From: Leptothermofonsia sichuanensis E412
GTDB taxonomy: Bacteria; Cyanobacteriota; Cyanobacteriia; Leptolyngbyales; Leptolyngbyaceae
Length of the DNA: 64,000 nt
Reading direction: 5' to 3'
NCBI RefSeq assembly: GCF_019891175.1
Contig: NZ_CP072600.1
Span: 4,774,001 to 4,838,000, forward strand
A program made the translations under genes and the position numbers. Each line of letters starts with the position of its first letter. Position 1 is the first letter of the stretch. Positions 1 to 64,000 of the stretch are shown one piece after another. Below the pieces are notes generated by a model. It did not search any database. It was not told the DNA's origin and was given only the letters and a program-made list of their open reading frames with translations.

Positions 1-832
1 GAATTCGATCAGGATTTGCACCATTGGAGGGAACAACCAACAACCGTAGTCCTTGCTTGCCTTCTTTTAACTTAGGTAATATTTCCCCCAAGTGATCCGT
101 CGAGTTCATCACTTCCAGATAGGCAGTCTGTTCTGCGGGATTAGAGGAATTAGAAAAACGTAAAATGCTAATTCCACAGTTTGATTGTTGCAAAGTATGG
201 AAGCATTTTGGTGGCATATTGATCGCGGTACTGATGAGTGCCCGGTTGGTTCCGGCATGGGCTATAATCAGCAAAGTTTGATTCGCATGAAGAGGCAAGA
301 TGTCTTGCCAGAACTGTTGGGTGCGATCGTAAAGTTCCAGGACCGGGTAACGGTGTTCGGCAAGGCTCGTTAGAGTTGGTGCGTGTTTCTGAAACGAAGC
401 TGTTTCTAAGTAGTCTATCATTTGAAACTGATGAGGTTGCTCTTTCCAACAGCGATAATCCTCAGCAAACAGTTTCTGTACCACTCGATAGGGTAACCGT
501 TCCCACAAGGGTAGTGAGATTTCTTTCAACGCAGAGTGGGTAATTACTGTAGGGAGTTGATCCGTTTCAGTGGCGATCGCCGCCATCACTTCACGTGCTG
601 TTTCCTGTGCCCGCTGTAAAGGGCTGACATACACTGTGCTGATGTTCACTCCTCGCAAGTGCAACCCAGTTTGATAGGCTGAGATTCGTCCTGCTTCAGT
701 CAGAACCGAATCATCATTACTCCCCTGATGGCGCTTTTCTTCATTGTAGGTGCTTCGTCCATGCCGCATCAGAATAACGCGGGTACCTGGAGACGATGTC
801 ATTTGGTTGTCGAGATTGGTTAGGGAACGCAT
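1..832 (-). CDS. Histidine phosphatase (phosphoglycerate mutase-like), 3' end outside the window
   Basis: The reading frame is open from the ATG at 832 to the window edge, so about 277 N-terminal residues are seen and the end is missing. Near the N-terminus is the RHG signature of the histidine phosphatase superfamily (LMRHGRSTYNE, phospho-accepting His). A second-half motif, LIIAHAGTNRAL, carries the other active-site His. The first domain is about 220 residues long and the chain continues past it into TAYLEVMNSTDHLGEILPK, as in the long two-domain cyanobacterial members. Some family members act as metal-independent phosphoserine phosphatases rather than mutases, so the substrate is not assigned. 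An in-frame ATG ten codons later is an alternative start. The gene lies 87 bp downstream of the ABC exporter on the same strand and may be the last gene of the polysaccharide block. Confidence 0.85.
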   Translation of the reverse strand, partial: MRSLTNLDNQMTSSPGTRVILMRHGRSTYNEEKRHQGSNDDSVLTEAGRISAYQTGLHLRGVNISTVYVSPLQRAQETAREVMAAIATETDQLPTVITHSALKEISLPLWERLPYRVVQKLFAEDYRCWKEQPHQFQMIDYLETASFQKHAPTLTSLAEHRYPVLELYDRTQQFWQDILPLHANQTLLIIAHAGTNRALISTAINMPPKCFHTLQQSNCGISILRFSNSSNPAEQTAYLEVMNSTDHLGEILPKLKEGKQGLRLLVVPSNGANPDRI

Positions 833-919
833 GGCAAGATGGGGGATAGGAGATAATGGGTTTGAATTTTGAGTCTTGAGGGTTAAGTAATGCCCCTGTT
901 ATGTCCATGAAGTTGTACT

Positions 920-2758
920 TTATATGGCTGCTATGGGGTTTTCATCCAGGGCTGATTGGAGAGCGTAGAGGGCCGCGTACTGTCCGCTGCGGCGCATCAG
1001 TTCAGTATGGGTGCCGGACTCTAAAACCTGGCCATTTTCGATGTAGAGGATCAGGTCGGCTGTTTCAGTGGCTCGCAGGTTATGGGAAATCCAGAAGGTC
1101 GTACATCCCTGGGTCAAACGTGCCAGAGCTTCGGTAACGGCTCGTTCGTTTTCATTGTCTAAGCCAGTGGTGGGTTCATCCAGAATCACGATTGGTGCCC
1201 GACGGATAGCGGCGCGGGCGATCGCAATTCGCTGGCGCTGTCCACCGGAGAGGGTGGCACCTCGCTCACCCAAAATCGTGTCGTATCCCTGGGGCAACTC
1301 AAGAATAAAGTCGTGGGCATTAGCCAGTCGTGCAGCCTGTTCGACGGCGGCTTGATTCGCACCCAGGCGTCCGTAGGCAATATTGTCTCTGACACTGGCA
1401 GCAAAGAGGACACTATCTTGCAGCACAATGCTGATTTGCTGACGGAGTGTTCTTAGTTGATAAGCGCGCAGATCCAGGCCATCAATAGAAATACTTCCCT
1501 CCAGTGGGTCATACAACCGCAGCAACAAACTAACCAGGGTTGATTTGCCTCCCCCGGAGGGTCCAACCAGGGCAATGTGCTGACCAGGTTGGGCTGTGAA
1601 ACTCAAGTTTCGCAAAATCGGCTTGCCTGGCTCGTAGGCAAAACTGACATCCCTGAATTGGACAAGCCCCTGAAAGGGCGGTGCTGCGATCGCACCGCGA
1701 CTATCCTGGATATCAGGTACTGTATCCAGCACATCCAATATGCGCTCTCCAGATGCCGTCGCTTTGGCAATTTGGCTGGTATACTTAGCCAGTTGACGCA
1801 TGGGCTTGAAGGCAATCCGCAAGTAGTTGATGAACACCAGCAAATCTCCTGGCGTCAGGGCTTTACTCAACACCAGATAAACCCCACGCCACAACACCAG
1901 TGCTGTTGCAATCCCAACCAGCAGTTCCACTAGCCGCTCTAGCGCAGCAGCAAGACGTTGTGCCTGATTACTGGCCGTGAGACTGTGATGATTGTGTGCC
2001 GAGAAGTCACGCTCTAGCATATCGTGCAGAGAAAGCGCCTGGACAACTTTAATGGCACCGATCGCTTCGGCCGCATTGGCAGCAATCGCGCCCTCGCGCA
2101 AGCGTTGAGTCTTTACAATGTGGCGAATTTTGCGTGTTAGGCGCACTGTGAAGAACAGAAAGATGGGAAAGATTGTCACCCCAATTAGTGCCAATTCCCA
2201 ATTCATCCAGAACATCACCCCAATCATTCCAACCAGGGTCAATGAATGCGCCAGCAGGGGCATGACTGCCACCACAGTCACTTCTCGCAAGCGCTCAACA
2301 TCAGATGTGACGCGAGTAATGAGATCGCCTGTTTTAGAGCGATTGTAGAACGTGAGAGAAAGGCGTTGAAGGTGTGCGTATAACTCAGCCCGTACTTCAG
2401 TCAAAACGTTAGTGGCTGCCAGTGCCATACCAACAATGCTGAAATATGCTGCTGCCGCACGCAGGGCAGCGATCGCCACCAACCCAAGGGCAAGACCCGT
2501 TAGCAGGATAATTGGGTTGAGACTTTGCACAAATGGCAGGGAATGGGACTTGAGACTGATATCCTTAAGCAAGATATAGTCAAAAACAAACTTGAGGGGC
2601 CAGGGTTCCAACAAATGTAGAAATATCTCTGCCATCAGAGATACAAACGACATCAATAACAGCCATCTTTGCTTACGAATTTGTGGAGCAAACTGCCTCA
2701 AGATGCGCCCAATTCCAGGTAAGGATTCTCGAATGCTTTTAGAGTTCAAACGCTTCAT
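920..2758 (-). CDS. MsbA-like ABC exporter half-transporter (fused permease and ATPase)
   Basis: About 612 residues. The N-terminal half is a six-helix ABC exporter membrane domain (hydrophobic runs from RKQRWLLLMSFVSLM onward, with the intracellular-loop region LTFYNRSKTGDLITRVTSDV). The C-terminal half is a complete ATPase: Walker A GPSGGGKST, signature LSGGQRQRIAIARA, Walker B IVILDEPTTGLD and switch His in WISHN. This is the homodimeric lipid or glycoconjugate flippase architecture. Sitting at the end of a run of glycosyltransferases, it most likely exports the lipid-linked or free glycan they build; that role is inferred from context. The ATG at 2758 was chosen. A TTG 28 codons upstream (2842) keeps the frame open, but neither start has a clear ribosome-binding site. 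Confidence 0.88.
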   Translation of the reverse strand: MKRLNSKSIRESLPGIGRILRQFAPQIRKQRWLLLMSFVSLMAEIFLHLLEPWPLKFVFDYILLKDISLKSHSLPFVQSLNPIILLTGLALGLVAIAALRAAAAYFSIVGMALAATNVLTEVRAELYAHLQRLSLTFYNRSKTGDLITRVTSDVERLREVTVVAVMPLLAHSLTLVGMIGVMFWMNWELALIGVTIFPIFLFFTVRLTRKIRHIVKTQRLREGAIAANAAEAIGAIKVVQALSLHDMLERDFSAHNHHSLTASNQAQRLAAALERLVELLVGIATALVLWRGVYLVLSKALTPGDLLVFINYLRIAFKPMRQLAKYTSQIAKATASGERILDVLDTVPDIQDSRGAIAAPPFQGLVQFRDVSFAYEPGKPILRNLSFTAQPGQHIALVGPSGGGKSTLVSLLLRLYDPLEGSISIDGLDLRAYQLRTLRQQISIVLQDSVLFAASVRDNIAYGRLGANQAAVEQAARLANAHDFILELPQGYDTILGERGATLSGGQRQRIAIARAAIRRAPIVILDEPTTGLDNENERAVTEALARLTQGCTTFWISHNLRATETADLILYIENGQVLESGTHTELMRRSGQYAALYALQSALDENPIAAI

Positions 2759-2907
2759 GGCAGTCTTTGTAAGTGATCTATTGTGAGTAGCGTTGCTGAT
2801 TTCAGAGATGAATTTAGAATTGGATAAATTGCAGGTCTTCAATTCATTCTGCTATTCAGCAACGCCTTGTGAGTTATGTGAGACAGGTATGCGATCAACC
2901 ACAACAC

Positions 2908-3975
2908 TCAACATTGAACGCTCAATACTTTTTCTGGAGCAGATTGTGATGGTTCGAAATCCAGGACTCGATGGGGAATTGGACTACCTGTCTGGTATCT
3001 GGCATAGTGGTTGCTAATCCAGCGATTGAGCGATCGCTCAAATGGGATAGCCCACTGCTCTAACTTCGGGCTGCTTAGTCCAAGGGTGAGGCGCCGCAGC
3101 AGGGGTTTTAAGAATGCCTTGTGCCGGCGGTGCCCTAAACGTTCATAGCGTTTTTTGAAGTACCGATCTTTCTTAGGAAGATTCCACTTTTGCGAAAAAT
3201 GTTCCAGACTGGCAAGTTCCCAGGCATCACTCCAGCGCAATAAAAAGAAAGATAGATCTGCCAGATTAAACGCCAGTTCTGGAACATAAGTCACCACAGA
3301 AGTCGGCTCACAAAAAACAGTGCCCCCCGCATTTGTGACAGTCATGCAGAAATCGATGTGTTCACGAGTGCTGAGTAGTCCTTCATCTAGCAACCCAAGC
3401 TGATGAAAGATTTCAGTCCGCACTAACATGCAATGAAACTCGGCAAACTCACACTGTTGTCGTTGTAACTGGTCACGCACATCTGCCACTGGTCGGTTCA
3501 CAAAGTAATGCTTTTCGTGAACTTTGCGCTTGATACCTTTTTCAGTTTCTTCTTCCAGAATTCGAGCTTCGCCCCCTGCCAGATGAATTGTTTGATGCAG
3601 ATCCTTACCAATGCAGGTTAGCGGACAGACGATCGCAGCTCCGGTTTCTTCTGCACATTGCAGCAAACGGTCCAGCCAACCTGGACTAACCACTACATCA
3701 TTGTCAATAAACAGTAAATACTCTGTGCTCACATGGGGAATTGCCAGATTTCGCGCTTGGTTGGGTGCCAGATAGTGGTCTGTACGAATCAGTTTGAACC
3801 CTCTAGTCTGTGCTTGAGCTTCCAGATAACGCTGTTCTTGAGCAGGTGAGCCGCCATCCACATAGATGAGCGAGAAGGGGGGTGTCGTGTGTTCATAAAT
3901 GCTTTCCAGGTTTTGTCGCGTAAAACTAAACCGTTCGCGCGGGGAAACAATGATTGTTACATTGGGACGAGACAT
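2908..3975 (-). CDS. Family 2 glycosyltransferase
   Basis: 355 residues of GT-A fold. The N-terminus reads NVTIIVSPRERFSFTRQNLE, followed by a donor-binding Asp (LIYVDGGSPAQ) and the DXD-type motif in EYLLFIDNDVVVSPGW, which coordinates the metal and nucleotide-sugar. A later conserved LDEGLLSTREHIDFC segment matches the acceptor-side region of GT2 enzymes. The start at 3975 is set by a strong GGAGG Shine-Dalgarno eight bases upstream; the frame stays open 17 codons further but without such a site. The substrate cannot be deduced. It belongs to the minus-strand block with UDP-glucose dehydrogenase and three other glycosyltransferases, with gaps of about 130 and 150 bp to its neighbours. Confidence 0.9.
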   Translation of the reverse strand: MSRPNVTIIVSPRERFSFTRQNLESIYEHTTPPFSLIYVDGGSPAQEQRYLEAQAQTRGFKLIRTDHYLAPNQARNLAIPHVSTEYLLFIDNDVVVSPGWLDRLLQCAEETGAAIVCPLTCIGKDLHQTIHLAGGEARILEEETEKGIKRKVHEKHYFVNRPVADVRDQLQRQQCEFAEFHCMLVRTEIFHQLGLLDEGLLSTREHIDFCMTVTNAGGTVFCEPTSVVTYVPELAFNLADLSFFLLRWSDAWELASLEHFSQKWNLPKKDRYFKKRYERLGHRRHKAFLKPLLRRLTLGLSSPKLEQWAIPFERSLNRWISNHYARYQTGSPIPHRVLDFEPSQSAPEKVLSVQC

Positions 3976-4106
3976 CGTGAAACCTCCGTCTGAAATATTA
4001 GACTTCATCGCTAGTAATTGAGGCATTCTGCAAATGGGGTAATCATTTGGGTAGGGTTACCATGAAGCACTATTAGAATGCATTTGTTGCATTTCCGAAG
4101 CGTCTA

Positions 4107-5336
4107 TTACACAACACTCATTCCATTGAATTGGGGTATTTGTTCAGGTTGTAATACCCGCTGATAGGTTTGAAGCCAGTTCGCTTGTTCAATATTGGGG
4201 GATAGCTGTTGTAGTACTTTTTGTCGAGCACCTGCTCCTAATCGCTGCCGTAGTTCGGGCTGAACAGCTAACTGACGAATGGCAGCCGCTAACTGTTGAC
4301 TATCCCCTGGCTCTACTACTAATCCAGCGGTACCATCTGCCAAAATTTCACCGATCGCATCCACATTGGTACCAACGATTGCACAGCCTGCCAGCATAGC
4401 CTCCAGTAACGCATTGGGACACCCATCATGGAGCGATGGAATCGCATAAATATCCAGATGTGGCAGATATGCCAGTGCCTCTTCTCGACTGACAATACCT
4501 GTAATTCGCAACCGCCCCGATGTTTCAGACCCGTCAACCAGCTTACTTTGCTGGATTTCTTGTTCCCAATAACTTTTCTCCTTTTCAACAAAATCACCAA
4601 TTAATAACAGGGTTAGTTCGATTTCAGTGCTCAATTCAGCACAGGCATCCAGCAGAAATTCAATTCCTTTTTTATCCCGAAATCTTCCACTAGAACCAAT
4701 CACAATTCCCGATAATTGACTCACCAGAGCAGGTGGCGTCAGGTGATCAAACTCAATCGGAGCAATTGAGTTCAAGAAGACAGAGGATTTAAGTAACACG
4801 CTGGGTGAGATCGCAGCCCCTCGTCGAAGTAAATCCTGACTGACAAAGGTTGTCCAGTCAGAATTATCCAGTGTCCAAGCAGTTTGAGCATGAAACTTAG
4901 GGCTAAAGATATTTTTGTGCAGGTCACTGCCTCGAATGCTGTTGATCACTGGGAGTCCATGTTCCTTTGACAGCAGCGTCGTCACATAACCAGTTTCGTT
5001 TAAGAAAAAGGCATGGAACAAGTCAAATCGATACTGCTGATGCAACCGTTTTAAGTAAAAGTAAACATCTCCAAAAAAGTCCTGAATTTCTGGCTCAGGT
5101 TGACGCACAGCCGACCTGATCCGGTGAACGAACACATCCCCCTGCTGGGTAGTTTTACAACGTGCCCGTCTACAACTCCCATCAGAAGCAAAGCGCTGCT
5201 TTGAGCGGAAAACCGCTACATGCACTTCATAGCCACTTTTAATCAACATCTGAGCAATGCGATGTACGGATTCTCCCACACCACCAACATCGGGTGGAAA
5301 TTCGATCGTAGTAATGCAAACTTTCGGCTTTGTCAT
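4107..5336 (-). CDS. Family 4 (group 1) glycosyltransferase
   Basis: 409 residues of GT-B fold. The N-terminal acceptor domain opens with KVCITTIEFPPDVGGVGESV, a typical glycine-rich GT4 loop. The C-terminal donor domain has GSSGRFRDKKGIEFLLDAC, the HDGCPNALLEAMLAG stretch containing the E-X7-E-type catalytic and donor-binding region, and GLVVEPGDSQQLAAAI. It should be a retaining transferase using a nucleotide-sugar. A GAGG ribosome-binding site lies eight bases before the ATG. A cysteine- and arginine-rich patch (GSCRRARCKTTQ, near residue 55) is unusual for the family. It is the third glycosyltransferase counted from the ugd end of the block. Confidence 0.9.
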   Translation of the reverse strand: MTKPKVCITTIEFPPDVGGVGESVHRIAQMLIKSGYEVHVAVFRSKQRFASDGSCRRARCKTTQQGDVFVHRIRSAVRQPEPEIQDFFGDVYFYLKRLHQQYRFDLFHAFFLNETGYVTTLLSKEHGLPVINSIRGSDLHKNIFSPKFHAQTAWTLDNSDWTTFVSQDLLRRGAAISPSVLLKSSVFLNSIAPIEFDHLTPPALVSQLSGIVIGSSGRFRDKKGIEFLLDACAELSTEIELTLLLIGDFVEKEKSYWEQEIQQSKLVDGSETSGRLRITGIVSREEALAYLPHLDIYAIPSLHDGCPNALLEAMLAGCAIVGTNVDAIGEILADGTAGLVVEPGDSQQLAAAIRQLAVQPELRQRLGAGARQKVLQQLSPNIEQANWLQTYQRVLQPEQIPQFNGMSVV

Positions 5337-5406
5337 TGGGTTTACCTCAGATAAGAGTCTGAATGTTTTAATGATTTGCAGTCGTCAGGTTTTTCTGGAA
5401 TCTGGT

Positions 5407-6570
5407 TTAGGCAACCTGTTTAGCTGCAATCAAATCGTTGATCAGGCGGGCTGTATTTGCCACCCCGTTAAAATCAAACCGGATAGAGGCGGGTTGCTTC
5501 TGCAAACAAGTAATGATTTTTTGAGCAAAGCGATCGGGATTTAAATCTTCTGGGCTAATCCTATCGACTACGCCTAATTGCTCCAGTTTGGCAGCCCGAA
5601 TTGTTTGCTCCTGATCATCATTACCTGTGAAGGGCAGAATCATTGCTCTCACCCCTGTTGTCAGCACATTCATGGTCGTGTTATAGCCCGACATACTGAT
5701 GGATAAATCGGCTTGTTGCATGTAAGCCAGCAGGTTAGGGGTAAAGCGATCAATGCGGAGATTGGAATTTCCCTGTGCCATTGCCTGCAACTCAGCAAAT
5801 TTAGCCTCTGGCATGAAAGGACCTGTGAATACTTGCACCAGGTGTGGTAGCTGGTTGGCCAGAATGGGAGCCGTTTGCACCACACATTCCAGCAGTTCGT
5901 GCCCAAATCTACCGCCGCCAACGCTAACTAAAATCAGAGGGCGATCGCAAATAGGAGGCGTATCCGTTTCTGGTTGTGGTTGCACCACATAGCCCGTGTA
6001 ATGAACAGGGCAGCGTAAATCACGCACTCGTGAAAAGGTTTCTTCCAGTGGTTGAAATTGGGGATCTCCATGTACCAGTAGCAGGTCAAAATACTGGTTC
6101 ATGAGTTTGCAGACTTTCTGTTCGTATTTAGCCTGATCACGTTTAGTGACGACAATATCACGCAGGCTACAAACAATTTTGGCACACGCTTTAAGCGATC
6201 GCACCTGCTCTATCAAGGGAATCAGTTCAAACGAAAACTTACCACGTCCAAAGGGAAAGAGTTCAATCATCAACACATCAGGTTGAATCCGTTTGCACAC
6301 TTGCAGCAACTGCATTTTGCGAATTTCCTGCACTTCAGCCAGGGTTAGTGACGCATCAACAGGTTGTAAGGTTTGAAACTCCGAGTCAGTTTTAATCGCT
6401 GGAAGATTAATAACTTCAACCTCTAGGGGAACTGCAAACCCTTCAATCACTTCACCACCATTGATGAAGCATACTTGGAAGTCATTTACTAACCCCCGCA
6501 CAATTTCCATGCTGCGAACCAGATGCCCCATTCCCAAAATATGTTGACAGTAAAACACGAGTCGTTTCAT
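5407..6570 (-). CDS. MurG-like GT-B glycosyltransferase
   Basis: 387 residues. The N-terminus RLVFYCQHILGMGHLVRSME has the glycine and His pattern of GT28/MurG-like acceptor domains. The donor domain contains ILVSVGGGRFGHELLECV and the conserved SISMSGYNTTMNVLTTG motif that contacts the UDP-sugar in MurG-type enzymes. GAGGG precedes the ATG by nine bases. The next gene upstream (6656-7951) has the same architecture (VTPGGGEDG, VAMGGYNTTCEIL), so the two look like anciently duplicated neighbours. Membership of the polysaccharide block is inferred from strand and spacing (85 bp upstream gap, 70 bp downstream gap). The acceptor is unknown. Confidence 0.85.
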   Translation of the reverse strand: MKRLVFYCQHILGMGHLVRSMEIVRGLVNDFQVCFINGGEVIEGFAVPLEVEVINLPAIKTDSEFQTLQPVDASLTLAEVQEIRKMQLLQVCKRIQPDVLMIELFPFGRGKFSFELIPLIEQVRSLKACAKIVCSLRDIVVTKRDQAKYEQKVCKLMNQYFDLLLVHGDPQFQPLEETFSRVRDLRCPVHYTGYVVQPQPETDTPPICDRPLILVSVGGGRFGHELLECVVQTAPILANQLPHLVQVFTGPFMPEAKFAELQAMAQGNSNLRIDRFTPNLLAYMQQADLSISMSGYNTTMNVLTTGVRAMILPFTGNDDQEQTIRAAKLEQLGVVDRISPEDLNPDRFAQKIITCLQKQPASIRFDFNGVANTARLINDLIAAKQVA

Positions 6571-6655
6571 AGCAAATTCCCTCTCAACTAAAATCTCTGC
6601 CTGTTTGGGTGGAATACAATTTGGCTGAAATACAAAAAGAATTGGCTAAACCCAC

Positions 6656-7951
6656 TCAGAATGTTGGAGATTTGGTGGAAACTGACAGCCAACCCTTGAG
6701 CCAGGAATTGCTATTGCCCAATTTCGGCACAGGTTGGAGCGGTAACAATGGACTTTTAGCCATCGAATGCCCCTTTTGAGCCAGCATTGTGCGAATATAC
6801 TGAGCAATCCTTGGCAGAGCGCATAGATCAATCTCAGCCGATGAGCCAGTTGGCTTCAGAGCATTCAACTGTTGCACCAGAGATCGCATCAAGCCCTGTG
6901 GTGTCAGTTGATCGGGATGGATGGCAACCAGTACCCCCAGTTTGGCTAGCCGCTCAGCCCGTAACCATTGCTCTTGGGAAGGCTTCACCCGAGGCACGAT
7001 CACAGCCCGCTTGCCTGCTGATAGAATTTCGCAGGTTGTATTATAGCCACCCATAGCAACCACCCCATCAGCCGCCACCATATAACTCATTAGATCATCA
7101 GTAAACTCACTGATTTGCACATGGGGAAAGGACGATGCTGTTTCAACCAGGGCAGCCTGTTGCTCCAGGGGCATTTCAGGACCGCAAATAATCAGACTAC
7201 GGAGTTTAAGCCCAGAAGGTTGGTGAGATAAACTGGATAGATAAGTGTGAATCAAGTGGTAGCCATCTTCACCGCCTCCCGGCGTGACTAGCACAAGCTT
7301 TTCCCCAGGTTGAAGGCTTAATGCTTGCCGAACCTGGGTTGGATGCCTGTTACCAGGTTCTTTGCGAATGTAGCCGCAGAACTGTACTTTGTTTACGATC
7401 GCAGGCGGAATTTGATATTCCTGACATATATCAAATACATCCGCACTACCAACAACGAGAACGCGATCGTAAAAGATCTGAATTGCTTCATAGTAACCAT
7501 GTTTTTGCCAATCCTGAATTGTTGCATCAGGGTGGTCCAAAATGTCTCGCAGCAACAGCACTATTTGAGTATCTGGCAGTTCCGCCCTCAGATATTCCAT
7601 TGAAGCCTGCAACTCATTTTGCATGCCATAGGGCTTTTTATCTACTAGAAACACATCTGGTTTAAAGCTGGCAATTGCAGATAAAATCAGTTGCGATCGC
7701 AACTGTACAGTTTCCTGTGTTTCTGTGCCTAAATACTTGGCAGATAGTTCACCGGAAGTACCCCGATTTAAGCAGGGTAGCTTGATGTAATCCAATCCTT
7801 GTGGCAACCGAAAGCTATGTAACATCGGTGATCCAGACACCATCAAGATTGACAGTTCAGGGATTGAACGCAGCAAATAGGTGCAAATTGCCAACATTCT
7901 GCGAATATTGCCGAGACCAAAGCCATCATGGGAGTAAACCATCAGTCTCAT
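6656..7951 (-). CDS. MurG-like GT-B glycosyltransferase, paralogue of its downstream neighbour
   Basis: 431 residues from the ATG at 7951, chosen because an AAGGA site lies about ten bases upstream and the protein then begins MRLMVYSHDGFGLGNIRR, the usual acceptor-domain start. Fifteen further upstream codons are open but look non-coding. The donor domain has LVLVTPGGGEDGYHLI and GVVAMGGYNTTCEIL, both matching the adjacent 387-residue glycosyltransferase. The C-terminal 40 residues (KSPLLPLQPVPKLGNSN onward) are low-complexity and not family-like. It lies 252 bp downstream of UDP-glucose dehydrogenase, so UDP-glucuronate is a plausible donor, but this is inference. Confidence 0.82.
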   Translation of the reverse strand: MRLMVYSHDGFGLGNIRRMLAICTYLLRSIPELSILMVSGSPMLHSFRLPQGLDYIKLPCLNRGTSGELSAKYLGTETQETVQLRSQLILSAIASFKPDVFLVDKKPYGMQNELQASMEYLRAELPDTQIVLLLRDILDHPDATIQDWQKHGYYEAIQIFYDRVLVVGSADVFDICQEYQIPPAIVNKVQFCGYIRKEPGNRHPTQVRQALSLQPGEKLVLVTPGGGEDGYHLIHTYLSSLSHQPSGLKLRSLIICGPEMPLEQQAALVETASSFPHVQISEFTDDLMSYMVAADGVVAMGGYNTTCEILSAGKRAVIVPRVKPSQEQWLRAERLAKLGVLVAIHPDQLTPQGLMRSLVQQLNALKPTGSSAEIDLCALPRIAQYIRTMLAQKGHSMAKSPLLPLQPVPKLGNSNSWLKGWLSVSTKSPTF

Positions 7952-8203
7952 AGTGCAATGGTCCTTCATAGTAAGGTAAGGAAACAACCCTATCAATTTT
8001 GGGTTAGCGTAGGTTCTGGAGATGCACCAGAAATGCTACTGAGAAGAGCTGTAGTAACACTAATTACTGGAATGCCTGTACAAAGGCTTCCTCATGATTC
8101 CATGAGTTGACTATTCATCCTGTTGACAGGTACATAGCAGAATAGTGTCATTTAGATTGGATCAGCCAATGCTGAATAATGTTTTGCATCTCGCTACCAG
8201 TCA

Positions 8204-9640
8204 TCAGGTACTGGCCAAAACAGGTTGTGCAGATCCCACTGAAGCAGTTTGATTGGTTAACATCAAACAGCGCGTCAGTAACGCATTTGTGCTTAGAGAA
8301 CGACCAATACCGATATAGTGAAAACCTGCCTCTTCCAAAAGGATTGGATCCAGGAAGTTTCGACCGTCGATCAGAATAGCAGTCTCCATCTGACTGGCGA
8401 GATAACGATAGTTTAAGTTACGGAATTGCTGCCATTCAGTAACCAGTACCAGAGCATCACAGTTGTCTGCCAACTGTTCAGGATTTTCAACAAATGTCAC
8501 GGCTTCCAGTGCCGCATACCCATGGGCATGAAAAATAAGTGGGTCATGCGCTCTGACTTTTGCCCCCAAACGGTTCAACGCTTCAACCAGGTCAAGCGAA
8601 GGGGCATCTCTCAAGTCATCGGTGTTGGGTTTGAAGGTCAAGCCTAATAATCCAATTGTCTTGCCCTTGAGAACTTTCAACACCTGCTGAAGCTTTTCAA
8701 TGACGATCAATCGCTGTTGCTGATTGGTTGCCACTGCGGATTTCAGCAATTGTGCCTCATAACCATAATCATTTGCTGTATGAATCAAAGCAGACACATC
8801 TTTGGGGAAGCAAGAACCGCCCCAGCCAATGCCCGCTTTCAGAAACTTGTCACCAATTCGGGAATCTAATCCAATCCCTCTGGCCACCTGAGTAACGTCA
8901 GCACCAACCCGATCGCAAATATTGGCAACCTCATTGATGAAACTGATTTTGGTTGCTAAAAAAGCATTTGCAGCATACTTAATCATTTCCGCTGAAGTCA
9001 GATCCGTAATCACCACTGGCACAGGAGGCAGGGAAGTGTCCTCAGCAAATTTTCGTTCCACAATCGGAGCATAGAGTTGCTGCATTAAAGTAATGGCATG
9101 CTCACTGTGGCTACCCAGCACTATGCGATCTGGGTTGAACGTGTCATACACGGCTGAACCTTCCCGCAGAAATTCGGGATTGCTTACCACATCAAATCCA
9201 GTAATGTCTCGTCCATGTTGCGCTACTCCATCCATTACAAGCCGTCGCACCCAATCACCAGAGCCAATCGGCACAGTAGACTTATTGACGATCACTTTAT
9301 AACCACCATTCAAATGGGCACCAATGCCCCGCGCTACGGCTTCCACATAGGAAGTATTACTGTCGCCAGTCGGTAACGCTGGCGTGCCAACTGCGATAAA
9401 CAAAATTTTGCCATGCATTACCCCCGCACCCAAATCAGTCGTGAATTCCAAATTCCCGGCCTGCATAGCAGATTGCATGATTTCTTCCAGCCCTGGCTCA
9501 AAAATTGGCGATCGCCCGGACTGCATCAATGCCACTTTCTCAGCATTGTTATCTACACAAATAACCTGGTGACCAATTTTTGCCAGACAGGACCCTGTCA
9601 CCAACCCAACATATCCTGTCCCAATGACTGTCACTTGCAT
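8204..9640 (-). CDS. ugd: UDP-glucose 6-dehydrogenase
   Basis: 478 residues. It oxidises UDP-glucose twice with NAD+ to UDP-glucuronate, a precursor of acidic polysaccharides. The N-terminal Rossmann motif is VTVIGTGYVGLVTGSCLA. The catalytic cysteine is in GGSCFPKD at about residue 277. The Lys-containing EMIKYAANAFLATKISF segment and the C-terminal GLLGLTFKPNTDDLRDAPS segment complete the family pattern, and length is normal. A GGAAGG site lies six bases before the ATG. As the first gene of the minus-strand glycosyltransferase/ABC block, it implies a uronic-acid-containing product. A palindromic element at 9862-9888 lies about 220 bp upstream and recurs in the signalling cluster. Confidence 0.96.
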   Translation of the reverse strand: MQVTVIGTGYVGLVTGSCLAKIGHQVICVDNNAEKVALMQSGRSPIFEPGLEEIMQSAMQAGNLEFTTDLGAGVMHGKILFIAVGTPALPTGDSNTSYVEAVARGIGAHLNGGYKVIVNKSTVPIGSGDWVRRLVMDGVAQHGRDITGFDVVSNPEFLREGSAVYDTFNPDRIVLGSHSEHAITLMQQLYAPIVERKFAEDTSLPPVPVVITDLTSAEMIKYAANAFLATKISFINEVANICDRVGADVTQVARGIGLDSRIGDKFLKAGIGWGGSCFPKDVSALIHTANDYGYEAQLLKSAVATNQQQRLIVIEKLQQVLKVLKGKTIGLLGLTFKPNTDDLRDAPSLDLVEALNRLGAKVRAHDPLIFHAHGYAALEAVTFVENPEQLADNCDALVLVTEWQQFRNLNYRYLASQMETAILIDGRNFLDPILLEEAGFHYIGIGRSLSTNALLTRCLMLTNQTASVGSAQPVLAST

Positions 9641-10110
9641 AAGACTACCTTCCCACGAATGCTACTTTTATCAAGAATTGGACGAACATACGGCAGCATG
9701 AATCGATGTAAACATCAGGGGGACTTCAGCCTATTGATTAAAGTCTCACAAGGTCACCACCTGAAATCCCACAATGGTTTCCTTAGTTACGCTACAGACG
9801 ATCCAATCACCAAGCATTCACTGTCTCTATACAATAGCTTCGCAATTTATCGCAAATTCTGCATGAAAGCTCTATGAGAAAGTTCTCACAGATTAAAAAC
9901 AGATTGGCAATCGATAGTGCCCCTGGGTGCCAAACTCCGGCTTAGTATCTCCTCAACGTTTGTGGTTGTTAATTTATCCTAGTGCAGGCTGGCAGGAATA
10001 ACCTTACAGCGCCTTTGATGCTCAACCTTAGAATTCCTCGAGATTTCGCCTGCTGCCTGCTGTCTGCTGCGCACGGGCATAGCCCTACATAATTCTGCCT
10101 TCTTGCACTA
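9641..10110. other. Intergenic leader of the ugd block and flank of the insertion sequence
   Basis: No convincing gene. It should hold the promoter of the leftward ugd block and the candidate operator at 9862-9888. The segment 10066-10107 (GCTGCGCACGGGCATAGCCC onward) recurs in inverted orientation at 33507-33550. The TA at 10109-10110 is the left target duplicate of the IS630-type element. Confidence 0.5.
9862..9888. promoter_or_regulatory. Candidate operator (CATGA, 13-base phase, TGAGAA-AG-TTCTCA)
   Basis: CATGA at 9862 is followed, 13 bases later, by the inverted repeat TGAGAAAGTTCTCA. Elements with the same order and spacing occur at 13280-13306 and 16752-16778. Read on the minus strand it is TTCTCA, then TTCATG, as spaced direct repeats, the form bound by OmpR-family regulators. 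It lies about 220 bp upstream of ugd. Function is inferred from recurrence only. Confidence 0.45.
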
Positions 10111-11324
10111 GTAGCTTGTCAAGAAAGAATTGAGGGATAGAGTCGCTTAAGTTTGATGCGAGCATCTTCAGTCGTAAATTGCCAATCAATGGTGCGAGAT
10201 TGATCATTTCTGCGTTCTTCCCAAGCAGCAATTTCCCGTTTCAACGTATCTTGATCTGGGATGCGACGATCCAAGCACTGACGGGCTAAAACACTGAGTT
10301 CAATTTCTGCCATGTTAAGCCAACTGCCATGTTTTGGTGTGTAATGAATCTCTAATTTGTCTAGAATCCGCTTGGCTTCTTGAGGTGCAAACGTCTCATA
10401 CAAGGCAGATGGGTCATGAATATTGAGTTGGTCATGCACGATGGTAATCCATTCGGCATCGGGGTAACGCACATCCACCAGATATTTCATTTGTTTGGCA
10501 TAGTCTTGTTTGGTGCGCCGTTCAGTGACTTCTACATGCCGCCATCCAGCTAAGGGTTCAGAAATCATGAAGAGATTACAGACCCCATTGCGTTCATATT
10601 CATAGTCATAGCGCTTCGGTTGACCGGGTTGGGGGGAGGGGAACTTGCGTTTCGAGGACTAATTGTTTGCTGGTTTCATCGAAACAAACGACCGGGTAGC
10701 GCGGGTCATAAGGGCGTGTATAAACGCTCAAAACATCTTCCATGTAGTAAACAAACTCGCCATTGGACTTCGGCGGAATTACCCAGCATTCCTGCAACCA
10801 GGGTTTGAGTTCGTTTTTTTCAGCGTTTGCCGCACGGTTTCATGCGAAATGCTCTCTACATATCCCAACTCAACCAGTTGGTCTGCTAACAGGCGAACGC
10901 TCCATTTCCCTTGTCCTTCAGGAGTCTCGGCACACGCCAGCGCAATCAAATGCGCTTCTTGTTCGCCATCGAGTAAGCGGGGCTTGGTTCGACTTGGAGT
11001 TTGACGCCCTAAGGCAGCCTCTAAACTCTGTGCAACAAAGCGTTGCCGGACTCGTTCAATCGTAGATACGCTAATATCGAGTGCATCACTGATATCTTGA
11101 TCCCGCCAACCGCCGCCTTCCTGGTTGATGTCAGCTTTCAGCAAAATTCGAGCATGATTGAGTTTATAAACGGATGTTTTTCCGGTTGTTGTCAGACTTT
11201 CTAAAGTCTCCCGCTCTTCACAGCTAAGGGCTACGATGTATCTCTTTTGGGGCATGGTTGGTAAGAGGTATCTGCCTCTCCATTCTCCCCTAATCTATCC
11301 ATCAAAACAAAGTTGACAGACTAC
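10111..11324 (-). mobile_element. IS630-family insertion sequence, decayed
   Basis: 1214 bp bounded by terminal inverted repeats that start GTAG, then CT or TC, then TGTCAA at both ends, with a TA duplicate on each side (10109-10110 and 11325-11326) inside CTAG. TA targeting is characteristic of IS630/Tc1-type elements. The inside carries one transposase gene on the minus strand, broken twice. The right end is inserted exactly at the border of the repeat at 11325-11432, so the element landed in, or used, a CTAG at the edge of that repeat. Two shorter repeats at 41132-41225 and 44949-45041 share its terminal sequences. Confidence 0.85.
10119..11255 (-). pseudogene. IS630-type DDE transposase, two frame breaks
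   Basis: Reading leftward, the N-terminal part (11255 to about 10800) is a helix-turn-helix region (WRDQDISDALDISVSTIERV). The second frame (about 10805 to 10606) carries the first catalytic Asp in VVCFDETS. The third (about 10610 to 10119) carries the second Asp in IVHDQLNIH and the Glu in GSWLNMAEIELS. The first break falls in a run of seven A (minus strand) and needs a -1 shift, so it could be programmed slippage. The second lies in a C-rich run near 10620 and needs the opposite shift, which looks like a disabling indel. The last 20 residues are otherwise normal and the stop sits in the terminal repeat. Probably non-functional. Confidence 0.82.
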
Positions 11325-11432
11325 TAGTGTTCCGTCAGGAAAATTTTGACGGGTCGCAGACCCTCAAAATTTAACTTCAATCAGCCTTTCAGTATTCAGT
11401 TACCTGTCAAATTCAATTTGACAGACCACTAG
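11325..11432. repeat. MITE-like repeat abutting the IS630 element
   Basis: About 108 bp bounded by CTAGTG at the left and CACTAG at the right. The inner ends are imperfect inverted repeats: TTCCGTCAGGAAAATTTTGA against the reverse complement of CAAATTCAATTTGACAGAC. The terminal pattern (CTAGTG, then TC-GTCA) resembles the ends of the adjacent insertion sequence and of the repeats at 41132 and 44949. No coding capacity. Confidence 0.55.
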
Positions 11433-11692
11433 CCCTGATGGCTACAGCTACAGGAAAAGGCAACCAAGATTCCCGACTTCTTGGTTGGAATTCTGATTAC
11501 TCAGGCTAAACCCGATTAAGAAACCAGGAATCTGGCAGCCATCATCTCTTCATTCAGCAGCGCCAAAGAATCAACTTGATATATGGGAAATATGCACCGA
11601 CAAGGGTTGCTGGGTTAATAAATTACGTACTATGAATTGGTATGGCAGATTATCTAAAGGAAGCGTCTCAGTACTCATCTGATTTGAACGGG

Positions 11693-12841
11693 CTATTCTT
11701 TTTCAAATGCTGCAAGTTGAGCTTGTATCTGATGCAGTTCCTCTAGTGTCTTTTGCAGAGACTGCTCTTTTCGCCTGAGTTCCTGATTGTATTCTCGTAC
11801 CTTTTTTTCCAAAACTTGACTATAGACTTCCAATTGTTCATTAGTATCTGCTTGAGTTTTCAGGAGTTGCTGCACTTCCTGAATCAAGCGGTTTAACGAT
11901 GTGGCTAAAATACCAATTTCGTCATGGGTGACCACACGTGCCTGCAAGTCAAAATTGGACTCCTCAATTGCTTGTTGCGCCACATAGGTAACTGCCTGGA
12001 TAGGGCGGACGATCGCCCAATTCATATACCCCGCAAGCAGAGTTGCGATTACCACTGACAGCACTAGGCTGACAGCAATAATCTGCAACCGCAGTTTTTC
12101 TACATTTCGCAGGTCGGTTTTGGCTTGATTGTATTCTGCTGCGGTCACCTCAACCAGATGGGTAATCTCATTCAAGAAGTCATCCAGGGTAAAAACCTGG
12201 GAATTGTGCATAAAATTGAATAGTTTTGCCTGAGTGGCGTTTATACTCTCCGGAGTGAGGTTCTGGGGGTTGCTGGACTGAAAGAGTTTTTCTGACTGTC
12301 CAAGATAATTATCAAAGTTTTTGTAAGTTCGCATCAATCGCTCAAATGCGACTTTCTCTGGGGTGGTATCCTTAGACCGCCGCTGAGGATTGCTAAAAAT
12401 TTCTCTAAACTCACCCCATGCCTGCCGTGCTTCGGCAACATACTCAACCAATTGAGGATACTTTTGTCGCCATAGAGCAGGCTGCTCCATGTAAAGAATC
12501 AACTTATGCTGCTTGGTTCGGACGCGAAAGACAGCAGCTTTTAGACGATAGACATGATAGAGTTCTTCAATCGCATCTTCCTCTTTCTCATGGGCCTCTT
12601 TTTGATAGTAATCAGCCGTCATAAAGCCAGCCGCTGTCCCCAACATCACCACGCCAAGGACAACCACATATCCCAGAAAAATTTTTTGCCCGACTCTCAA
12701 ACGCCCTAACCAACCACTCATCCCATCCCACAGTGGAAAGTTCGAGTCTCTAACCAAAGATTGAGTGTCGCTATCTACAGAGACGAGAGACGCATTTCGT
12801 GGTAAGCGAGTTATGAACCTGTCAGGTGGGTCTGGATGCAT
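11693..12841 (-). CDS. HAMP-domain membrane sensor lacking a histidine kinase domain
   Basis: 382 residues. The first transmembrane segment is at about 55-75 (IFLGYVVVLGVVMLGTAAGF), followed by a roughly 190-residue helical extracytoplasmic region. The second is at about 255-275 (LQIIAVSLVLSVVIATLLAG), then a HAMP domain (RPIQAVTYVAQQAIEESNFD) and a long coiled coil to the end (LEVYSQVLEKKVREYNQELR). In normal cyanobacterial kinases the coiled coil leads into the HisKA box; here the protein stops at IQAQLAAFEKE, just before it. The start overlaps the preceding receiver gene by 31 bp. An internal ATG at codon 41 is possible. It may be a truncated kinase or a sensor that signals through coiled-coil contact; which one is not decided by the sequence. 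Confidence 0.8.
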   Translation of the reverse strand: MHPDPPDRFITRLPRNASLVSVDSDTQSLVRDSNFPLWDGMSGWLGRLRVGQKIFLGYVVVLGVVMLGTAAGFMTADYYQKEAHEKEEDAIEELYHVYRLKAAVFRVRTKQHKLILYMEQPALWRQKYPQLVEYVAEARQAWGEFREIFSNPQRRSKDTTPEKVAFERLMRTYKNFDNYLGQSEKLFQSSNPQNLTPESINATQAKLFNFMHNSQVFTLDDFLNEITHLVEVTAAEYNQAKTDLRNVEKLRLQIIAVSLVLSVVIATLLAGYMNWAIVRPIQAVTYVAQQAIEESNFDLQARVVTHDEIGILATSLNRLIQEVQQLLKTQADTNEQLEVYSQVLEKKVREYNQELRRKEQSLQKTLEELHQIQAQLAAFEKE

Positions 12842-13185
12842 TCCAACAAGTCTTTAAAGCGAAAGGGCTTAGTTATATAATCCGTTGCACCGCTGCGGAG
12901 AGCAAATATCCTCTCCTGTTCATCCTTACACGCTGTTACAATGATGATGGGACGCACTTCACCCTGGCTGCGCAGTTCTTTTAACACCCCCCACCCATTG
13001 ACTACTGGTAGACCCAAATCGAGAAGCATCAAGTCAAATCCATCTTCTCGAGCAATCCGAAGCGCCTTTTCTCCGTCTTCAGCGATCGCAGTGGTAAATC
13101 CTTGCTTTGTCAGTCCTTTATCAATAAAAGCTGCCAGGCGCTCTTCATCTTCAACAATTAAAATTTGAGAACTATGGCAGGACAT
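12811..13185 (-). CDS. Receiver-only response regulator
   Basis: 124 residues forming one REC domain: acidic pocket in ILIVEDEERLAAF, phospho-accepting Asp in LMLLDLGLP, the Thr in IIIVTACKD and the Lys in ITKPFRFKDLL. The sequence is close to the receiver half of the neighbouring OmpR-type regulator (both end the domain with TKPFRF), but the DNA-binding domain is absent and the chain ends at THLTGS. It overlaps the start of the downstream HAMP protein by 31 bp, so the two are probably translated together. It could act as a phosphate sink or CheY-like messenger. A candidate operator at 13280-13306 lies about 95 bp upstream. Confidence 0.88.
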   Translation of the reverse strand: MSCHSSQILIVEDEERLAAFIDKGLTKQGFTTAIAEDGEKALRIAREDGFDLMLLDLGLPVVNGWGVLKELRSQGEVRPIIIVTACKDEQERIFALRSGATDYITKPFRFKDLLECIQTHLTGS

Positions 13186-13279
13186 ACTGTAAAGATTGCT
13201 TTATTGAATAAGATACGCCTGGTTTGTAAAATCAGTTTTTAAAATGATTCCTTATTATTATAAGCTTACATGAAATTGC

Positions 13280-13306
13280 CATGAATGTATGATGAGAATT
13301 TCCTCA
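13280..13306. promoter_or_regulatory. Candidate operator upstream of the receiver/HAMP pair
   Basis: CATGA at 13280 is followed, 13 bases later, by TGAGAATTTCCTCA, the same arrangement as at 9862 and 16752. On the minus strand the region reads TTCTCAT, TTCATGG, TTCATGT as direct repeats starting 13 and then 11 bases apart. That phase is typical of OmpR/PhoB-family binding sites. It overlaps the last codon of the OmpR-type regulator gene. Confidence 0.45.
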
Positions 13307-13972
13307 TGCTCGCAGACGATACCCCATACCGCGTACAGTTTCAATCAGGTTGCTGCCCAGCTTTTTGCGAAGATAGCCCACGTAAACGTCCACAATATTA
13401 GAACCAGGGTCGTAACTATAACCCCAAACCTGATCCAGCAGTTGCTCTCGACTGAGCACCTGTCCGGGATGGCGCAGAAAAGCTTCTGCCATAGTGAACT
13501 CACGGGCAGGGAGTTCCAAAATGGTATCCCCCACAGTCACCTGTCGGGTGCGCAGGTTCAGGCTGATAGTGCCTGCCCGTAAAATAGATTGTTCTTCACC
13601 GTTAATGGCTGGCATACGACGCAGACGCACCCTGACCCGTGCTAATAGTTCCTCAAACCGAAATGGTTTGGTGACATAATCATCAGCCCCTCCCTCTAAC
13701 CCTGCTACCTTATCATGGATATCATCCCGGGCAGTAAGAATAATAATAGGAAAGGTCTGCCCCTGCCCACGCAGTTCTTCCAAAACCTCTAAACCATCTT
13801 TTTCAGGTAGTCCCAGATCAAGAATCAGCAGGTCAAATGAGTGGTTTTGAGTCAGATCTAATGCCTCTAAGCCACTGCTCACTGCGGTGGTAGTAAATCC
13901 ATTGGAGCGTAACCCCTTCTCCAGAAAAGTAGCAATACGAGGTTCATCTTCGGCGATGAGGATATGCGACAT
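13304..13972 (-). CDS. OmpR-family response regulator
   Basis: 222 residues from the ATG at 13972. It has an N-terminal REC domain (ILIAEDEPRIATFL, phospho-accepting Asp in LLILDLGLPEKDG, Lys in VTKPFRFEELL) and a C-terminal winged helix (LELPAREFTMAEAFLRHPG, then VDVYVGYLRKKLG and VRGMGYRLRA). An AAGGAG site nine bases before 13972 supports this start rather than the open codons upstream. It overlaps the end of the preceding sensor kinase by 29 bp, so the pair is a translationally coupled two-component system. The repeated operator-like element in the window is a plausible target, but that is inference. Confidence 0.93.
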   Translation of the reverse strand: MSHILIAEDEPRIATFLEKGLRSNGFTTTAVSSGLEALDLTQNHSFDLLILDLGLPEKDGLEVLEELRGQGQTFPIIILTARDDIHDKVAGLEGGADDYVTKPFRFEELLARVRVRLRRMPAINGEEQSILRAGTISLNLRTRQVTVGDTILELPAREFTMAEAFLRHPGQVLSREQLLDQVWGYSYDPGSNIVDVYVGYLRKKLGSNLIETVRGMGYRLRA

Positions 13973-15557
13973 AGCTAACTGTCTCCTTGGGTGGATCGAG
14001 GGGCAAAACAATGGTGAATATAGAGCCAGAGCCAAGTTTGCTCCGAACTAACACCTGTCCATTATGAGCTTGAGCGATCGCCTGAACAATAGACAGTCCC
14101 AGCCCCGCTCCTTCCACGCGCCGACTGTTAGTAGCGCGGGCAAATCGCTCAAAAATCCGCTTCTGGTCTGGTAGAGGAATCCCCTCCCCAGTGTCTCGTA
14201 CCCAAAAGCGAACCTTGCCTTTAGCGATCGTAGAGCCAATTGCAATCATATCTTCATCACAAGTGTGTTGGGCGGCATTTTGTGCCAGATTCATAACTGC
14301 CTCTGTAATCCGCTCCCGATCAACCACAATTTTCCCACGCGCCACTTCATCCAACTGCCAGTCTCGTTCAGCCAGTGCCGTTGCTTTAGCGAATAATTCC
14401 TCCGTCAACTCAGCCGCATCCACAGTTGCCAGATGGAGGAAATCTGCCCGTTCTGCTTTTGCCAGCAAAATCATGTCATCCACCAATCGGCTCATCCGAT
14501 CCAGTTCACTCATCACAATCGCCAGCGTTTCCTGTTGTTCAGCGGGATCATCCCCCATCAGTTCCAGGTGCCCTCGAATAATGGTGAGAGGGGTACGCAG
14601 TTCGTGCCCGGCGTCATTTACAAATTCTCGATGGGTGCCAAAGGCAGCCTCCAGGCGATCCATCATACTGTTGAAGGTAGTTGCCAGCTTGGCGATTTCT
14701 CCTTTGCCCTGCACAGGCAATCGCTGAGATAAATCAGTTTCGCTAATGATCTGGGCGGTATCAGTAATAGTTCTTAGTGGAGCCAGCACTCGCCCAGCAG
14801 CGAGCCAGGCAAGTACCAGTGAAATTAAAAACAAGGCAAAGGATACCTGCATGATCACAATAAACGCATCAATAATTTCTAGGCGTTCTCCAGCCGTTGC
14901 ATGAGCAATTACAAACACTCCCTGGGGTTGCCCACTTACCTTAATTGGTTCAACCATGTAAAGAATTTTGCCCACCTCAGGGGTTGTAACTTCTGTCTCT
15001 CCCTGAGAGGGCTGAGTCTGTTTGCTCCATTGCCGCATCAAATTTCCAGCCTTGCTAAGTGGTTCAGGGCGTGCTCTGGGACTGGATTTAAAGAACTTGC
15101 CATCAACAAACGTGATCAGAAAAGTGTCATCTTTGGGAATACGGTAAAGCAAGTATTGTTTGAAGAACTCTGTTAAATCTTGCCTGGAACTGGATGGAAT
15201 GGTATGACTTCTATGCAGTACTTCTCTCAGCGGCTCCAGATCATCTGAACTGAGAACACTTGTGTTTTGAGGAAATCGATAGTCATAGGCAACCAGAGTT
15301 CGGAAAATCTCCATCTCTTCTACCATATGGCGACGAACTCGCTCATCAATCCGATGAAACAAGAGATAGCGGAAAGCTGGAATTCCTGCTAGAAACACAA
15401 TGCCAAGAATGAACACATACCACAGGAGGATGCGAGTCCGGGCTTCTCCCCAGATATCACACCAGGCGCGGTAGAGGGAAGGAAAGCGTAAACCTGGAGA
15501 GCGGTTTGCAATTGGTTTCCTTGTGGGTTGTTGTGCATTTCTCTCTGCTTGTTTCAT
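13944..15557 (-). CDS. HAMP sensor histidine kinase, partner of the OmpR-type regulator
   Basis: 537 residues. Transmembrane helices at about 44-66 (ILLWYVFILGIVFLAGIPAF) and 229-252 flank an extracytoplasmic sensor domain of about 160 residues. A HAMP domain follows (about 253-305), then HisKA with phospho-accepting His318 (DAGHELRTPLTIIRGHLEL) and a complete HATPase with the N box (AVMNLAQNAAQHT), G1 (VRDTGEGIPL) and G2 (RVEGAGLGLSIV). Its last 29 bp overlap the response regulator gene. The kinase at 16975-18621 is a close paralogue along its whole length, including the sensor domain. Confidence 0.93.
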   Translation of the reverse strand: MKQAERNAQQPTRKPIANRSPGLRFPSLYRAWCDIWGEARTRILLWYVFILGIVFLAGIPAFRYLLFHRIDERVRRHMVEEMEIFRTLVAYDYRFPQNTSVLSSDDLEPLREVLHRSHTIPSSSRQDLTEFFKQYLLYRIPKDDTFLITFVDGKFFKSSPRARPEPLSKAGNLMRQWSKQTQPSQGETEVTTPEVGKILYMVEPIKVSGQPQGVFVIAHATAGERLEIIDAFIVIMQVSFALFLISLVLAWLAAGRVLAPLRTITDTAQIISETDLSQRLPVQGKGEIAKLATTFNSMMDRLEAAFGTHREFVNDAGHELRTPLTIIRGHLELMGDDPAEQQETLAIVMSELDRMSRLVDDMILLAKAERADFLHLATVDAAELTEELFAKATALAERDWQLDEVARGKIVVDRERITEAVMNLAQNAAQHTCDEDMIAIGSTIAKGKVRFWVRDTGEGIPLPDQKRIFERFARATNSRRVEGAGLGLSIVQAIAQAHNGQVLVRSKLGSGSIFTIVLPLDPPKETVSYVAYPHRRR

Positions 15558-15703
15558 CAGTAGCCGCCCCCAACCATTTGTGCACCAATACCTTCTAATG
15601 ATTATCTATAATGACTATCTAATCATTATCTGCATTTGATTATCTGCACTACACCCGTCAACCCCAAGTAGCAAAGTATTCAACACTGCTGCTTCGCTTT
15701 CAT

Positions 15704-16102
15704 TTAGAGACAATTTAATACCCTGCCAACTCTGCTCAAAACATCCTGAATTCGGTATGGTTTTGCAATATAATCCAGACCGCCAACCGCAAAGGCTTGT
15801 TCCCTGGCAGAAGATGTGTCAAGCGCACTGATGAAGATCACTGGAATCCTTGCTGTGGCTGGATCTGATTTGAGCCGACGGCAAACCTCATAACCATCCA
15901 TTTCTGGCAGATTAATATCGAGCAAGATTAAATTGGGAGGAGAAAATTGGGTGGAGCGCAGCGCCATCTCGCCACTTGTGGCACAGCGAACGTCATATCC
16001 CTCTCGCCGCAGTAAAGTAGACAGAAGCTTCAAGTTAACCACGGTATCATCAACAACTAAAATCTCGCCTGGATAGGAACCCTGCACATTGGATTGATTC
16101 AT
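15704..16102 (-). CDS. Receiver-only response regulator (PleD/hybrid-type REC)
   Basis: 132 residues: ILVVDDTVVNLKLLSTLLRR, phospho-accepting Asp in LILLDINLPEMDGYEVC, and IFISALDTSS then YIAKPYRIQDVL. This REC subtype is the one found in cyanobacterial hybrid kinases and in PatA/PleD-like proteins, unlike the OmpR-type receivers next to it. No output domain follows. The ATG at 16102 was preferred over the GTG directly before it. It is transcribed leftward, 146 bp before the sensor kinase on the same strand, and may be co-transcribed with it. Confidence 0.88.
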   Translation of the reverse strand: MNQSNVQGSYPGEILVVDDTVVNLKLLSTLLRREGYDVRCATSGEMALRSTQFSPPNLILLDINLPEMDGYEVCRRLKSDPATARIPVIFISALDTSSAREQAFAVGGLDYIAKPYRIQDVLSRVGRVLNCL

Positions 16103-16550
16103 CACAGTTAAATCCTATATCAAATTTGTTAGTTTGACCTGAAATCCAAACCTGCTCATGGGTTCTCCCGAATTTTCAGCCTGGGGGGATACTGACCAGA
16201 CTTCTAATCTTTCAAGAAAAAATCGGATTAACAATTTAGATTAAAGTCATATCAGTCCTGCAATCGAGTGCACTGGTGACAATTAAGGTATTCTGTATAT
16301 GAAGCATTCCGAATCAGAAAGGAAACTAATTCTTAAATATTATTCTTTGAATCAGGATGCAAGGATTGAATAGACACAGGTTCGATTCAGGAACCAAGTA
16401 GTGCACTACTAACAGCATCTAAAGATAACACTTAGGTCATCTGGTTTTGATCTATTTAAGAAGTGAGCTACTCGCCCCAGTCAGGGTATTAGTGGGGGCA
16501 ACCATCCAGAGTCAGAATACAGAATCCACACTTTTCTGATTTCTGGTTTT

Positions 16551-16580
16551 TAGTTCAAACTAATTTCTAGTTCAAACTAA
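16551..16580. repeat. Direct repeat TAGTTCAAACTAA x2
   Basis: Two identical 13-base copies start 17 bases apart, with a partial inverted copy (TTTGAACTA) about 30 bases downstream. A related tandem, GTGGTTCAAA x3, occurs at 44912-44945 upstream of an outer-membrane protein gene. Possible regulator-binding repeats; no direct evidence. Confidence 0.4.
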
Positions 16581-16751
16581 AATAGCTGAAAATAACTTAC
16601 CAATTTTGGTTTGAACTATGAGGACGTGGATCCACCATGAAACCTTAATACATGAAACCCTATATGCAGTACACACTTTCAACATTTAACTGATTAGATT
16701 AAAGAGAAAAGTCTTATTCTACACTAATTTGCCTTAACCGAATGAATCTTC

Positions 16752-16778
16752 CATGAGTTTTTTGTGAGAAAGTTCTCA
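16752..16778. promoter_or_regulatory. Candidate operator upstream of the second sensor kinase
   Basis: CATGA at 16752, then TGAGAAAGTTCTCA starting at 16765. The 14-base inverted repeat is identical to the one at 9875-9888 and is 13 bases from CATGA in both cases. It lies about 200 bp before the kinase start at 16975. Confidence 0.45.
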
Positions 16779-16974
16779 CTTTTTCCAGCCGTTGACAGTA
16801 GCAATTCCTGAGTACCATTCATTCAGTTTTAGATTTTAGCCATTGGTTTTTAGCCGTCTGAACAGGACAACAGCTTTAATTCATGAACTGTTGTATTTCC
16901 TATCTGAATTGGTATCATTGGGACAAGTATGTTTGGTTTTATTCTTAGATCCTATCGATGAGGAAAGAGTCTCA

Positions 16975-18621
16975 GTGAGTAACCCAGGTGATCACCCAAT
17001 CTCCCCATCATCGATGCTGGAGGTCATGCCCTGGCTATCCAACCTCCTCCAGCAAGCAGGCGATCGCTGGCGAATCTTTTGGGGAGAAACTCGCACTCGC
17101 ATCTTGGTCTGGTATATTTTGATTCTGGCTTTTACCGTTGGCGCTTCTGTGCCAGTATTTCGCTATCTATTATTTACAAATATTGATGCCCGTGTACGTC
17201 GCGAATTAGTTGAAGAACTCGAAGACTTTCGCAACCTGTTGGCAGGTAATACTGACTTTGAAGACCGTAAACCCAATGATCACGAGACTGATGATGAAAT
17301 CATCCATTCAGACAACATTCCTGCCTTACAAAGCACCCGGGTAGTTAGCCATGTAGCCCATAACCGTGGAGACCTTAGCTTCAAGTCTCCCAAAACAGGG
17401 AACCAGTTGAAGCAGTTTTTCGACGTTTACATGGCACATCGCATTCCAGAGGATGAAGTATATTTCATCGCATTTGTGGACGGGCGGTTTTACAAATCCA
17501 GCCCCAGGGCGCGACCCAAGGACCTGCATCAAAATTCTGTTCTGCTGCGTCGTTGGGCGCAGCAAACTCAATTTGAGATGGGTGAAGAACCCAGCGAAGA
17601 CCCAGAGGTTGGCAGCATCCTCTACATCGTTGAACCGATCCGATCCCAAAACCAACTGCTAGGAGTCTTTGTCATCGCCCACAGTACGGCAGGTGAGCGG
17701 GCAGAGGGGGTCGCTGCAACCCTGATTGCATTTCAGGTGGCATTGGGTGTGTTGGTACTGGCATTATGCCTGGTATGGATAGCGGCTGGACGGGTGCTGC
17801 AACCGTTACAAACTTTAGCAAAAACAGTGGAGTCCATTAGTGAATCTGATTTAACCCGACGGATTCCGGCTCAGGGAAACGGTGAGCTGGCGAGGCTGGC
17901 AACTCAGTTCAACGCCATGATGGAACGATTGGAAACTGCTTTCATTACCCAGCGAGAATTTATTAATGATGCCGGGCACGAGCTACGAACTCCCATCACA
18001 ATTATCCGCGGTCATCTGGAAGTGATGGACGTGAGTTCAGAGGAGCAACAGGCAACGCTGGCATTGGTGATTGATGAACTGGATCGAATCAGTCGCTTTG
18101 TGGATGATCTTATCCTACTGGCGAAAGCAGAACGTCCAGACTTTTTACAAGTGGAAGCGGTTGATGCTGCAACCCTGACCCAGGAGTTGTTTACGAAGGC
18201 ACAAGCCCTTGCTCGGCGTGACTGGTGTTTAGAAGAAGTGGCTCAGGGACAGATCACTGTTGATCGCCAGCGGTTAACCCAGGCAATCATGAACCTGGTC
18301 CAAAATGCTACTCAGCATACGAAGAAAACCGACACAATTACGTTAGGGTCCGCTATCCGTAAGGGCAAAGTCCATTTCTGGGTGCGCGATACTGGAACAG
18401 GGATTGCTTTAACCGACCAGCAGCGAATTTTTGAGCGGTTTGCCCGAGTGCCCAATCAACGCCGTCGGTCTGAAGGGGCTGGCCTAGGGTTATCAATTGT
18501 AAAAGCAATCGTAACTGCGCATGGGGGAGAAGTGACTGTACGAAGCCAGTTAGGGGAAGGGTCAACCTTTGCGATCGTGCTGCCTGTGCTGCCGTCTAAT
18601 CAACTATCTGGCAAATCATAA
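16975..18621 (+). CDS. HAMP sensor histidine kinase, paralogue of the 13944-15557 kinase
   Basis: 548 residues from the GTG at 16975, which follows a GAGGAAAGA site. A TTG at 16843 would add 44 residues that have no counterpart in the paralogue. Transmembrane segments are ILVWYILILAFTVGASVPVF near the N-terminus and the AFQVALGVLVLALCLVWIAA segment before HAMP. HisKA His335 lies in DAGHELRTPITIIRGHLEV. The HATPase has MNLVQNATQHT, VRDTGTGIAL and SEGAGLGLSIV. The extracytoplasmic domain aligns with that of the other kinase (VYFIAFVDGRFYKSSPRARP) but contains an acidic insertion (DFEDRKPNDHETDDEI). No regulator follows it, so it may share the regulators on the opposite strand. Confidence 0.92.
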   Translation: MSNPGDHPISPSSMLEVMPWLSNLLQQAGDRWRIFWGETRTRILVWYILILAFTVGASVPVFRYLLFTNIDARVRRELVEELEDFRNLLAGNTDFEDRKPNDHETDDEIIHSDNIPALQSTRVVSHVAHNRGDLSFKSPKTGNQLKQFFDVYMAHRIPEDEVYFIAFVDGRFYKSSPRARPKDLHQNSVLLRRWAQQTQFEMGEEPSEDPEVGSILYIVEPIRSQNQLLGVFVIAHSTAGERAEGVAATLIAFQVALGVLVLALCLVWIAAGRVLQPLQTLAKTVESISESDLTRRIPAQGNGELARLATQFNAMMERLETAFITQREFINDAGHELRTPITIIRGHLEVMDVSSEEQQATLALVIDELDRISRFVDDLILLAKAERPDFLQVEAVDAATLTQELFTKAQALARRDWCLEEVAQGQITVDRQRLTQAIMNLVQNATQHTKKTDTITLGSAIRKGKVHFWVRDTGTGIALTDQQRIFERFARVPNQRRRSEGAGLGLSIVKAIVTAHGGEVTVRSQLGEGSTFAIVLPVLPSNQLSGKS

Positions 18622-18697
18622 TTTTGAAAGACAGCAGGACAGGAGTTTGCGATCGCCAGCTTGCCTGACCCTGCTGCACCTGCTGAGGCTGGAACGC

Positions 18698-19819
18698 TCA
18701 GGTAGGGCAGGAGTCATAAGCCTGCCTGCCAATATGTTCATGATGCTCAACTTGATCAGCGGCTAAAAATGCACTTAAGTGATTAATTACATGATTTGTT
18801 TCTCTAAGTGCCTGCCCTGCATCATCTCGAAAAGCCTGACGGGCGGTTTCAAATTCATGGATGAGTTCTGCCCGGTTGCCCTGAGCCAGAAGGTTGGCTA
18901 AGCGATCGCAGGTCTTCACCAGGCGTTCAATCGCGGCACAACGTTCATCGGATGCCAGTAAAATGTCTACATAGAGAGCCGCATCCTGGGCCAGTAAGCG
19001 ATTGATCGTATTGACTTCAATCCGGTAAAGGGGACTGGAAAATTCAAGACTCTGCTCAATATCGAACCCTTCCTCTGCCAGAAACGTACCCAGACTGAAG
19101 TTGGAAAAGAATCGAATCGCCTGCACAAATACCATCATACGATCGTGCTCGTCTGGAGTACAGGGGACGAGTTTACCCCCATCTCCCTCAATCAGATCCA
19201 GCAACCACCCGAAAGCATCCGGCTCCCGTCCCGGGCAAACCATTACCTTTTGGCCCAAAAAGGAGCCAACTCCCGGACCAAACATGGGATGCAAACCGAC
19301 AACCGGTCCAGAATGACATTCCATCATTGCCTCAACGCTTTCACGCTTGGTACTGGCAATATCTGCCAGGATGGTGTTGTGAGAAAGATAGGGAGCAACC
19401 CGGCGAATTACGGCCACCGTTGCCTTCAGTGGAACACAGATCAGGACCAGGTCTGCCGTCCCTAACAATACATCTGCCCTATCCCAGTCATCATGCTCTA
19501 GCACACTGACCTCATGACCGGCGGCAGACAGACGCTCTGTAAAAAAGCAACCCATTGCGCCCCGCCCCCCTACCACCGTAATCCGACGTGACGGCTGTTT
19601 CTGATGACAGGATGGAACACTGGCTAAAGCGGCCATACAACCGGCCACAATTCCGCTCCAGGTTGATTCTGGAATCCCAGCCTGCATTAACAATGCTCTG
19701 TAGCCCGATAGCTGTTCCTGGATGGAAGGCACTTTGGAGGCTGCCAGGACTGAGATCCGTTTGCTTAACAGATGGATTAAGTCTCGATCGATTTGTTGGA
19801 GATGCTCAGGAAGGACCAT
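18698..19819 (-). CDS. tyrA: Prephenate dehydrogenase with an N-terminal chorismate-mutase-like segment
   Basis: 373 residues. After an AroQ-like helix (LQQIDRDLIHLLSKRISVLA, about 6-25) comes a shortened linker and then a TyrA dehydrogenase domain resembling the enterobacterial T-protein: NAD-binding ITVVGGRGAMGCFFTERL, substrate-site GPVVGLHPMFGPGVGS and the C-terminal SLEFSSPLYRIEV segment. It converts prephenate to 4-hydroxyphenylpyruvate. The mutase-like segment is shorter than normal, so mutase activity is doubtful. The ATG at 19819 was chosen because the 53 open codons upstream are encoded by a minisatellite (repeated LLTSHFS). The gene lies downstream of 4-hydroxyphenylpyruvate dioxygenase on the same strand, which would consume its product. 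Most cyanobacteria have an arogenate-type enzyme instead. Confidence 0.9.
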   Translation of the reverse strand: MVLPEHLQQIDRDLIHLLSKRISVLAASKVPSIQEQLSGYRALLMQAGIPESTWSGIVAGCMAALASVPSCHQKQPSRRITVVGGRGAMGCFFTERLSAAGHEVSVLEHDDWDRADVLLGTADLVLICVPLKATVAVIRRVAPYLSHNTILADIASTKRESVEAMMECHSGPVVGLHPMFGPGVGSFLGQKVMVCPGREPDAFGWLLDLIEGDGGKLVPCTPDEHDRMMVFVQAIRFFSNFSLGTFLAEEGFDIEQSLEFSSPLYRIEVNTINRLLAQDAALYVDILLASDERCAAIERLVKTCDRLANLLAQGNRAELIHEFETARQAFRDDAGQALRETNHVINHLSAFLAADQVEHHEHIGRQAYDSCPT

Positions 19820-19827
19820 TGGAGTTG

Positions 19828-19925
19828 CTAGAGAGAAGTGAGGAGAGAGAAGTGAGGGGTGAGGGGTGAGGAGGGAGAAATGAGAAGTGAGGAGGGAGAA
19901 ATGAGAAGTGAGGAGGAAGGAGTGG
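19828..19925. repeat. GA-rich minisatellite between hppD and tyrA
   Basis: Degenerate tandem array containing a unit close to GAGGAGGGAGAAATGAGAAG, twice in succession, flanked by shorter GAGAAGTGAGGAG variants. It immediately precedes the tyrA start. A related GA-rich tract sits inside the aminopeptidase gene at 58561-58668. Confidence 0.75.
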
Positions 19926-20080
19926 CTTGTTACCAGGATTCTGCCTGGTAATGTCAGATAGGAAGCTCCAGTTTCCAATAGTGGTTGTCAGGGCAGGTAA
20001 GAAGAGAGGAGGGAGGGGGAATAGTTGTTCGCTATGGGCTATTAGCTGCTTTCTTCATCTCCCATCCTTCATCCTTCCCT

Positions 20081-21166
20081 TTAGAGGTTCCCTCGCAGTG
20101 CCTGCTCGCGCTCCAGGGCAACAAATAGAGACTTGAAATTTCCGGCTCCGAATCCGCGTGAACCGTGACGTTCAATGATTTCAAAGAAAAGGGTGGGGCG
20201 ATCGCCCACGGGTTTGGTAAACAGTTGCAGCAGGTAGCCATCAGAATCCCGATCAACCAGAATCCCTAACTCTGCCAGTTGCTCAACCGGGAGGTGAATT
20301 TCATGCACCCAATCTGGCAGGTCTTCGTAATAGGTTTTTGGAATCGGTAGAAACTCAACCCCTGCCTGGCGCAACTGGGTTACTGTTTGCACAATATCAT
20401 CGGTTGCAATTCCAATATGCTGCACTCCAGGTCCATTATGGAAATCCAGGTATTCTTGAATTTGGGACTTACGCTTACCTTCAGCAGGTTCATTAATATT
20501 AAAAATAGTTTTGCCACCATTTTCTAACACTTTTGACATCAAAGCAGAATATTCTGTGGAGATGGCATGGTCATCAAAGTGCATTCGTACATCAAACCCC
20601 ATTGTTTTGACGAAGAAATTGACCCAGCGATCCATCTCACCCTTCTCTACATTCCCCACGACATGATCAACAGACTTCAATCCCATTGATTGGGTAGAGT
20701 TTGATGTACGGGAAACAAACCCCGGTGCAAAGTTAGAAGAATATTGACTGCGATCCACAAATTTAATCAACGTATCCCCATAGGCTCTGATAGCCGCGTA
20801 TTGAAATATGCCATGCTCATCTTCCTGGTGGGTGGGTGGAATGGCACCAATCGCGCCTCTGGCAACCGCCTGCTGATAGGCCGCGATCGCATCAGGAACT
20901 TCCAGGGCAATGATTGCAATCGTGTCTCCATGGTTTAACACACTCTGAGCTATGGGATGATCTGAAAGCTGGGTTGAACTTAAGACAAATCGCACATCTC
21001 CCTGCTCCAGGACATAGGACGTTATTTTCCGTTCACCCGTTTCCAATCCTTGATAGGCGGTCGTTGCAAAACCAAAACATTTAGAGTAAAAGATGGCTGC
21101 TTGCTTAGCATTACCAACATAAAATTCCAGGTGATCCAATCCTTTAATTGGGCAGATATCGTTCAT
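20081..21166 (-). CDS. hppD: 4-hydroxyphenylpyruvate dioxygenase
   Basis: 361 residues. It converts 4-hydroxyphenylpyruvate and O2 to homogentisate, the precursor of tocopherols and an intermediate of tyrosine breakdown. Two vicinal-oxygen-chelate halves are visible, starting GLDHLEFYVGN and KSVDHVVGN. The Fe(II) ligands are the His in SVDHVVGN, the His in GVQHIGIATDDI and the Glu in LFFEIIERHG near the C-terminus. An AAGGAGG site directly before the ATG at 21166 fixes the start; 42 open codons upstream are ignored. The enzyme sits with tyrA (its substrate source) and is divergent from the NRPS. The 1.2 kb gap to the NRPS leaves room for separate promoters. Confidence 0.96.
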   Translation of the reverse strand: MNDICPIKGLDHLEFYVGNAKQAAIFYSKCFGFATTAYQGLETGERKITSYVLEQGDVRFVLSSTQLSDHPIAQSVLNHGDTIAIIALEVPDAIAAYQQAVARGAIGAIPPTHQEDEHGIFQYAAIRAYGDTLIKFVDRSQYSSNFAPGFVSRTSNSTQSMGLKSVDHVVGNVEKGEMDRWVNFFVKTMGFDVRMHFDDHAISTEYSALMSKVLENGGKTIFNINEPAEGKRKSQIQEYLDFHNGPGVQHIGIATDDIVQTVTQLRQAGVEFLPIPKTYYEDLPDWVHEIHLPVEQLAELGILVDRDSDGYLLQLFTKPVGDRPTLFFEIIERHGSRGFGAGNFKSLFVALEREQALRGNL

Positions 21167-21866
21167 CACAGCCTCCTTAGAGCAGTGAATGGTGCAATAA
21201 AAAAACCTTTTAATATAGGGAATCTGAAGTGCATCAATCTCTGGGAAGGTTCCCCACAAATTTGAAACTCCACCATATTCTGTGCCTGACAAAGGCTGCC
21301 AGTGGATCTACGTAGTCTTTATCAAAAATGGCAGTATTATTAAGATTTGGCAGAGGTATAAACAAAACCCTGGAAACCCGACTCTACGTTTTGAAGTGTC
21401 CCGAATGCAGATTTGACAGATACTTCATAGTTCCCTTTACCAGACTTTAACCTTTCTTCACCCCAGGATCTACATAGAATTCATGTCAGAAGCTATACTT
21501 GAACCTGAAAATTATCTTTTGTCTCTGGGCTGCGTCTGTAATTCCACGGTCAATTTGATGTTTTTCCAATGAAACTTCTAGGGAAAACCTGGTTAAAAGG
21601 AACAAGGCTATGTTAGTTTTCGATGTTAAGAGTTGGGTTGTTTCTCCCTTGAAAAATTTATTATCAAAGGCTAGTTTATAAGCCTAGATTTCAAATGGAA
21701 TTAGATTTCAGGTGGAAACTGTTGATGATGGCCTGCTAAAGAAATTCGCTGAAGAAGACATTGGTTCCTGCATATTTCTATCACTTCTAGTGAAAGAATT
21801 CTAACCAGCCCTTGTCCCAAGTTTCCAGCCTGGAAAGGCGTTTCAGAGGCTCTACCTCAAGTACGA

Positions 21867-21971
21867 CTAGAGCATCGGTCCAGAATTCCAAGAAATCGGA
21901 TTTCCTGTGAGAAATTCAACGAAACTCAGTTATCCGATAAGAGAAATCCGATTTCTGTCCCGGCGTTCTAG
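21867..21971. repeat. 105-bp palindromic CTAG-bordered repeat, copy 1
   Basis: Bounded by CTAG at both ends. One end reads AGAGCATCGGTCCAGAATTC, the other, on the opposite strand, AGAACGCCGGGACAGAAATC. Both arms contain AAATCGGATTTC-type inverted sequence. Other copies lie at 30537-30641, 33401-33504 and (interrupted) 41224-41509. Length and ends are conserved and there is no coding capacity, so it looks like a non-autonomous mobile repeat. Confidence 0.75.
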
Positions 21972-22186
21972 TAAGCAGTAGAGCCTCTCAACAGTCATTT
22001 CCAGGCAGTGCCTGAAAACGCGGTGTTCTCTGAGTTCATACATTTCAAGCGTGACTAAAGAAGGATAAGTTCAGCGCTCGTTGTGAGGGAATCAAAATTT
22101 CGAGAACCATCCACCTCACTTGCATAAAACCTGTGCTGTAAAGCAATAAATAAGGTAGCCAGAAAACAGGGGGAAAATCAGGCATC

Positions 22187-22220
22187 AGAAGTTAGAAGTT
22201 AGAAGTTAGAAGTTAGAAGT
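22187..22220. repeat. Short tandem repeat (AGAAGTT, 4.9 copies)
   Basis: Four perfect copies of AGAAGTT followed by AGAAGT. Heptanucleotide tandem repeats of this kind are common between genes of filamentous cyanobacteria. It lies about 150 bp before the NRPS start. Confidence 0.9.
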
Positions 22221-22366
22221 CTCTCCCCTGCCTGACTAAAAATCCTGGCTTCAATCGGAATTCTCTTCCAAGTCTTCATCTAATCACTATGAAAATAATA
22301 AATTTGTCTTTGAATTTCTAAGTGGTGTTACAGAAGTTTTTTTATGGGAGTTTTAGGAGTTTTACT

Positions 22367-25300
22367 GTGATTGCGATTAATCGAAGAATGCTTTCCAGTG
22401 CAGAAGATCTATCTGAAGAGAATGACACTTCTTTAAGGAGCGCAGATTTGTTGATTCAACCATCCATTCAGATCAAGTCTAGTCAAATTAAACCGGCTCC
22501 CATGAAAACTGGCGATCGCCTTCAAGTAGACTTGTCTCAGCAACGCACCGATGAAGAGCAGGCACTGTTGCGATCGCTGTATGATTTTCCCAAAACTTCT
22601 ACAACCCGGTATCAACCTGGGTGCCACACACTTCTTCTGCCGGATTGTTTAATAGAGTTTCTGACATCAGAGGCTGGACAGGAAGGAATCGATGGGCGAT
22701 CGCTCCTGTTAGCCGCATTCAATGTCTTGCTGTATCGATACACACGGCAGGAGGCCATTCACCTCAACTTCACCACTCAGGCACCTGGCACTCCCAGCCT
22801 GTTCACAACCGAAATTGGTACGCGCTTCTCTGAAGATTTAACCATTCGAGAATTAATCGGCTATACTGCTGTTGTCGTGAAAGGGGTGCCATTACAGGGA
22901 GCGTCAAAAGCCCTACAGGATCGTCTGCTGGTGCACAGCCAGCCAGCCTCCAATGCCACCTTACCCATCAGGCTGACCTGTTTAGACAGTCTGGCCCAGG
23001 TCAGTCAGGCGCAATGGCTGACTTCACTCCAGGCACAAGCCTCTGAGTGGGGGGATAACCCAGATCTGCATCTGCTGATTGTTCAGCAAGAGCAAGGGAT
23101 TGTAGCCACCCTGCAATACAACACTCACCTGTTCAAATCAGAAACCATTCAGCGTTTTTGTGGGCATTTTCAGAGGTTGCTGGAGGGCATTGTCAGCGAT
23201 CGCAACTGCCTGATTACTGAACTCCCCCTGGTGACCTCAGCCGAAGAACAGCAACTTTTGGTGGAGTGGAAAAGCCCGCTCACGGTCTATCCCCCAATTG
23301 CCATTCCTCAATTGATTGAGCACCATGCGGTTCATCAACCGGATGCAATTGCGATCACTTTTAAGGATCAATCCCTCACCTATGCAGCGCTCAATCAACG
23401 GGCAAATCAACTTGCCCATTATTTAATTCATCTTGGCATTGGGGCAGAGGATCGGGTGGCGGTTGCGGTGGAACCCTCCTTAGATATCGCGATCGTGTTA
23501 CTGGGTGTGTTGAAAGCGGGAGCAGTTTACGTTCCCCTCGATCCGACCTATCCCCTGGATCGCCTGACCGTAATTCTGGAAGACACCCGGCCCAAAGCAC
23601 TACTCACCCACGCCCATCTGGTCAAGAATTTACCGGCGATCGCGGGCCATACTCTCTGCTTAGATCGGGACGAAGCAACCCTGGCTCCCTTCCCAAGCCA
23701 CAATCCTGCCATTACCCCTGACCTGGATCAGACGGCTTATATTGTTTACACCTCTGGCACCACTGGCAAACCGAAAGGGGTAATGGCAAGCCACCGCAAT
23801 CTGGTGAATTACATTCGGGTAGCCCAGGACAAATATCGGTTTGATCGGGACATGGTGATGCCGGCGATCGCTCGCTTCACCTTCAGCATCACCTTTTTTG
23901 AATTACTGTCGCCCCTGGTAGCCGGTGGCAGACTGGTGATTCTGGAACGGGATCATATTTTAGATTTCAAACGGATGACGCAAACTTTAGAAGAAGTCAA
24001 CGTCATTCATGCCTCGCCCAGCCTGCTGAGAAAACTGCTGGCGTATATTCAGGACAACAGTTTAGACATCCGTAGATTTAACCAGCTTAAACACGTTTCC
24101 TCCGGGGGGGATCTGGTTGCGGCTGACCTGCTGGAAGCCATGAAACGGGTGTTTCAGAATGCGGAAGTCTTTGTGATTTACGGCTGTAGTGAAATCAGTT
24201 GCATGGGCTGTACCTACCCGGTTCTCAGAGAACAAACTGTCACCAAAACCTGGGTTGGAAAACCATTTGACAATGTGTCTGTCCGGTTATACGACTCCCA
24301 TCAAAATCTGGTTCCCATCGGTGTGGTGGGCGAAATCTACTTTGGTGGCGCAGGCATCACCAAAGGCTATCTCAATCGAGCGGAATTGACTCAGGAGAAA
24401 TTTGTCGAAATTGATGGGCAACGGTTCTACCGCACGGGAGATCTGGGCCGGTTCAATGACAGTGGTGACCTGGAAATTTTGGGTCGCCGTGACTTCCAGA
24501 TCCAGCTACGCGGGATTCGGATTGAACCGGGAGAAATTGAAGTGACTCTGCGCCAGTTTCCTGGCGTGCGGGAATCGGTGGTGGTTCTGCGTGAACTGTG
24601 GCATGGGGAAGAGAACCTGGTCGCCTACGTGGTCCTGGATCAGGAGAAGCAACCCACCATTGAGGAGATTCGCTGCTTCCTGCAAACGAAATTGCCGGAT
24701 TACATGGTACCTGCTGCGTTTGAAGTGCTGGATGCTATGCCAGTGAACGCGAACCAGAAGATCGATCGCCGTGCCCTACCCGCCCCCACCCTGGTTCAAC
24801 CCGGTTCAGGCAGTACCGGTGTCGCTCCCAGGACTCCCCTGGAGCAAGTGCTGGCAGATATCTGGGCAAACACCCTGGGTCTGGAGCAGGTGGGAATTGA
24901 GGACGACTTTTTCGCGATCGGGGGACATTCCCTGCTGGCAGCCCAGGTTATCTACCGCTTGCAGGCCACGTTGAAACTGAATATTTCCATCAGTCGGCTA
25001 TTTGAATTACCGACGATCGTCGCCCTGGCGGAGTACCTCACTCCCTTCTATGAGTCCGATACTCCCTCTGCAGTTCTGGAACCAATTCTTCCAGTTTCAC
25101 GGGAAACAACCCTGCCCCTGTCCTTCTCCCAGGAACAGCTCTGGTTCCTGAGCCAGATGGAGGGGGGTGGCGTTGCCTACAACATTCCCCTTGCCTTTGA
25201 GTTGACAGGCACTTTACATGTTCCAGCACTGGAGCAAAGCCTGACCGAAATCCTGCGGCGGCACGAAGCCCTGCGCACCACCTTTCCGGTTGTAGATGGG

Positions 25301-28300
25301 TCCCCCGTTCAGCGGATTTTGCCACCCCGCCCATTCCATCTGCTGGTTGTGGATTTACGTTCCCTGCCGGCGGGCGATCGCCGTGCAGAAGTTGGCCGAC
25401 TGGCAACAGCGGAAGCCCAACGTCCCTTCAACCTGGCAGGTGATTTGCTGTTACGGGGTCAATTGCTGCAACTGGAGGCTGATGCCTGCGTGCTGCTGCT
25501 GACCATGCACCACATTGCTTCCGATGGCTGGTCCCTGGCTCTGCTCCGAAAAGAACTGGCAGTCCTCTATCCCGCTTTCCTGCAAGGGGTAACTTCCCCC
25601 CTGGAACCCCTGCCAGTTCAGTACGCTGACTTTGCCCACTGGCAGCAGCACTGGCTGGAGGGAGACTTTGTTGAGCAACAGTTAGCTTACTGGAAACAGC
25701 AGTTAGCTGGTGCGCCACCCCTGTTAGAACTGCCGGCAGATCACTCCCGTCCTGCTGTCCAATCCTTCCGGGGAGGCACGGAATCCTGTCTGCTGGATGC
25801 GGAACTGACCCATCAGTTGAAACAACTGAGCCAGCGCACCGGAACGACCCTCTATATGACGCTGCTGGCAGCCTTTTCTACCCTGCTCTCTCGCTACAGC
25901 GGGCACCAGGATATTGTGATTGGCTCTCCCGTTGCCAACCGCAAGCGCAGCGAAATTGAATCCATGATCGGGTTCTTTATCAACCTGTTGGGACTGCGGG
26001 TGGATCTGACAGGCAATCCTACCTTTCTGGAATTGCTGGGACGGGTGAAGCAGGTTGCCCTGGATGCCTACGCCAATCAGGATGTGCCCTTTGCTCAGGT
26101 CGTAGAGGCCCTCCAGCCAGAACGGAACCTGAGCTACAGCCCCCTGTTTCAGGTCCTGTTGATTCTGCAAAATATGCCAGCAGAATCATTAAATCTTCCG
26201 GGCTTAGACGTGTCTCCCCTGCGGGTAAACCACGGCACCTCAAAGTATGACCTGACCTTGATGGTGGAAGAAACGGACGCAGGTCTGGTGGCAGATTTTG
26301 AATACAACGGCGATCTGTTTGAGCGGGAAACCATTATCCGCATGATTGGTCACTTCCAGGTACTCCTGTGGGCGATCGCCCGTCATCCAGAACACCCCAT
26401 TGCTGACCTGCCCTTGCTGACGGAAGCAGAACGCCATCAACTGCTGGTGCAATGGAATGATACCGAAATGCCCTATCCACCAGAGTCCTGCATTCACCAG
26501 TTGTTTGAGTCTCAGGTGGAACGGACCCCGGATGCGATCGCCCTGGTATTTGAGGAGCAACCCCTCACCTACCGGGAGTTGAACCAGCGGGCGAACCAAC
26601 TGGCACACTACCTGCGCTCAATCGGTGTGGGACCAGAATCCCTGGTAGGCATCTGCCTGGAGCGTTCTCTGGAAATGGTGGTGGGGTTGCTGGGCATCCT
26701 TAAGGCAGGCGGCTCCTACGTCCCCCTCGACCCTGCCTATCCCAGGGATCGACTGGCACTGATGATTGAAGACTCCCAGTTGCCTCTGCTGCTGACCCAA
26801 ACAACCCTGTGTCACCAATTTTTAGAGCAGAATGTACGGATTGTCTGCATCGACACCGACTGGCAGGCGATCGCCCAACAACCCAACCACAACCCCAACA
26901 GTGGTGTCGGTTCCGATAACCTGGCTTATACCATCTATACCTCCGGCTCCACGGGGAAACCGAAAGGGGTGCAGCTTTGCCACCGGACCGTGGTCAACTT
27001 CCTCAACTCCATGCGGCACCAGCCAGGGCTGACTGCTGAAGATGTGCTGCTGGCAGTGACCACCATCTCCTTTGATATCGCTGTTCTGGAACTCTACTTA
27101 CCGCTGATGGTGGGTGCCCGTGCCGTGATTGCCAGCCGAGAAGTGGCATCCGATGCGGCACGGCTCTCCGCGCTCCTGGAGCAATCGAGAGCAACCCTGC
27201 TGCAAGCCACCCCTGCCACCTGGCGGATGCTGATCAGTGGTGGCTGGTCGGGCGATCGCAACCTCAAAATGCTGTGTGGTGGGGAAGCCCTGCCCCGCGA
27301 CCTGGCAGACCAGCTCCTGGCGCGGGGTGGCTCCCTCTGGAATATGTATGGACCAACGGAAACCACTGTCTGGTCAGCCACCTGTCAGGTAAACCCGGGG
27401 ACGGGAGCTGTGCCTGTAGCCGGTCCGATCGCCAACACTCAGATTTATGTCCTGGAAGAACTGCCTCAGGGTGCCGTCCGTCCTGTTCCCGTCGGGATAC
27501 CAGGGGAAGTGCATATTGGCGGCGACGGGCTGGCACGGGGCTATCTTAACCGACCGGAGTTGACCGCACAACGGTTTATTCCCGATCCCTTTACCCACAA
27601 ACCCGGTGCCCGTCTTTACAAAACTGGCGACCTGGCACGGTTTCGTCCCGATGGCACCCTGGAATTCCTGGGGCGGATCGACAACCAGGTGAAACTGCGG
27701 GGTTTCCGAATTGAGTTAGGTGAAATCGAGTCCCTCCTGGAGCGGCACCCTGGGATAAAACAGGCCGTCGCCGCGGTGCGGGAAGATGTGCCGGGAGATC
27801 AGCGGCTGGTAGCCTACCTGACCGTTAAAAATGACACCCCTCCCACGGCAACCGAACTGAGGCAGTTTCTCAAACAGCAGTTGCCTGCCTACATGGTTCC
27901 GGCTGGCTTTGTGGTGCTGGAGCGGTTCCCCCTCACCCCCAATGGCAAAGTAGACCGGAAGGCATTACCAGTGCCCGACCTGTCCCTGAGTGGAGACGAT
28001 CAGAGTCCCTGCGCCGCTCCCAGGAATGAACTGGAGCGCCAGTTGGTTGCCCTCTGGAAGGAGGCATTAAGGGTCAAACCGATTAGCATTCATGATGACT
28101 TCTTTGAACTGGGTGGACATTCCCTGCTGGCGGTTCGCATGTGGGCGCAGGTGGAGCAACTGGTGGGCAGAAGCCTGCCCCTCAGTACCCTGGTCAGTGC
28201 TCCGACGATCGCCCAGCTTGCCGAAACCCTGGCACCCGCCAGCCCTTCTGCCCAACCAGCTACCCGGAAGTCCATCGTGCGGCTGAAGCCGGGACAGGGT

Positions 28301-29224
28301 AAACCTCCCCTGTTTCTAATCCATGACGGCGATGGCGAAACCTTGCTGTATCGCACCCTGGCCAATCGGCTGGACCCGGCAATTCCGGTCTACGGGGTGC
28401 AACCCTATCATTGCGAGCAGCATCCCATCCTCCACACCCGGATTGCTGACATGGTGAGCTACTACATTGAGCAGATCCGGCAGGTGCAGCCAGCGGGTCC
28501 CTATTTCCTGGGTGGATTGTGTTCGGGCGGGATCATTACCTTCGAAATTGCCCGCCAGTTGCAAATTCAGGGGCACTCAATTGGGATGGTGGCAATTCTG
28601 GATGCCGCCGATGTGAAAGCCGCCATGCGACCGGGTTACATCGCTGGCGAACGGCTGGATAGTTTTTCCAGGGTATTCCGTGACAGTAACCACTTAAAGG
28701 CGCACCAGCGGGGACTGTACATCCTGAATCAGACGGTCAGGAAAATGACCAATCTGCTCACCTATGAAATTCAGCACCAGTTCGAAGCAATCCACAATCA
28801 GCTCAGGCTCCAACTGTTCCGCTACTGCCTGGACAGGGGGTTACCCATGCCCGCCTTCCTGCAAAACATTCCGGTGCGTCCCGTGCTGGGCAAGGCACAG
28901 CGGGAGTATGCGCCTGACCGTGTGTTTGAAGGGGAAATTTTACTGTTCCGGGCAACTCAGAAGAGTCCCATCTTTGATGGCACTGCGATTGACGATACTC
29001 CCTTTACCGAGATGTTCAGTGATCCGCTGCTGGGATGGGGATCCCGCGTGACCGGGGGCGTGCAGGCCCATGACGTTCCCGGTGGGCATTCCAGTATGCT
29101 CCAGGAACCAAATGTGCAACACGTCGCCGCCATCATGCAGGCTTACATCGACCGGGCACTGGTTGCTCTGGCGGCTGAGGAAGCCGATCGCCCTGCACCC
29201 AAAGAATCTCGTAGGGGGCGTTAG
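22367..29224 (+). CDS. Two-module non-ribosomal peptide synthetase with Cys-type thioesterase
   Basis: 2285 residues from the GTG at 22367, preceded by AGGAG at seven bases. Domain order: partial condensation C-lobe (about 60-290, no HHxxxDG); adenylation A1 (TSGTTGKPKG near 461); carrier T1 (GGHSLL, Ser855); condensation (HHIASDG at 1048); adenylation A2 (TSGSTGKPKG, YGPTETT); carrier T2 (GGHSLL, Ser1919); thioesterase. In A1 the position equivalent to GrsA Asp235 is Ser507 (FTFSITFFEL), so the usual alpha-amino contact is lost and a non-amino-acid starter is likely. A2 reads approximately D-I-L-Q-L-G-M-V-W-K, close to the glycine code. The thioesterase nucleophile motif is GLCSGG with Cys2052, and the candidate Asp2079 and His2241 are present. 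No epimerase, ketoreductase or MbtH gene is seen. A glycosyltransferase gene follows 85 bp downstream. Confidence 0.95.
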   Translation: MIAINRRMLSSAEDLSEENDTSLRSADLLIQPSIQIKSSQIKPAPMKTGDRLQVDLSQQRTDEEQALLRSLYDFPKTSTTRYQPGCHTLLLPDCLIEFLTSEAGQEGIDGRSLLLAAFNVLLYRYTRQEAIHLNFTTQAPGTPSLFTTEIGTRFSEDLTIRELIGYTAVVVKGVPLQGASKALQDRLLVHSQPASNATLPIRLTCLDSLAQVSQAQWLTSLQAQASEWGDNPDLHLLIVQQEQGIVATLQYNTHLFKSETIQRFCGHFQRLLEGIVSDRNCLITELPLVTSAEEQQLLVEWKSPLTVYPPIAIPQLIEHHAVHQPDAIAITFKDQSLTYAALNQRANQLAHYLIHLGIGAEDRVAVAVEPSLDIAIVLLGVLKAGAVYVPLDPTYPLDRLTVILEDTRPKALLTHAHLVKNLPAIAGHTLCLDRDEATLAPFPSHNPAITPDLDQTAYIVYTSGTTGKPKGVMASHRNLVNYIRVAQDKYRFDRDMVMPAIARFTFSITFFELLSPLVAGGRLVILERDHILDFKRMTQTLEEVNVIHASPSLLRKLLAYIQDNSLDIRRFNQLKHVSSGGDLVAADLLEAMKRVFQNAEVFVIYGCSEISCMGCTYPVLREQTVTKTWVGKPFDNVSVRLYDSHQNLVPIGVVGEIYFGGAGITKGYLNRAELTQEKFVEIDGQRFYRTGDLGRFNDSGDLEILGRRDFQIQLRGIRIEPGEIEVTLRQFPGVRESVVVLRELWHGEENLVAYVVLDQEKQPTIEEIRCFLQTKLPDYMVPAAFEVLDAMPVNANQKIDRRALPAPTLVQPGSGSTGVAPRTPLEQVLADIWANTLGLEQVGIEDDFFAIGGHSLLAAQVIYRLQATLKLNISISRLFELPTIVALAEYLTPFYESDTPSAVLEPILPVSRETTLPLSFSQEQLWFLSQMEGGGVAYNIPLAFELTGTLHVPALEQSLTEILRRHEALRTTFPVVDGSPVQRILPPRPFHLLVVDLRSLPAGDRRAEVGRLATAEAQRPFNLAGDLLLRGQLLQLEADACVLLLTMHHIASDGWSLALLRKELAVLYPAFLQGVTSPLEPLPVQYADFAHWQQHWLEGDFVEQQLAYWKQQLAGAPPLLELPADHSRPAVQSFRGGTESCLLDAELTHQLKQLSQRTGTTLYMTLLAAFSTLLSRYSGHQDIVIGSPVANRKRSEIESMIGFFINLLGLRVDLTGNPTFLELLGRVKQVALDAYANQDVPFAQVVEALQPERNLSYSPLFQVLLILQNMPAESLNLPGLDVSPLRVNHGTSKYDLTLMVEETDAGLVADFEYNGDLFERETIIRMIGHFQVLLWAIARHPEHPIADLPLLTEAERHQLLVQWNDTEMPYPPESCIHQLFESQVERTPDAIALVFEEQPLTYRELNQRANQLAHYLRSIGVGPESLVGICLERSLEMVVGLLGILKAGGSYVPLDPAYPRDRLALMIEDSQLPLLLTQTTLCHQFLEQNVRIVCIDTDWQAIAQQPNHNPNSGVGSDNLAYTIYTSGSTGKPKGVQLCHRTVVNFLNSMRHQPGLTAEDVLLAVTTISFDIAVLELYLPLMVGARAVIASREVASDAARLSALLEQSRATLLQATPATWRMLISGGWSGDRNLKMLCGGEALPRDLADQLLARGGSLWNMYGPTETTVWSATCQVNPGTGAVPVAGPIANTQIYVLEELPQGAVRPVPVGIPGEVHIGGDGLARGYLNRPELTAQRFIPDPFTHKPGARLYKTGDLARFRPDGTLEFLGRIDNQVKLRGFRIELGEIESLLERHPGIKQAVAAVREDVPGDQRLVAYLTVKNDTPPTATELRQFLKQQLPAYMVPAGFVVLERFPLTPNGKVDRKALPVPDLSLSGDDQSPCAAPRNELERQLVALWKEALRVKPISIHDDFFELGGHSLLAVRMWAQVEQLVGRSLPLSTLVSAPTIAQLAETLAPASPSAQPATRKSIVRLKPGQGKPPLFLIHDGDGETLLYRTLANRLDPAIPVYGVQPYHCEQHPILHTRIADMVSYYIEQIRQVQPAGPYFLGGLCSGGIITFEIARQLQIQGHSIGMVAILDAADVKAAMRPGYIAGERLDSFSRVFRDSNHLKAHQRGLYILNQTVRKMTNLLTYEIQHQFEAIHNQLRLQLFRYCLDRGLPMPAFLQNIPVRPVLGKAQREYAPDRVFEGEILLFRATQKSPIFDGTAIDDTPFTEMFSDPLLGWGSRVTGGVQAHDVPGGHSSMLQEPNVQHVAAIMQAYIDRALVALAAEEADRPAPKESRRGR

Positions 29225-29309
29225 ACAATAGCCGTAACGCACCAATCCCTCGAAGTACCCCCATCCCCTATCCCCTGTCCCCTGCTGACCTGTTTCCGAG
29301 GATGCCATC

Positions 29310-30281
29310 GTGGTTCAAATTCCTTTACTGGTTGTAATTGTCAACTACCGAACGGCTGACCTGACCATCCACTGTTTGCGATCGCTTGTCCCAGAGATCC
29401 CCACCCTGCCAGGGATGCAGGTGGTGGTGGTGGATAATGCCTCTGGGGATGGTTCGGCTGAAAAGATTGCCGGGGCGATCGCCACCGAAGGGTGGTCAGA
29501 TTGGGCAACCCTGCTGCCTTCTGACGTGAATGGGGGGTTTGCCTGGGGCAACAACCTGGCAATTCGGCCAGTTCTGCAATCCCCCTATCCAGCCCCCTAT
29601 TATCTGCTGCTGAATCCAGACACGGAGGTTCGCCCCCATGCCCTGAAAACCCTGGTCACCTTCATGGAAGACCATCCAGATGTTGGGATTGCGGGCAGTG
29701 GCATTGAAGCGGGCGATGGCACCCCCTGGCGGTTTGCGTTTCGCTTTCCCTCCATTTTGAGTGAACTGGATGATGGCTTGCGGTTGGGAATAGTGTCGAG
29801 GCTGCTGGCCCGATGGGTTGTGACCCAGGCAATGACCGATCAACCCCAACCGGTTGACTGGTTGCCGGGAGCCAGCATGATGATCCGGCGGCAGGTGTTT
29901 GACACCATTGGCTTAATGGACGAGGGTTACTTTCTTTACTACGAAGAAACCGATTTTTGTTTACAGGCAAAACGGGCAGGCTGGTCCTGCTGGTATGTGC
30001 CGCAAAGCCGCATCATGCACATTGCCGGACAGAGTACGGGCGTGAGTTCCCACACCACCCCCCTTAAACGTCAACCCCAATACCTGTTTGACTCCCGACG
30101 GCGATACTTTGTCAAGAATCATGGCTGGTTCTATGCAGCCATAGCCGATATTGTCTGGGCATTGGGATTTACGGTGTGGAAATGCCGTCAAACCATTCAA
30201 CGCAAACCAGACACCGACCCTCCCTTCATGCTGTGGGATTTCATCCGCAACAGCGTGTTGCTATCGCCCAGGCGGGCTTAG
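29310..30281 (+). CDS. Family 2 glycosyltransferase (rhamnosyltransferase-like)
   Basis: 323 residues. The N-terminus [20 protein letters not shown] and the nucleotide-binding [12 protein letters not shown] are typical of GT2 enzymes. The DXD-like segment is in [13 protein letters not shown], and [20 protein letters not shown] is the conserved acceptor/catalytic region of rhamnosyltransferase-like members. It starts at a GTG preceded by GAGGA nine bases away. It follows the NRPS on the same strand after 85 bp and is probably co-transcribed, so it may glycosylate the peptide product or act on a cell-surface glycan. A short hairpin lies directly after the stop. Confidence 0.9.
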
Positions 30282-30438
30282 ACCCCGGAGGTTTTGAAAC
30301 CTCCGAGATCTGGGAAGCTCTCTCGCTGAAGTCTGCGCCAGAGAGATTCTGTCCCTTAAAGTTCTGCCCCCGCAGATCGGCACGGCGAAAGTCTCGTTCT
30401 CCGGCGGTGTAGCGTCTCAATACTTCGCTGGCTTTCAT
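30241..30438 (-). pseudogene. Remnant of a pentapeptide-repeat gene
   Basis: The first 38 codons ([17 protein letters not shown], then [20 protein letters not shown]) are a textbook pentapeptide-repeat N-terminus with an A(D/N)LXX-type rhythm. The repeat then breaks off into a hairpin sequence and unrelated residues ([18 protein letters not shown]). The fragment overlaps the 3' end of the glycosyltransferase gene on the other strand. It is best read as the 5' stub of a deleted gene. Confidence 0.6.
30286..30305. terminator. Short hairpin after the NRPS/glycosyltransferase operon
   Basis: CGGAGGTTTTGAAACCTCCG is a perfect 20-base inverted repeat five bases after the glycosyltransferase stop. 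There is no U-run after it, so it may be a repeat unit or a weak terminator. Confidence 0.4.
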
Positions 30439-30536
30439 GGGGGTGGGCGATTGGGGTTGGGAAGAGAATTTTCTCCCATGATTATAGTCTGCCCCTTTCC
30501 CGTTCCCAGACTGACAATTTTAAGATTGACAGATCA

Positions 30537-30641
30537 CTGGTGCAAGAAGTCAGAATTCCAGGAAATCGGATTTCTGATGAGAAATTCAACGAAACCTGGA
30601 TATCCGGTCGAAAAAATCTGGTTTCTGTACCGATGTTCTGG
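30537..30641. repeat. 105-bp palindromic repeat, copy 2
   Basis: Same orientation and length as copy 1: CAGAATTCCAGGAAATCGGA near the left end and GTTTCTGTACCGATGTTCTG near the right. The borders are CTGG rather than CTAG. Confidence 0.7.
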
Positions 30642-30659
30642 CGTGGCTACTGTTCATAG

Positions 30660-30740
30660 AGTGGGGAACAGGGGCCAGGGGACGGGAACAGGGGTTGTAA
30701 CGTTTAATCTGTTCTGACCTGGATGACTCCTGCTATACCA
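30660..30740. repeat. Degenerate copy of the GGGACAGG / CTGACCTGGATGG repeat
   Basis: A purine-rich GGGAACAGGGG tract is followed by TAATCTGTTCTGACCTGGAT. The same order occurs at 36800-36895 and 47665-47757. It lies just upstream of the multi-PAS kinase. Confidence 0.5.
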
Positions 30741-30808
30741 GCGTTAATCCAGAGAAGGGCAGGGGCATAATGGGTGAGGTTCTCCCTTCTTTCCTTACCT
30801 GTTGAGAC

Positions 30809-33403
30809 ATGGCAAATCACCTGCCAGATTCCCCACCTGACCCTGACCCGCCTTGCTTGCTGACAGGGCAGGGGGCAGAGTTGCATCCATCGGTGCCGTC
30901 TGCTTCCGTGGAGCAAATGCAGGCGTTGATTGAGTACTGCCCGGCGGCGATCGCCCTGCTGGATCGGGATCTGCGCTATTTGCTGGTGAGCCGAAAATGG
31001 CGGGAAAACTTTGGCGTGGGCGATCGCGACCTGCGGGGAATTTCCCATTACGACCTGTTTCCAGAGGCAGTCCGCTGGCAGGGGATTTACCAGCAGTGTC
31101 TGGCGGGTGCGATCGAGCACGGTGGTGAAGACTCGTTGACCCGTGCCGATGGTACGACTGACTGGCTGCGGTGGGAGGTGCGCCCCTGGTACACCAGTGC
31201 GGGCGAAACTGGCGGACTGGTCATGTTCACAGAGTTGATGACTCAGCGTCGGCTGGCAGAACAGTCGTTGCAGCCGACCCACGCAAACCTGGAACAGCAG
31301 GTTGCAGAAGCCGCCCTGAGGGAAAGTGAAGCCAGACATCGGGCACTGCTGGAGGCAATTCCTGATTTGCTATTCCGCTACAACCGGCAGGGGGTTCACC
31401 TGGACTTTTTCCCATCCCGGGAGTGGGCCACTGTGGTTGAGCCAGAACTGTTTCTGGGCAAACCGCTGGATCAGGTGTTGCCGGTTGATGTTGCTCAACA
31501 AATTGTGGCGGCGATTAATGCAGCTCTGGACACGGGCACCCTTCAATTAATTGAATATCAGCTCGAACTCGACGGCAAAATCAATGATTACGAAGCCCGC
31601 ATCGTCACCAGTGGAGACAATGAAGTCACAACCATTGTTCGCAATATCAGTGAACAAAAGGCGAGTGAACGCGATCGCAAAGCAGCGGAAATGGAACTCC
31701 AGGAAACGCGGCACTTCCTGGAATCTGTTCTGGAGAATTTACCTGTTTCGGTGTTTGCCAAGGATGCGCAAGATTTGCGTTTTATTCTGTGGAACACGGC
31801 TGCCCAGGAGTTACTGGGCTACACGGCTGATGAGGTGATTGGCAACTATGACGCTGACCTTTTTCCAGCGGAACAAGCCAGCAACTTTGTCGCGCAAGAT
31901 CGACAGGCCATCAACAGCGGCACAGTGCTTGAAATCCCAGAGGAGCCAATCCAGACCGCCACAGGGGAAACTCGCATCCTGAAAACCACCAAAACAACAA
32001 TTCTGGATAGTGAAGGCAATCCTCAGTACGTGCTGGCGATCGCCGAAGATATTACAGAACGCAAACAGGCAGAAGCCCAACTGCGGGAAAAAGAACAGTT
32101 TTTACGCACCATTTACGATGGGGTGGAGTGTTGCATTTTTGTAGTTGATGTTCTGGAAAATAACGAGTTTCGCTATGTCAGTTACAACCAGTATGCCGAA
32201 CAAATTACGGGGTTAAGCAGCGCCGATGTGGCTGGCAAAACGCCTGAAGAACGGTTTGGGACCGTCGAGGGCACAAAAGTGCGTCAGACCTTTGCCCGTT
32301 GCGTCGAAATGGGTACTGCCCTGACGGAAGAAGAATGCCTGATGTTTGGCGATCGCCAGATCTGGTTCTTAACCACCTTCAACCCGTTACGGGACGAAAA
32401 CGGACGCATTTACCGGATTGTTGCCACCAGTTCCGACATTACCCAACTCAAGCAGGCAGAAACTCAACTCAAGCAACAGGCAGCCGACTTAGAGAAAACC
32501 CTGCAAGAACTCCAGCACACTCAGGAACAGATGTTGCAGAGTGAGAAAATGTCCAGCCTGGGGCAGTTAGTCGCGGGAGTTGCCCACGAAATTAACAACC
32601 CAGTCAACTTTATCTTTGGCAATCTGAACCATGCCAATGCCTACACTCAGGATTTGCTGAGACTGCTGGGACTTTATCAGCAGCACTATCCAGATCCTCA
32701 CCCGGACGTGCAGGCAGAAGCGGAGGCAATTGATCTGGACTTTCTGATGGAAGACTTGCCCAAACTGCTGAACTCAATGCGAATAGGGGCAGACCGCATC
32801 CAGAAAATTGTGGCATCTCTGCGGACCTTCTCTCGCATGGATGAAGCCGAGATGAAAGCCGTGGATATCCACGAAGGCATTGACAGCACTCTGATGATTT
32901 TGCAAAACCGCCTTAAGGCAAAGGATAGCCGTCCCGCCATTGAAGTTGTGAAGCACTATGACAACTTACCCCTGGTGGAATGCTATGCCGGACAACTGAA
33001 CCAGGTATTTATGAATATTTTGAGTAATGCAATTGACGCGCTCGAAGAGCATCTGGAGTCAGGACTGGTGCCTTCTGATTTGCAAGACACTCCAACCGCT
33101 GACCCCAATCCGGTCACAGCCAATATCCAGAACCCACCCACGATTACGATTTCTACCCGGCGGGTTGACTCCAACCAGGTGAAAATCGAGATCGCCGATA
33201 ATGGACCCGGTATTCCACCGGAAGTGCGGCGACGGTTGTTTGATCCCTTCTTCACAACCAAGCCCGTCGGGAAAGGAACCGGGATGGGCTTGTCCATCAG
33301 CTATCAAATCGTAACTGAGAAGCATGGCGGCTCTCTCTTCTGCCAGTCAGAACCAGGACAGGGAGCACAATTTATTATCCAGATTCCGTTAAAGCAGAGT
33401 TAG
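30809..33403 (+). CDS. Multi-PAS sensor histidine kinase, soluble
   Basis: 864 residues without membrane helices. Four PAS-type sensor domains are recognisable at about 33-150 (IEYCPAAIALLDRDLRYLLV), 170-290, 296-415 (LENLPVSVFAKDAQDLRFIL) and 420-545. A short coiled coil follows (KQAADLEKTLQELQHTQEQM), then HisKA with phospho-accepting His593 in GVAHEINNPV. The HATPase has the N box (MNILSNAIDALEE), G1 (IADNGPGIPPE) and G2 (GKGTGMGLSIS). This is the cyanobacterial kinase class that usually works with separate receivers; none is adjacent. Its stop codon TAG is the first three bases of a palindromic repeat, so the gene end may have been set by that insertion, although the C-terminus (FIIQIPLKQS) looks complete. 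Confidence 0.93.
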   Translation: MANHLPDSPPDPDPPCLLTGQGAELHPSVPSASVEQMQALIEYCPAAIALLDRDLRYLLVSRKWRENFGVGDRDLRGISHYDLFPEAVRWQGIYQQCLAGAIEHGGEDSLTRADGTTDWLRWEVRPWYTSAGETGGLVMFTELMTQRRLAEQSLQPTHANLEQQVAEAALRESEARHRALLEAIPDLLFRYNRQGVHLDFFPSREWATVVEPELFLGKPLDQVLPVDVAQQIVAAINAALDTGTLQLIEYQLELDGKINDYEARIVTSGDNEVTTIVRNISEQKASERDRKAAEMELQETRHFLESVLENLPVSVFAKDAQDLRFILWNTAAQELLGYTADEVIGNYDADLFPAEQASNFVAQDRQAINSGTVLEIPEEPIQTATGETRILKTTKTTILDSEGNPQYVLAIAEDITERKQAEAQLREKEQFLRTIYDGVECCIFVVDVLENNEFRYVSYNQYAEQITGLSSADVAGKTPEERFGTVEGTKVRQTFARCVEMGTALTEEECLMFGDRQIWFLTTFNPLRDENGRIYRIVATSSDITQLKQAETQLKQQAADLEKTLQELQHTQEQMLQSEKMSSLGQLVAGVAHEINNPVNFIFGNLNHANAYTQDLLRLLGLYQQHYPDPHPDVQAEAEAIDLDFLMEDLPKLLNSMRIGADRIQKIVASLRTFSRMDEAEMKAVDIHEGIDSTLMILQNRLKAKDSRPAIEVVKHYDNLPLVECYAGQLNQVFMNILSNAIDALEEHLESGLVPSDLQDTPTADPNPVTANIQNPPTITISTRRVDSNQVKIEIADNGPGIPPEVRRRLFDPFFTTKPVGKGTGMGLSISYQIVTEKHGGSLFCQSEPGQGAQFIIQIPLKQS

Positions 33404-33504
33404 AACGCCGGTACAGAAATCGGATTTCTTCTACCGGATGCCCAGGTTTCGTTGAATTTCTCACCAGAAATCCGATTTCCTGGAATTCTGAACCGATGCT
33501 CTAG
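33401..33504. repeat. 105-bp palindromic repeat, copy 3 (inverted)
   Basis: Opposite orientation to copies 1 and 2. It begins TAGAACGCCGGTACAGAAAT and ends TCTGAACCGATGCTCTAG. The first TAG is also the stop codon of the upstream kinase gene. Confidence 0.75.
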
Positions 33505-33506
33505 TA

Positions 33507-33597
33507 CTGCAAGGCAGAAGGATGTAGGGCTATGCCCGTGCGCAGCAGGCAAAGGGATGAAGGCAGATCTCCGACTTCTCCGAGAAGTTGGAGATCT
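33507..33597. repeat. Repeat shared with the IS flank, followed by a hairpin
   Basis: 33507-33550 is an inverted near-copy of 10066-10107 (shared core CTGCGCACGGGCATAGCCCT on the minus strand). It is followed at 33565-33597 by a hairpin with 16-base arms and one mismatch (AGATCTCCGACTTCTC). A variant of that hairpin lies at 60408-60460. Confidence 0.6.
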
Positions 33598-33614
33598 TCA
33601 ACCTCTTATGTCAG

Positions 33615-33714
33615 TGCCATTGCTCCTGAATCAGTTGTGAGAGTGAGAGGCTTTGTGAGAAAGGATCCCTGGGGAATCCTTTCTCACAATCCAGACAGGA
33701 TCGCTACATATAGC
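33615..33714. repeat. About 95-bp repeat with a 14-bp hairpin, copy 1
   Basis: An inverted copy of 57259-57352. The core is a perfect stem of TTGTGAGAAAGGAT (33653-33666) and its complement (33676-33689) around a nine-base loop. The outer ends carry TATAGC-type borders. The right border merges with the next repeat. Confidence 0.75.
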
Positions 33715-33802
33715 GTTTTTCAATTGAGTAAAGTACGGGAGTGTGAAGTACAGTGGGGTGCTGAGCACCCCACTGTACTTCACACCCTTGAAAAGGGCTA
33801 TA
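33709..33802. repeat. TATAGC-bordered repeat carrying a perfect 45-bp palindrome
   Basis: Borders are TATAGCGTTTTTCAATTGAG at the left and CTTGAAAAGGGCTATA at the right. A shorter relative at 50777-50827 has the same borders without the middle. The middle, 33741-33785, is a perfect palindrome with two 22-base arms and a single central G, starting GTGTGAAGTACAGTGGGG. As RNA or single-stranded DNA it would form an uninterrupted hairpin. Confidence 0.75.
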
Positions 33803-34192
33803 TCAAACAGCTTCGAGAAGGTAAAACTTTCAAGACAAAGTCTGCAAAGACCATCTTGAAGCTCTCATCCTGGTTGTAAAAAAATTGTGGGGATATCGGA
33901 TTTCAACCCCTGACGAATTCTAACCTGGAGATCTAGGATAGCGGTGGTACAGGTCAGAGACTTGCAGAAAGTGACCTACCAGCAGGTCGGGTTGCTTACA
34001 GCAATTGTCAAGTGGGTTAACTACAGTTCTGGGTATTGGGTACTGGGTACCGGGTATCGGGCGTGGTCCTTCCTTCCCTGTCCCCTGCTATATTTTCTCC
34101 CGCAGTCCCCTGATGTTCGTAACGTTAAAACCCTGTTTGAACGATCCCCTGCTCATTTTTGTTGCGGCTAATAACTAAAAGGAACCTGGACA
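33803..34192. other. Intergenic, no gene seen
   Basis: No frame here has protein-like composition. It contains a GGGTACTGGGTACCGGGTAT imperfect tandem near 34025 and a pyrimidine-rich CCTTCCCTGTCCCCTGCTAT tract that resembles an inverted end of the 36800/47665 repeat family. Confidence 0.4.
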
Positions 34193-34555
34193 ATGCCTGA
34201 TCTTAGCCTCCCCCCCGATGATTTGCCGCCAGTCCAAACGACACCTGCTGATGAAGCCTTACAGCGCCAGTTAGAGGCTGCCGTTGCCCGTCGCTTTTAC
34301 GAAGCCTGTGATGGCGTTACCCAATCCATTCTGATGGCATGTGAGTGGTCTATCTCTATCGATGTTTCTGCCCTAACCCTGGTCATGGGCTGCCCTGATG
34401 CTTCAACCCACTGGCGGGCTTTAAACCACCTTGTCCCCCTGGCGCATCAACTGGCCTGGTTTTGTGAAACAGCCCGGATTCGGATTTCCTCTCTGGCAGG
34501 AACAGAAACTCCCCTGGAAGTGCGTGTGGATGAAATCGATATTTATCACCACTAA
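34193..34555 (+). CDS. Hypothetical protein
   Basis: 120 residues, not recognised. AAGGAA precedes the ATG by about ten bases. The N-terminus is Pro/Asp-rich (LSLPPDDLPPVQ). The body is helical and amphipathic (LQRQLEAAVARRFYEACDGV) with two Cys and several Trp and His residues. No signal peptide or membrane helix is visible. Codon use matches the neighbouring genes, which supports it being real. It stands alone, 205 bp before the debranching enzyme. Confidence 0.6.
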   Translation: MPDLSLPPDDLPPVQTTPADEALQRQLEAAVARRFYEACDGVTQSILMACEWSISIDVSALTLVMGCPDASTHWRALNHLVPLAHQLAWFCETARIRISSLAGTETPLEVRVDEIDIYHH

Positions 34556-34759
34556 CGTCATGGGCAACCTGGAAGCCAGGCTCCCCGATGTCTTGTGGGC
34601 TTCAATCGAATTGACTGGCTAATCTCTCCAGACACCGGGGATCTGTGAGCTTGTCGCACTTCGCGTCAGAAATGGTTTGTAAACTGAGCGTTGAATCCAT
34701 CCAGGCGTTTGCAGATCAAAGGTTTCGAGATTCAGGTCATTTGTTCTATAGCGTTTCCA

Positions 34760-36859
34760 ATGCATAACCTGGATACACGAGAGTGGTTACTGACCAATGG
34801 GTTAGGGGGATTTGCCAGTGGTACGGTTTGTGATGCGCGTACTCGCAGTTATCACGGTTGGCTGATGGCTGCCCTGGAACCTCCAGGTAAGCGGACTCTG
34901 TTGCTGTCCCACCTGGAAGCCAGCCTGGAAGTAGAGGGACAGATTGTTGCCCTGGGCACTAACTTCTGGAAGGGCGATAAGCTGGATCCCTGGGGATATC
35001 AACGGCTTCGCAGTTTTACGGTCGATCCAGTGCCTACCTGGGTCTGGGGACAGGATGAATGGCAGGTTACACGCAGAGTGTCAATGCCTTATGGGCTGTT
35101 GTATGAGGGAAGTAGTGACCGCCTGGGGATTCACCCCCAGGTCACCAACCGGGTTCTGGTGCACTATCAATACATAGGTAGCCAACCGGGCGTATTGAGG
35201 TTACGCCCGCTGATTGGCGATCGCGACTTCCACCATCTGCAACAGCAAGATCCGGATCTGACCTTTTCCCAACTGGTGGATGTTAACCAGATATTTTTAC
35301 AGGCACTCTGGGGGGGCAAAAGGGCCAGGGCAGGGACTCCCTGGCAACTGCGCTGGAGTCAGGGACATTACCAGCCAGAAGGCGTATGGTACTGGAATTA
35401 TTACTATCCTCAGGAGGCAAGCCGGGGGCTGGACTGCCTGGAAGATCTGTACAGTCCTGGCTACCTGACGATTTTGATGCAACCAGGGGAAGCTGTAACG
35501 CTGGAAGCCAGGGTGGGGCTACCCACAACTGAGCTGGCAAGTTTGAACCCGCGGACGTTTGACCAGACCGTTGTAGCGAAACAGCAACGGTTGGAACGGG
35601 AGTTTTTGCACCTGCCCCATGTGGCTGGCAGTCAGGCAGAACTATGGGAACGATTGTTGCGGGCAAGTGACCAGTTCATTGCCTACCAGACGGCTTCAAC
35701 CATGCCCACAATGGTAGCCGGGTACCACTGGTTTGGCGATCGCAGCCGTGACACCCTGCTTTGCCTGCCAGGGTTTGCACTGACGACCAGGCGCTATGCC
35801 CTGGCACGCAAGCTCCTGATCCGACTGGGACGGCTCTGCTGCCAGGGCTTAATTCCCAACGAACTCCCGGCAGGCGGAGAAGACCCCGTCTTTCGCAGTA
35901 TTGACTGTTCCCTCTGGTGGATCGAAATGCTCGGACTTTACCTGGAAGCAACCCAGGATTGGGATTTTCTGGTGGAGCAGTTTACGATCGTCAAACAGAT
36001 TTATAAGGCGTTCACTGCCGGAACCCTGCACGGCATTCGGGTGGATGCCTCCGATGGACTGATCACCTGGGACGACCCCATTGCCCTGACCTGGATGGAC
36101 ACGGTAGTAGATGGGCAACCAGTCACTCCACGCAATGGGAAGCCTGTAGAAATTAACGCCCTCTGGTATTCGGCCCTGTGCTGGGCAGAGCAATGGGCAA
36201 TTCGCCTGGGTGAAAATCCGGCTGCCCCCCATCGCGATCGCCTGAAAAGCCAGGTTCGCCGCTATGCTCAGCAGGCCCAGGAGGTAAAAACCTCTCTCCA
36301 GAAATTCTGGCAGCCTCAGACAGGCTATCTGCTGGATCGGATTGAGCCGGATGACCGGCTGGATGCCACAATTCGCCCAAATGCGGTGATTGCATTGTCT
36401 CTTCAGCACTGTGCCTTTACGACCGAGCAGGGGCGGCAGGTCTTGCAAGTTGCCCGCGATCGCCTCCTGACTCCCTATGGACTGCGCACCCTCGACCCGG
36501 CGGATAGCTCCTACCACAGGCATTGTGAAGGCACCCCCAGCGAGCGTGATCGAGCTTATCATCAGGGAACGGTCTGGAGCTGGTTGCTTGGTCCATTCAT
36601 CCGTGCCTGGAAACGGTTCTATGGTGAAACCGCAACGATTCCAATTGACTGGCAGCCTTTGCTGACCCATTTCAGCCAAGAAGCCTGTTTCTGGGGCATT
36701 TCAGAAATTTTTGATGGAGATGCGCCGCACCAGCCACGGGGTGCGATCGCCCATGCCATCCCCATTGCCGAATTACTGAGACACTGGCACGATCTTAGTT
36801 ATAGCAGGGGGCAGGAGACGGGGGACAGACAGGGGAAGGATAATGGGATCAGGTTTTAA
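34760..36859 (+). CDS. Glycogen-debranching-type enzyme (amylo-alpha-1,6-glucosidase family)
   Basis: 699 residues from the ATG at 34760, just before the conserved REWLLTNGLGGFASGTV start. A TTG at 34691 would add 23 residues without family character. The N-terminal beta-rich GDE_N-type domain (about 5-290) contains RSYHGWLMAAL. The C-terminal (alpha/alpha)6 glucosidase domain (about 320-680) has AGYHWFGDRSRDTLL, SDGLITWDDP and AYHQGTVWSWLLGPFI, with the acidic residues expected in the active-site cleft. It probably hydrolyses alpha-1,6 branches in glycogen. The last 20 codons (from YSRGQETGD) are encoded by the repeat at 36800-36895, so the native C-terminus has been replaced or extended. 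Confidence 0.9.
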   Translation: MHNLDTREWLLTNGLGGFASGTVCDARTRSYHGWLMAALEPPGKRTLLLSHLEASLEVEGQIVALGTNFWKGDKLDPWGYQRLRSFTVDPVPTWVWGQDEWQVTRRVSMPYGLLYEGSSDRLGIHPQVTNRVLVHYQYIGSQPGVLRLRPLIGDRDFHHLQQQDPDLTFSQLVDVNQIFLQALWGGKRARAGTPWQLRWSQGHYQPEGVWYWNYYYPQEASRGLDCLEDLYSPGYLTILMQPGEAVTLEARVGLPTTELASLNPRTFDQTVVAKQQRLEREFLHLPHVAGSQAELWERLLRASDQFIAYQTASTMPTMVAGYHWFGDRSRDTLLCLPGFALTTRRYALARKLLIRLGRLCCQGLIPNELPAGGEDPVFRSIDCSLWWIEMLGLYLEATQDWDFLVEQFTIVKQIYKAFTAGTLHGIRVDASDGLITWDDPIALTWMDTVVDGQPVTPRNGKPVEINALWYSALCWAEQWAIRLGENPAAPHRDRLKSQVRRYAQQAQEVKTSLQKFWQPQTGYLLDRIEPDDRLDATIRPNAVIALSLQHCAFTTEQGRQVLQVARDRLLTPYGLRTLDPADSSYHRHCEGTPSERDRAYHQGTVWSWLLGPFIRAWKRFYGETATIPIDWQPLLTHFSQEACFWGISEIFDGDAPHQPRGAIAHAIPIAELLRHWHDLSYSRGQETGDRQGKDNGIRF

Positions 36860-36895
36860 GTCTTCTAATTTGTCCTGACCTGGATGGCTACCGCG
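36800..36895. repeat. TATAGCAGGGG repeat overlapping the debranching-enzyme 3' end
   Basis: Begins TATAGCAGGGGGCAGGAGAC, continues through TGGGATCAGGTTTTAAG and ends near CCTGACCTGGATGGCTACC. The same order of blocks is at 47665-47757. The first 60 bases are translated as the C-terminus of the upstream protein, including its stop. Confidence 0.75.
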
Positions 36896-36911
36896 ATAAC
36901 ATCGGAATCAT

Positions 36912-39029
36912 ATGCCGATACTGACCGTTACTCAAAACACCGTCTTTAAGAAAACAACGGCGGCGGCCACCAATCTTTCCTCCTCGGAGAAATTTCCCGT
37001 TTCTGCCGGGCAATTTTTCACAGTCAACTATGCCTTCAGGGTCGGTGAGCATTGCTTCATTGAGCTACCCCAACCCCTGGGCATGGTTGGCAGGGTGGGA
37101 TACTTTTATCTGCTCCATGTAAAAGTCTCGTTGCAAGAACTGCGAGGAGTCTGGTTAACCAATATCGACAGTGAGATTCTCTATTCTCGCCAGAACCTTA
37201 AACAGGGCTTCCAATTGCTGAAAACCCTGGGATTTAATACGATTTATCCAGTGGTGTGGCATAGCGGTTATACCCTGTATCCCAGTCCGATCGCCCAAAC
37301 ATTCTGCGGTTCAGCCACCATTCCCCATTCCCACTTTACCCATCGGGATTTGCTGGCAGAGATCCTGGAAGAAGCAAAACCTTTGAATTTGCGAGTCATC
37401 CCCTGTTTTGAATATGGTTTGATGACGGCTCCAAATAGCTCTCTAGCCCTTCAACGTCCAGATTTGCTGACCACTGATCGGCAAAATAATCAAATTTTTA
37501 ATCGCAAGCTCTGGTTGAATCCGTGCCAGCCCGAAGTTCAACAATTTCTGGCGGCTTTAATGGCAGATGTGGCAGAAAGATATGAGGTCGATGGCATTCA
37601 ACTGGATGATAATTTCGGCTTTCCGGCTGTTTTGGGATACGACTCATTCAGTCAGGCATTGTATAGACGGGAAAATCAGGGAAAACCGATGCCTCAAACC
37701 CCTGAAGATCCCCAACGCCAGCAATGGTGCTGTAGTAAATTGACGACCCTGTTGCAACAGATTGTTAGCCGGGTTAAAGCAAAGCGAAATAGCCTGATTT
37801 CCCTGTCTCCCAACCCGTGGGGATTTGCACGCAAACATTACCATGCTGACTGGAGGTTGTGGCAGCAAATGGGGTTGGTGGAAGAACTGGTGGTGCAGGT
37901 GTATCGCAGTGATTTCACTACCTTTGTGACTGAACTGGACAAAGCCGAAGTGGTGACGGCTCGTTCCCAGATTCCAACAGCGATCGCGATTTTGACCGGC
38001 TTAAATACAAAACCAGTCAGTTTTAGCCAGTTCAATCAACAGATCCAGAAAACACGGGAAAAGCAATTTGCTGGTATTGTCTGTTTTTTCTACGAAACCC
38101 TGCTCTACCAGCACCTGTCCCCAACAAAAATTCCGCGCAATTTATCCGATTTGCAACGCCTGTTTCCTTCAATTCAGGAGTTTCCCTTCTCAGATCTGGA
38201 TCGGCATTGGGCATCAGCCTGTATGCTTGCCCTGACTGAACGGGGTGTGATGCGTGGTTATCCAGATCGCACCTGCCGTCCTGATGTGGGGATGACACGA
38301 GCCGAATTTGCGGCATTGGTGGCGGCGGTGTTCCCCTCTGCCCGAGCGATCCGCCCACCGGGGACGTTTTCAGATGTATCGCCCCAGGATTGGTTCCATC
38401 CAGCGATTCAGTGGGCAACTGAGCGGGGGTTGCTGGCTGGTTATCCGGATGGCACCTTTCGACCGCATCAAATGGCTTCAAAGTTACAGGCGATATTAGT
38501 GCTGGTCAGTCCGCAATCGGTGTCAAATCCCTGGGTTCCCCACGAGTTATTGCGTCTGTACTTTGAGGATCTGGCCCAGGTTTCAGATTGGGCAAAAAAA
38601 GCACTTTCGGATGCGATCGTGGCAGATATTGTGGTGAACTATCCCAATGTCCGACAACTGCGCCCCAATCAAATCATCACACGGGGCGAAGTGGCTGCTC
38701 TGGTTTGTCGCACGTTGAAAATTTTGCATACCGTTCCCCGACCCTATGCCACCTGGTACTGGGGGTTGGATGAAATTACTGAAGCAGTTACTGTTCCTTA
38801 TGAAACCTGGAATGGCAGTGGTCGGTTGATGCGAGATATTCAGGTGCGCTTATCCCAACTTGGACTGTACCCGGTGCATGAAATTAATGGAGCCTACAAC
38901 TGGAAAACTGAGCAGGGACTCATCCAGTTCTGTACGGCTTTGAACCTGCCCAATATGAAAACTGGCGTATTGGATCAACCCTTTGCCCGGGCTTTAATCA
39001 ATACTTCATCCCTGAAAACTGGAAGCTAA
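36912..39029 (+). CDS. GHL10-type glycosidase-like protein with SLH and peptidoglycan-binding-like domains
   Basis: 705 residues. A short SH3-like N-terminal segment (about 28-80) is followed by a glycosyl-hydrolase-like TIM-barrel domain (about 80-430: LRGVWLTNIDSEIL, YPVVWHSGYTLYP, DGIQLDDNFGFP with candidate catalytic acids). Next come S-layer-homology repeats at about 438-625 (FSDLDRHWASACMLALTERG; FSDVSPQDWFHPAIQWATER; a third, more divergent). The C-terminal segment (MRDIQVRLSQLGLYPVHEIN) resembles a peptidoglycan-binding-1 repeat. SLH domains normally attach proteins to the cell wall, yet no signal peptide is visible at the annotated ATG, so the true N-terminus or export route is uncertain. 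The substrate is unknown. Confidence 0.88.
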   Translation: MPILTVTQNTVFKKTTAAATNLSSSEKFPVSAGQFFTVNYAFRVGEHCFIELPQPLGMVGRVGYFYLLHVKVSLQELRGVWLTNIDSEILYSRQNLKQGFQLLKTLGFNTIYPVVWHSGYTLYPSPIAQTFCGSATIPHSHFTHRDLLAEILEEAKPLNLRVIPCFEYGLMTAPNSSLALQRPDLLTTDRQNNQIFNRKLWLNPCQPEVQQFLAALMADVAERYEVDGIQLDDNFGFPAVLGYDSFSQALYRRENQGKPMPQTPEDPQRQQWCCSKLTTLLQQIVSRVKAKRNSLISLSPNPWGFARKHYHADWRLWQQMGLVEELVVQVYRSDFTTFVTELDKAEVVTARSQIPTAIAILTGLNTKPVSFSQFNQQIQKTREKQFAGIVCFFYETLLYQHLSPTKIPRNLSDLQRLFPSIQEFPFSDLDRHWASACMLALTERGVMRGYPDRTCRPDVGMTRAEFAALVAAVFPSARAIRPPGTFSDVSPQDWFHPAIQWATERGLLAGYPDGTFRPHQMASKLQAILVLVSPQSVSNPWVPHELLRLYFEDLAQVSDWAKKALSDAIVADIVVNYPNVRQLRPNQIITRGEVAALVCRTLKILHTVPRPYATWYWGLDEITEAVTVPYETWNGSGRLMRDIQVRLSQLGLYPVHEINGAYNWKTEQGLIQFCTALNLPNMKTGVLDQPFARALINTSSLKTGS

Positions 39030-39335
39030 CTATTTGACTGAATTATCTTCCCAGACACTGGCATTGCTGAATCTGGGGATGGAAAAGGTGCTGGATGCTT
39101 GAAACGTCGTTTCAATTCATCCCGCTTTTCAGCAACACCCCCAGACACCAGGGATCTGGGAATTGTCGCAGATCCCGTCTGTAGAAGAAGAAACGCCCAA
39201 ATCCTGCGGATTGAGAATGGATTGAGAAAAGATCCAGCCATTCTGTATAGACTGAAGTAACCTGAAGCGGGTTTCTGATCCGCATTCAGGGTTCGATAAT
39301 TAAAATTCTGACAGAGGTTAAGAGGCGAAGAAAAC
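39030..39335. other. Intergenic leader of ilvD
   Basis: No gene. The segment CCAGACACCAGGGATCTGGG (about 39142) recurs in diverged form near 34631. A hairpin at 39261-39290 lies just upstream of ilvD. Confidence 0.45.
39261..39290 (+). promoter_or_regulatory. Hairpin in the ilvD leader
   Basis: CCTGAAGCGG pairs with CCGCATTCAGG across a nine-base loop, with one bulged base. It ends 45 bases before the ilvD ATG and is not followed by a U-run. No leader peptide rich in Ile, Leu or Val was found, so attenuation is not supported. Confidence 0.3.
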
Positions 39336-41024
39336 ATGGCAGAGAATTTGAGAAGCCGGGTTGTGACGCAGGGGGTGCAGCGCTCACCGAACCGGGCCAT
39401 GCTGCGGGCAGTGGGGTTTAAGGATGAAGACTTCACGAAACCCATTGTTGGCATTGCCAATGGACACAGCACCATTACTCCCTGCAACATGGGCATTATG
39501 CCCCTGGCACAACGGGCAGAGAGCGGCATTCGGGCAGCCGGTGGAATGCCTCAAATGTTTGGTACCATCACCATCAGCGATGGCATCTCGATGGGAACGG
39601 AAGGGATGAAGTACTCCCTGGTATCGCGGGATGTAATTGCCGATTCGATTGAAACTGCCTGCATGGGGCAGAGTATGGATGGCGTGATTGCGATTGGTGG
39701 CTGCGATAAAAACATGCCAGGGGCAATGATTGCGATCGCCCGCATGAACATTCCTGCCATCTTTGTCTACGGCGGTACGATTAAGCCCGGACACCTGGAT
39801 GGCCAGGATTTGACGGTGGTCAGTGCCTTTGAAGCGGTGGGTCAATACAGTGCTGGCAAAATCAGCCATGAACAGATGATGCAGGTGGAACGCCATGCCT
39901 GCCCCGGTGCCGGTTCCTGTGGTGGGATGTTTACGGCAAACACAATGTCCTCTGCTTTTGAAGCAATGGGCATGAGTCTGATGTACTCTTCCACGATGGC
40001 GGCTGAGGATGCTGAAAAGGCTGACAGTGCTGAAAAGTCGGCAGTGGTTTTGCTGGATGCGATTCGGCAGCAGCGCCTGCCCCGCCACATCATCACCCGC
40101 CAGTCGATTGAAAATGCTATTGCAGTTGTCATGGCAATTGGTGGCTCCACAAATGCTGTGTTGCACTTCCTGGCGATCGCCCATGCGGCTGGTGTTGAAC
40201 TGACGCTGGATGATTTTGAAACCATTCGCGGGCGCGTCCCGGTTCTGTGTGACCTCAAACCCTCTGGTCGTTATGTCGCAACCGACTTACACAAAGCAGG
40301 GGGCATTCCCCAGGTAATGAAGATGTTACTCGTACATGGACTGCTGCATGGGGATGCCCTCACTATCTCTGGTCAGACCATTGAGGAACTGCTGAGAGAC
40401 ATTCCCAGCGAACCCAGCCCTGACCAGGATGTGATCCGACCCTGGGACAATCCCATGTATCCCAGTGGACACCTGGCAATTCTGAAGGGCAACCTGGCGA
40501 CGGAAGGGGCTGTTGCCAAAATTACAGGTGTTAAGAACCCTCAAATCACTGGACCTGCCCGGGTGTTTGAGTCAGAAGAAGCCTGTCTGGAAGCGATCCT
40601 GGCAAATCAGATTAACCCTGGCGATATCCTGGTCATCCGCTACGAGGGACCCAAGGGGGGACCCGGTATGCGGGAAATGCTGGCTCCCACGTCAGCCATT
40701 ATCGGTGCCGGTTTGGGGGATGCCGTAGGACTGATTACCGATGGTCGGTTTTCAGGTGGCACCTACGGCATGGTTGTGGGTCACGTGGCCCCAGAGGCTT
40801 ATGTAGGTGGGGCGATCGCCCTTGTCCAGGAAGGGGATTCCATTACCATTGATGCTCCTGCCCGCCTGCTGCAATTGAACGTCCCCGATGACGAGTTAGA
40901 GCGTCGCCGTGCCAACTGGGTGCCACCCCAACCTCGCTACACCAGCGGTGTGCTGGCGAAGTATGCCACGCTGGTCGCGTCCAGCAGTCTGGGAGCCGTC
41001 ACCGATTTGCATGTGAAACCCTAG
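39336..41024 (+). CDS. ilvD: Dihydroxy-acid dehydratase
   Basis: 562 residues. It dehydrates 2,3-dihydroxy-isovalerate and 2,3-dihydroxy-3-methylvalerate in valine, isoleucine and leucine synthesis. The three cluster-ligand cysteines of the IlvD/Edd family are visible in [19 protein letters not shown] and [14 protein letters not shown]. The C-terminal [20 protein letters not shown] motif carries the catalytic Ser region. Length is normal. AAGAGGCG lies upstream of the ATG. It is a single-gene unit here; the neighbours are unrelated. Confidence 0.97.
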
Positions 41025-41131
41025 TACTCGACGGCGGAAATAAACCTGCCATTGATGCGACTGGAAAGCCCTGAGAATAAGGCCATTCCTATTTCTGCCT
41101 GCTGCCTTTGTACTTCTGCCTTTCAGTACTA

Positions 41132-41225
41132 GTGGTCTGTCAAGAATTATTTTGTGGGTTGAAAACCCCAAAATAATAACCTTATTCCTGACCCCAGACT
41201 CACACATACAAAGTTGACAAACCAC
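41132..41225. repeat. 94-bp MITE related to the IS630 element, copy 1
   Basis: Ends are GTGGTCTGTCAAGAATTATT and, on the opposite strand, GTGGTTTGTCAACTTTGTAT. The inside contains the palindrome GGGTTGAAAACCCC. The second copy (44949-45041) is nearly identical. The terminal TGTCAAGAA and TGTCAACTTTGT blocks match the left and right ends of the IS630 element at 10111-11324. Confidence 0.85.
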
Positions 41226-41509
41226 CAGAACGTCGGTACAGAAATCGGATTTCTGCTAAGGGATACCCAGTGCATATTCAAAAAACCTTTTTTGGAAGAT
41301 CCGCTCAGCCCTCATCCCCCAACCCCTTCTCCCAAACTTGGAAGAAGGGGAGTGAAAAAGGGTTGAAGTCCCTCTCCCAAAACTGAGAGAGGGATTTAAG
41401 GTGAGGGCGCACTGGATGCTTGCACAGCAGGTTAATTGAGACGGCACCAAGTTTTCTTGAATTTCTCACCAGAAGTCCGATTTCCCGAAATTTTGAACCG
41501 ATGCTCTAG
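41224..41509. repeat. 105-bp palindromic repeat, copy 4, interrupted by a second repeat
   Basis: The left half runs from 41224 to about 41270 (AGAACGTCGGTACAGAAATC), the right half from about 41443 to 41509 (ends TTTGAACCGATGCTCTAG). Between them lies about 170 bp that includes the common cyanobacterial CCCTCATCCCCCAACCCCTT repeat with two hairpins and a closing GGTGAGGG. The nesting gives the order of insertion. Confidence 0.75.
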
Positions 41510-41559
41510 AAATACCGCTCCAAAATCATAGTTTGCGCTTTACTGTACCGGCTTCATGG

Positions 41560-42207
41560 TCAGGAGGCTTTTTCAGGCACCACCCAGTAGTAAATGGTTC
41601 TACCCTCTACTTCCACCACTTTTTCGGGTTTCCAGTCGCCCATATCAAATTGGTGGGAGACAACGCGGGTGCCGGGCTTGAGTTGTTCGAGCAATCTGGG
41701 GCGCAACCGCAGGTTAACCTCTGGTAACAGATAAAGGGTAACAACCGTAGCGTTGCTGAAATCGGTTTCAAACAAATCCTCTTCCCTGAATTTCACGCGA
41801 TCGCTGACACCCGCTTCCTGCGCATTCTGGTTGGCTTCCTGCACACGCTGAGGATCGATGTCCACTCCAACTCCGCGAGTACCAAACTTCTTAGCCGCAG
41901 TAATCACAATCCGACCATCGCCGCTACCGAGGTCATAGAGAATGTCATCTCCAGTCACATTCGCAATTTGCAGCATTTCCTCAACTACGGCTGGAGGAGT
42001 CGGAACATAGGGGACATCCAGCGCTCTCGCCTGGGTTTCAGTGGTGGCACCCTGGGGCGTTCCACTGGTTTCCGTTTCGACCTGATTGGTGTTGGGTTGT
42101 TGCCCTGCATCTGCCCCAAAATTGCGTTGTTGATCACAGCCAACAATTCCTAAGCTAACAATGCCAGTTCCAACAATCAGTAATCGAAGTAAAGGGTGCA
42201 ATTTCAT
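41560..42207 (-). CDS. Lipoprotein with a class I SAM-dependent methyltransferase domain
   Basis: 215 residues from the ATG at 42207, fixed by AAGGA eight bases upstream. The N-terminus is a lipoprotein signal (LLIVGTGIVSLGIVGC, lipobox ending IVGC), followed by a Gln/Thr-rich linker. The methyltransferase domain starts near residue 60: motif I DILYDLGSGDGRIVITA, the acidic residue in GVGVDIDPQRV, and the FREEDLFETDFSNATVVTLYL region. A periplasmic, membrane-anchored methyltransferase is unusual, because SAM is cytoplasmic. It may be an inactive or repurposed fold. It lies downstream of an APC permease with a 121-bp gap. Confidence 0.85.
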   Translation of the reverse strand: MKLHPLLRLLIVGTGIVSLGIVGCDQQRNFGADAGQQPNTNQVETETSGTPQGATTETQARALDVPYVPTPPAVVEEMLQIANVTGDDILYDLGSGDGRIVITAAKKFGTRGVGVDIDPQRVQEANQNAQEAGVSDRVKFREEDLFETDFSNATVVTLYLLPEVNLRLRPRLLEQLKPGTRVVSHQFDMGDWKPEKVVEVEGRTIYYWVVPEKAS

Positions 42208-42328
42208 GATGATATTCCTTAAACGCAATAGTGTGATGTGCAACCTGGTAGCCAGGATCCCCGGTTTCTGAAGGGGTATTGCCCACAGTGTATACAGAGC
42301 CAGCAGTGTATACAGAGTGATAAGACAA

Positions 42329-43693
42329 TCAGGATCGGGGCAATCGCGGACGGTGCCATTGCAGAAATGGGATTCCCAGGGCAACGACAGCGACTCCAAC
42401 CAGCGCCCCAATGCCGGTGTAGACGATACTGGAGTAGAGCAAGTAGCCACAGACCATGCAAAACAGAATGGGGAGAACAGGATAGAGCGGTACCCGAAAC
42501 GGACGTAACCGATGAGGCTCCTGAACCCGCAAGACCATGAGTGAAAGAGTGCTGAAGAGGAAGAAAAACCAGAAAATGGGAGCCGTATAATCTACCATTG
42601 TCTCAAACCCGTTGCGGGTTACTGTGCCCAGAATGACCAGTGCCAGTGAGATCAGGGCTTGCAGCATATATCCGGCTGTGGGACTGCTGGGGCGAGTTTC
42701 CCAGCGTCCCAGGAACCGAAACCGGGGAACATCCTGTCCCAGGGCGTAATTGGTGCGAGCACCTGTAAAAATGGTGGCGTTAATACTGCCCAGCGTAGAT
42801 ATCACCACAATCAGGCTGATGATAACGGCTCCCGGTTCCCCCACCGTCTGGCGCAGCAGGTCAGCGGCGATCGCGGTTGACGCTGCCATGCCTTCCAATC
42901 CCAACCCCCTCAGATATGCCAGGTTAATCAGAAAATAGAGCGCGGTGATAATCCCCAGGCTCCAGAGGAGCGATCGCACAATATTCTGATGGGGGTGTTT
43001 AATCTCTGCGGAAATGTACGCGGCTTCATTCCAGCCGCCATAGGACAGTAAGACAAACACCAGTGCCAGTCCCCAGGAACCAGAGCCAGATTCAGTGGAA
43101 GGGGGGGCAGCGGCAAGAACGGGGGCAACCATAAACCCAATCAGAATAACCAGCAGTAACCCCAAAACCTGAGCCACCGCCAGCCAGTTTTGAGTCAGCG
43201 TTCCCTGGCGCAGGCCCAGGATGTTAAGGGCCGTGAGCAGGGCAATCGCCAGGGCAGCGTAGAGCGAGGGTGAATAGGGTCCCAGGGGAGCCAATTGGGA
43301 GGCGTAATCACCAAAAACAAATGCCAGCAGGGCAATTGAACCAGTCTGGATGACGGTCATCCGTGCCCAGGCAAAGAGGGTAGCAATCGACTGCCCAAAA
43401 GCTCGCTGCAAGTAGAAATAGTTACCACCCACATGGGGATAGGAGGTCGCCAGTTCTGCATAACACAGTGCCCCAATGAGCGACACCAGTCCACCCAGCA
43501 GCCAGACCTGTAAAACCGCCCCCCAACTAGTCATATTGGTCGCAACCAGGGATGGCGTTTCAAAAATTCCTGCCCCAATCACAATTCCGACAATAATGGC
43601 GATCGCGTTGAGCAGGGTAATTGATGGCTTTGGAATAGAAGAAGTCGTAGATACTGTTTGTTCAAGCAGACTTGGTTGCTCAACTCGATTCAC
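42329..43693 (-). CDS. APC-superfamily amino-acid permease
   Basis: 454 residues with about 12 hydrophobic segments. The first is the family signature IAIIVGIVIGAGIFETPSLV, whose glycine-rich unwound helix binds the substrate amino group. It continues through LVSLIGALCYAELATSYPHV. The GTG at 43693 has an AGGA site; a TTG six codons upstream is weaker. The closest types are LAT/serine-threonine exchangers and cation amino-acid transporters, but the substrate cannot be set from sequence alone. It is followed by the lipoprotein methyltransferase. The gap between them contains a CAGTGTATACAGAG direct repeat. Confidence 0.9.
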   Translation of the reverse strand: MNRVEQPSLLEQTVSTTSSIPKPSITLLNAIAIIVGIVIGAGIFETPSLVATNMTSWGAVLQVWLLGGLVSLIGALCYAELATSYPHVGGNYFYLQRAFGQSIATLFAWARMTVIQTGSIALLAFVFGDYASQLAPLGPYSPSLYAALAIALLTALNILGLRQGTLTQNWLAVAQVLGLLLVILIGFMVAPVLAAAPPSTESGSGSWGLALVFVLLSYGGWNEAAYISAEIKHPHQNIVRSLLWSLGIITALYFLINLAYLRGLGLEGMAASTAIAADLLRQTVGEPGAVIISLIVVISTLGSINATIFTGARTNYALGQDVPRFRFLGRWETRPSSPTAGYMLQALISLALVILGTVTRNGFETMVDYTAPIFWFFFLFSTLSLMVLRVQEPHRLRPFRVPLYPVLPILFCMVCGYLLYSSIVYTGIGALVGVAVVALGIPFLQWHRPRLPRS

Positions 43694-44078
43694 AATGCTA
43701 ATTCCTATCAAACAGTGGTCGGTTCAAGTGAAGCCAGATGTGCAATTCGGTACTAGTGCATTGCGGCAGAAGTTTTTCACCACAAAGGCACGAAGGGACA
43801 CAAAGTTTCTTAACTTAGGTCTTGCACCATTCTCAACAAACCTTGAGAAACCTGGTTTCTGAACGAAGAATCAGGGCTTTTAGGTTGAGTGAATGGCAAG
43901 AAACCCAGTTTCTGACACTGCTGCAAGATTTGAGTTAAAGCCTATCCGAAAACTTCCTCAGTCTGGATTTGAGCTTTGTCCATTGGGGCTTTTCGGATAG
44001 GCTTTTAGTGCGCCTGGTGTCTTTGTGGTTCAACCTGAAACTGGCGGGTTATTTTCGCCAATCTGCACTGGTTCAGAT
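43694..44078. other. Intergenic, repeat-rich, with a long hairpin
   Basis: No gene. It contains a TTTCACCACAAAGGCACGAA tract of a kind frequent in cyanobacterial genomes, diverged copies of GAAACCTGGTTTCT, and an inverted repeat with 16-base arms, AAAGCCTATCCGAAAA at 43937-43952 and its complement at 43990-44005. The last could act as a transcription barrier between the two leftward genes. Confidence 0.5.
43937..44005. repeat. Long inverted repeat (16-base perfect arms)
   Basis: AAAGCCTATCCGAAAA and its perfect complement enclose 37 bases. It lies 73 bp downstream of the outer-membrane protein gene, on the terminator side, but no U-run follows. Confidence 0.6.
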
Positions 44079-44726
44079 CTAGAAGTTGTAGCCAACCCCC
44101 AGGATTACTCCAATCTCCGGTCTTCTGAAGAAGGCGGCATTGGCACTGGCAGTTGCCGTAAATTGATTGGTGATGGGGATATCCACGCCGCCAGTTGCCA
44201 GTAGGCGCACCGAGCTTCCTCCACGGGTTGAAATAGCCATGCCGCCGCCAACAAACGGAGCCACGGCGACCCGGTCACCCAGGGGCGTCAGGACTGGAAA
44301 GTCTACCGTAACTGGGAGTAGAAATGTCGGGCTGCGCCCAACCACAACCCCGGGTCGAGCAGAAAAGTTATCGGTCAGTCCGACTTTACTGGTAATGACA
44401 AAATTACCTCGACCAAGGGCGGTGCGACCCCCAAAGCCAATGTTGCCCCCAATCCCGATGTAGCTGGGTACCCCACGGGTTGCCCGCCCTGGAGTAATCG
44501 TTTGAGCAACCGTTCTCTCCTCAGTTTCGGGAGTAATTCCTGTTTCTGCCTGGGCAGGGTCGGATTCTGGCTGAAGTTCAGCCGCAGAAGTCCCAGGTGT
44601 GCCAGGAACAGGCGTGACGGTCATGGTATCAGTGGTTTCAGCTTGAACGGGCAATCCACCAGTCATTATCATGAAAGCTGCCAAACTGAGTGTTGAAATT
44701 GAAAGCTTACGCATTGGTAGTTTCAT
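44079..44726 (-). CDS. Small outer-membrane beta-barrel-type protein
   Basis: 215 residues. A signal peptide (MKLPMRKLSISTLSLAAFMI, cleaved near VQAET) is followed by a Thr/Pro/Glu-rich linker (about 30-75). A Gly-rich segment then has alternating beta strands (YIGIGGNIGFGG, FVITSKVGLTDNFSARPGVV) and ends in a terminal Phe (GVILGVGYNF), the usual outer-membrane assembly signal. About eight strands are possible. The family was not identified. Three GTGGTTCAAA repeats lie about 190-220 bp upstream. Confidence 0.75.
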   Translation of the reverse strand: MKLPMRKLSISTLSLAAFMIMTGGLPVQAETTDTMTVTPVPGTPGTSAAELQPESDPAQAETGITPETEERTVAQTITPGRATRGVPSYIGIGGNIGFGGRTALGRGNFVITSKVGLTDNFSARPGVVVGRSPTFLLPVTVDFPVLTPLGDRVAVAPFVGGGMAISTRGGSSVRLLATGGVDIPITNQFTATASANAAFFRRPEIGVILGVGYNF

Positions 44727-44911
44727 ATCAGAACCCCTATCAATCGTGAGTCCAAAGTATCCCTACCCTATATAATCTGCGGCAAATGTGACTCAAAGAT
44801 GACAATGTTGATGTTTGCATCGATTTGTTAGAGTCAATTTTGTTAGAGTCAATGGCTGGTTGGTAGGGATAGAATATCCAGCCTGATCTATTTGACGGTT
44901 TAATTTAAATT

Positions 44912-44945
44912 GTGGTTCAAATGTGTGGTTCAAATGTGGTTCAAA
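44912..44945. promoter_or_regulatory. Triple direct repeat GTGGTTCAAA
   Basis: Copies start at 44912, 44925 and 44936, that is 13 and 11 bases apart, a phase that fits tandem binding by an OmpR-type regulator on one helix face. It is upstream of the outer-membrane protein gene and beside rppAB. Another direct repeat, TTGTTAGAGTCAAT x2, lies near 44826-44853. Confidence 0.4.
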
Positions 44946-44948
44946 CTA

Positions 44949-45041
44949 TTGGTCTGTCAAGAATTATTTTGTGGGTTGAAAACCCCAAAATAATAACTTT
45001 TTCCTGACCCCAGACGCACACATACAAAGTTGACAAACCAC
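44949..45041. repeat. 93-bp MITE related to the IS630 element, copy 2
   Basis: Nearly identical to 41132-41225, including GGGTTGAAAACCCC, and flanked by TA on both sides as expected of TA-targeting elements. Its right border is within the stop codon of the rppB-type kinase gene. Confidence 0.85.
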
Positions 45042-46318
45042 TATTCCAGTGGCAATTCAATTTGAAACAGTGAACCCCTGCCCATTTCACTGGCAACACT
45101 GATGCGTCCCTGGTGAGCTTCCACAATCTGATGCGCGATCGCCAGCCCTAATCCAAATCCTCCCGTCTCCCGGTTTCGTGGTTTATCCACTCGATAAAAC
45201 CGCTCGAAAATATGCGGTAAGTCCTGATCAGGAATGCCAATACCGTTGTCCTGGACTTGGATGATGGCCTGTTGCGCCTGGGAAAATAAACTGAGTTGGA
45301 TGCATCCTCCCTCAGGTGTATATTTACAGGCATTTTCCAGTAAGTTGGTAACTGCCTGACCCAGCAAATCCGGGTCTGCCCGCACCATTACCGCTGCATC
45401 CGGAATATCCAGTTCCAGTTTGAGGTGTTGAGCTGCTGTCTGTAAGGGTTGGTCCTTAGCTACATCCTTCAACCAATGCCTCAGGTCAACCGATTTCAGC
45501 GCTTCAGGGGGAATTCTACCCTCCCGTCTTGCCAGAAACAGCAAATGGTTGATCAGCAGGTTCATAGACTTGGTCAACTCCGCAATTTTTTCCAGCCGGG
45601 CATGTTTAACAGTTCCCTTTTCCATGGGCGCAATCAACCCCACCTGCGCATTACTCAACACCGCTGCCAATGGGGCACGCAGTTCATGGGAAGCATCGGC
45701 TGTAAAACGCTGAAGCTGGTCATAGGCCTGGCGGATGGGGGCCATAGCAAGTCCTCCCAAAAACCAGCCCACCAGCCCAATAACCCCCAGGGTGGCGGGC
45801 ACCATCACCACTAACATCAGCAGAAAATCCCGCAGGGACTCGCGCACAGGATCGAGGGTCACAGCAATTTGGAGATAACCGATGACCTGCCCCCCGTGCT
45901 CAACGGGTACTGTAACCTGGCGCAACCAGATGGCGGTTGAGTTTTCCGGTTCAGCCGCCAGTTGGACGGTCTCAAATTCAGACGTTTCATGCAATTGCTC
46001 CGGTGGCGGTGGACCAAAAAATTGCTGGAGGTCGCCCGCCGGGTTGTACCAGCGGGCATAGACCACTTCGCTGTCAGGCGGCGATGGATTGTTTCCTAAC
46101 AAAGGAACATTGCTCAGATCAACCTTTTTCTGTCCCCGGTTGAGTGGATAAACGACACTGGCTGCCATTACCCTGGCTTTCTTGTAAAGCAGGCGATCAA
46201 TGGCTTCTAATTGTTCAATCACTTCCTGAAAATATAACCCACTGGCAAACACAACCAGAATGGTTCCCATTGAGAGGGTAAACCAGCGAGCCAGATTGCG
46301 GCGGCTATGATTGAACAT
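45041..46318 (-). CDS. rppB: RppB-type sensor histidine kinase
   Basis: 425 residues from the ATG at 46318. Transmembrane segments at about 13-32 and 165-190 enclose an extracytoplasmic domain with a Pro-rich stretch (FFGPPPPEQLHE). HisKA His211 lies in DASHELRAPLAAVLS. The HATPase has NLLENACKYTPEGG, VQDNGIGIPD and TGGFGLGLAIAH. Together with the preceding regulator it matches the cyanobacterial RppA/RppB (NrsR/NrsS-like) pair, linked in Synechocystis to redox or nickel sensing. It overlaps the regulator gene by 14 bp. Its TAG stop coincides with the border of a MITE, though the C-terminus (FQIELPLE) is family-like and little seems lost. Confidence 0.9.
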   Translation of the reverse strand: MFNHSRRNLARWFTLSMGTILVVFASGLYFQEVIEQLEAIDRLLYKKARVMAASVVYPLNRGQKKVDLSNVPLLGNNPSPPDSEVVYARWYNPAGDLQQFFGPPPPEQLHETSEFETVQLAAEPENSTAIWLRQVTVPVEHGGQVIGYLQIAVTLDPVRESLRDFLLMLVVMVPATLGVIGLVGWFLGGLAMAPIRQAYDQLQRFTADASHELRAPLAAVLSNAQVGLIAPMEKGTVKHARLEKIAELTKSMNLLINHLLFLARREGRIPPEALKSVDLRHWLKDVAKDQPLQTAAQHLKLELDIPDAAVMVRADPDLLGQAVTNLLENACKYTPEGGCIQLSLFSQAQQAIIQVQDNGIGIPDQDLPHIFERFYRVDKPRNRETGGFGLGLAIAHQIVEAHQGRISVASEMGRGSLFQIELPLE

Positions 46319-46985
46319 CTGGATTGATCCGATAGCCCATGCCATACACCGTTTCGATCCAGGCAGATGCCCCCAATGGCTGTAAGCGCTGCCTTAAGCG
46401 ACGAACCAGTGCAGTCATTGCATTACTTTCTGGCTCACTGCCCCATTCCCATAACGCCTGCTCAATTTGGTCACGGGTTAACACCTGTTGGGGATGACGC
46501 ATGAGGTATTCTAACAGTTGAAATTCGCGGGTTGAAAGTTGAATTTCAACCTGGTGGCGCTCAACGGTCAGTGTGGGAATGTGCAGTCTCAGGTCAACCA
46601 GTTCCAGGATATCTCCCTTCCAGAGGGGCGATCGCCGACCAAGTGCCCGGATCCGCGCCAGCAGTTCAAACACGTCCGCGGGTTTCACCAGGTAATCATC
46701 TGCCCCAGCATCCAGGCCCATAATTTTGTCAGATATGGTGTCTCGGGCAGTCAACATCAACACAGGAGCCGTTTTGCCCATCTGCCGATACTGGCGACAC
46801 AGGTTAATGCCACTCACTTCCGGTAGCAACCAGTCCAGAATCAGCAGATCATAGTCTCTCTGGGATAAAACCCATTGTGCCATCTCACCATTCTTAACCC
46901 CATCTACAATGTGTCCTGCCTCTGACAACGCTGTATGCAGTGGCTCCAGTTGTTCTATATCGTCTTCTACCAGTAAAATCCGCAT
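46305..46985 (-). CDS. rppA: RppA-type OmpR-family response regulator
   Basis: 226 residues. The REC domain has ILLVEDDIEQLEPLHTAL, phospho-accepting Asp in LLILDWLLPEVSG and Lys in LVKPADVFELL. The winged helix follows (VEIQLSTREFQLLEYLMRHP, then MTALVRRLRQRL, IETVYGMGYRIN). The sequence style, especially the D-W-L-L-P phosphorylation site, is that of the RppA family. It is the first gene of the rppAB operon, divergent from a small membrane protein gene across a 219-bp gap that should contain both promoters. Confidence 0.92.
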   Translation of the reverse strand: MRILLVEDDIEQLEPLHTALSEAGHIVDGVKNGEMAQWVLSQRDYDLLILDWLLPEVSGINLCRQYRQMGKTAPVLMLTARDTISDKIMGLDAGADDYLVKPADVFELLARIRALGRRSPLWKGDILELVDLRLHIPTLTVERHQVEIQLSTREFQLLEYLMRHPQQVLTRDQIEQALWEWGSEPESNAMTALVRRLRQRLQPLGASAWIETVYGMGYRINPDVQS

Positions 46986-47204
46986 GTCACCCTCACCATA
47001 ACTGAACTCGTGAGAGTGCCAGATTTAACTAATTGTTTAACTGCATTCAAGAATTACTTGCTCTGCCCCTGGCAGAGTCAACAGCTTCCCTGGAAGCATA
47101 AAAACAGCACTCTCGATATTAAGAATAGAGAAATCAGCGTCATAGAACGTCTTCCGGGAGTGAGATTTCAGAAATGGGGTCGCTGACTAAGATGCTTGAA
47201 TAAG

Positions 47205-47648
47205 ATGCTTAATAAACCCTTTCACAGTCCAGACCACTGCTCCAGTCTTTCTGCCAGATCCTTTTCGCGCAGTTGGTTTCGAGCACTGCATGTCTTGGGT
47301 TGGGAGTTCTGGCTCCCCCTGCCCCTGCTGGCACTCCTCTTCTGGGTAGGGGGCAACCTGATCACCGATCAGGTGTTGAGCCGTCCATATCGAACCCAGG
47401 ATAAGTTGCAGGCAGATACTCAGGTAGAGGTCAACCTGGCAGTTACGGTGGTGACCATTCAGGCTGAAATTGACCGCAAGCAGGGGTTGACAAGAGTTGC
47501 TGTGCAGGCAACAGACTCCAAGCTAAAGCAACTGGAATACGAGTTTCCGGTGACAGAACTGCATCAGGTGGAGCAGGCGATCGCTGAAGAACTGAAGATG
47601 CCCCTGAAAAATGTCAGAAAACTGGTGCGTTACCGTTTAACTGGATGA
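47205..47648 (+). CDS. Single-pass membrane protein divergent from rppA
   Basis: 147 residues, family not recognised. One clear transmembrane helix near residues 34-54 (FWLPLPLLALLFWVGGNLIT) is followed by a soluble domain with a regular beta/alpha pattern (VEVNLAVTVVTIQAEIDRKQ, then LHQVEQAIAEELKMPLKNVR). The in-frame TTG at 47196 is a weaker start; the two candidates lie in an AAGATGCTTGAATAAGATGC duplication. Divergence from rppAB suggests it could be a target or accessory of that system, by position only. Confidence 0.7.
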   Translation: MLNKPFHSPDHCSSLSARSFSRSWFRALHVLGWEFWLPLPLLALLFWVGGNLITDQVLSRPYRTQDKLQADTQVEVNLAVTVVTIQAEIDRKQGLTRVAVQATDSKLKQLEYEFPVTELHQVEQAIAEELKMPLKNVRKLVRYRLTG

Positions 47649-47664
47649 GGTTGGAAGTGTCTTC

Positions 47665-47757
47665 TATAGCAGGGGACAGGGAAGGAAAGATGTTGGGATC
47701 AGGTTTTGAGCGTGCTAATCTGTCCTGGCTAATCTGTCCTGATCTGGATGGTTACCA
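47665..47757. repeat. TATAGCAGGGG repeat, second copy
   Basis: Starts TATAGCAGGGGACAGGGAAG, then TGGGATCAGGTTTTGAG, a duplicated CTAATCTGTCCTG block and CTGGATGGTTACC. Same block order as 36800-36895. It directly follows the preceding gene's stop region and ends just before the small ORF at 47760. Confidence 0.75.
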
Positions 47758-47759
47758 CT

Positions 47760-47897
47760 CTACAAACGCTCTACTTCCAGCCAGCGGCTTTGTGCATCTG
47801 GGGTCGGGCGGCTCTGAACCCAGGCAAAGAGTGCCGCCGCCGCCACCAACAAAAAGGTCAGGATTGTAACCAGTTGAAGCATGATGTTATAGCGCAT
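47760..47897 (-). CDS. Possible small membrane protein
   Basis: 45 residues: one hydrophobic helix (MLQLVTILTFLLVAAAALFA) followed by a short charged tail (WVQSRPTPDAQSRWLEVERL). The shape is that of the small single-helix proteins associated with membrane complexes. It lies 88 bp downstream of the flavocytochrome gene on the same strand. No ribosome-binding site is visible and the frame extends upstream into GA-rich repeat sequence, so it may be chance. Confidence 0.35.
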   Translation of the reverse strand: MRYNIMLQLVTILTFLLVAAAALFAWVQSRPTPDAQSRWLEVERL

Positions 47898-47985
47898 AGG
47901 TTGGGAGAAGGGGGAGAGCGTTGTGAGTTGTTGGAGAGAAGGAGGGGGAAGGGGGGAGGGGGACGCTCGATGGTCAATGGGTTGT

Positions 47986-49323
47986 CTATGCCAGGTTGAA
48001 GTGCTCCATGTGAACATTGGTCACGGGCACATCCAGGTCAAATAGGGCGCGTTCGACCTGGTCCATCATGGCAGGGGCGGCACAGATGAAGTAGTGGCGG
48101 CTGCCTCGATGCAGAGGAATGTAACGTGCCAGCAACTCTTTATCCACATAGCCTGTTTCGCCTGTCCAGTCTTCAGTTGGTTTGCGCAGAACATGAATGA
48201 CCGTCAGATCCAGCGGCTCTTTGAGCGCTTCGATTTCTTCCCGAAAGGTGATGTCATCCCAGGTTTGACTGGCATAAATCAGCAAAAAGGGGCGATCGTC
48301 TTTCCGTTCCGCCGCCGTCACTAAAATGCTGTAAATGGGAGTGATGCCAATGCCTCCGGCGATCAGCACAAATCCGGCACTGTCCCAATAGCGATCGGTT
48401 GTAAATACCCCATAGGGTCCATCCAGATATGCTCTGGTCCCAGGTTCAATGTCTTTGATTCTACGGGTAAAGTCACCCAGGGCTTTAATGCCAAACTCAA
48501 TGCGTTCCGGGTGGTCGCCACTAGAAGACATGGAGAAGGGATGTTCACGCATACTGAAGGGGGTGATGTTCAGGGTTAACCAGGCAAATTGACCGGGTTG
48601 AAACCGAAACCCCTGGTGCCCGATGGGACGCAATGCTAGAGTCCACACATCTCCCCGTTGGGGAATAACCTCTTCAACCACATAGGGATGTCGGGTCATC
48701 ATCCAGGGTTTGACCAGTCGGACATAGACAATCAGCCAGAGGGCCACCAGGACGATCGCTGACCACAGGACCGCCTTCCAGAACAGGCTGAGGTAATGAC
48801 TGACGCCGATCGCGTGCCCAAATCCCAACCCCAGTGCCAGAATCGCCAGCACTGTATGGAACGCCCGCCAGGGTTCGTAGGGAATCTTCAGTGGTTTGCG
48901 CCAGATGGTCGTCACCACCATCGCCAGAAATGCCAGGGTTCCCAGGACCGCCATCTGTGCTCTCCAGGGTGCCTGGGGAAAGTTAAGGAACTGGAGGTTT
49001 TCCGGTTCCACAATGAACAGGATGATGGGGTGAACCAGCACCATGAAAAAAGCGACCAGTGAGGTATAGCGGTGAAACTGGAGCAGAATATCAATCCCGT
49101 AGGAGGCTTCAATCCGGTTAACACGGGCAGTAATAACAAACTGGACTGCCATCATTGCCAGCCCAATAAAGCCCAATGCCACGGAAAATTCAATCCAGAA
49201 ATTCCGCTGATCTGGTACCGGATGAAGTAATAAAACCAGTAACGGTACCAGCGTAAAGGTCAGAAATAAACCAATCCACATCAGAGCGATGGCGATCGGG
49301 CTTTGCATCATTAACCGTCTCAT
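47986..49323 (-). CDS. Ferric-reductase-like transmembrane flavocytochrome
   Basis: 445 residues. The N-terminal membrane domain of about six helices has two His pairs spaced as in b-type haem ligation: HRYTSLVAFFMVLVH and HTVLAILALGLGFGH, each with 13 residues between. The C-terminal reductase has the FAD motif HPFSMSSS, the pyridine-nucleotide motif AGGIGITPIYS and the terminal FICAAPAMMDQVERAL (AAP in place of the usual CGP). The architecture is that of ferric reductases and NADPH oxidases: NAD(P)H electrons pass via FAD and two haems across the membrane. It follows a PQQ-type sugar dehydrogenase with a 38-bp gap, so the two are likely co-transcribed. Confidence 0.9.
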   Translation of the reverse strand: MRRLMMQSPIAIALMWIGLFLTFTLVPLLVLLLHPVPDQRNFWIEFSVALGFIGLAMMAVQFVITARVNRIEASYGIDILLQFHRYTSLVAFFMVLVHPIILFIVEPENLQFLNFPQAPWRAQMAVLGTLAFLAMVVTTIWRKPLKIPYEPWRAFHTVLAILALGLGFGHAIGVSHYLSLFWKAVLWSAIVLVALWLIVYVRLVKPWMMTRHPYVVEEVIPQRGDVWTLALRPIGHQGFRFQPGQFAWLTLNITPFSMREHPFSMSSSGDHPERIEFGIKALGDFTRRIKDIEPGTRAYLDGPYGVFTTDRYWDSAGFVLIAGGIGITPIYSILVTAAERKDDRPFLLIYASQTWDDITFREEIEALKEPLDLTVIHVLRKPTEDWTGETGYVDKELLARYIPLHRGSRHYFICAAPAMMDQVERALFDLDVPVTNVHMEHFNLA

Positions 49324-49361
49324 AGGATTTCCCCTGACTTCCTGATCAGGATGCTACCGGA

Positions 49362-50591
49362 TTACCGGGTGACGCGCAGAATTTTGTCCCGGGCGGGGGG
49401 GCAACTTCCCCGCCCATCACAGTTGCTGGTCGTAATATACAATTCACCATCAGGTCCCATGATTGCTTCCCTGAGCCGTCCCTGGGTGCCCTGCAAATAT
49501 ACCTCATGGCTCTGGACTTGCTGGGGCGATCGCGGATCAAAGACGATCCGGTGCAAATGCTCAGACCGGAGGGTTGCCACCATGAGACTGCCCTTCCATT
49601 CAGGAATAGCGTCGCCGGTATAAACCGCTGCCCCACCGGGAGGAGTTGCCTGCCGCCAGACCAGCGAGGGTGTTACAAATCCCTGTCCTGACTCGCAGCG
49701 ATAAATAGTGGGCCACCCCAGGTTATCGCCAGCTCTGGCAATACTGACTTTGTCGTGACCGCTCCTGCCCAGTTCGCCACTGGGACCATGATCGGTGACC
49801 CAAAGCGTGGACTTATTGAACCAATCAAACCCCTGGGTGTTGCGAATACCGGAAATATAGACCGGGCTGCTGGCAACCGGGTTATCCGCCGGCACATCCC
49901 CATCGGGGGTCACCCGCAGAATTTTGCCCGCCAGACTGCTGGGATCCTGTGAAATATCTGGTTTTCTGGCATCACCCGTTCCAATGTAGAGCATCCCATC
50001 TGGACCGAATCGGATACGCCCGCCGTTGTGATAAAGCGCTACTGGAATGTTGTCAAGGATGACGCGATCGCGGGTAGCACTCAAACCATCCTGGGCCAGC
50101 CGCCAGCGCTCAACTCGATTCATCGGGGATTCGTTGACATCCGCCGTGTAGTACACGTAGAACAGTCGATTGCTGGCAATCTCAGGGTGAGCTGCAATTC
50201 CCAGCAAACCGCCTTCACCGCTGTCCGTCACCTGAATGGTGGCCACAGGTTGAGAACGAAGGTTACCATTCTGCACCAGTCGAACCCGCCCTGGTCGCTC
50301 CGTCACCAGCATGTCCCCATCCGACAGAAAGGCAATGCCCCAGGGCACCTCAAGCCCGGTTGCCACCTCTTCAACCCGTATACTGACCCGTCCCTGGGGA
50401 CCAAACCCACTCTCCACCAGGGTGCAGGAGGCAGTTTGGGCAACTTCCTGGGCAGCGGTGGCTGGTGGCTGGCTGGAGTTGGGGGAGGCTGGGCTATCTG
50501 ATGAGATTGTCTGAGGTTGGGGGCGATCGCAAGCCGTCAGCCCTATCACCCCAATGATCAAACCCGTTGTCAAAATAGGTATGAATTTCAT
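49362..50591 (-). CDS. PQQ-type soluble aldose/glucose dehydrogenase, lipoprotein
   Basis: 409 residues. A lipoprotein signal (TTGLIIGVIGLTAC) is followed by a Ser/Pro/Gln linker and a six-bladed beta-propeller of the soluble glucose dehydrogenase family: TGLEVPWGIAFLSDGDMLVT, GEGGLLGIAAHP, YHNGGRIRFGPDGMLYIGTG and WVTDHGPSGELG. The family oxidises aldoses in the periplasm using PQQ. No pqq genes are in the window, so cofactor supply is unproven and some family members may work without it. The C-terminal Cys-containing SNCDGRGSCPPARDKI could form a disulfide. Confidence 0.88.
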   Translation of the reverse strand: MKFIPILTTGLIIGVIGLTACDRPQPQTISSDSPASPNSSQPPATAAQEVAQTASCTLVESGFGPQGRVSIRVEEVATGLEVPWGIAFLSDGDMLVTERPGRVRLVQNGNLRSQPVATIQVTDSGEGGLLGIAAHPEIASNRLFYVYYTADVNESPMNRVERWRLAQDGLSATRDRVILDNIPVALYHNGGRIRFGPDGMLYIGTGDARKPDISQDPSSLAGKILRVTPDGDVPADNPVASSPVYISGIRNTQGFDWFNKSTLWVTDHGPSGELGRSGHDKVSIARAGDNLGWPTIYRCESGQGFVTPSLVWRQATPPGGAAVYTGDAIPEWKGSLMVATLRSEHLHRIVFDPRSPQQVQSHEVYLQGTQGRLREAIMGPDGELYITTSNCDGRGSCPPARDKILRVTR

Positions 50592-50988
50592 ATTGCAACG
50601 TTGATTTCAGAATTCCAGCGGGAGCCACGAAAGGTCATTGCTATGCCAATTCAAGGGATACCCTGCTGCCCAGGAGAACGATTTGTCCGGGAGAACAAGG
50701 CGTCAGGCGTGCATGAGCGATACCTATGAGCGATAACTCATTCTAATAGTCTGCAACTTCCGCAAATCTTCCTGTCTATAGCATTTCTCAATTGAGAGAA
50801 ATACCTCACACCCCTGGAAAGGGCTATAACATAGCTTCACCCACAAATATGATAGGAAAATGACAACATGGCAGGGGGTAAGGCACTGTTTATTAGGTTT
50901 CGAGAGTGATTAAAGAGGGATAAGCTTTTTGTGAGTTTGCGGGAATTATGGATCAGGAAGTTGAGCAACCTGATAGGACAGACAAACT
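50592..50988. other. Intergenic leader of the GT41 fusion gene
   Basis: No gene. It separates a leftward lipoprotein gene from the rightward fusion gene and should hold both promoters. It contains the TATAGC-bordered repeat at 50777-50827. Confidence 0.45.
50777..50827. repeat. TATAGC-bordered repeat, short form
   Basis: TATAGCATTTCTCAATTGAG at the left and CCCTGGAAAGGGCTATA at the right. It corresponds to 33709-33802 without the 45-bp internal palindrome. Confidence 0.7.
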
Positions 50989-53900
50989 ATGAACTTTCAG
51001 CAGTTCGTTGACCAGTTACCCCATCTCTATCAAAACTGGGGACTCCCTTCGGTTTGTCCTGCATCTTGCCAATTTCAGGGATTGCTGGAATGGTTGGGCA
51101 ATCCGATAACAGCCGCCGCGGTGCCGTTGCTGAATCAGGCGGTGAATTGTATGGCTCCAGAGGCTGTCTACTGCGAAATCGGCTGTTTGTGGGGAACTCA
51201 TGTCATTGGTGCACTGTATGGACATCGCGATCGCCTGGGTTATGCCGTAGAGAACCCCGCCCGGATCGACCCGCAGGGAGAAATGGTGGAGCAGTTGCTG
51301 GAGAATCTGACTGCCTTTGATTTGCAGGAACAGGTTTATTTCTGTGCGCAGGAGACGGAAGAATTTTTTGCGGATCTGGGTGCCACCGGGTCTGTGGATC
51401 GGATCGGGGTTTATTTCTATAACGGAGCGTCGGATTACCGATCGCAACTCTTAGGGCTGCTGCTGGTCAGGCCATTTCTGGCAGATCAGGCGTTGATTGT
51501 TCTGGGGCAGGCAGATTTGGAAACTGTGCGGCAGGCAGCCTGGGATTTTTTAGCCACTCACCCCCAGGCACAGATGTTGATCGATCTGTCAAAACAGACT
51601 GGTCATCCAGCCTTTGGCTCTGGTCTGCTGGTGCTGAGTTGGGATATAAATACCAGTCCAGCCTCATCCAACCGGGTTCAGCCCGTCGAGGAAGCGGTGC
51701 TTCATGGGATGACTTCTCTGGAGCAGCACCAGCGCCTCCTGGGTGCAGAGAGTCTGCGTCATGAAGCAGCCCAGCTTGTCGTTGAAGGACAACTGGAAAG
51801 TGCAGAAAGAATCTATCAAAAAGTTTTGTTGTATGACGGCAGCCATGCTGAAGTCTGGCAGAACCTGGGAATGGTGCGCTACCTGATTGGCAAAGATGAG
51901 GGTGCACTGGATGCCTTGCAGGTTTCTCTCCAGTTAGACCCTCAAAATGCAACGCCTTACCAGATTGCTGGGCTGGTTCTGGAGCGGTTAGGGCGGGTGG
52001 ATGAGGCAATCACCGCCTATCAGCAGGCGATCGCCCTCAAGCCCACTTACCTGGATGCCCTGAATAAGCTGGGAGAACTGCTGGCCCGGCAGGGAAATTT
52101 GACTGAGGCAGAAGCGCTGTTTCGGCGGGCGATTGCGACATCCCCCCAGTGGAGTGCTGGTCATGTCAACCTGGGGAATGTGTTGATGCAACAGCAGCAG
52201 TGGGAAGCCGCGATCGCTGAATATCGCCAGGCAGCAAATCTCAATCACCGGGATCCCCAGATCTGGCATCACCTGTCTGAGGCGTATCGGGCAGTGGATG
52301 ACCCTGACCAGGCCGCCTTTTGTCAGGTGTTCTCGCTTTATCATCAGGGGGCCTTTGAGCAGGCGATTGAGGAATTTGAAGCCCACCTTTCGATTGACCA
52401 GTTGGATACGTATATAAAATGTTTGATGCTCTATGACTGCTACTCAACCTGTGGCAGGACAGCGCAGGTGGTTCAGTGTGCTGAACGGGCTGCCCAACTG
52501 CGGCCCGATGATGCGTTTCTGCAAATTGCACCCAAACTGGTTTTGCCCATTCTGTACCAGTCGTCTGAAGAACTGGAGGCTTACCGGCAACGTTGCCTGG
52601 AGGGATATCGTCTGATGCAGCAGTGGCTGGAACCAGATAAGAGCCAGGAACAGCCCCTTCAGTTTGAGGCCATTCAAAACTTCACCAATTTCTACCTCAG
52701 CTATCAGGGGTTTAATGATCGCTCCGTTTACGAGACGTGTGGTCGGCTGCGCCACCAGTTGATGGCAAAACGCTATCCCGGGCTGGTTCAGCCATTACCC
52801 ATGCCCCCTCTGAGTGCTGCCGGCAAAATTCGGATTGGTTATGTGGCAGAGTCCCTGGGAAACAACAGCGAAACTCGCTGGGCGGCTGGCTGGCTGAAGC
52901 ACCACGATCGCAGCCAGTTTGAAATTTACTGCTACAGCCTGGATTCCACTTCTGATTTGCGCAGTGAACAGTTCCGACTGCTGAGTGATGTTTTCTATCA
53001 TTTACCCAATGATTTAGAGGCCGTTTGTCAGCAAATCCGGTCCGATCAACTTCATATTCTGGTGTTTCTGGCATTGGGAACGCGGGTCAAAATTGGCGCG
53101 ATCGCCAGCTTACGACTCGCTCCTGTGCAATGTAGCGCCTGGGGACATCCGGTGACTTCTGGGTTGCCCACCATTGACTACTACCTGTCCAGTGAGTTGA
53201 TGGAGCCAGAAAACGCCCAGGAGCACTACAGTGAAGAACTGGTGCGTTTACCAAACATCGGGCTTTGCTACCCGAAAACTCAACTGCCCACCCCAACCAA
53301 AACACGGGAAGACTTTGGACTGCGGGATGATGCGGTGCTGTATCTTTCCTGCCAGTTGATCTTTAAATACCTGCCCCAGCACGACTATTTATTTGCTGAG
53401 ATTGCCCGCCGGGTTCCCCAGGCTCAAATTGTTTTTGTTCTCCGTTCCACAGTAAAAAATACGACCCCTGCTGGGATTGAGCAACAGTTTCGCCAGCGGT
53501 TGCAACGGGCGTTTGCCGCTGTTGGACTGGAAATGGAGGATTACTGCGTGTTCTTGCCCGGTCAGGATTTGCAGGGGTATGCCAGCTTATTGAATTGCAC
53601 GGATGTCTATCTGGATACGCTTGGCTTTTCGGGAGGATATACCACCCTGGAGGCACTGGCGGCTAAGTTGCCGGTTGTGTGTTGTCCTGGTGAGTTAATG
53701 CGTGGACGCCAATCCTATGGGGCGCTCCAACTTCTTGGAGTGACTGATACCATTGCCTATAGCGAAGCAGAATATATTGATATAGCGGTTAAGTTGGGGC
53801 TGGAACCGGAATGGCGGCAGGCGATCGCCCGGCGGATTGAGGAATCCCACGGCAACCTGTTTGAAGACACAGCCTGTGTTGCTGGGCTGGAGGAGTTTTA

Positions 53901-54519
53901 CCGCCAGGTTGTTCAAACCCGATTAATGGAACCAGCCACCGCCTTCCCTGAATCTCCAGACCCACCAGAAACGGCTTCAAAGTTGATTCTCCATGTGGGG
54001 TGTGGTCCCTATAACCCAGAGGCTTTACCCAGACCTTTCCGCACAGCAGACTGGCGCGAGGTACGGTTAGATATCAACCCTGCGGTGCAACCAGATATCA
54101 TCGGTTCGATTACCGATCTGAGTGCCGTTCCCAATGACTCAATGGACGCCGTTTTTTCGTCCCACAACCTGGAGCACATCTACGCCCATGAAGTGCCCAT
54201 TGCCTTAGGCGAATTTTACCGGGTCTTAAAGCCCGGTGGCAGAGTCATCATTACCCTGCCTGACATTCAGGTAGTGGCAGAATATGTTGCCCAAGGAAAA
54301 TTAGAAGAACCCCTTTATGAATCGCCCGCCGGCCCCATTTCTGCCATTGATATTCTGTACGGGTTGAGGACTGATATTGCCCAGGGCAATCATTTCATGG
54401 CCCATCGCACCGCCTTTACAGGCGACAGTCTGAGCCAGAAGTTACAGCAGATCGGGTTTAACCGGGTAGAAATTCAGCGCGATCACCTGAACCTGTGGGC
54501 AATCGGGCATAAGGAGTGA
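50989..54519 (+). CDS. Methyltransferase-like / TPR / GT41 glycosyltransferase / methyltransferase fusion
   Basis: 1176 residues, four parts. Residues 1-220: a methyltransferase-like Rossmann segment (VYCEIGCLWGTHVIGALYGH, then IGVYFYNGASDYRSQ). About 255-470: TPR repeats (AEVWQNLGMVRYLIGKDEGA; AYQQAIALKPTYLDALNKLG; and two more). About 610-965: SPINDLY/OGT-type GT41 domain (IRIGYVAESLGNNSETRWAA, PVQCSAWGHPVTSGLPTIDY, GYTTLEALAAKLPVVCCPGE). About 995-1176: class I methyltransferase (LILHVGCGPYN, FSSHNLEHIYAHE, RVLKPGGRVIITLPDIQ). GT41 enzymes transfer GlcNAc or other sugars to Ser/Thr or to surface glycans. The methyltransferases may modify the same product. A single long frame without frameshifts supports a true fusion. 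The 3' end converges with the GH1 gene at 14 bp. Confidence 0.92.
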   Translation: MNFQQFVDQLPHLYQNWGLPSVCPASCQFQGLLEWLGNPITAAAVPLLNQAVNCMAPEAVYCEIGCLWGTHVIGALYGHRDRLGYAVENPARIDPQGEMVEQLLENLTAFDLQEQVYFCAQETEEFFADLGATGSVDRIGVYFYNGASDYRSQLLGLLLVRPFLADQALIVLGQADLETVRQAAWDFLATHPQAQMLIDLSKQTGHPAFGSGLLVLSWDINTSPASSNRVQPVEEAVLHGMTSLEQHQRLLGAESLRHEAAQLVVEGQLESAERIYQKVLLYDGSHAEVWQNLGMVRYLIGKDEGALDALQVSLQLDPQNATPYQIAGLVLERLGRVDEAITAYQQAIALKPTYLDALNKLGELLARQGNLTEAEALFRRAIATSPQWSAGHVNLGNVLMQQQQWEAAIAEYRQAANLNHRDPQIWHHLSEAYRAVDDPDQAAFCQVFSLYHQGAFEQAIEEFEAHLSIDQLDTYIKCLMLYDCYSTCGRTAQVVQCAERAAQLRPDDAFLQIAPKLVLPILYQSSEELEAYRQRCLEGYRLMQQWLEPDKSQEQPLQFEAIQNFTNFYLSYQGFNDRSVYETCGRLRHQLMAKRYPGLVQPLPMPPLSAAGKIRIGYVAESLGNNSETRWAAGWLKHHDRSQFEIYCYSLDSTSDLRSEQFRLLSDVFYHLPNDLEAVCQQIRSDQLHILVFLALGTRVKIGAIASLRLAPVQCSAWGHPVTSGLPTIDYYLSSELMEPENAQEHYSEELVRLPNIGLCYPKTQLPTPTKTREDFGLRDDAVLYLSCQLIFKYLPQHDYLFAEIARRVPQAQIVFVLRSTVKNTTPAGIEQQFRQRLQRAFAAVGLEMEDYCVFLPGQDLQGYASLLNCTDVYLDTLGFSGGYTTLEALAAKLPVVCCPGELMRGRQSYGALQLLGVTDTIAYSEAEYIDIAVKLGLEPEWRQAIARRIEESHGNLFEDTACVAGLEEFYRQVVQTRLMEPATAFPESPDPPETASKLILHVGCGPYNPEALPRPFRTADWREVRLDINPAVQPDIIGSITDLSAVPNDSMDAVFSSHNLEHIYAHEVPIALGEFYRVLKPGGRVIITLPDIQVVAEYVAQGKLEEPLYESPAGPISAIDILYGLRTDIAQGNHFMAHRTAFTGDSLSQKLQQIGFNRVEIQRDHLNLWAIGHKE

Positions 54520-54533
54520 GCAGCACCCCCTGC

Positions 54534-55931
54534 TCATACCACTCGATTTTGCCGAATGCACTCCTGATACCAGTGAAAGCTGGCTTTGGGAATGCGTTGC
54601 TGTGTCTCGTAATCGGTATACAGGATGCCAAAGCGGCGATCGTAGCCCCATGCCCATTCAAAATTATCCAGTAAGCTCCAGAGAAAATACCCCCGCACAG
54701 GATAGCCCTCATCCACTGCCCGGTGCAGGGCTTTCAGGTACTGCCGCAGGTAAAGAATTCGCTCCAGGTCAATCACTTCTCCCTGGTTGTTCACCACATC
54801 GGGAGCTGCACAGCCGTTTTCAGTCACCAGCAATGGCAATTCGGGTTTGCCCAGGCTGTCACTGACATGGCGGACTGCCCAGTAAAGCGCTTCTGGTAAT
54901 ATCCAGAGCCAGGGCATGTGCAGACGCGGGTAGTTATCACGGAAGCTGAGGAACTCGTAACCCTGCTGGTTCTCAGCCGCGCGGACATAAACTCCACTGT
55001 AAATATTTAGCCCCAACCAGTCCAGGGGTTGTTGGATGATGTCCAGATCACCGTCCTGAATATCTGGGGCATCAGCCCCCAACTGTTCCAGCAATGCAGG
55101 ACTGTAGGCACCGGTCAGCACTGGAAAGATGATGCCACCATTACTGCCACAGGTATGAAGCGCCTTTTGGGCAGCCACCATATGTTCTGGCGATTCACTA
55201 ATCGGCACGGTCACCGCAAAATTATCCACCAGGGCAACCGTGCAGGCACGGGGGGAAGCGGCGCGGATTGCCTGGCAGCCCAACCCGTGTGCCAGAACGG
55301 CATGGTGGGAAGTTTGCCAGACTTCTTTGGCAGTACGGACACGGGTGCCAGGGGCGTGGGGTGGGGTTGCTTCGACCCCGTACCCCATGTGGGTAAAGCA
55401 GGAAATTTCGTTGATAGTCATCCAGTCTGTGATGCGATCGCCCAGCCGACTGACGACTGCCGTTACATAGTCTGCGTAGTCCATGGCCATTTCTCGACTG
55501 CGCCAGGAGCCGTAACGGTCTTCCAACGCCTGCGGACTGTCCCAGTGAAACAGGGTGGCATGGGGGGTAATGTCATGCTCCCGCAGGCAGTCTACCAGGC
55601 GTCGATAAAAATCTACTCCGGCTTCATTGACCCTGCCCCGTCCATCAGGGATGATGCGTGGCCAGGCAATACTAAACCGATAATGCTGAATGCCAAGTTC
55701 TGCCATCCATTTCACATCTGTTTCGTACAGATGATAGTGGTTACAGGCAATCTCCCCAGTTTTGCCGTCGTAGATGTGTCCAGGGGTGGCGCTGAAGGTA
55801 TCCCACACGCTGGGCTGACGCCCCGCTTCAGAGACTGCCCCTTCTATCTGGTAGGAGGCGGTAGCAGCACCCCACATAAATCCTGGTGGGAACTGGTAGC
55901 TGGTCATTGGAGCAATTTCATGTTCAAGCAT
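54534..55931 (-). CDS. Family 1 beta-glucosidase
   Basis: 465 residues. The GH1 N-terminal signature is FPPGFMWGAATASYQIEGAV. The acid/base Glu is in WMTINEISCF and the nucleophile Glu in LPLLVTENGCA. The sugar-binding NFEWAWGYDRRFGILYTDYE lies near the C-terminus. It hydrolyses beta-glucosides. Starts possible at 55931 (ATG), 55907 (ATG just before the signature) or a GTG at 55946 that overlaps the stop of the preceding gene. Upstream on the same strand, almost contiguous, are two glycosyltransferase genes, which suggests one operon. Confidence 0.93.
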   Translation of the reverse strand: MLEHEIAPMTSYQFPPGFMWGAATASYQIEGAVSEAGRQPSVWDTFSATPGHIYDGKTGEIACNHYHLYETDVKWMAELGIQHYRFSIAWPRIIPDGRGRVNEAGVDFYRRLVDCLREHDITPHATLFHWDSPQALEDRYGSWRSREMAMDYADYVTAVVSRLGDRITDWMTINEISCFTHMGYGVEATPPHAPGTRVRTAKEVWQTSHHAVLAHGLGCQAIRAASPRACTVALVDNFAVTVPISESPEHMVAAQKALHTCGSNGGIIFPVLTGAYSPALLEQLGADAPDIQDGDLDIIQQPLDWLGLNIYSGVYVRAAENQQGYEFLSFRDNYPRLHMPWLWILPEALYWAVRHVSDSLGKPELPLLVTENGCAAPDVVNNQGEVIDLERILYLRQYLKALHRAVDEGYPVRGYFLWSLLDNFEWAWGYDRRFGILYTDYETQQRIPKASFHWYQECIRQNRVV

Positions 55932-55938
55932 AGGAAGA

Positions 55939-56616
55939 TTAACCACGACGATACCATCGAGCGATGACCTCTGGCGACAGGCGCAACAGGTAGGCGAGAA
56001 TCACCAGTTGATTCACCAGGGTTGTTTTTAAGATGCCCAGCCTTTGCCAGCGGCGCCCAGAGGTGCAGACGGAAGCAGGGGCGATCGCGATTTTTCCCAA
56101 CCGGCGGAGCTGGCGTAAAAATTCAAAATCCTCCATAATCGGCAGTTCAGGAAACCCACCCAGTTCATGAAATACCGAAGCTTTGAGAAAAATTGCCTGG
56201 TCCCCGTAGGGCATTTGCAACCAGCGCGATCGCCAGTTGACCCCCCACTCTACCAGCCGCAGTCCCCACTGAGTTCCGTCAATGCGTAGCTCAAACGCCC
56301 CGGCCACCACATCCGGTTGAGCCAGCGTTTGTCTGATTAAACGCTCAAATCCCTCTGGCAGGATAGTATCCCCGTGCAAAAACAATAAAATATCTCCAGT
56401 GGCAACCCTGGCCCCCTGGTTCATCTGGGCAGCACGACCGGGGGTTCCCTGAATGACATACGCTGCAAGCGTGGTGGCAATTTTGACCGTGTCGTCCTGA
56501 CTGCCACCATCCACCACGATGACTTCAATCATCTCTGGAACCTGAATGGACCTTAAAGTGTTTGCCAGATGGTTTGCTTCGTTCAAAACTGGAATCACTA
56601 CAGAAATATTGACCAC
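55939..56616 (-). CDS. GT2 glycosyltransferase, TIGR04283 type (arsenosugar-associated)
   Basis: 225 residues starting at a GTG whose first base is the last base of the preceding stop (TAGTG), with GGGAAG five bases before. This is translational coupling. The GT-A fold shows ISVVIPVLNEANHLANTLRS, VIVVDGGSQDDT and LLFLHGDTILPEGF, and the acceptor region FPELPIMEDFEFLRQLRRLG. In cyanobacteria this type is usually found beside the DUF2064 protein, as here, and both are annotated with arsenosugar synthesis, though direct evidence for the reaction is limited. An open frame upstream of the GTG is not coding. Confidence 0.9.
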   Translation of the reverse strand: MVNISVVIPVLNEANHLANTLRSIQVPEMIEVIVVDGGSQDDTVKIATTLAAYVIQGTPGRAAQMNQGARVATGDILLFLHGDTILPEGFERLIRQTLAQPDVVAGAFELRIDGTQWGLRLVEWGVNWRSRWLQMPYGDQAIFLKASVFHELGGFPELPIMEDFEFLRQLRRLGKIAIAPASVCTSGRRWQRLGILKTTLVNQLVILAYLLRLSPEVIARWYRRG

Positions 56617-57257
56617 TAGACTTCCCTGCCTGTCCCCTTGCTTCGTCTGACCTGCTCCCAAATCTCCAGATCTGAAGGATAATCGACATCCGAGAGTAAT
56701 GGCAGATAGGCGATCGCCAGTCCCAGTTGTTCTGCCTTGCGGACTGTTTGATGCAAAACCTGATCTGTACTCCAGGCAATTTCTTGAAAAATTTCTGGAA
56801 TAAATCGCCTGCCGCCAACCAGGTAGTATCCTCCATCTACGGCTGGACCCAGCACCAGATCCCGTTGCTGGAGTTGATGAAAGGCTTGTTGCAGCACTGG
56901 AGTATCCAGAGCGGGGCAATCCGTGCCAATGATGATGACTCTGGTGCTGCCCTGGTTGAACGCGGACTGAGCAGCGCGGGCAAGGCGATCGCCCAGGTCC
57001 CCTGCTCCCTGTTCCTGATAGCTTAAATCGTCGCCCAGCCATGCTTGCATCCGGGCAATATCATTACCAGCAAACCGGACTTCTAACGTGACCGAATCAG
57101 AAGCTCGCAGCTTTCTCGCCTGAGCCAGGGTATGCTCTGCCATCTGTTGATGGAGGTTTGCGGCTCCCTCAGCCCCCAATGCTGGAATCAAACGAGTCTT
57201 GGCAGCCCCCGGCACAGGATAGCGGGTAAAGATAATCAGACGATCAGCGTTAACCAT
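56616..57257 (-). CDS. DUF2064 / TIGR04282-type nucleotidyl-sugar-like transferase
   Basis: 213 residues. The N-terminus LIIFTRYPVPGAAKTRLIPA is the family signature, a nucleotide-diphospho-sugar-transferase loop. It is followed by VIIIGTDCPALDTPVLQQAF with the conserved Asp-Cys and DLVLGPAVDGGYYLVG. The gene is coupled to the GT2 downstream. TIGR04282 members are annotated as arsenosugar biosynthesis glycosyltransferases; no arsM or arsenic resistance gene is in the window. A hairpin-bearing repeat (57259-57352) forms its leader and starts two bases upstream of the ATG, so no normal ribosome-binding site is visible. Confidence 0.9.
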   Translation of the reverse strand: MVNADRLIIFTRYPVPGAAKTRLIPALGAEGAANLHQQMAEHTLAQARKLRASDSVTLEVRFAGNDIARMQAWLGDDLSYQEQGAGDLGDRLARAAQSAFNQGSTRVIIIGTDCPALDTPVLQQAFHQLQQRDLVLGPAVDGGYYLVGGRRFIPEIFQEIAWSTDQVLHQTVRKAEQLGLAIAYLPLLSDVDYPSDLEIWEQVRRSKGTGREV

Positions 57258-57258
57258 A

Positions 57259-57352
57259 TATAGCGATCCTATCTGGATTGTGAGAAAGGATTTCTGGGGA
57301 ATCCTTTCTCACAAAGCCTCTCACTCTCACAACTGATTTAGGACTGCTATAG
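57259..57352. repeat. About 95-bp hairpin repeat, copy 2, in the DUF2064 leader
   Basis: TATAGCGATCCTATCTGGAT at the left, a stem of TTGTGAGAAAGGATT with its complement in the middle, and GGACTGCTATAG at the right. It is an inverted copy of 33615-33714. It occupies the entire region where the operon's ribosome-binding site should be. Confidence 0.75.
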
Positions 57353-57380
57353 ATGAATTCAGGGCAGGATGTATTCGCAG

Positions 57381-57489
57381 GGGTGCAATGCATCCTGGGA
57401 TTCAGCGATACCAGAGACCTCCATTATTTCACCAGTTCTAAGGTCAACCACACAGGGTGCAATGCATCCTGGGATTCAGCGATACCAGA
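57381..57489. repeat. 35-bp direct repeat pair
   Basis: Two identical 35-base copies, 57381-57415 and 57455-57489, each beginning GGGTGCAATGCATCCTGGGA and ending GCGATACCAGA, are separated by 39 bases. They lie between the aminopeptidase stop and the DUF2064 leader. Two copies are too few to call a CRISPR. Confidence 0.85.
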
Positions 57490-57507
57490 AACAGGGATCT
57501 TTTCTCC

Positions 57508-60183
57508 TCACTTTGTCTTTGCTTCCAGATTTTCTAACCGACTCCTCAGTTCCTGGTTTTCTTTCTTTAACTGGTCCAGTTCTTCCCGCAACTGTTTGAC
57601 TGCCTTATCGCTGCCAATATTCTTTTGCACTTTCTGAACCGCTTCCTCAGCGATACGGCGAACACGACCATCAGGAGTCTGATCTGCCAGAGCTTGCAGA
57701 ATACCGATCGCCCTGGGGGTTTCCATTTGACCGAGGGCACTGGCAACAGCAACCTGGGTCAGGAAGAAGGGCTCCCTCGATAATTCGCTCAGGCGATCCA
57801 GGATACGCTCCACATTAACGTTGGTTTGCCCACTGGAAATGGTACCCAACGCCCGTACCGCTGCCAGCCGGAGTGCCTGGGGAGTGCCGGGTTCAGTGTA
57901 GTCCAGAATCAGGTTGAGGGCATTTTCAGAGGTCTTCATTTGACTGAGAGCCGCGATCGCACCCGCTCGCACGACCTCATTCCAGCCCTGCCGCTCTTTC
58001 AATACGGACTTCAACAGCTTCAATGTCTTCTCTTCTTTATTTTCGACCAGGCTGGATGCTGTCAAACTCCCCAGGGCACGGATGGCAGCCGCTTCCACGT
58101 AATAGCTGGCATCCCCCTTTTCTGCCAGGGGCTTCAGCGCCTTATAGCTATCTACTGTTTTGATGTCTGCCAGTGCCTCGACCGCTGCTCGACGGACTCT
58201 GGCATCGGCGTCTTCCAGTCCTGCCAGCAGCCCTGTAAAGGCCTGATCCAGTTTGACCTTCGCCAGATTTTTGACCACTTCTACCCGTACCCCCCAGAAA
58301 GCCTCCTGTTTTAATGCCTCTGAAAGGGCTTTGACCGCTTCCAGTCCCCCCTTTTTAGCCAGGGCTTCTGCTGCAAAGATCCGCGACAGGGGATCGGGAT
58401 CATGTTGTAATTGGGCCTTGAGTTCAGGCACTGGATAGTCGAGTGTGACGGTCTTCAAAATGTGATTGCCAGCGTCAAAGCTGATGAAGTCAGGCTTCTT
58501 TTCCAGAGGAAAGTAGAAGCTTTGCTCCCGTTCACGCACTCGCAGGGTAAAGGACTTCAGGTGAGGAGTAAGCGGTGAGGAGTAAGGCATTGAAAACTGA
58601 GAGTTAAGAGTTGACGGAGTTCTCGCTGCCCTTCTCTCCTCTCTCCTCTCTTCTCTCTTTTCTCCCCCAACATAACCAAACGCAACGGGGATCTTGAGAT
58701 CAAATAAATCATTGCGGCTACCGTTGTTGCCATCTTTTGCCTGGGTCTGGGTAATGGTCAATTTAGCGAGGTTGCTGTCTCCGTCCCAACTGTAGGCAAC
58801 CTTATAGTCAGGATGCCCCCCTCGAAAGACAAACTGGTCAAACAGAAAGAGGAGATTGCGCCCAGTCGCTGTTTCGATCGCCCGCAGCAGGTCAATCGTT
58901 TCCACCGTCTTGTGGGCGTTGTCGTTGACAAAGGTGGCGATCGCATTGAAAAACAGGTCATCTCCCAGTTCGGCCCGAATCATGTGGTAAACACAGGCCC
59001 CTTTTTCGTAGAGGTGGCGATCGTACAGTTCAATGGCTTCCCGGTAGATGTGAGTAACAATGGGGCGACGATAACGGGAAGCATCTTCCTCCAGATAGTT
59101 ACGGGCTTCGTTGAGGCGGTAGTAAGCCGCCGCCTCTGCCCCATACTCCTGCTCTGTCCACAGCACTTCCGAATAGGAAGCCATCCCTTCCTTGATCCAG
59201 GCATGGGACCAGTGCTTGATCACAACCAGATCGCCAAACCACTGGTGTGCCAGTTCGTGGGCAACCAGGCTCTCAGTCCCCCGGTTATCCAGGGAGGCCC
59301 GTTCATCCAGCAGGCAGCGATCGGTCAGCAGAGTGGTGGAAGTGTTTTCCATGCCGCCGAAGATGAAATCATCCACACACACCTGGGCATACTTGGGATA
59401 GGGATAGGGATAGCCAAACTTCTGACTGAAAAACTCAATCATGCGAGGGGTTTTCCCCAGGCTGAGGCGGGCTTCCTGCTCTTTACCCTTCTCAACATAG
59501 TAGGTCACAGGCTTGCCGTTCCATTCATCCCGCAGTTCGGCAAAATCCCCCACGGCCAGGGTCATCAGGTAGGTAGGGTGGACTTCCTTTTGCAACCAGT
59601 GATAAATCTTATCGTCGCCCTCCGCCTCCGTCTTGACCAGTTCCCCATTTGAAATGGCAATGAAGCGTTTGGGAACCCGTACCCGAATTTCCGAAGTGGC
59701 CAGTTGCCCCGGATAGTCGAAGCAGGGAAACCAGAAGCGGGAGTCTTCATCTTCACCCTGAGTCCAGACCTGAGTAGGTTTATGGGGATAATGGTTGTCA
59801 GGGGCAATAAAGTAAATGCCCCGCTGCGGGTTTTCAACCCGGTAGGCGATCGCCAGTTGGATCACCCTTCCAACCTCAGTGGGCTGGTGCAACCGGATGT
59901 AAAGGTGCTCTCCATCGTAATCAAACTCCTGGGGAGTGGTGCCAACTTTAACAGACTGGATAGTCAGATTGACGGCATCCAGAGTCAGGCTCTCAATGCC
60001 ACTGCGAACCGGGTTGAGGTGAATTTCACAGGTACTCTGGTAACGTTTGTTTGGAATATCCAGAGTCAAGTCCAGAAAAATGTGTTCGACCTGACCGGGG
60101 CGATCTGGATTGTAGTGGGGTCTGGCACCGGGCAACTCAAATGACTTGCGACCATTTTCAGTATCCAAATAAGACTTCGGCAT
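57508..60183 (-). CDS. M1-family aminopeptidase with C-terminal HEAT repeats
   Basis: 891 residues. The N-terminal beta domain (about 30-200) precedes the gluzincin domain with exopeptidase motif FGGMENTST and zinc site HELAHQW (His at about 309, second Glu 18 residues on in IKEGMASYSE). The C-terminal 330 residues are HEAT-type repeats (DARVRRAAVEALADIKTVDS; YYVEAAAIRALGSL; ALRLAAVRALGTIS) ending in a coiled coil (AVKQLREELDQLKKENQELR). It releases N-terminal residues from peptides; the HEAT tail suggests a scaffold or partner-binding role. Residues around 505-540 (GGEKREERREERRAARTPST) are encoded by GA/CT-rich repeat DNA and look like an in-frame insertion in a surface loop. Confidence 0.92.
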   Translation of the reverse strand: MPKSYLDTENGRKSFELPGARPHYNPDRPGQVEHIFLDLTLDIPNKRYQSTCEIHLNPVRSGIESLTLDAVNLTIQSVKVGTTPQEFDYDGEHLYIRLHQPTEVGRVIQLAIAYRVENPQRGIYFIAPDNHYPHKPTQVWTQGEDEDSRFWFPCFDYPGQLATSEIRVRVPKRFIAISNGELVKTEAEGDDKIYHWLQKEVHPTYLMTLAVGDFAELRDEWNGKPVTYYVEKGKEQEARLSLGKTPRMIEFFSQKFGYPYPYPKYAQVCVDDFIFGGMENTSTTLLTDRCLLDERASLDNRGTESLVAHELAHQWFGDLVVIKHWSHAWIKEGMASYSEVLWTEQEYGAEAAAYYRLNEARNYLEEDASRYRRPIVTHIYREAIELYDRHLYEKGACVYHMIRAELGDDLFFNAIATFVNDNAHKTVETIDLLRAIETATGRNLLFLFDQFVFRGGHPDYKVAYSWDGDSNLAKLTITQTQAKDGNNGSRNDLFDLKIPVAFGYVGGEKREERREERRAARTPSTLNSQFSMPYSSPLTPHLKSFTLRVREREQSFYFPLEKKPDFISFDAGNHILKTVTLDYPVPELKAQLQHDPDPLSRIFAAEALAKKGGLEAVKALSEALKQEAFWGVRVEVVKNLAKVKLDQAFTGLLAGLEDADARVRRAAVEALADIKTVDSYKALKPLAEKGDASYYVEAAAIRALGSLTASSLVENKEEKTLKLLKSVLKERQGWNEVVRAGAIAALSQMKTSENALNLILDYTEPGTPQALRLAAVRALGTISSGQTNVNVERILDRLSELSREPFFLTQVAVASALGQMETPRAIGILQALADQTPDGRVRRIAEEAVQKVQKNIGSDKAVKQLREELDQLKKENQELRSRLENLEAKTK
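58561..58668. repeat. GA/CT-rich repeat tract inside the aminopeptidase gene
   Basis: GTGAGGAGTAAGCGGTGAGG and CTTCTCTCCTCTCTCCTCTC-type tracts, similar to the minisatellite at 19828-19925. The length keeps the reading frame open. It encodes an Arg/Glu-rich stretch followed by TPSTLNSQFSMPYSSPLTPH. Confidence 0.7.
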
Positions 60184-60591
60184 GGAAGAATGACCCTATA
60201 GAAGGAATTGACGAATATTTTTTGGCGATAAAAGATACACCATTCTTACAGATTAGCGCTTCAGCATTTTTGATGAACGATCAATCTGGCTGATTTGTAG
60301 TGATGTCCATCACTAGCTGATTTGTGGTGATGGACATCAGGGTCAGAGATTAGCAGGTTAGTGATGTATAGCGGAATGTCACTGAATTAAGCTGAATGCG
60401 ATCGCTCAGATCTCCAACTTCTCCAATCAGATCTCCAACTTCTCCAAGAAGTTGGAGAATCTTTTATAGCGGGAGACCGAGGAGAGGAGATAAGGTCCAG
60501 GGAAGGAAAATGGCCCCAATCCTGATACAACATCGACACCGCCTGCAATAATTAAATCTGGTGATTTTTGATCAACAAACCACATTAGATT
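60184..60591. other. Divergent intergenic region with inverted repeats
   Basis: No gene. TGATGTCCATCAC (60301-60313) is inverted at 60327-60339. The AGATCTCCAACTTCTCC repeat with a hairpin occupies 60408-60460. It is followed by a TATAGCGGGAGACCGAGGAG tract related to the 36800/47665 repeat. Promoters for the leftward aminopeptidase and the rightward methyltransferase must lie here. Confidence 0.5.
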
Positions 60592-61563
60592 ATGACCCTT
60601 ACGGCCAGCCCTGCCCCCACTCTGATGTCCCGCCTGGTAAACGGTATTCTCTCGATCAAACCCCTGGCAAACCTGGCAAAGGACCGGGCACGACAGATGA
60701 TGATTCAGAGGGCAGAGGCGATCGGGGTGCACTGGATAAAAGAAGTAGAGAACCTAAAAGCGCGGGACTGGAGTGCAGATCTGGCAGCCGTTCAGAATCC
60801 AGATTTGATTTACCCAAATTATTATCTGACTTCTTTCCATGCCTATGAAGAAGGGGATCTGGGCTGGGAACCTGCCCTGGAAGTAGAAGTCGCTGCTCAT
60901 ACAGTTCATTCCGGTATCTGGAAGGAAGCGGGGGCAGAGGGGGATGCCCGCCTGCGCCAGAGCTACCACGACATTCTAAAAACAAGTCTGCCAGAGCCAC
61001 CCAGAGATATTGTGGATATAGGCTGTAGCGTTGGCATGAGTACCTTTGCCCTGCAAGCGACCTACCCCAATGCCCATATTACAGGGGTTGATTTGTCTCC
61101 CTACTTTCTGGCAGTCGCTCGTTATCGGACCCATCTGCGGGAGCAGGGAAACTCCTATGGGGTCCAGGCACAATTTCTCCCGACTCCCGCTTCCAAACTT
61201 CCGACTCCTCAATGGCTTCACGCCTCCGCCGAAGCCACTGGACTACCCGATGCCTCCTTCGACCTGGTATCTGCCTTTCTGATCTTCCATGAACTACCCC
61301 AGGATGCGGCGGTCAAAGTTCTGCAAGAGGCCCATCGGCTTCTGCGACCCGGTGGTTATTTTGCCATGATGGATATGAACCCTCAGTCAGAGATTTATGC
61401 TAGGATGCCGCCCTACATCCTGACGTTGTTAAAAAGCACCGAACCCTACCTGGATCAGTACTTCACTCTGGATATAGAACAGGCACTTATTAAGACCGGC
61501 TTTGAGCCACCAACCATAATCTGTAACAGTCCTCGTCACCGGACGGTCATCGCTCAGGCTTAA
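60592..61563 (+). CDS. Class I SAM-dependent methyltransferase
   Basis: 323 residues. The N-terminal helical region of about 130 residues contains LIYPNYYLTSFHAYEEGDLG. The methyltransferase core follows: motif I DIVDIGCSVGMSTFALQ, acidic residue in HITGVDLSPYFLAVA, motif IV-like FDLVSAFLIFHELP, and LLRPGGYFAMMDMNP. A small insertion between strands (FLPTPASKLPTPQWLH) is encoded by a short CCGACTCC-type repeat and is probably a surface loop. The substrate is unknown. No ribosome-binding site is obvious before the ATG; a second ATG at codon 12 is possible. Confidence 0.85.
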   Translation: MTLTASPAPTLMSRLVNGILSIKPLANLAKDRARQMMIQRAEAIGVHWIKEVENLKARDWSADLAAVQNPDLIYPNYYLTSFHAYEEGDLGWEPALEVEVAAHTVHSGIWKEAGAEGDARLRQSYHDILKTSLPEPPRDIVDIGCSVGMSTFALQATYPNAHITGVDLSPYFLAVARYRTHLREQGNSYGVQAQFLPTPASKLPTPQWLHASAEATGLPDASFDLVSAFLIFHELPQDAAVKVLQEAHRLLRPGGYFAMMDMNPQSEIYARMPPYILTLLKSTEPYLDQYFTLDIEQALIKTGFEPPTIICNSPRHRTVIAQA

Positions 61564-61699
61564 AGACGGCTCCCCAGGACCAATTTCAGGTATGACAACC
61601 CAACCATCCAGTTCGGTTCTGCCCACTTAGCAACCTGGGAGCCAATTCACTACATTAAGCTTATAGATTCATTTCAGCAGTTTGATTGAGGTTCCCCCT

Positions 61700-62047
61700 G
61701 TGAACAACACATCAGATCGAGTACCAGACTTTTTTGGAGATGTTGCTGAATCAGGCAATCAGTTTTGGCACTATGTCCAGTCTCTAAGCCCTGACGCCAT
61801 TAGCCAACTCTCTCGCCCTGCTTCGCCTGAAGTGTTCCAGGTGATGGAGCGGAACGTTATCGGGCTACTTGGTGGATTACCCTCTGAACACTTCGACATC
61901 ACAGTCACCACCAGTCGAGAAAATCTGGGTCGTCTCCTGGCTTCTGCTATGATGAGTGGCTACTTTTTAAGGAATGCAGAGCAACGGATGGCATTAGAGA
62001 AGTCTTTAATTGGGGCTGACAGTTCTACGGGTTCTACGGAAGGTTAG
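61700..62047 (+). CDS. DUF760 family protein
   Basis: 115 residues from the GTG at 61700, which has GAGG eight bases before it; a TTG at 61682 is weaker. The pattern (FWHYVQSLSPDAISQLSRPA, then VFQVMERNVIGLLGGLPSEH and RENLGRLLASAMMSGYFLRN) is the DUF760 fold conserved in cyanobacteria and plastids. Its function is not settled. The mutY gene begins 22 bp downstream, so the two are likely co-transcribed. Confidence 0.85.
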   Translation: MNNTSDRVPDFFGDVAESGNQFWHYVQSLSPDAISQLSRPASPEVFQVMERNVIGLLGGLPSEHFDITVTTSRENLGRLLASAMMSGYFLRNAEQRMALEKSLIGADSSTGSTEG

Positions 62048-62069
62048 TGGCTGTAATTAAGCAGAGGGT

Positions 62070-63218
62070 GTGGCAACTTCCAGGCGACGATCGCGCGCTC
62101 ATAATTTGAAAGACTCGGCAGGCAGTTATGGCCGCTTGCCGAGTTTTGACATAAATGACTTAAGGCAATCCTTACTAAGCTGGTATCGCCAGTCTGGTAG
62201 AGATTTACCGTGGCGGCAGAGTCGTGATCCCTATGCCATATGGGTTTCTGAAATCATGTTGCAGCAGACCCAGGTGAAGACGGTCATCCCCTACTATCAG
62301 CGCTGGCTCCAGCAATTTCCAACTATCCAGGATCTGGCAGAATCGGACCAACAACAAGTACTCAAAACCTGGCAGGGATTGGGATACTATGCCCGCGCCC
62401 GCAATCTGTACCGGGCTGCGCAACAAATTGTGCAACAGTATGGTGGTGAATTTCCTGACCAGCTAGAAGCCGTAATGGCACTACCTGGAATTGGCCGAAC
62501 AACCGCAGGGGGTATTTTGAGTGCGGCTTTCCATCAGCCCACGCCCATTCTGGATGGCAATGTAAAACGGGTGCTGACACGGCTAGCTGCTCTAAAGGTG
62601 CCGCCCAGCCGGGCGATCGCCCAACTTTGGAAGCTTTCAGAAACCATCCTCGATCCGGATTCTCCCCGTGACTTCAACCAGGCATTGATGGACCTGGGGG
62701 CAACTCTCTGCACGGTTCACAATCCCAACTGTCCAAACTGTCCCTGGAACCGTCCCTGTCAGGCTTACAATCTAGGCATTCAATCCCAACTCCCCATGAC
62801 TGAATCCCACCCTCCCCTGCCTCGCAAATCAATCGGTGTTGCCGTCATCTGGAATGGTGAGGGGCAGATATTGATTGATCGCCGTCCCCAGAGTGGGCTG
62901 TTGGGTGGGTTGTGGGAATTTCCCGGTGGCAAACTGGAACCAGGAGAAACTATTGAAGCCTGTATCCAGCGAGAAATCCGTGAGGAACTGGGCATTGAGA
63001 TTGAAGTGGGCGATCGCCTGATCACTGTTGACCATACCTATTCCCATTTCCACGTTACCCTGAACGTTCATCACTGCCGCCATATCAGTGGCGAACCTCA
63101 GCCCATTGAATGTGATGAAGTACGCTGGGTCACCCTGGCAGAGATTGATCAATACCCTTTCCCAAAGGCAAACCTCCAGATTATCGAAGCCCTACGGCAA
63201 GACGCCTCAGGTTCCTGA
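62070..63218 (+). CDS. mutY: A/G-specific adenine DNA glycosylase with NUDIX domain
   Basis: 382 residues. It removes adenine mispaired with 8-oxoguanine. The catalytic Glu is in SEIMLQQTQV, the helix-hairpin-helix is LPGIGRTTAGGILS and the catalytic Asp is in PILDGNVKRV. The 4Fe-4S ligands follow the C-X6-C-X2-C-X5-C pattern in CTVHNPNCPNCPWNRPC. The C-terminal third is the 8-oxoG-recognition (NUDIX-like) domain (GLWEFPGGKLEPGETIE, REIREELGIEIEVGD). A GTG start at 62070 is used. The GAGGG before it is unusually close, and a TTG at 62106 would still keep all domains. Confidence 0.96.
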   Translation: MATSRRRSRAHNLKDSAGSYGRLPSFDINDLRQSLLSWYRQSGRDLPWRQSRDPYAIWVSEIMLQQTQVKTVIPYYQRWLQQFPTIQDLAESDQQQVLKTWQGLGYYARARNLYRAAQQIVQQYGGEFPDQLEAVMALPGIGRTTAGGILSAAFHQPTPILDGNVKRVLTRLAALKVPPSRAIAQLWKLSETILDPDSPRDFNQALMDLGATLCTVHNPNCPNCPWNRPCQAYNLGIQSQLPMTESHPPLPRKSIGVAVIWNGEGQILIDRRPQSGLLGGLWEFPGGKLEPGETIEACIQREIREELGIEIEVGDRLITVDHTYSHFHVTLNVHHCRHISGEPQPIECDEVRWVTLAEIDQYPFPKANLQIIEALRQDASGS

Positions 63219-63367
63219 CAATCTTTCTACCCAATCCTTGAATTATTTGTTATATTAATTTACAAAGCTTTGCAAAGCTTCATCAAGGAAGGTTAAGCCT
63301 TCTCTGAATGCTCTAGTTTTACGTGTCCGTATCCTTTGTCAACTTACAACCGTTCGGAGTGTTCATT

Positions 63368-63550
63368 ATGCAAGACGCAACTAAAGTTACAACCCCCGCT
63401 GTTGAAGCAGATCGCAATGCATGGAAGCTTGGTTTTACTCCCCAGGCTGAGCTGTGGAACGGTCGTCTGGCAATGATCGGCTTCCTGTCTGCTCTGTTAA
63501 TCGAATTGTTCTCTGGCCAGGGTGTGCTCCACTTCTGGGGTTTACTGTAA
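63368..63550 (+). CDS. hli: High-light-inducible chlorophyll-binding protein
   Basis: 60 residues from the ATG at 63368 (GGAG nine bases upstream). The single transmembrane helix carries the [12 protein letters not shown] motif of the light-harvesting/ELIP superfamily, whose Glu and Asn ligate chlorophyll and whose Arg pairs with a partner helix. HLIPs sit in the thylakoid membrane, protect photosystem assembly intermediates and are induced by excess light. The upstream 15 open codons are not family-like. A stem-loop 49 bp downstream may terminate the transcript. Confidence 0.95.
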
Positions 63551-63598
63551 ACTCGGCTTAAACTTTTTCCTGACCCATCAGGGGTTTTCATTGGTTTG

Positions 63599-63650
63599 CC
63601 GCAGCCTTTCTCCTGCTACTACATGGGTAGTCCCAGAAGAAAGGCTGCGG
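63599..63650 (+). terminator. Stem-loop terminator after hli
   Basis: CCGCAGCCTTTCT (63599-63611) pairs perfectly with AGAAAGGCTGCGG (63638-63650), followed by TTTCG. A strong stem with a short T-run fits a rho-independent terminator. Confidence 0.65.
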
Positions 63651-63722
63651 TTTCGTGCTTCTACTCAAGCGGCGGAACCGTCTAAATTATGGTTCTCTCT
63701 GCGGATAAGGTTTGGCCTTTAA

Positions 63723-63738
63723 TGTGATATATATCACA
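63723..63738. promoter_or_regulatory. CRP-type binding palindrome TGTGA-N6-TCACA
   Basis: TGTGATATATATCACA is a perfect 16-base palindrome and an exact match to the CRP-family consensus used by bacterial CRP and cyanobacterial SyCRP1. It lies downstream of the hli terminator, about 200 bp before the frame that opens toward the right edge, so the regulated gene is probably the one that starts near 63944. Confidence 0.55.
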
Positions 63739-63943
63739 GCTATTTTCCGTGAAAGCCTCTCGCCAGGGTTTGTGTCTGACCGTTTTATCCCACTCTATGA
63801 AGCTATCCATAGGATTTTCAGCCAGTCCTTGAAAACTCAATCAAGTCAGTATTTTTACTAATAAGTCTCAAAATATACGTAGCTTATGCTCCAGAGAAAT
63901 AACGGTCCATCTATTGGATGCCGAAAATGAATGGCAAAAATGG

Positions 63944-64000
63944 ATGGCAACCAGTGAACCCGTCAAAACTCTAGGAGCGATCGCAATGAAGGGAATGCCT
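63944..64000 (+). CDS. Start of an unidentified gene, cut by the window edge
   Basis: The frame reading MATSEPVKTLGAIAMKGMP is open to the end of the window. An alternative start at 63986 has a better site (AGGAG eight bases upstream), and the same frame is open upstream to 63833. Too short to assign a family. Confidence 0.35.
   Translation, partial: MATSEPVKTLGAIAMKGMP

What the first reader, a model, noticed from the sequence alone, without database searches (positions are those of the whole stretch)
50989..54519. Four-part fusion: methyltransferase-like, TPR, GT41, methyltransferase
GT41 (OGT/SPINDLY-type) proteins normally consist of TPR plus the catalytic domain. Here a methyltransferase-like domain precedes the TPRs and a complete second one follows the catalytic domain, all in one uninterrupted frame. 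This suggests coupled glycosylation and methylation of one acceptor, such as a surface glycan or glycoprotein.
Basis: partly seen in the sequence, partly recalled or inferred. Interest (0 to 1): 0.62.

Follow-up and report, generated by a model that had tools for sequence, protein, structure and literature searches.

The report
Four-domain cyanobacterial pilin-locus sugar/methyl enzyme
A cyanobacterial gene really does join a worn-out methyltransferase, a protein-binding repeat region, an OGT-like sugar transferase and an intact-looking methyltransferase in one protein, and because its relatives often sit beside the main pilus gene it probably decorates type IV pili.

Summary
The four-part ORF (50989-54519, +, 1176 aa) is real and no misassembly: 12 more genes in 11 other cyanobacterial genomes carry the same order. 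The two Rossmann ends are not equivalent. The N-terminal one has a Methyltransf_24/COMT-type fold; its metal-site residues are kept in 0 of 13 four-part proteins but in 7 of 23 relatives without the C-terminal domain, including a paralogue in this genome. The C-terminal one keeps its SAM-motif Gly and following Asp in 38 of 38 aligned rows. GT41 keeps the catalytic lysine (K793) but has Asn626 where most relatives have His. The main new point is context: in 9 of the 12 other four-part genes (4 of 6 genera) a major-type pilin gene lies within 3.3 kb, in seven as divergent neighbour; among 36 more distant GT41 loci there is none. In the window's own genome pilA lies elsewhere. Best reading: a second pilA-locus GT41, beside the Ogt-type one, that modifies PilA or its glycan, with methylation by the C-terminal domain. 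Methylation and acceptor are inferred, not shown. New variant of a known kind.

The parts
50989..54519 (+). whole four-part gene, 1176 aa
   Evidence: 12 further genes of the same architecture
50989..51654 (+). NT: degenerate Methyltransf_24 / COMT-like domain (residues 1-222)
   Evidence: 15.0 bits, below cut-off; relatives above cut-off; fold
51421..51432 (+). N145-G-A-S148, the place of D-G-A-H in intact relatives (metal site lost)
51505..51510 (+). G173-Q174, the place of D-D in intact relatives (metal site lost)
51772..52317 (+). TPR repeats (residues 262-443)
   Evidence: helix pairs
52324..52803 (+). helical TPR-like stretch between TPRs and GT41 (446-605), poorly conserved
52804..53913 (+). 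GT41 (OGT/SPINDLY-type) catalytic domain (606-975)
52864..52866 (+). N626, aligned with the His of GNH in human OGT
53365..53367 (+). K793, aligned with the catalytic lysine of OGT (Lys341 of T. terrenum OGT, mutated in 5djs)
53914..53985 (+). variable linker (976-999)
53986..54516 (+). CT: class I SAM-dependent methyltransferase (Methyltransf_11), residues 1000-1176
53989..54006 (+). CT motif I LHVGCG (1001-1006)
54070..54072 (+). CT acidic residue D1028 (38 of 38 aligned rows)

Best explanation
It is a pilA-locus type of GT41 enzyme of cyanobacteria with an added C-terminal methyltransferase. Most likely working: in the cytoplasm the TPR superhelix binds prepilin PilA, the GT41 domain puts a sugar on it (or extends the sugar placed by the Ogt-type enzyme of the same locus), and the tethered C-terminal domain methylates the product, most simply an O-methyl cap on the sugar. 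The N-terminal methyltransferase-like domain has lost its metal site and serves as a scaffold; in relatives without the C-terminal domain some copies still look active, so methyl transfer may have passed from the N- to the C-terminal end. Shown here: architecture, recurrence, loss of N-terminal metal-site residues, intact C-terminal motifs, pilA linkage in relatives. Inferred: acceptor, sugar, methylated atom, order of steps.
For: A type IV pilin gene (for L174: Pilin_GH 8.4e-26 plus N-terminal methylation motif) lies within 3.3 kb of 9 of 12 other four-part genes, in seven of them as divergent neighbour; 21 of 34 closer loci L059-L092 hold it against 0 of 36 more distant GT41 loci L093-L129 without L123. 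A rough chance estimate for 9 of 12 is below 1e-14, with pilin counts of the window's genome and genes taken as independent, which they are not. An Ogt-type GT41 (~750 aa) is in 20 of those 21 loci and in 5 of the 9 pilin-linked four-part regions; a Methyltransf_31 gene in 10 of 21 and 4 of 9. A review states that an Ogt gene is adjacent to pilA in many cyanobacteria and is involved in PilA glycosylation (PMC12288463, passages). CT: G1004, D1028, N1060, H1063, H1139 in 38 of 38 rows; window against same-genus orthologue: CT 82%, GT41 80%, NT 70%, TPR 59% identity. CT also occurs as a separate gene between two TPR-GT41 genes in a Burkholderiales contig (L123) and, fused to NT, near GT41 genes in 4 of 7 fetched NT-CT loci. 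FlmG shows that an N-terminal binding domain can give a cytoplasmic O-glycosyltransferase its appendage-protein specificity (PMC7591256, abstract).
Against: In the window's own genome the gene is not near pilA (pilin at 6.198 Mb, gene at 4.825 Mb), nor are L170, L176, L179. The nine linked genes come from only four genera, five of them from one. GT41 has no His at the position where 29 of 34 Ogt-type, 14 of 23 NT-GT41 and 52 of 80 other rows have it, so sugar transfer is not assured. The full-length model has pTM 0.55, so relative domain placement, and thus any hand-over between active sites, is unsupported. CT occurs without GT41 in the same protein in 20 of 24 CT-bearing genomes of the phylum sample, so it does not need this partner. 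Three betaproteobacterial loci with CT (L130-L132) show no GT41 gene.
Confidence: 0.5

Rival explanations
1. The GT41 domain is a pseudo-glycosyltransferase; the protein is a pilin (or Ogt-complex) methyltransferase built on an OGT chassis, with CT as its only active site.
For: Asn (11), Ser (1) or Gln (1) instead of His at position 626 in 13 of 13 four-part proteins; the window also has Tyr884 where 10 of 13 have His. NT-CT proteins without any GT41 exist in 11 of 386 genomes. CT is at least as similar to the window as GT41 is in 9 of 12 four-part pairs.
Against: K793 is kept in 150 of 150 GT41 rows (13, 23, 80 and 34 in the four groups) and 91 of 370 GT41 columns are invariant in the four-part set, which looks like a working nucleotide-sugar site.
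Confidence: 0.17
2. The acceptor is not pilin but a polysaccharide or other glycoprotein; the pilA linkage reflects co-regulation of motility genes.
For: ogtA and pilus genes depend on one sigma factor, and polysaccharide genes on the same cascade, in Nostoc punctiforme (PMC6495340, passages). Three of 12 other four-part genes, and the window's, are unlinked to pilA. Other sugar genes lie near: Glycos_transf_1 proteins in the pilA-linked regions L175 and L178 and a C-methyltransferase (Methyltransf_13/14) in L168; a Glycos_transf_1 protein beside a stand-alone CT in L166.
Against: TPR-GT41 enzymes known so far act on proteins (recalled); an Ogt gene beside pilA is tied to PilA glycosylation. 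The neighbours were only partly named (20 proteins), so a polysaccharide cluster is not excluded.
Confidence: 0.2
3. CT trimethylates the C-terminal lysine of pilin, the modification reported for Synechocystis PilA1.
For: 25 of 31 pilins listed end in Lys; the modification is cited in PMC12288463 (passages).
Against: The pilins of the window's genome, of its same-genus relative and of G006 end in Asn although all three genomes have CT; Lys-ending pilins are common in loci whose GT41 lacks CT (CT elsewhere in those genomes was not sought). The Methyltransf_31 gene of the loci is an alternative candidate.
Confidence: 0.06
4. Both N-terminal and C-terminal domains are active methyltransferases.
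For: NT keeps E63, G65, G69 in 13 of 13 four-part proteins and 32 of 183 NT columns are invariant.
Against: The full metal-site pattern is absent in 13 of 13 four-part and 10 of 10 NT-CT proteins; below the Pfam cut-off in the window.
Confidence: 0.05

Closest known systems
Cyanobacterial Ogt/OgtA (GT41 beside pilA)
   Same: GT41 in the pilA locus; [quoted passage not shown] That the ~750-aa Ogt-type genes seen here are this Ogt is my inference.
   Different: the Ogt-type frames are more like this genome's L004/L186 than like the window's GT41 (30% identity to it) and carry no NT or CT match
Human OGT / Arabidopsis SPINDLY
   Same: TPR plus GT41, among the best sequence and fold matches; catalytic lysine conserved
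   Different: no methyltransferase domains in them (recalled); the His aligned with N626 is His558 of human OGT (number recalled)
NT-TPR-GT41 three-part cyanobacterial proteins (own paralogue L002/L003)
   Same: first three parts, 41-49% identity
   Different: lack CT; 7 of 23 keep the NT metal site
Caulobacter FlmG
   Same: modular cytoplasmic O-glycosyltransferase of an appendage subunit with N-terminal substrate-binding domain (abstract)
   Different: modifies flagellin; sequence relation not tested here
Methyltransf_24 / catechol O-methyltransferases
   Same: fold of NT
   Different: metal-site residues lost in the window protein

Membership tests
GT41 (OGT/SPINDLY) | GT41 profile above curated cut-off | tested here: met
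   PF13844, 113.2 bits, cut-off 25
GT41 (OGT/SPINDLY) | catalytic lysine | tested here: met
   K793 aligned with Met341 of the K341M T. terrenum structure and with the OGT lysine
GT41 (OGT/SPINDLY) | conserved His of the GNH motif | tested here: not met
   Asn626; 0 of 13 four-part proteins have His (where the column is labelled H498pos)
GT41 (OGT/SPINDLY) | TPR superhelix before the catalytic domain | tested here: met
GT41 (OGT/SPINDLY) | sugar transfer to protein | not testable with these tools
   needs biochemistry
Methyltransf_24 / metal-dependent O-methyltransferase (NT) | fold | tested here: met
Methyltransf_24 / metal-dependent O-methyltransferase (NT) | profile score over cut-off | tested here: not met
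   15.0 against 26.3 bits; NT of L180, L040, L052 and L168 pass, L137 (22.0) does not
Methyltransf_24 / metal-dependent O-methyltransferase (NT) | metal-binding Asp residues | tested here: not met
   N145, G173, Q174
Class I SAM methyltransferase, Methyltransf_11 (CT) | profile over cut-off | tested here: met
   39.5 bits, cut-off 21.2
Class I SAM methyltransferase, Methyltransf_11 (CT) | motif I glycine and following acidic residue | tested here: met
   G1004 and D1028 in 38 of 38 rows
pilA-locus glycosylation gene | adjacent to major pilin in its own genome | tested here: not met
   the four Pilin_GH places of the genome lie elsewhere
pilA-locus glycosylation gene | orthologues near a major-type pilin gene | tested here: met
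   9 of 12 within 3.3 kb

The most novel reading that the evidence does not exclude
A single-chain pilin glycosyl- and methyltransferase in which the methyl-transfer job moved within one protein: the original N-terminal metal-dependent methyltransferase decayed into a scaffold while an unrelated methyltransferase without that metal site was gained at the C-terminus, and the GT41 active site was retuned (His to Asn) in the same lineage, giving O-methyl-capped pilin glycans.
Probability: 0.3. Interest if true: 0.68.

Novelty: new variant of a known kind. Interest (0 to 1): 0.5.

Why it matters
Cyanobacterial pilin glycosylation is reported to involve Ogt, but few of the other enzymes are named. 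This family gives concrete candidates in the pilA locus itself and predicts a methylated pilin or pilin glycan. Fused and separate versions of the same parts (NT-GT41, NT-CT, NT-GT41-CT, CT alone) make the question of who methylates what directly testable, and the natural GT41 His-to-Asn change bears on how OGT-type enzymes work.

Tried and rejected
Misassembly or chance ORF: rejected, 12 further genes in 11 other genomes. Loss of the NT metal site as a consequence of gaining CT: only weakly supported, since 16 of 23 relatives without CT lack the full pattern too. CT in G032 as a piece split off a four-part gene: not supported, that separate CT (L158) falls with the stand-alone CT rows (95/88). 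One single fusion event: not settled; 11 of 13 four-part GT41 domains form one clade (100/100), L036 and L169 fall elsewhere on or near long branches, and CT needs three changes on the tree. Labels: 11 four-part rows appear there as 'GT-CT' because the fetched locus was cut before NT, so the group counts of that call for 'NT-GT-CT' mean nothing. Position labelled H498pos: with the offset that puts the aligned lysine of human OGT at 842, the His is 558; these OGT residue numbers are recalled. Rows dropped: CT pieces under 150 aa; the split NT-CT gene L143 is not among the 10 NT-CT rows; the NT row of L055 is cut. NCBIfam and PHROGs gave no specific family. Papers seen as passages and not used further: PMC8546353 (it proposes Sll1696 for PilA1 glycosylation), PMC4144903, PMC4683255; PMC7690835 had no hit for the words asked. 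No paper on this four-part architecture appeared in the listings; these cover open-licence PMC only and most listings were capped (for example 15 of 3,276 and 20 of 618), so absence from print is not shown. Khayatan 2017 and Suban 2022 are known to me only through citations. On re-checking this report I raised the rival 'not pilin' from 0.18 to 0.20, because sugar genes near some pilA-linked regions had been left out.
Full report
What is there. The frame 50989-54519 (+) is a single 1176-aa ORF. Pfam finds TPRs at 262-443, GT41 from about 610 and Methyltransf_11 at 1027-1088. NCBIfam's best glycosyltransferase match is far below its cut-off (38.5 of 1000 bits). The best solved relatives are OGT and SPINDLY structures, by sequence (the T. 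terrenum OGT first for the GT41 part) and by fold of the predicted model. The gene stands alone: the divergent neighbour upstream (49362-50591) is a glucose/sorbosone dehydrogenase and the convergent one downstream (54534-55946) a GH1 protein.

Recurrence. In the window's own genome one paralogue has NT, TPR and GT41 but no CT. Among 39 genomes searched as relatives (own genome included) 18 had a match at 1e-40, and seven of these, own included, hold a match that runs into CT of a long GT41 frame. Searching CT alone: 24 of 386 genomes sampled from the phylum have it; 4 are four-part frames, 11 are NT-CT proteins of about 420 aa without GT41 (one split over two frames), 9 have CT alone or broken. 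In the order, 9 of 42 genomes have it, ten copies, all in frames of 1158-1213 aa. Altogether 13 distinct four-part genes from 12 genomes and six genus codes. In betaproteobacteria CT is a separate gene: in L123 it lies between two TPR-GT41 genes on the same strand; in L133 the end of a GT41 frame precedes two CT pieces at a contig edge; in L130-L132 no GT41 was seen.

The two methyltransferase ends. NT folds like catechol-type O-methyltransferases (best E 4.8e-8, TM about 0.5-0.6). Seven of 23 NT-GT41 proteins without CT keep D-G-A-H-D-Y ... D-D; 0 of 13 four-part proteins and 0 of 10 NT-CT proteins do. The window has N-G-A-S-D-Y and G-Q. That these are the metal ligands follows from knowledge of the catechol O-methyltransferase family (recalled). 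The loss is not confined to proteins with CT: 16 of 23 without CT lack the full pattern too. NT is nevertheless conserved (32 of 183 columns invariant; 70% identity to the same-genus orthologue), so it is kept for something. CT carries LHVGCG, and G1004, D1028, N1060, H1063 and H1139 are the same in 38 of 38 rows (the window is in twice, so 37 distinct; pieces under 150 aa were left out).

GT41. The catalytic lysine is K793 (aligned with position 341 of the K341M T. terrenum structure) and is present in 150 of 150 rows. The His of the GNH motif is Asn in 11 and Ser or Gln in 2 of 13 four-part proteins, against His in 14 of 23, 52 of 80 and 29 of 34 rows of the other groups (Tyr in 8 of 23 and 24 of 80). 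The window also has Tyr884 where 10 of 13 have His. Activity is therefore plausible but not assured.

Neighbourhood. In neighbour clusters of 30 loci one recurrent gene next to four-part genes proved to be a type IV pilin. A model built from five of these pilins was run over the loci. Within 3.3 kb of the four-part gene it is found in 9 of 12 regions: L168, L169, L174, L175, L177, L178, L197, L198, L199; not in L170, L176, L179. In seven of the nine it is the divergent neighbour; start-to-start distances are 167-678 bases in the six that lets one measure. The nine come from four genus codes, five of them from one code, so they are not independent; the five pilins used for the model are among the nine. 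Loci L059-L092: 21 of 34; loci L093-L129 without L123, more distant GT41 hits of which only L127 has NT: 0 of 36. Flanks were mostly about 8 kb and several contigs were shorter, in both sets. An Ogt-type GT41 is in 20 of the 21 loci and 5 of the 9 regions, a Methyltransf_31 gene in 10 of 21 and 4 of 9. Twenty neighbour proteins were named by Pfam; they include Glycos_transf_1 proteins in L175 and L178 and a C-methyltransferase in L168, which would fit pilin-glycan or polysaccharide assembly alike. In the window's genome pilA, the Ogt-type gene and the Methyltransf_31 homologue are at 6.198, 3.005 and 5.407 Mb, the four-part gene at 4.825 Mb: the set is dispersed there.

What is known. [quoted passage not shown] PMC6495340 (passages) has ogtA and most pilus genes dependent on sigJ. 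I take the Ogt-type genes seen here to be that Ogt (inference); the gene described is then a second GT41 of the locus, in a separate group by best match. I found no paper on its architecture in the listings named under Tried and rejected, which are capped and cover open-licence papers only.

Mechanism. I favour: TPR binds prepilin; GT41 transfers or extends a sugar; CT methylates the product; NT is a scaffold. By analogy, FlmG's N-terminal domain gives flagellin specificity (PMC7591256, abstract). CT acting on the pilin C-terminal lysine is unlikely, because the pilins of the window's genome, G001 and G006 end in Asn. The full-length model (mean pLDDT 79.8, pTM 0.55) does not settle how the domains face each other.

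History. GT41 tree of 67 rows, chosen from 116: 11 four-part genes form one fully supported clade; L036 and L169 fall elsewhere with a long-branched row between; CT presence needs three changes. CT tree of 37 rows: 11 of the 13 fused and all 11 NT-CT rows lie together (90/85), the fused L135 and L138 sit at an unresolved fork, and 12 of 13 stand-alone CT rows, betaproteobacterial ones included, form a group (95/88; L157 is a far outlier).

Noticed in passing
L061, L064, L066, L069, L076, L081, L087, L088, L089, L091, L168, L169, L174, L199: A Methyltransf_31 protein of about 450 aa lies in the pilA locus here; a candidate for the pilin lysine methylation reported in Synechocystis. A homologue in the window's genome is at C1:5407244.
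   Followed up: partly
pilins: 25 of 31 listed pilins end in Lys; those of the window's genome, G001 and G006 end in Asn.
   Followed up: partly
L137, L139, L142, L144-L150: Two-domain NT-CT proteins (~420 aa) that join the degenerate NT directly to CT without TPR or GT41; GT41 genes are near in 4 of 7 fetched loci.
   Followed up: partly
L155 (901-1389 and the CT gene beside it): A stand-alone CT gene with two in-frame TAG codons lies next to a type IV pilin gene.
   Followed up: partly
L143: NT-CT gene split over two frames in G130, where genomes of the same genus code have one frame.
   Followed up: no
L094, L096, L098, L110, L111, L113, L116; L051: Very long frames with two GT41 domains in one protein (the second one cut in L051).
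   Followed up: no
window 55939-57042 and 56616-57257: Overlapping - strand frames for a GT2 glycosyltransferase and a DUF2064 protein; the GT2 match begins only at residue 147, so its start is probably further in.
   Followed up: no
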